From: Clostridia bacterium
GTDB taxonomy: Bacteria > Bacillota_A > Clostridia > Christensenellales > UBA1242
Length of the DNA: 8,831 nucleotides
Direction: 5' to 3'
Assembly (NCBI GenBank): GCA_028701635.1
Contig: JAQVQJ010000045.1
Span: 1-8,831 of the forward strand
Both the position numbers and the translations under genes were made by a program. The notes beneath the pieces were generated by a model. It worked only from the letters and a program-made list of their open reading frames with translations. It ran no database searches and was not told the DNA's origin. This document shows positions 1 to 8,831 of the stretch, piece after piece; positions within the stretch are counted from its first letter, which is position 1, and each line of letters opens with the position of its first letter.

Positions 1-4
1 ATAA

Positions 5-21
5 TTTTTTAATTTATTTTT
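5..21 (+). promoter_or_regulatory. T-rich start-proximal motif (copy 1)
   Basis: TTTTTTAATTTA is followed by five T and then the ATG at 22. This is the leftmost copy of a leader that recurs before most plus-strand genes here. No Shine-Dalgarno sequence is present, so the motif probably marks the start, either as an initiation signal or as a promoter giving a nearly leaderless mRNA. Confidence 0.55.
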
Positions 22-312
22 ATGAAAGAAAAAAATCTCTCCATACAAGGAGGAAAAGAGTTTTTTAAAAAAACTCTAAAATCCAGAGGATTCTGGATTA
101 TAGTGTTTCCTATTTTGCTTGTTTCTGGGTGCGTACAATTCCCAAAAGCAACAAGCGACAATGTAGACGGTATGGCTCGTGCTATGAGTACGAGCATTGA
201 GTCAAACTCTGAAGCGTGGAACGCTTTAGACGAAGCACAGGCAAAAATAGAGAGCGTTAAAAATACGCTTTCTATTCAAAACCAAACTCTAAGGAAAGAG
301 TTGGGTTTATAG
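22..312 (+). CDS. small phage lipoprotein, possible spanin-like lysis protein
   Basis: This is a 96-aa protein. A basic N-region of about 22 residues leads into a hydrophobic segment (about 24-36) that ends in the lipobox V-S-G-C, with Cys37 as the predicted lipidation site. The mature part would be about 60 residues, polar and helical (residues 55-95), with no further membrane segment. The start at 22 is fixed by the T-rich leader 5 nt upstream. It ends in TAG, 11 nt before the endolysin GTG, so the two are very likely co-transcribed. The size, lipobox and position next to an endolysin recall outer-membrane spanins (Rz1-like), but the proline richness usual in Rz1 is missing and I see no inner-membrane partner overlapping it. 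It could equally be a phage surface or exclusion lipoprotein. The lipoprotein call is firm; the lysis role is inference. Confidence 0.75.
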   Translation: MKEKNLSIQGGKEFFKKTLKSRGFWIIVFPILLVSGCVQFPKATSDNVDGMARAMSTSIESNSEAWNALDEAQAKIESVKNTLSIQNQTLRKELGL

Positions 313-317
313 AGGGG
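312..317 (+). promoter_or_regulatory. purine-rich SD-like site before endolysin
   Basis: GAGGGG lies 6 nt before the GTG at 324 and overlaps the TAG of the lipoprotein gene. It is the only recognisable Shine-Dalgarno-like sequence in front of a gene in the window, and it supports the GTG start over the ATG at 354. Confidence 0.4.
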
Positions 318-323
318 TGGGGA

Positions 324-731
324 GTGCCAGATAAGACTCCCGAATATCCCATAATGAAGAAAGGTGCTGGAGAACTCCAGCATAAAATCCTTTCTTATTG
401 GTGGGAACAAACAGGTGATATAGATATGATACTCACCTTTGTTGCTGAGAACGGAATGGTTACGCTTGACCGATACTCTACTTTTAGAGGACTTGACGGC
501 AACAGAGGTGTAGGACTTTGTCAGATGTATGAAACTTGGCACAGTGACTTCATTTACAAGAACGGAAATAAGTCTGAGGGGTTCTCAGATGAAATGCTTG
601 ATTGGAAGACTCAAGCAGACCGTTGTATCGGTATCTGGCAAGACGCTAAAGCCAGAAAAAGATTACAACAAACTTTTCACGCTTACTCTACAAGAGAGAG
701 AGCAAGAAAGGTTCTAATTTTTAATTTTTAA
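324..731 (+). CDS. endolysin, lysozyme/lytic-transglycosylase-like
   Basis: This 135-aa protein appears to be a compact lysozyme-fold muralidase that cleaves the glycan strands of peptidoglycan at the end of infection. Features visible are FVAENG with a candidate catalytic Glu42, the GNRGVGLCQM segment (residues 59-68) that fits the G-x-x-Q-like second motif of SLT/lysozyme folds, W72-H73, and a C-terminal TFHAY motif (117-121). Cys66 and Cys101 could pair. There is no signal peptide, so it would need a holin or another export route; the small membrane proteins downstream are candidates. I chose the GTG at 324 because of the purine-rich site upstream; the in-frame ATG at 354 would remove ten residues and leave the domain intact. 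The last codons (VLIFNF, stop) are themselves written in the T-rich leader of the next gene. GC content (about 43%) is far above that of the following genes. Confidence 0.78.
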   Translation: MPDKTPEYPIMKKGAGELQHKILSYWWEQTGDIDMILTFVAENGMVTLDRYSTFRGLDGNRGVGLCQMYETWHSDFIYKNGNKSEGFSDEMLDWKTQADRCIGIWQDAKARKRLQQTFHAYSTRERARKVLIFNF

Positions 732-735
732 AACT
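718..735 (+). promoter_or_regulatory. T-rich start-proximal motif (copy 2)
   Basis: TTTTTAATTTTTA occupies 718-730, followed by AAACT and the ATG at 736. It overlaps the last four codons and stop of the endolysin gene, so the same bases serve as coding sequence and as the leader of the next gene. Confidence 0.55.
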
Positions 736-915
736 ATGAAATACACTTTAAATATTGTTCTTATAATGTTATTATTTTTTTTTGTATTTTTTATAATTGG
801 AATATCTATTTATGGTTCAATTAAAATAAACGAAAACTTACAAAAAAAAAATAATTTCAACGAAGAACAATTTAAAAAAAACTTCTTTGATAATTATAAC
901 GGAAGAAAACTTTAA
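736..915 (+). CDS. 59-aa single-pass membrane peptide
   Basis: A short reading frame runs from ATG (736) to TAA (913-915). It starts MKYTLNIVLIML, has one strongly hydrophobic, Phe-rich membrane segment (about residues 7-28), and then a polar Lys/Asn-rich tail ending NGRKL. The case that it is real rests on the T-rich leader placed exactly 5 nt before the ATG, the orderly membrane-then-polar layout, and its neat fit between the endolysin and the next gene. The Lys at position 2 and the charged tail suggest the N-terminus is outside or the protein sits like a small class III holin or antiholin, but orientation is uncertain. It is directly downstream of an endolysin without a signal peptide, which makes a lysis role plausible. 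No family recognised. Confidence 0.62.
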   Translation: MKYTLNIVLIMLLFFFVFFIIGISIYGSIKINENLQKKNNFNEEQFKKNFFDNYNGRKL

Positions 916-940
916 TTTTTATACCTTAATTTATAAAACT
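911..940 (+). promoter_or_regulatory. T-rich start-proximal motif (copy 3, variant)
   Basis: TTTAATTTTTA at 911-921 overlaps the stop of the 59-aa gene. A second, weaker copy (CTTAATTTATA) begins at 925, followed by AAACT and the ATG at 941. The AAACT-ATG junction is the same as in copy 2. It is the basis for choosing the start at 941 rather than an upstream in-frame ATG at 887, which would lie inside the previous gene. Confidence 0.45.
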
Positions 941-1123
941 ATGTATATTTTACTATATTTTATATTCCTATTTATAGGAATAATAAACGCAATACTATAT
1001 CCTGTTGCAACAATAACTATGATTTCAGTTATAGCAGGTTTATATTTTGTTTGTTCTTCTTTAAAAGAAGAGAAAGAAGCAAAAAAAACTTTTAAATACT
1101 GGGCAAAAAAAGCCCAGAAATAA
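941..1123 (+). CDS. 60-aa two-pass membrane protein, holin candidate
   Basis: The protein has 60 residues with two adjacent hydrophobic segments (about 2-19 and 21-40) separated by a short turn (NAILYP), then a strongly basic tail (KEEKEAKKTFKYWAKKAQK). Two membrane segments plus a charged cytoplasmic C-terminus is the layout of class II holins, which open the inner membrane to an endolysin made without a signal peptide. The endolysin lies two genes upstream. A longer reading from an ATG at 887 is possible but would overlap the previous gene by 29 nt and leave the leader motif inside coding sequence, so I prefer 941. The holin role is inferred only from size, topology and context; other small phage membrane proteins look alike. 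The end of the gene contains a perfect 6-bp inverted repeat (1099-1117). Confidence 0.65.
   Translation: MYILLYFIFLFIGIINAILYPVATITMISVIAGLYFVCSSLKEEKEAKKTFKYWAKKAQK
1099..1117 (+). other. small perfect hairpin at gene end
   Basis: CTGGGC (1099-1104) and GCCCAG (1112-1117) form a perfect 6-bp stem around a seven-A loop. It encodes part of WAKKAQ and is the most GC-rich spot for several hundred bases. No U-tract follows directly (AAATAATTTACTTTTT), so it is not a standard intrinsic terminator. It may stabilise or pause the transcript between the 60-aa and 65-aa genes. Confidence 0.35.
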
Positions 1124-1152
1124 TTTACTTTTTAATTTTTACTTTTATGAAA
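1124..1152 (+). repeat. exact 29-bp repeat, copy A (partner at 2529-2557)
   Basis: The 29 bases around the start of the 65-aa gene, from TTTAC through the leader motif to ATGAAA, are identical to those around the start of the 90-aa gene at 2529-2557. Such a long exact match spans both leader and first codons. It suggests duplication or strong selection on the whole initiation region. Confidence 0.7.
1129..1146 (+). promoter_or_regulatory. T-rich start-proximal motif (copy 4)
   Basis: TTTTTAATTTTTA at 1129-1141, CTTTT, then the ATG at 1147. This is a full-consensus copy lying inside the exact 29-bp repeat. Confidence 0.6.
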
Positions 1153-1344
1153 AAAGATTTGTATTTTGCTATCATTATTATTTGTTTTTTAATTTTTATT
1201 GTTTCATTTAATATTTCTAAATTTATAATTATAAACACAACTGAATACAGATGTTACTCAGAAGATACAGAAGATACAAAACAATTAACTTATTGTGAGG
1301 AGTACGGATTCGGACCGAACTCATCACAATGCGGTGAACAATAA
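1147..1344 (+). CDS. 65-aa membrane-anchored protein with Cys-containing outer domain
   Basis: Residues 5-23 form a hydrophobic, Ile-rich membrane segment preceded by MKK, so the C-terminal part is probably outside the cytoplasm. A second Ile-rich patch covers 26-30. The outer part holds three cysteines (36, 50, 62) in a short acidic domain of about 35 residues containing an EDTEDT repeat. The DNA there is a 9-bp direct repeat, GAAGATACA twice, at about 1263-1280. An odd number of outer cysteines leaves one free for an intermolecular disulfide or metal. No lipobox is present. The start is set by the full-consensus leader. No family recognised; a cell-surface role in the infected cell is possible but unproven. 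Confidence 0.6.
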   Translation: MKKDLYFAIIIICFLIFIVSFNISKFIIINTTEYRCYSEDTEDTKQLTYCEEYGFGPNSSQCGEQ

Positions 1345-1350
1345 TTTTAT

Positions 1351-1367
1351 TTTTTAATTTTTATTTT
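1351..1367 (+). promoter_or_regulatory. T-rich start-proximal motif (copy 5)
   Basis: TTTTTAATTTTTA at 1351-1363, TTTT, then the ATG at 1368. Full-consensus copy with a 4-nt spacer. There is no Shine-Dalgarno sequence. Confidence 0.6.
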
Positions 1368-1682
1368 ATGGAAGAAGAAACACTTTTAGATGCTAATTGT
1401 GATGTATTAAAAGGAGAAGATAAACTATTCTTTAAAAAAACTTGGAGCATTATAATGAGATACTGTGAAGATTATAGTGTTAAAGACCCTTCTGGAACAG
1501 AAGCAACTCTTATTTTTTTATTTTTCAGAAGAATATTAAAAAAAATTATTCCAAAAAAAGAAAAATATTATGATTCAGAATGTGGGTGTGGGTGTTCTAT
1601 ATGTTCACAGATAAAAACTCACAATGATTTAATTGATAAAATAAACGAAAGAGCAAAGGAATATTTTGGTAGTGATTTTTAA
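1368..1682 (+). CDS. 104-aa Cys-rich protein of unknown function
   Basis: The protein has an acidic start (MEEETLL), a mixed helical middle with one aromatic/hydrophobic stretch (about 46-61, flanked by Arg and Lys), and a striking cysteine cluster ECGCGCSIC (residues 71-79, Cys72, 74, 76 and 79). Cys11 and Cys33 lie upstream. The cluster is too tight for a normal CxxC zinc ribbon but could hold a metal ion or a redox pair; the C-x-C-x-C-x-x-C spacing is the thing to search with. A helical tail (NDLIDKINERAKEYF) follows. The hydrophobic patch is short and flanked by charge, so a membrane segment is doubtful. The stop lies inside T-rich sequence 28 nt before the next start. No family recognised. 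Confidence 0.6.
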   Translation: MEEETLLDANCDVLKGEDKLFFKKTWSIIMRYCEDYSVKDPSGTEATLIFLFFRRILKKIIPKKEKYYDSECGCGCSICSQIKTHNDLIDKINERAKEYFGSDF

Positions 1683-1710
1683 TTTTTTATTTTTTAATTT
1701 ATTTATTTTT
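1676..1710 (+). promoter_or_regulatory. T-rich start-proximal motif, double copy (copy 6)
   Basis: Two copies lie in tandem: TTTTTAATTTTTT at 1676-1688, overlapping the previous stop, and TTTTTAATTTA at 1691-1701, 9 nt before the ATG at 1711. They decide the start at 1711 over an in-frame upstream ATG at 1666 that lies inside the previous gene. Confidence 0.5.
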
Positions 1711-2505
1711 ATGAAAATAATATTAAACGATGAACAATCTCTCGTTAAGCAGATTGAATTGCCTGAATTTGTTCAGGCATTAAAACTTGAACTTCAAAAT
1801 CAAGTAGAATTTTCAAAAAGTCTTGAAATAAAAGATTTTCAGGATTCAAGACAAATTGAAATAGTCCAGAAAACAAAAACTTTATATGTTACAAACAGGA
1901 ACACTATTAAAAGAGCTTTTAAATCTAAAAGAGATGAATGGAACAAGTTATCAAAAGATAACATAAAACTTCAAGATGATATTTTAAAAGTTATAGAAGA
2001 AGAAGAAGAAAGATTAGAAGAAATGCTTGAAAAAGCAAAACTTCTAAAACTAAGAAAAGAAAATGCTTCAAAACTTGAAGCAAGAAAAGAAGAACTGCTG
2101 AAATATGAAGCAGTTCTTTCTGATGAAGAACTTTTAGAAATGAATGAAGGAGCATATCTTGGTATTTTAAAACAATTAAAAGAAGAATTTATTTTAAAAA
2201 AAGAAAAAGAACTTGAAGAAGAAAAACAAAGAATTGAACGAGAAAAAGAACTTGAAGAAGTTAGAAAAAAAGCAAAAGAAGAAGCAGAACAAGAACAAAT
2301 TGAAAGAGAAAGAAAAAGAATTGAAACAGAAAAACAACAAGCAGAACAAAAAGAACTTGAAGAAGAACGAGTAAAAAATAACTTTAAGTTTCAAGCTTTT
2401 TTGAAACAAAACAATTTTGACTCAAAAACTATGGAATGGAAAAAAATAGGAGATAAAATAGAAATATGGACTCTCCCACAAAAAATTGCTGAAATAACAT
2501 TTTAA
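1711..2505 (+). CDS. 264-aa coiled-coil phage protein, possibly DUF1351-like
   Basis: An N-terminal part (about 1-85), with KTKTLYVTNRNTIKRAFKSK and DEWNKL, leads into a very long charged coil (about 88-225) built almost only of Glu, Lys, Arg and Leu. It ends in a small folded C-terminal piece (about 226-264) with several aromatic residues (FKFQAFL, MEWKKIG, IEIWTLP). This architecture resembles the DUF1351-type proteins found in the recombination/early regions of many phages, where a helical N-terminus carries a KR-rich stretch followed by a coil. That resemblance is by eye only, and no RecT/Bet partner is present in the window. The E/K repeats may form a single stable alpha-helix rather than a true coiled coil. 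GC is about 25%. I chose the ATG at 1711 because the leader motifs lie just before it. Confidence 0.72.
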   Translation: MKIILNDEQSLVKQIELPEFVQALKLELQNQVEFSKSLEIKDFQDSRQIEIVQKTKTLYVTNRNTIKRAFKSKRDEWNKLSKDNIKLQDDILKVIEEEEERLEEMLEKAKLLKLRKENASKLEARKEELLKYEAVLSDEELLEMNEGAYLGILKQLKEEFILKKEKELEEEKQRIEREKELEEVRKKAKEEAEQEQIERERKRIETEKQQAEQKELEEERVKNNFKFQAFLKQNNFDSKTMEWKKIGDKIEIWTLPQKIAEITF

Positions 2506-2528
2506 ATATGAAAAAAGAGTCACTTAAT

Positions 2529-2557
2529 TTTACTTTTTAATTTTTACTTTTATGAAA
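2529..2557 (+). repeat. exact 29-bp repeat, copy B (partner at 1124-1152)
   Basis: Identical over 29 bases to 1124-1152, covering leader and first codons of the 90-aa gene. The sequences diverge immediately on both sides. Confidence 0.7.
2534..2551 (+). promoter_or_regulatory. T-rich start-proximal motif (copy 7)
   Basis: TTTTTAATTTTTA at 2534-2546, CTTTT, then the ATG at 2552. Full consensus with a 5-nt spacer. Confidence 0.6.
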
Positions 2558-2824
2558 TACGATTTACTTTTAAAAAAATGTGATGCTCTAAGAAAAAAAG
2601 CAGAGTACCACAAAAAGAAAACACACGAACTAAAAATACAAAAAAAGCAGGATGATTTTCAAATTGAATCTTGGAAAAATTCTTATAAAAAACTTTCAAA
2701 ACAATATGAATTTCAAGTATTTGAAAACGCAAAAATAGAAGATAAATACAAAGACAATCTGTATTTATTGCTTTTTGTAAATATCTTCACTTTGGCAATG
2801 CTTATATATACAGTATGGATATAG
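2552..2824 (+). CDS. 90-aa coiled-coil protein with C-terminal membrane anchor
   Basis: Residues 1-68 are Lys/Glu/Gln-rich and helical (LLLKKCDALRKKAEYHKKK and onward), very likely coiled coil. Residues 70-89 (LYLLLFVNIFTLAMLIYTVW) form a clear membrane segment at the extreme C-terminus. The protein should therefore be tail-anchored with its coil in the cytoplasm. This is also the topology of the 112-aa gene facing it from the other strand. It is the last gene of the plus-strand block: TAG at 2822-2824, then a terminator hairpin 14 nt later. An XhlA-like or holin-accessory role is possible, but I cannot assign it to a family. Confidence 0.68.
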   Translation: MKYDLLLKKCDALRKKAEYHKKKTHELKIQKKQDDFQIESWKNSYKKLSKQYEFQVFENAKIEDKYKDNLYLLLFVNIFTLAMLIYTVWI

Positions 2825-2837
2825 TATTGTACATCAT

Positions 2838-2871
2838 CGAGCGTATTATTTACTATACGCTCGCTTTTTTT
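2838..2871 (+). terminator. intrinsic terminator of the plus-strand block
   Basis: A perfect 9-bp stem CGAGCGTAT (2838-2846) / ATACGCTCG (2855-2863) with an 8-nt loop is followed by C and seven T (2865-2871). The opposite strand has no U-tract after the stem, so it acts on the plus strand only. It closes the run of genes from 22 to 2824. Confidence 0.9.
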
Positions 2872-2890
2872 ATAAAAACAGCAGAATTTA

Positions 2891-2919
2891 TTATTGATAA
2901 TTTCTGAAAATAGTATACT
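2891..2919 (+). promoter_or_regulatory. possible promoter of the island RNA
   Basis: A good -10 hexamer, TATACT (2914-2919), would start transcription near 2926. The best -35-like hexamer, TTGATA (2894-2899), is only 14 nt away, shorter than the usual 16-18; at the normal distance there is only TTATTG (2891-2896). The main argument is position: the previous transcript ends at 2871, so the structured region downstream needs its own start. Confidence 0.35.
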
Positions 2920-2925
2920 CTAAAT

Positions 2926-3077
2926 AAGAGATTATCTCGGTTTTAGTTGAGCGTTCTTACTAACATAGGTATTAACCGACTAAAACAAAAAATAATTGAA
3001 CGCTCTCTATAACATAGTAGAGAGCTGATTATTACATCTTTTTTTCGGTGTAAAAGGACTCTTATGAGTCCTTTTTT
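2926..3077 (+). ncRNA. structured small RNA with H-type pseudoknot (putative, novel)
   Basis: About 150 nt lie between two terminators and fold almost end to end. In order: a small hairpin GAGA/TCTC (2928-2938); helix A, GTTTTAGT (2940-2947) with ACTAAAAC (2979-2986); helix B, GAGCGTTC (2949-2956) with GAACGCTC (2998-3005), interleaved with A so that the two form an H-type pseudoknot. Loop 1 is one nt and loop 3 (2987-2997) is A-rich, both geometrically ideal. Hairpin C, GCTCTCTA (3002-3009) / TAGAGAGC (3018-3025), shares four bases with B. Hairpin D, TTACATC (3032-3038) / GGTGTAA (3047-3053), has a U-rich loop. The final element is a terminator. TAACATAG is the loop of hairpin C and sits inside loop 2 of the pseudoknot. 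No matching Rfam family comes to mind. The structure is read directly from sequence; an RNA role and plus strand are inferred. Confidence 0.5.
3052..3077. terminator. bidirectional intrinsic terminator
   Basis: AAAAGGACTC (3052-3061) and GAGTCCTTTT (3066-3075) form a perfect 10-bp stem with a TTAT loop and six T (3072-3077) on the plus side. On the minus strand the stem is followed by TTTTA. It would end the island RNA on the plus strand and the virion block on the minus strand, and it overlaps the stop codon of the 112-aa gene. Confidence 0.85.
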
Positions 3078-3414
3078 AAATGAAATACTTACTGAAAAAA
3101 GCAATAACAGCAAATCCGCCTAACATCTTCCACTTGAGTTTTTCTATATCTTGGATTTTCTGAAACATCTCTATGTTTTTATCTCGTAATCGTGACACTT
3201 CAAGTTTAAGTGGGTCAATTTTAAGAGCAAAACTTATCTGGTCTTCTTCCTTGTGTTCTTTAAAACCCTCTTTTATCAATAGGGAAAATTTGTCTGGTAG
3301 TTCTGAAAGAAGTTTTGCTGTTTTTTCTTGTGAAGATTTGATTTCATTGATTTCGCTTGATATAGACTCAAAACGAGTTTCTAAGACGAGTATTTTTTTT
3401 TCTTCTTTAGTCAT
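3076..3414 (-). CDS. 112-aa coiled-coil protein with C-terminal membrane segment, XhlA/holin-like
   Basis: Residues 1-95 are charged and heptad-like (LVLETRFESISSEINEIK, then KLEVSRLRDKNIEMFQKI), predicting a coiled coil. Residues 95-112 (WKMLGGFAVIAFFSKYFI) form a short C-terminal membrane segment. This resembles the XhlA (hemolysin/holin-associated) family, whose members have an N-terminal coil running into a KW-containing membrane segment and work with a holin and an endolysin. The usual XhlA is somewhat shorter. It is the last gene of the minus block and its TAA overlaps the bidirectional terminator. The leader before its ATG lacks the T-rich motif (AAATAAAAAATATG) and contains a 36-bp tandem repeat instead. 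Alternatives are a virion-associated or spanin-like anchored coil. Confidence 0.68.
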   Translation of the reverse strand: MTKEEKKILVLETRFESISSEINEIKSSQEKTAKLLSELPDKFSLLIKEGFKEHKEEDQISFALKIDPLKLEVSRLRDKNIEMFQKIQDIEKLKWKMLGGFAVIAFFSKYFI

Positions 3415-3422
3415 ATTTTTTA

Positions 3423-3500
3423 TTTAATAAAATTTGTTTTGCGAGTTTTCTTTTTTTGTTTAATAAAATCTTTTTTACGAGTTTTTTATTTTTGTTTAAT
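3423..3500 (-). repeat. 36-bp tandem repeat upstream of the 112-aa gene
   Basis: Two adjacent 36-bp units (3423-3458 and 3459-3494) match at 31 of 36 positions, and a third partial unit (TTTAAT, 3495-3500) follows. Each unit starts TTTAATAAAAT and carries a central CGAGTTTT. On the minus strand the units lie 9-81 nt before the ATG at 3414, so they form most of this gene's leader. They do not encode a continuous peptide. A regulatory or binding function is possible; replication slippage is the simple alternative. Confidence 0.75.
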
Positions 3501-3531
3501 TCTTTATTAAAATTATCAATATACTGTAAAA

Positions 3532-3747
3532 TTAGTTATTATTATTTATTTCTTTTTCTTCTGGAGTTATTTGTAAAGTTCTTTCTGTTTCATATTTCTT
3601 TTCTTCTTTTCTTAAATTAGAGAGAGTCTCTTCATTTATTTCTTCTAAGTTTGAAAGCATATAATAACCGTTTATAACTTCTTCTAAAGGTCTTTTAGAT
3701 ATATATTGTATAAGTGCATCTCTTTGTTCTTTCGAAATCAAAAACAT
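3532..3747 (-). CDS. 71-aa small phage protein of unknown function
   Basis: The N-terminal half, ISKEQRDALIQYISKRPLEE (residues 4-23) followed by VINGYYMLSNLEEI, is a compact helical segment. The pattern K-E-x-R-D-A-L-x-x-Y-[IL]-x-x-[RK]-P-x-x-E-V is one I associate with small proteins near the virion genes of many phages; function unknown to me. The C-terminal half is a charged, disordered tail ending in four Asn. There is no membrane segment and no Cys. It is the only minus-strand gene here with the T-rich leader (TTTTTTAATTTTA, then 5 nt, then ATG), so it may be expressed separately from the large virion genes upstream. The spacing is 25 nt from the 76-aa gene and 117 nt to the 112-aa gene. 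Confidence 0.65.
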   Translation of the reverse strand: MFLISKEQRDALIQYISKRPLEEVINGYYMLSNLEEINEETLSNLRKEEKKYETERTLQITPEEKEINNNN

Positions 3748-3765
3748 AATAATAAAATTAAAAAA
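3748..3765 (-). promoter_or_regulatory. T-rich start-proximal motif on the minus strand (copy 8)
   Basis: On the minus strand, TTTTTTAATTTTA (3765-3753) is followed by TTATT and the ATG at 3747. It has the same sequence and spacing as the plus-strand copies, showing the motif belongs to gene starts and not to one strand or one operon. Confidence 0.55.
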
Positions 3766-3772
3766 TATGTAC

Positions 3773-4003
3773 TTAAAATATATACTCTACAAGCCGTTTT
3801 GTCAATATTATACAATACCAAAAATATGCACTATCAGGGTCTGTTACTGATTCATCATCTACATACTCGTGTGTTACTCCGTATGCTCCTACTTTTAAAA
3901 TTTTACTAATTCCTTTGTTAGTATCATTTACATCATTCAAATCTGATAAATTGAATTCATCATTGTTTGCGTATCCTTTTGTTTGTATTGAGAGAATAGT
4001 CAT
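3773..4003 (-). CDS. 76-aa protein of unknown function in virion block
   Basis: The ATG at 4003 is only 4 nt after the TAA of the 955-aa gene, so translation is probably coupled. Residues 1-50 are polar, with an NDEFNLSDLNDVNDTNKGISKI stretch followed by a short beta-like piece (LKVGAYGVTHEYVDD). The rest, VTDPDSAYFWYCIILTKRLVEYIF, is aromatic and partly hydrophobic but too interrupted by charge for a clear membrane segment. No signal peptide. I do not recognise a family. Its place between a large virion protein and small late genes suggests a minor virion or assembly component, and its abrupt hydrophobic C-terminus could also mean it is the remnant of a longer protein. Confidence 0.6.
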   Translation of the reverse strand: MTILSIQTKGYANNDEFNLSDLNDVNDTNKGISKILKVGAYGVTHEYVDDESVTDPDSAYFWYCIILTKRLVEYIF

Positions 4004-4007
4004 TTAG

Positions 4008-6875
4008 TTATTTTTTTAATTTCCACCTGTCTTTGATTATTTGTTCAAGTTGGGATTTGGTTTCGGCATAATTTTTTTCAATAATATTTCTGCTTTCTAT
4101 TTCTCCACTCCATTTATAATTTTGGTCAAATAATTCTTTGTATCTATCTGGGATTTCAACTCTTTCCGGACGCATATTGTTTTTGTACATTTCGTCATAA
4201 ACATAAAATTTAATAGGTGAAGGATATTCAAAGTCGCTAAAACTATTTTCTTTCAATTTCTGACCCCAGTACATCATATGGAAACTTACTTGCCCATTAG
4301 GTGTTTCAAAATATACGACTGGAACAGAGTTTTTTCCATATTTAGTGTTTATTTTATCAAAACCGATCTTAACTGGTTTTTTATTTTTAATTGATATGTC
4401 AATTGCTTCTTCTATATATTTTGTTTTTTCACCATAATCAGGAAGAACATTATTTCCAAATGAATCAGGATTTCTCATCCTTTTTTGCAGTTCATTATAA
4501 TTAGGTAATTCTTTAGAAATTTCTGAAAATACGCTACTATGATCTTTATCAAACTTATTTGCATCACTTATAATTTGTGCTTTTAGTAATTTTTCATTCA
4601 ATTGATTATTTTCATTCACAAACTCATCAATAGCCTCTTTCTCGGTTTTAGCTTTAGATATTATTTCATCTGCTTGTTTGGTTAAAGAGTCGTCAGCTTT
4701 TGACACTGTGGCAGGTTCCGCCATACTAAAAGGTATTTCATCTGTTTCTCTAATAGTATCAATTTCTTTTTTAGAAATTTTTTCTTTTGTTGGTTTTAAT
4801 AAAGGAGTATTATCTACATCATCAACAGTAAACCCTTTACCAACAGATTTTCCTTTTGCTTTTTCTTCAATAATAATCTCTGCCATTTTTCGAGCTTCCT
4901 CTTTGTTTCTTGTTGCTCTTATTAAGTTCTGCTCTTCTCTGCTTAAAGGAGCAAGATTTTCAGTTACAAATCCTTCTCCCATTTTAGTACCAGATTTAGA
5001 AAGCTCGTCTGCGTAAATAGCGTTTATCTCTTGTAACTCTTTTGCTTTAATTACATTATTTTCAAATTCTTTTGCTTTCTTAATTATATTCTCTAAATCA
5101 GCTTTAGGCATACCCTTATATCCTTCTGCTCCTCGTCTATACTTACTCAACATTCTTGCTCCGAATGCTTGTACTGTTTCAGTAGTAAGAACTTTCTTCA
5201 TTCCAAACATTGATAAAAAACTTGGATCCATTAAAGCAGGTGATAAAAATATATGATCAGTAAGAGAAAGAAAATTATTAGAGGCTTGTCCTATCATTCT
5301 TCCTGCTAAAATATCAGAGGCTTCTCTGCTTGCAGATAATTCTTTCTGAATTTCTCTTAAATTTGTATATCCTGATTCATCAGCTTTATCAATAATAAAC
5401 TCTCTTATAGCATTATCTCTTGAAGTATTAAGTTGTCTTATATCAGAACCCTTAGATAAATCTCCTTTATCTGCAATAGCAACATCTCTCTCAAAAGTTC
5501 TTTTGATATCGTTTATTTCTGACAAAGTTAAACCTTCTCCGTCAAGTTTGTTTTTGTATTTTACAAATTTTTGTAGTTTAGCAGAACCAACCTTATCACC
5601 TTTAGCAGTAGTTTTACTTAATCTACCTACTAAATCATCAAGAACCTCTGAAACTTCTGGAGTAGCCCTGAATTTATTAGGTATACTTTTCAACGCTTCA
5701 TCTGATTCTTTCATTAAACTTTGCCACCTTTTAACAAGTTCTTCGGTAGATTTATACCTATTATATATAATACCTCTTTCTTCCATAAAATCTGATAATG
5801 TAGAACCAAATTTATTATTAAAATCTTTTAGTTGGCTTGGAGTAGCTTTATTTACTCTTGCCAAAACAGAAGACTCAAGAGAACTTTTTTTCAAATTCCC
5901 TTTACTGTTAAATGTTAATCCGTTTTTAGTGGCGTTTTCTATTACTTCTGGATTAAGTGACCTTGTTAAAAATTCATTGTCAAAACTTGAATCTTTAGCA
6001 AATTTAGTGTTTATTTTATCTAATACTTTACTATAAGTACCAGTCAATAAATTTTTACTTGATTGTAACTCGTTTGCTAATATTCCAGCACCTTTTTTAG
6101 TTACCACAGGCAATGTATCAATAATGTTTACAATCCCTTCTTTAGTAGAAGGACTTAAAGAATTCCACTCTTTTATAATCTCTTTACCTGTACTTGTAGA
6201 AGCAAGTTTATATAAAGTATTTTGAACACTTGGCTCAATTGCTCCAAAAACACCTGATACTGTTGCTCCAACTGGAGTTATCCCTCCAGCTGTTGTAGTA
6301 AGACCAGCACCAAGCCTCGATATTCCCCTAAATAATTGCCTTGCTCTATTTTTTAAATCTCTTCCTTCCTCTGCAATAAATCTTTCTTCTCCTTGTTCCG
6401 TATCAATTATAGATTCAGGACTAAAAGTTTGTGCAATATCCTGTAATCCTTCTCCTGCTTTTTGTACACCATACTTTGCAATATTAGGAATTGCTTTTAC
6501 TCCTTCAATTCCTCTGTTTATTGCTTCAAGTCCTATTGCTCCAGCAGATTGTGCTTGTGCTTTAATTAAATTACCAAAAGCGTCAAAATGCTCACCCTGA
6601 CTCTTTTGTTTTTTTACCTTTTCCATTGTATCACTAAAAGAAACAGCTAAATTTTCAGCCATTGATAAATCAAGCTCTTCTGGTTCAATATATGACATAG
6701 AAGAAATTTCAACATCATTAGAAAACTCAGGATTTGCTGAAATAAATTTTGTTACTAATTCTCTGTTATCCCAGTCTTTATATTCTGGGGATTTGGTTTT
6801 TAAGATATTAGCAAACTCAAATACTTTAAGTTTTTGTTCTGGTTCTTTATTAGTAAGTTGTTTAAATCTTCCCAT
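4008..6875 (-). CDS. 955-aa putative internal/ejected virion protein
   Basis: This large multi-segment protein follows the CHAP-containing virion gene after a 13-nt gap. Segments: an N-terminal PEYKDWDNRELV (30-41) of the kind seen near the start of phage internal proteins; an Ala/Gly-rich amphipathic region (about 104-150); a Gly-rich hydrophobic stretch (about 183-215, SRLGAGLTTTAGGITPVGAT), which could insert in a membrane; a long helical body (about 280-530) with GLTLSEINDIKRTFERDV and later a LREIQKELSASREASDILAGRM segment; a hydrophobic patch (536-575); a charged coil (590-770); and a separate C-terminal module (about 775-925) rich in aromatic and beta-prone residues. The layout fits internal virion or polyvalent proteins ejected with the DNA. 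No enzymatic motif is certain. The start lacks both the T-rich motif and a Shine-Dalgarno site; coupling to the upstream stop is likely. Confidence 0.75.
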   Translation of the reverse strand: MGRFKQLTNKEPEQKLKVFEFANILKTKSPEYKDWDNRELVTKFISANPEFSNDVEISSMSYIEPEELDLSMAENLAVSFSDTMEKVKKQKSQGEHFDAFGNLIKAQAQSAGAIGLEAINRGIEGVKAIPNIAKYGVQKAGEGLQDIAQTFSPESIIDTEQGEERFIAEEGRDLKNRARQLFRGISRLGAGLTTTAGGITPVGATVSGVFGAIEPSVQNTLYKLASTSTGKEIIKEWNSLSPSTKEGIVNIIDTLPVVTKKGAGILANELQSSKNLLTGTYSKVLDKINTKFAKDSSFDNEFLTRSLNPEVIENATKNGLTFNSKGNLKKSSLESSVLARVNKATPSQLKDFNNKFGSTLSDFMEERGIIYNRYKSTEELVKRWQSLMKESDEALKSIPNKFRATPEVSEVLDDLVGRLSKTTAKGDKVGSAKLQKFVKYKNKLDGEGLTLSEINDIKRTFERDVAIADKGDLSKGSDIRQLNTSRDNAIREFIIDKADESGYTNLREIQKELSASREASDILAGRMIGQASNNFLSLTDHIFLSPALMDPSFLSMFGMKKVLTTETVQAFGARMLSKYRRGAEGYKGMPKADLENIIKKAKEFENNVIKAKELQEINAIYADELSKSGTKMGEGFVTENLAPLSREEQNLIRATRNKEEARKMAEIIIEEKAKGKSVGKGFTVDDVDNTPLLKPTKEKISKKEIDTIRETDEIPFSMAEPATVSKADDSLTKQADEIISKAKTEKEAIDEFVNENNQLNEKLLKAQIISDANKFDKDHSSVFSEISKELPNYNELQKRMRNPDSFGNNVLPDYGEKTKYIEEAIDISIKNKKPVKIGFDKINTKYGKNSVPVVYFETPNGQVSFHMMYWGQKLKENSFSDFEYPSPIKFYVYDEMYKNNMRPERVEIPDRYKELFDQNYKWSGEIESRNIIEKNYAETKSQLEQIIKDRWKLKK

Positions 6876-6888
6876 TTGTTAAAAGTTA

Positions 6889-8831
6889 TTAAATACCACC
6901 TGTAAAATTAAAATCATTAGGATCAAATCCGTCATCTAATAATTCTTGTTTAAGACTTTGAATATCTTCTCCAAACTCTATTGCTCTTGTTATTTCATTT
7001 TGTATATCCATCCTCTCTGATATACCCAATTTACTAAACTCAATAGACTCTTTAAGAAGTCCAAAAGAATCATTAAGATTTATCTTTTTTTCTTCTGCTT
7101 CTTCTAAATCTTCAACCTCAAATTCTCCTTTATCGTTTAGACCAAGTTGACTATATAAAAAGTCTTTAGGAACACCTGAACCATCTGCTTTTCTCTCTGC
7201 TTTTGCTCTTTCTGTATAAAATCTCTCTTTTGCACCTTTCATCAATGCGTTAGCAATAGATATACCTGCTTCTCTTGTTTCATCAGTTAATCCAGAACCA
7301 CCTTTAAACACTTTAATTGACGCTCCAATAATCCTATCAGATAAACCTAAACTTTTACCTGTCCTGTCGTATTCTGATTCTCTTACAACTGAATTAGGAT
7401 CTGTAATTTTATTAAATAAATTTATTAAAGCCTGATCAGAAAATGTTTTATCACCAATCTTTTGACCTTGCTTATAAGCAACCTCCATTTGCTTAAATTT
7501 ATTAAGAATTTCTTCATAATCTGAAACACCTTTCTCAAAATCATTTTGTATTTTTTCAGACCTTGGTAAAAACTTTTTTCTTTCAACTTCTTTTATAACT
7601 TCTTCAACATCACCACCAGACTTAACAGTATTTGCCAAAGCCTCTTTCATTGATTTAGACACTTGAGTACTTTCTCCTGCCATTGCTCTATTAAATCTTT
7701 CTTCCTGTTCTTTTGTCAATCCATTTTTAGAAATTATCCCTTTTTTTATGTCTTGTATAGGAGAATAAAACCCTACAACTGATTCACCTGACTTAGAATA
7801 TAAAGAATCTTTAGAAACTGTTCTTCTGTTTACTTCTTTATTTCCGTATCTGTTGCTATCTACAATCGTAAAAGTTCCATCATCATTTACTGATTCAATA
7901 AATCCTATATGTCCGTAGTTTCCTGCACTGCTTAAATCAGAAATGAAAACATCTCCTGGCTTAGGGTTTGCATATTTATTTATCTTCTGCATTTTGCTTT
8001 CTAAACTACTTGAGAAATATCCAGCAGGTAAACCAGAAATATCGTTTACAAAGGCAGAACACTCTCCCTCAAAACTCTGATCTCTTCCAGCTGGTCTCTT
8101 TGCAACATCGCCACTTTTTAAATTAGCAAGTAAATTTATAGAATTCTCTTCTCCGTAAGCACTGTAAATATCATTTAAAGAATTCTTTATTTCAAGGTTT
8201 TTTAGCTTCTGTTCTTCTGTTTGAGCATTCTTATAGTTTATCTCAGCTTTTTTCATTTGTATATCAATAGGACTCATTTTCTTTTCAGATAATCCTAACT
8301 GAACTTTTAATTCATCTGCACCTTCTTTTGTCAAAGAACCATTCAAAACAGCTTTATCAATAGCATTTAAATTAGCTAATACCTTATCTGCTTCTGTTTG
8401 ACTTTTATTAAATAAATCTTGTTTTAAAGATTTAATTCTTATCATTTTTTCTTCATCTGTTATTTTTTTGTCTTCTAAGATAGACTTAGCACTCGCCGAT
8501 AAACCAGAAGCAATTAAAGGGTCAATTTCAGCTCCTAAAGAAGAAAAAAAAGAAGTTATACCTTGTTCTCCCATTGCACTTAATGCTTCGGCAGGTAAAG
8601 AAGAAATAGTTGATAACGCTCTATTGTATGATTGGTCTGATAGTTGTTGTGCTATGTTTTGTTGTCGTAGTTTTTCGTTCTCTAATTCTGTAATTTCTGC
8701 TTGTTTAGATTGTATAAAAGACCTACTCCCAGCATTCTGTGCGTCTTGTAGTTCTTTTCTTTTCTGTTCAATTAACATATCAAAATCAGACATTGCAATC
8801 TGGTTTTGTTCTCTCTGATAATTTATTCCTT
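6889..8831 (-). CDS. virion-associated CHAP peptidoglycan hydrolase, 5'-partial
   Basis: The frame stays open to the window edge. The first ATG inside is at 8793 (634 aa), but the twelve full codons before it (GINYQREQNQIA) contain no stop and no leader motif precedes it, so the gene probably starts outside. Numbering from that ATG: a helical tape-like region (1-205), a CHAP domain (about 225-345) and a helical C-terminus (360-630). CHAP enzymes cut peptidoglycan peptides using a Cys-His pair. Here GECSAF gives Cys245, KPGDVFI (278-284) is the usual strand motif, GNYGHIGFIESV gives His295, and VDSN (311-314) supplies the third polar residue. The DPNSVVRESE motif (465-474) is typical of phage virion proteins carrying wall-degrading domains. 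Likely a tail or internal protein that opens the wall during DNA entry. It is the first gene of the minus block visible here. Confidence 0.85.
   Translation of the reverse strand, partial: GINYQREQNQIAMSDFDMLIEQKRKELQDAQNAGSRSFIQSKQAEITELENEKLRQQNIAQQLSDQSYNRALSTISSLPAEALSAMGEQGITSFFSSLGAEIDPLIASGLSASAKSILEDKKITDEEKMIRIKSLKQDLFNKSQTEADKVLANLNAIDKAVLNGSLTKEGADELKVQLGLSEKKMSPIDIQMKKAEINYKNAQTEEQKLKNLEIKNSLNDIYSAYGEENSINLLANLKSGDVAKRPAGRDQSFEGECSAFVNDISGLPAGYFSSSLESKMQKINKYANPKPGDVFISDLSSAGNYGHIGFIESVNDDGTFTIVDSNRYGNKEVNRRTVSKDSLYSKSGESVVGFYSPIQDIKKGIISKNGLTKEQEERFNRAMAGESTQVSKSMKEALANTVKSGGDVEEVIKEVERKKFLPRSEKIQNDFEKGVSDYEEILNKFKQMEVAYKQGQKIGDKTFSDQALINLFNKITDPNSVVRESEYDRTGKSLGLSDRIIGASIKVFKGGSGLTDETREAGISIANALMKGAKERFYTERAKAERKADGSGVPKDFLYSQLGLNDKGEFEVEDLEEAEEKKINLNDSFGLLKESIEFSKLGISERMDIQNEITRAIEFGEDIQSLKQELLDDGFDPNDFNFTGGI

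Follow-up and report, generated by a model that had tools for sequence, protein, structure and literature searches.

A candidate phage RNA presenting one bulged hairpin twice between converging gene blocks

Here we describe a candidate plus-strand noncoding RNA of roughly 150-190 nt, with its predicted 3′ end at terminator hairpin E (3052-3077), in the intergenic island (2872-3077) of an 8831-base stretch of DNA with a low GC content (29%). This stretch, which we call the window, appears to be an entire contig, as its 634-aa protein is itself listed on a contig of 8831 bases. We read the island, at a probability of roughly 40%, as an orphan phage small RNA that presents a protein-binding hairpin twice and whose function would be to occupy that protein. 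The RNA body would be a tandem pair of one hairpin type, consisting of a lower stem, an asymmetric internal loop (UUGARC / YGA), an upper stem and the hexaloop AACAUA, so that an RNA-binding protein, most probably dimeric, would meet the same bulged hairpin in two places. The RNA may then act by occupying this protein as a sponge, decoy or antitoxin-like ligand, and its stems and terminator would keep it stable. The regulatory or decoy role that an earlier, sequence-only reading of this DNA had predicted is possible.

By its gene layout and the relatives of its proteins in IMG/VR, the contig probably comes from a virus of bacteria, that is, a phage. The predicted genes form a left block on the plus strand (22-2824) and a right block on the minus strand (3076-8793), which converge, and the island lies between their final genes. 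As judged from their sequences, one lipoprotein-like and one lysozyme-like protein stand at the start of the left block; neither gave anything over a curated cut-off, Pfam included. The row of lipoprotein-like, lysozyme-like and small membrane proteins at 22-1344 resembles a lysis module. The right block includes a 634-aa protein (6889-8793) with a CHAP domain (Pfam) and a 955-aa protein. A T-rich leader (TAATTTTT ... ATG) precedes many start codons at the place where an obvious Shine-Dalgarno sequence would stand, which possibly hints at the host or the mode of translation. The features referred to below are as follows.

2552..2824, plus strand: 90-aa gene, final gene of the left block (gene prediction)
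2838..2870, plus strand: T1, terminator hairpin followed by a T run, downstream of the final gene of the left block (hairpin 2838-2863 from the terminator scan, 9 pairs, 5 of them G-C; -12.7 kcal/mol)
2896..2936, plus strand: H0, 10-bp hairpin with TATACT in its loop (6/500 shuffles fold equally well)
2914..2919, plus strand: TATACT, -10-like by sequence, with no -35 at proper spacing
2940..2986, plus strand: U1, first bulged-hairpin copy, 47 nt (bulge 2950-2952 AGC; loop 2962-2967 AACATA; 2/500 shuffles fold equally well)
2949..3005, plus strand: helix B (2949-2956 with 2998-3005), joining equivalent 5′-arm segments of U1 and U2 and competing with the U2 hairpin
2991..3033, plus strand: U2, second bulged-hairpin copy (bulge 2999-3001 AAC; loop 3011-3016 AACATA; 0/500 shuffles fold equally well)
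3034..3051, plus strand: D, short, weak 5-bp hairpin (-2.6 kcal/mol)
3052..3077, plus strand: E, terminator hairpin AAAAGGACTC/GAGTCCTTTT and T run (10 bp, arms 3052-3061/3066-3075; -13.2 kcal/mol on the plus and -12.6 on the minus strand)
3076..3414, minus strand: 112-aa gene, final gene of the right block (gene prediction), its stop codon adjoining hairpin E
2-23, 715-746, 1133-1150, 1355-1370 and 2538-2555, plus strand, and about 3760, minus strand: T-rich leader sites

The two-copy architecture of the island is apparent both from a repeat search, which found a direct repeat at 2944-2968 and 2993-3017 (76% identity over 25 nt, copies 49 nt apart), and from the minimum-energy fold, in which the repeat copies occupy the equal position in two consecutive hairpins, U1 and U2. 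Each unit folds as a bulged hairpin (the folding program models no pseudoknots), and the two align with zero internal gaps in a common layout of lower stem, UUG, bulge ARC, 9-nt arm, loop AACAUA, 9-nt arm, YGA and lower stem. The 5′ halves are identical at 19 of 27 bases in this register, versus 3-9 at the 24 other offsets tried, and the 3′ halves at only 7 of 17 positions. Pairing is kept by changes on both sides: 17 of 19 pairs are kept in each unit, and seven pairs differ on both sides. When the partners are slid by 1-3 columns just one or two such pairs are left; column shuffles reach the observed pairing values in 1 of 500 cases, and random change at the same 22 columns reaches the pair count of U2 with P 0.00055 (20,000 draws). 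This covariation comes from two copies only and the structure was derived from those same copies, so these controls lean towards the twin-hairpin structure. Of 3000 shuffled islands, 21 held one hairpin of the U1/U2 layout and none held two, and a scan of 80 phage loci (1.21 Mb, both strands) gave 89 single matches and no adjacent pair, the layout scored in both cases having been defined after the data were seen. Plain self-similarity of the island is equalled by 52 of 500 shuffles; because it is so common, the argument is carried by the coincidence of the repeat with the hairpin register. The 5′ arm, the bulge and the hexaloop are the parts least altered between the copies, which fits the expectation for a binding surface; a protein may be bound by the loop together with the internal loop. 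A kink-turn-like register of the internal loop was rejected on its worse nearest-neighbour energy (-9.4 vs -12.4 and -11.7 vs -14.4 kcal/mol), its two bulged U and an extra bulged C; it would make R2951-Y2977 and A3000-U3026 co-vary, with possible tandem G-A pairs.

The fold prefers the plus strand. Against shuffled sequences, the plus-strand z score is -6.84 for 2925-3077, -6.95 for 2885-3077 and -8.54 for 2825-3077, and that of the minus strand is -4.25 (2872-3077), with 0 of 200 shuffles folding equally well in each of these four tests. All six hairpins (T1, H0, U1, U2, D and E) favour the plus over the minus strand in stability, the margin being as small as 0.4 kcal/mol for T1 and 0.6 kcal/mol for E, and the standard pairs of U1 and U2 number 17 of 19 on the plus strand and 15 of 19 on the minus strand. 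No tRNA or tmRNA was found by ARAGORN and no Rfam family reached its cut-off, in agreement with the sequence-only reading, which had recognised no tRNA, tmRNA or known riboswitch.

The same reading had taken the island for a self-contained transcription unit with terminators on both sides and a -10-like TATACT at its start. The flanking terminator-like hairpins are there: T1 with its T run lies before the island, and the 10-bp hairpin E with its T run ends it. T1 is the predicted terminator of the left block. By inspection E has the form of an intrinsic terminator at the 3′ end of the RNA, and it is absent from the terminator-scan list, we think because the stem takes up its T run; E is symmetric and can therefore also end the right block on the minus strand. 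The TATACT is likewise present, but the nearest -35-like sequence, TTGATA (2894-2899), lies only 14 nt upstream, no -35 was found at 16-18 nt from it, and a promoter scan of 2500-3500 placed no site inside the island. As a promoter was not found, what stands of the self-contained unit is a structured, apparently noncoding plus strand with terminator-like hairpins at both ends. The RNA may start on its own near 2926, or it may be a product of processing or read-through. H0 would belong to the RNA only if transcription started upstream of it. H0 and U2 have the lower-stem letters ATAATT/GATTAT in common, and H0 may represent a third, degenerate unit of this kind.

The position of the island between converging blocks, the promoter that was not found and a hairpin E usable on both strands all favour the main rival of a duplicated protein-binding hairpin, namely that this is a 3′-end region only, in which T1, E and the bulged hairpins would serve the converging operons in termination and in transcript stability or processing (e.g. 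as RNase III sites) and no separate regulatory RNA exists. In the early mRNA of phage T7, the hairpins processed by RNase III likewise have two stems flanking an asymmetric internal loop, and the two-stem hairpins of the island resemble them. In contrast to the T7 case, there is no downstream cistron to release: no plus-strand cistron of at least 60 aa starts between the island and 4600, the longer plus frames there lying inside minus-strand genes, and the conserved hexaloop is left unexplained. Moreover, T1 already ends the left block, with U1 and U2 lying beyond it; E alone would serve the right block; and termination needs no two copies sharing a hexaloop and a bulge. We regard a 3′-end region alone as somewhat unlikely, and as the strongest competitor of the duplicated protein-binding hairpin.

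The sequence-only reading had instead centred on a pseudoknot formed by two interleaved helices. Both are perfect 8-bp helices as described: helix A pairs 2940-2947 (GTTTTAGT) with 2979-2986 (ACTAAAAC), helix B pairs 2949-2956 (GAGCGTTC) with 2998-3005 (GAACGCTC), and the spacers are indeed 1 nt and 11 nt (AAAAAATAATT). An interleaved 8+8 pair within the spacer limits appeared in 4 of 3000 dinucleotide shuffles of the 206-nt island, and the observation is therefore non-random; of 200 order-1 Markov versions of the entire 8.8-kb window, scanned on one strand, 7% held at least one such arrangement. The second loop of a classical H-type pseudoknot is 0-1 nt. Here it measures 22 nt. Three further hairpins had been placed downstream, the last a terminator; terminator E is present, but the first of them (3002-3025) shares 3002-3005 with helix B, so that helix B and all three hairpins cannot form together.

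Helix A makes up eight of the ten lower pairs of U1, and helix B overlaps the upper stem of U2 by four bases (3002-3005). The question is whether a knot of the two helices could be the working fold, or one state of a co-transcriptional switch. Besides the perfection and rarity of the two helices, the weakness of the upper stem of U1 (two mismatches) speaks for this. Energetically, the nested two-hairpin fold of 2940-3033 comes to -28.8 kcal/mol and the knot to -28.6 kcal/mol (helix A -11.0, helix B -15.8, remainder of U2 -1.8) before any pseudoknot or loop cost; with the usual pseudoknot penalty of about 9.6 kcal/mol, the knot is some 10 kcal/mol worse than two plain hairpins. Forcing helix B without helix A costs 11.7 kcal/mol (-37.0 vs -48.7). 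In folding of the nascent RNA, helix B belonged to the minimum-energy fold at one of the 11 transcript ends tried (3018) and was later displaced by U2, so a brief intermediate is possible. A compensatory-change test, run between the two island copies, favours the two hairpins, helix B being single-copy. The repeat itself accounts for the appearance of a knot: GAGCGTTC of U1 pairs with the equivalent GAACGCTC of U2 because each is nearly self-complementary and the copies thus tend to pair. On these modelled energies the pseudoknot is unlikely as the final fold and possible as a short-lived intermediate, and as a working fold or switch state we consider it improbable; the apparent knot is most likely a by-product of a repeated quasi-palindromic hairpin arm.

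A DNA-level element, in which repeated protein-binding sites or single-stranded DNA hairpins would mark a replication terminus or a site of recombination or packaging, strikes us as slightly more improbable still. The quasi-palindrome GARCGYTC is repeated 49 bp apart, and cumulative GC skew peaks in 2251-3250, which includes the island; this is also where the coding strand switches, which explains the peak equally well, and the changes between the copies keep pairs within each hairpin, with the excess of standard pairs on the plus strand noted above. That the loops (CAUAG) act as antisense RNA on start-codon regions of the phage's own genes is very improbable, as the ACUAUGU before and at the start of the 941-1123 gene does match 7 nt of the U2 loop region (a match without shuffle control) but 12 of 13 genes match 6 nt or less at their starts, and an AUG-complementary loop yields such matches easily.

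Known RNAs offer several points of comparison for a twin-hairpin RNA. RCd22, from a prophage of C. difficile, is an RNA that binds the RNase AbiF and acts as its antitoxin; it carries two hairpin motifs, one of 33 nt and one of 35 nt, spaced by 19 nt and followed by a terminator (PMC12373285). The abiF RNA (RF03085) and RCd22 resemble the candidate RNA of the island in being small phage RNAs in which a tandem pair of hairpin motifs, containing an asymmetric internal loop, precedes a terminator, going by that report (PMC12373285) and by the copies we observed in phiC2. The difference is that the long side of the internal loop is 3′ in abiF (A / CAAAUC) and 5′ here, and that the letters differ. 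With the RF03085 covariance model the island was not among the matches up to E 10; in phiC2, the positive control, the model found two copies, one scoring 37.6 bits and so passing the gathering score of 37, the other only 19.5 bits. In phiC2 the abiF RNA also lies within the lysis region, between holin and abiF. Among the window proteins scanned with Pfam (10 proteins) and PADLOC (13 proteins; weak matches only, best E 0.0021), we found no known RNA-binding toxin or defence RNase as a partner, no Abi_2/AbiF (HEPN RNase) gene within the 8.8-kb contig and no type III toxin gene near the island. Membership of the abiF family was therefore rejected, there being neither a model match nor an abiF gene among the scanned proteins.

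Tandem repeated units also characterise the type III RNA antitoxins (ToxI, CptI, TenpI); here there are two units 49 nt apart, and the repeat lengths quoted for CptNI and TenpNI are 45-50 nt. Each ToxI unit is a pseudoknot, whereas both units here are predicted, by a program that models no pseudoknots, to fold as plain bulged hairpins, and Rfam gave no match to type III antitoxins. A mimic of a Cas13a repeat, which is about 36 nt long, was rejected, U1 being 47 nt long and U2 being without GACTAAAAC, the 3′ end of U1. These letters also end Cas13a repeats quoted in papers. Phage PhiTE carries toxin-less pseudo-ToxI repeats (PMC3475682), a precedent for antitoxin-like RNA repeats without a toxin, and Racrs are phage decoy RNAs made of solitary CRISPR repeat units that serve as RNA anti-CRISPRs (PMC10651486). 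The candidate RNA of the island shares with the Racrs the character of a small phage RNA possibly acting as a decoy. No published description of this twin-hairpin RNA was recognised in a literature search, which cannot prove absence.

Relatives of the RNA were sought by pattern, covariance and alignment. In IMG/VR a first pattern gave no match; a second gave 16, none with CGCTC within 40 nt downstream (0/16); and a third gave 94, representing eight core sequences, of which one representative each was folded and none formed the hairpin, so that these searches yielded no relative. A pattern search of genome contigs gave 14 matches, none of which was as well paired in both stems as U1 or U2. A U1/U2 covariance model run with default filters over the window and the 80 phage loci (1.22 Mb) recovered only the U1 of the window, a weak negative because these filters miss even U2, a training sequence. 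With the filters off, it found U1, U2 and 13 low-scoring matches in the window and, in five of the 80 loci, AT-rich ones that share the leader motif and total 78 kb, a single match of E 0.39 (in L023) that we took as noise. Alignment with blastn gave no match to plasmids and weak, short matches to phages, the best listed having E 0.9 for the hairpins and 0.05 for a wider stretch.

The neighbouring proteins have almost no relatives in the collections searched. Single queries of IMG/VR with the 6889-8793, 324-731 and 4008-6875 proteins returned none, nor did the aligned 112-aa pair in IMG/VR or the 324-731 protein in genome contigs. An alignment of the 6889-8793 protein found at least 243 confirmed loci among at least 600 candidates in IMG/VR, from which the 80 phage loci used for the layout and covariance searches were kept. 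A tblastn search of the 13 window proteins against 96 loci gave, besides this protein, one weak match (E 5e-4), in L017, for the 955-aa protein. Residues of about 440-530 of the 634-aa CHAP protein (around DPxSVVRESE) recur in at least 243 IMG/VR contigs otherwise unlike this virus. The closest protein-level relatives (P0001, 96%; P0007, 89%) lie on ENA contigs, the longest of 2914 bp. If relatives of both flanking proteins share one such contig of at most 2914 bp, their spacing would be at least 147 bp shorter than the 3061 bp of the window (354 to 3414), and the intervening stretch would thus differ.

Within the reading of the island as a phage RNA that occupies a protein, titration would be the mode of action, and the partner may be part of host defence. 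In one version, which we regard as a long shot, the phage would make a toxin-less twin-hairpin RNA that imitates the RNA bound by a HEPN or type III ribonuclease of the host, or by some other dimeric defence protein that binds RNA, and so holds that protein inactive; helix B may form for a short time during synthesis and then give way to the two final hairpins, which would time the exposure of the binding sites. Whatever its function, the island shows how an apparent pseudoknot can result, in a short intergenic region, when a hairpin with a quasi-palindromic arm is present in tandem. If transcribed, it would be a structured phage RNA without an Rfam family at cut-off, in a lineage nearly without relatives in the data searched. 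Because the RNA antitoxin of AbiF, an anti-phage ribonuclease, takes the twin-hairpin form, an orphan phage twin-hairpin RNA would be a concrete candidate for RNA-based counter-defence.
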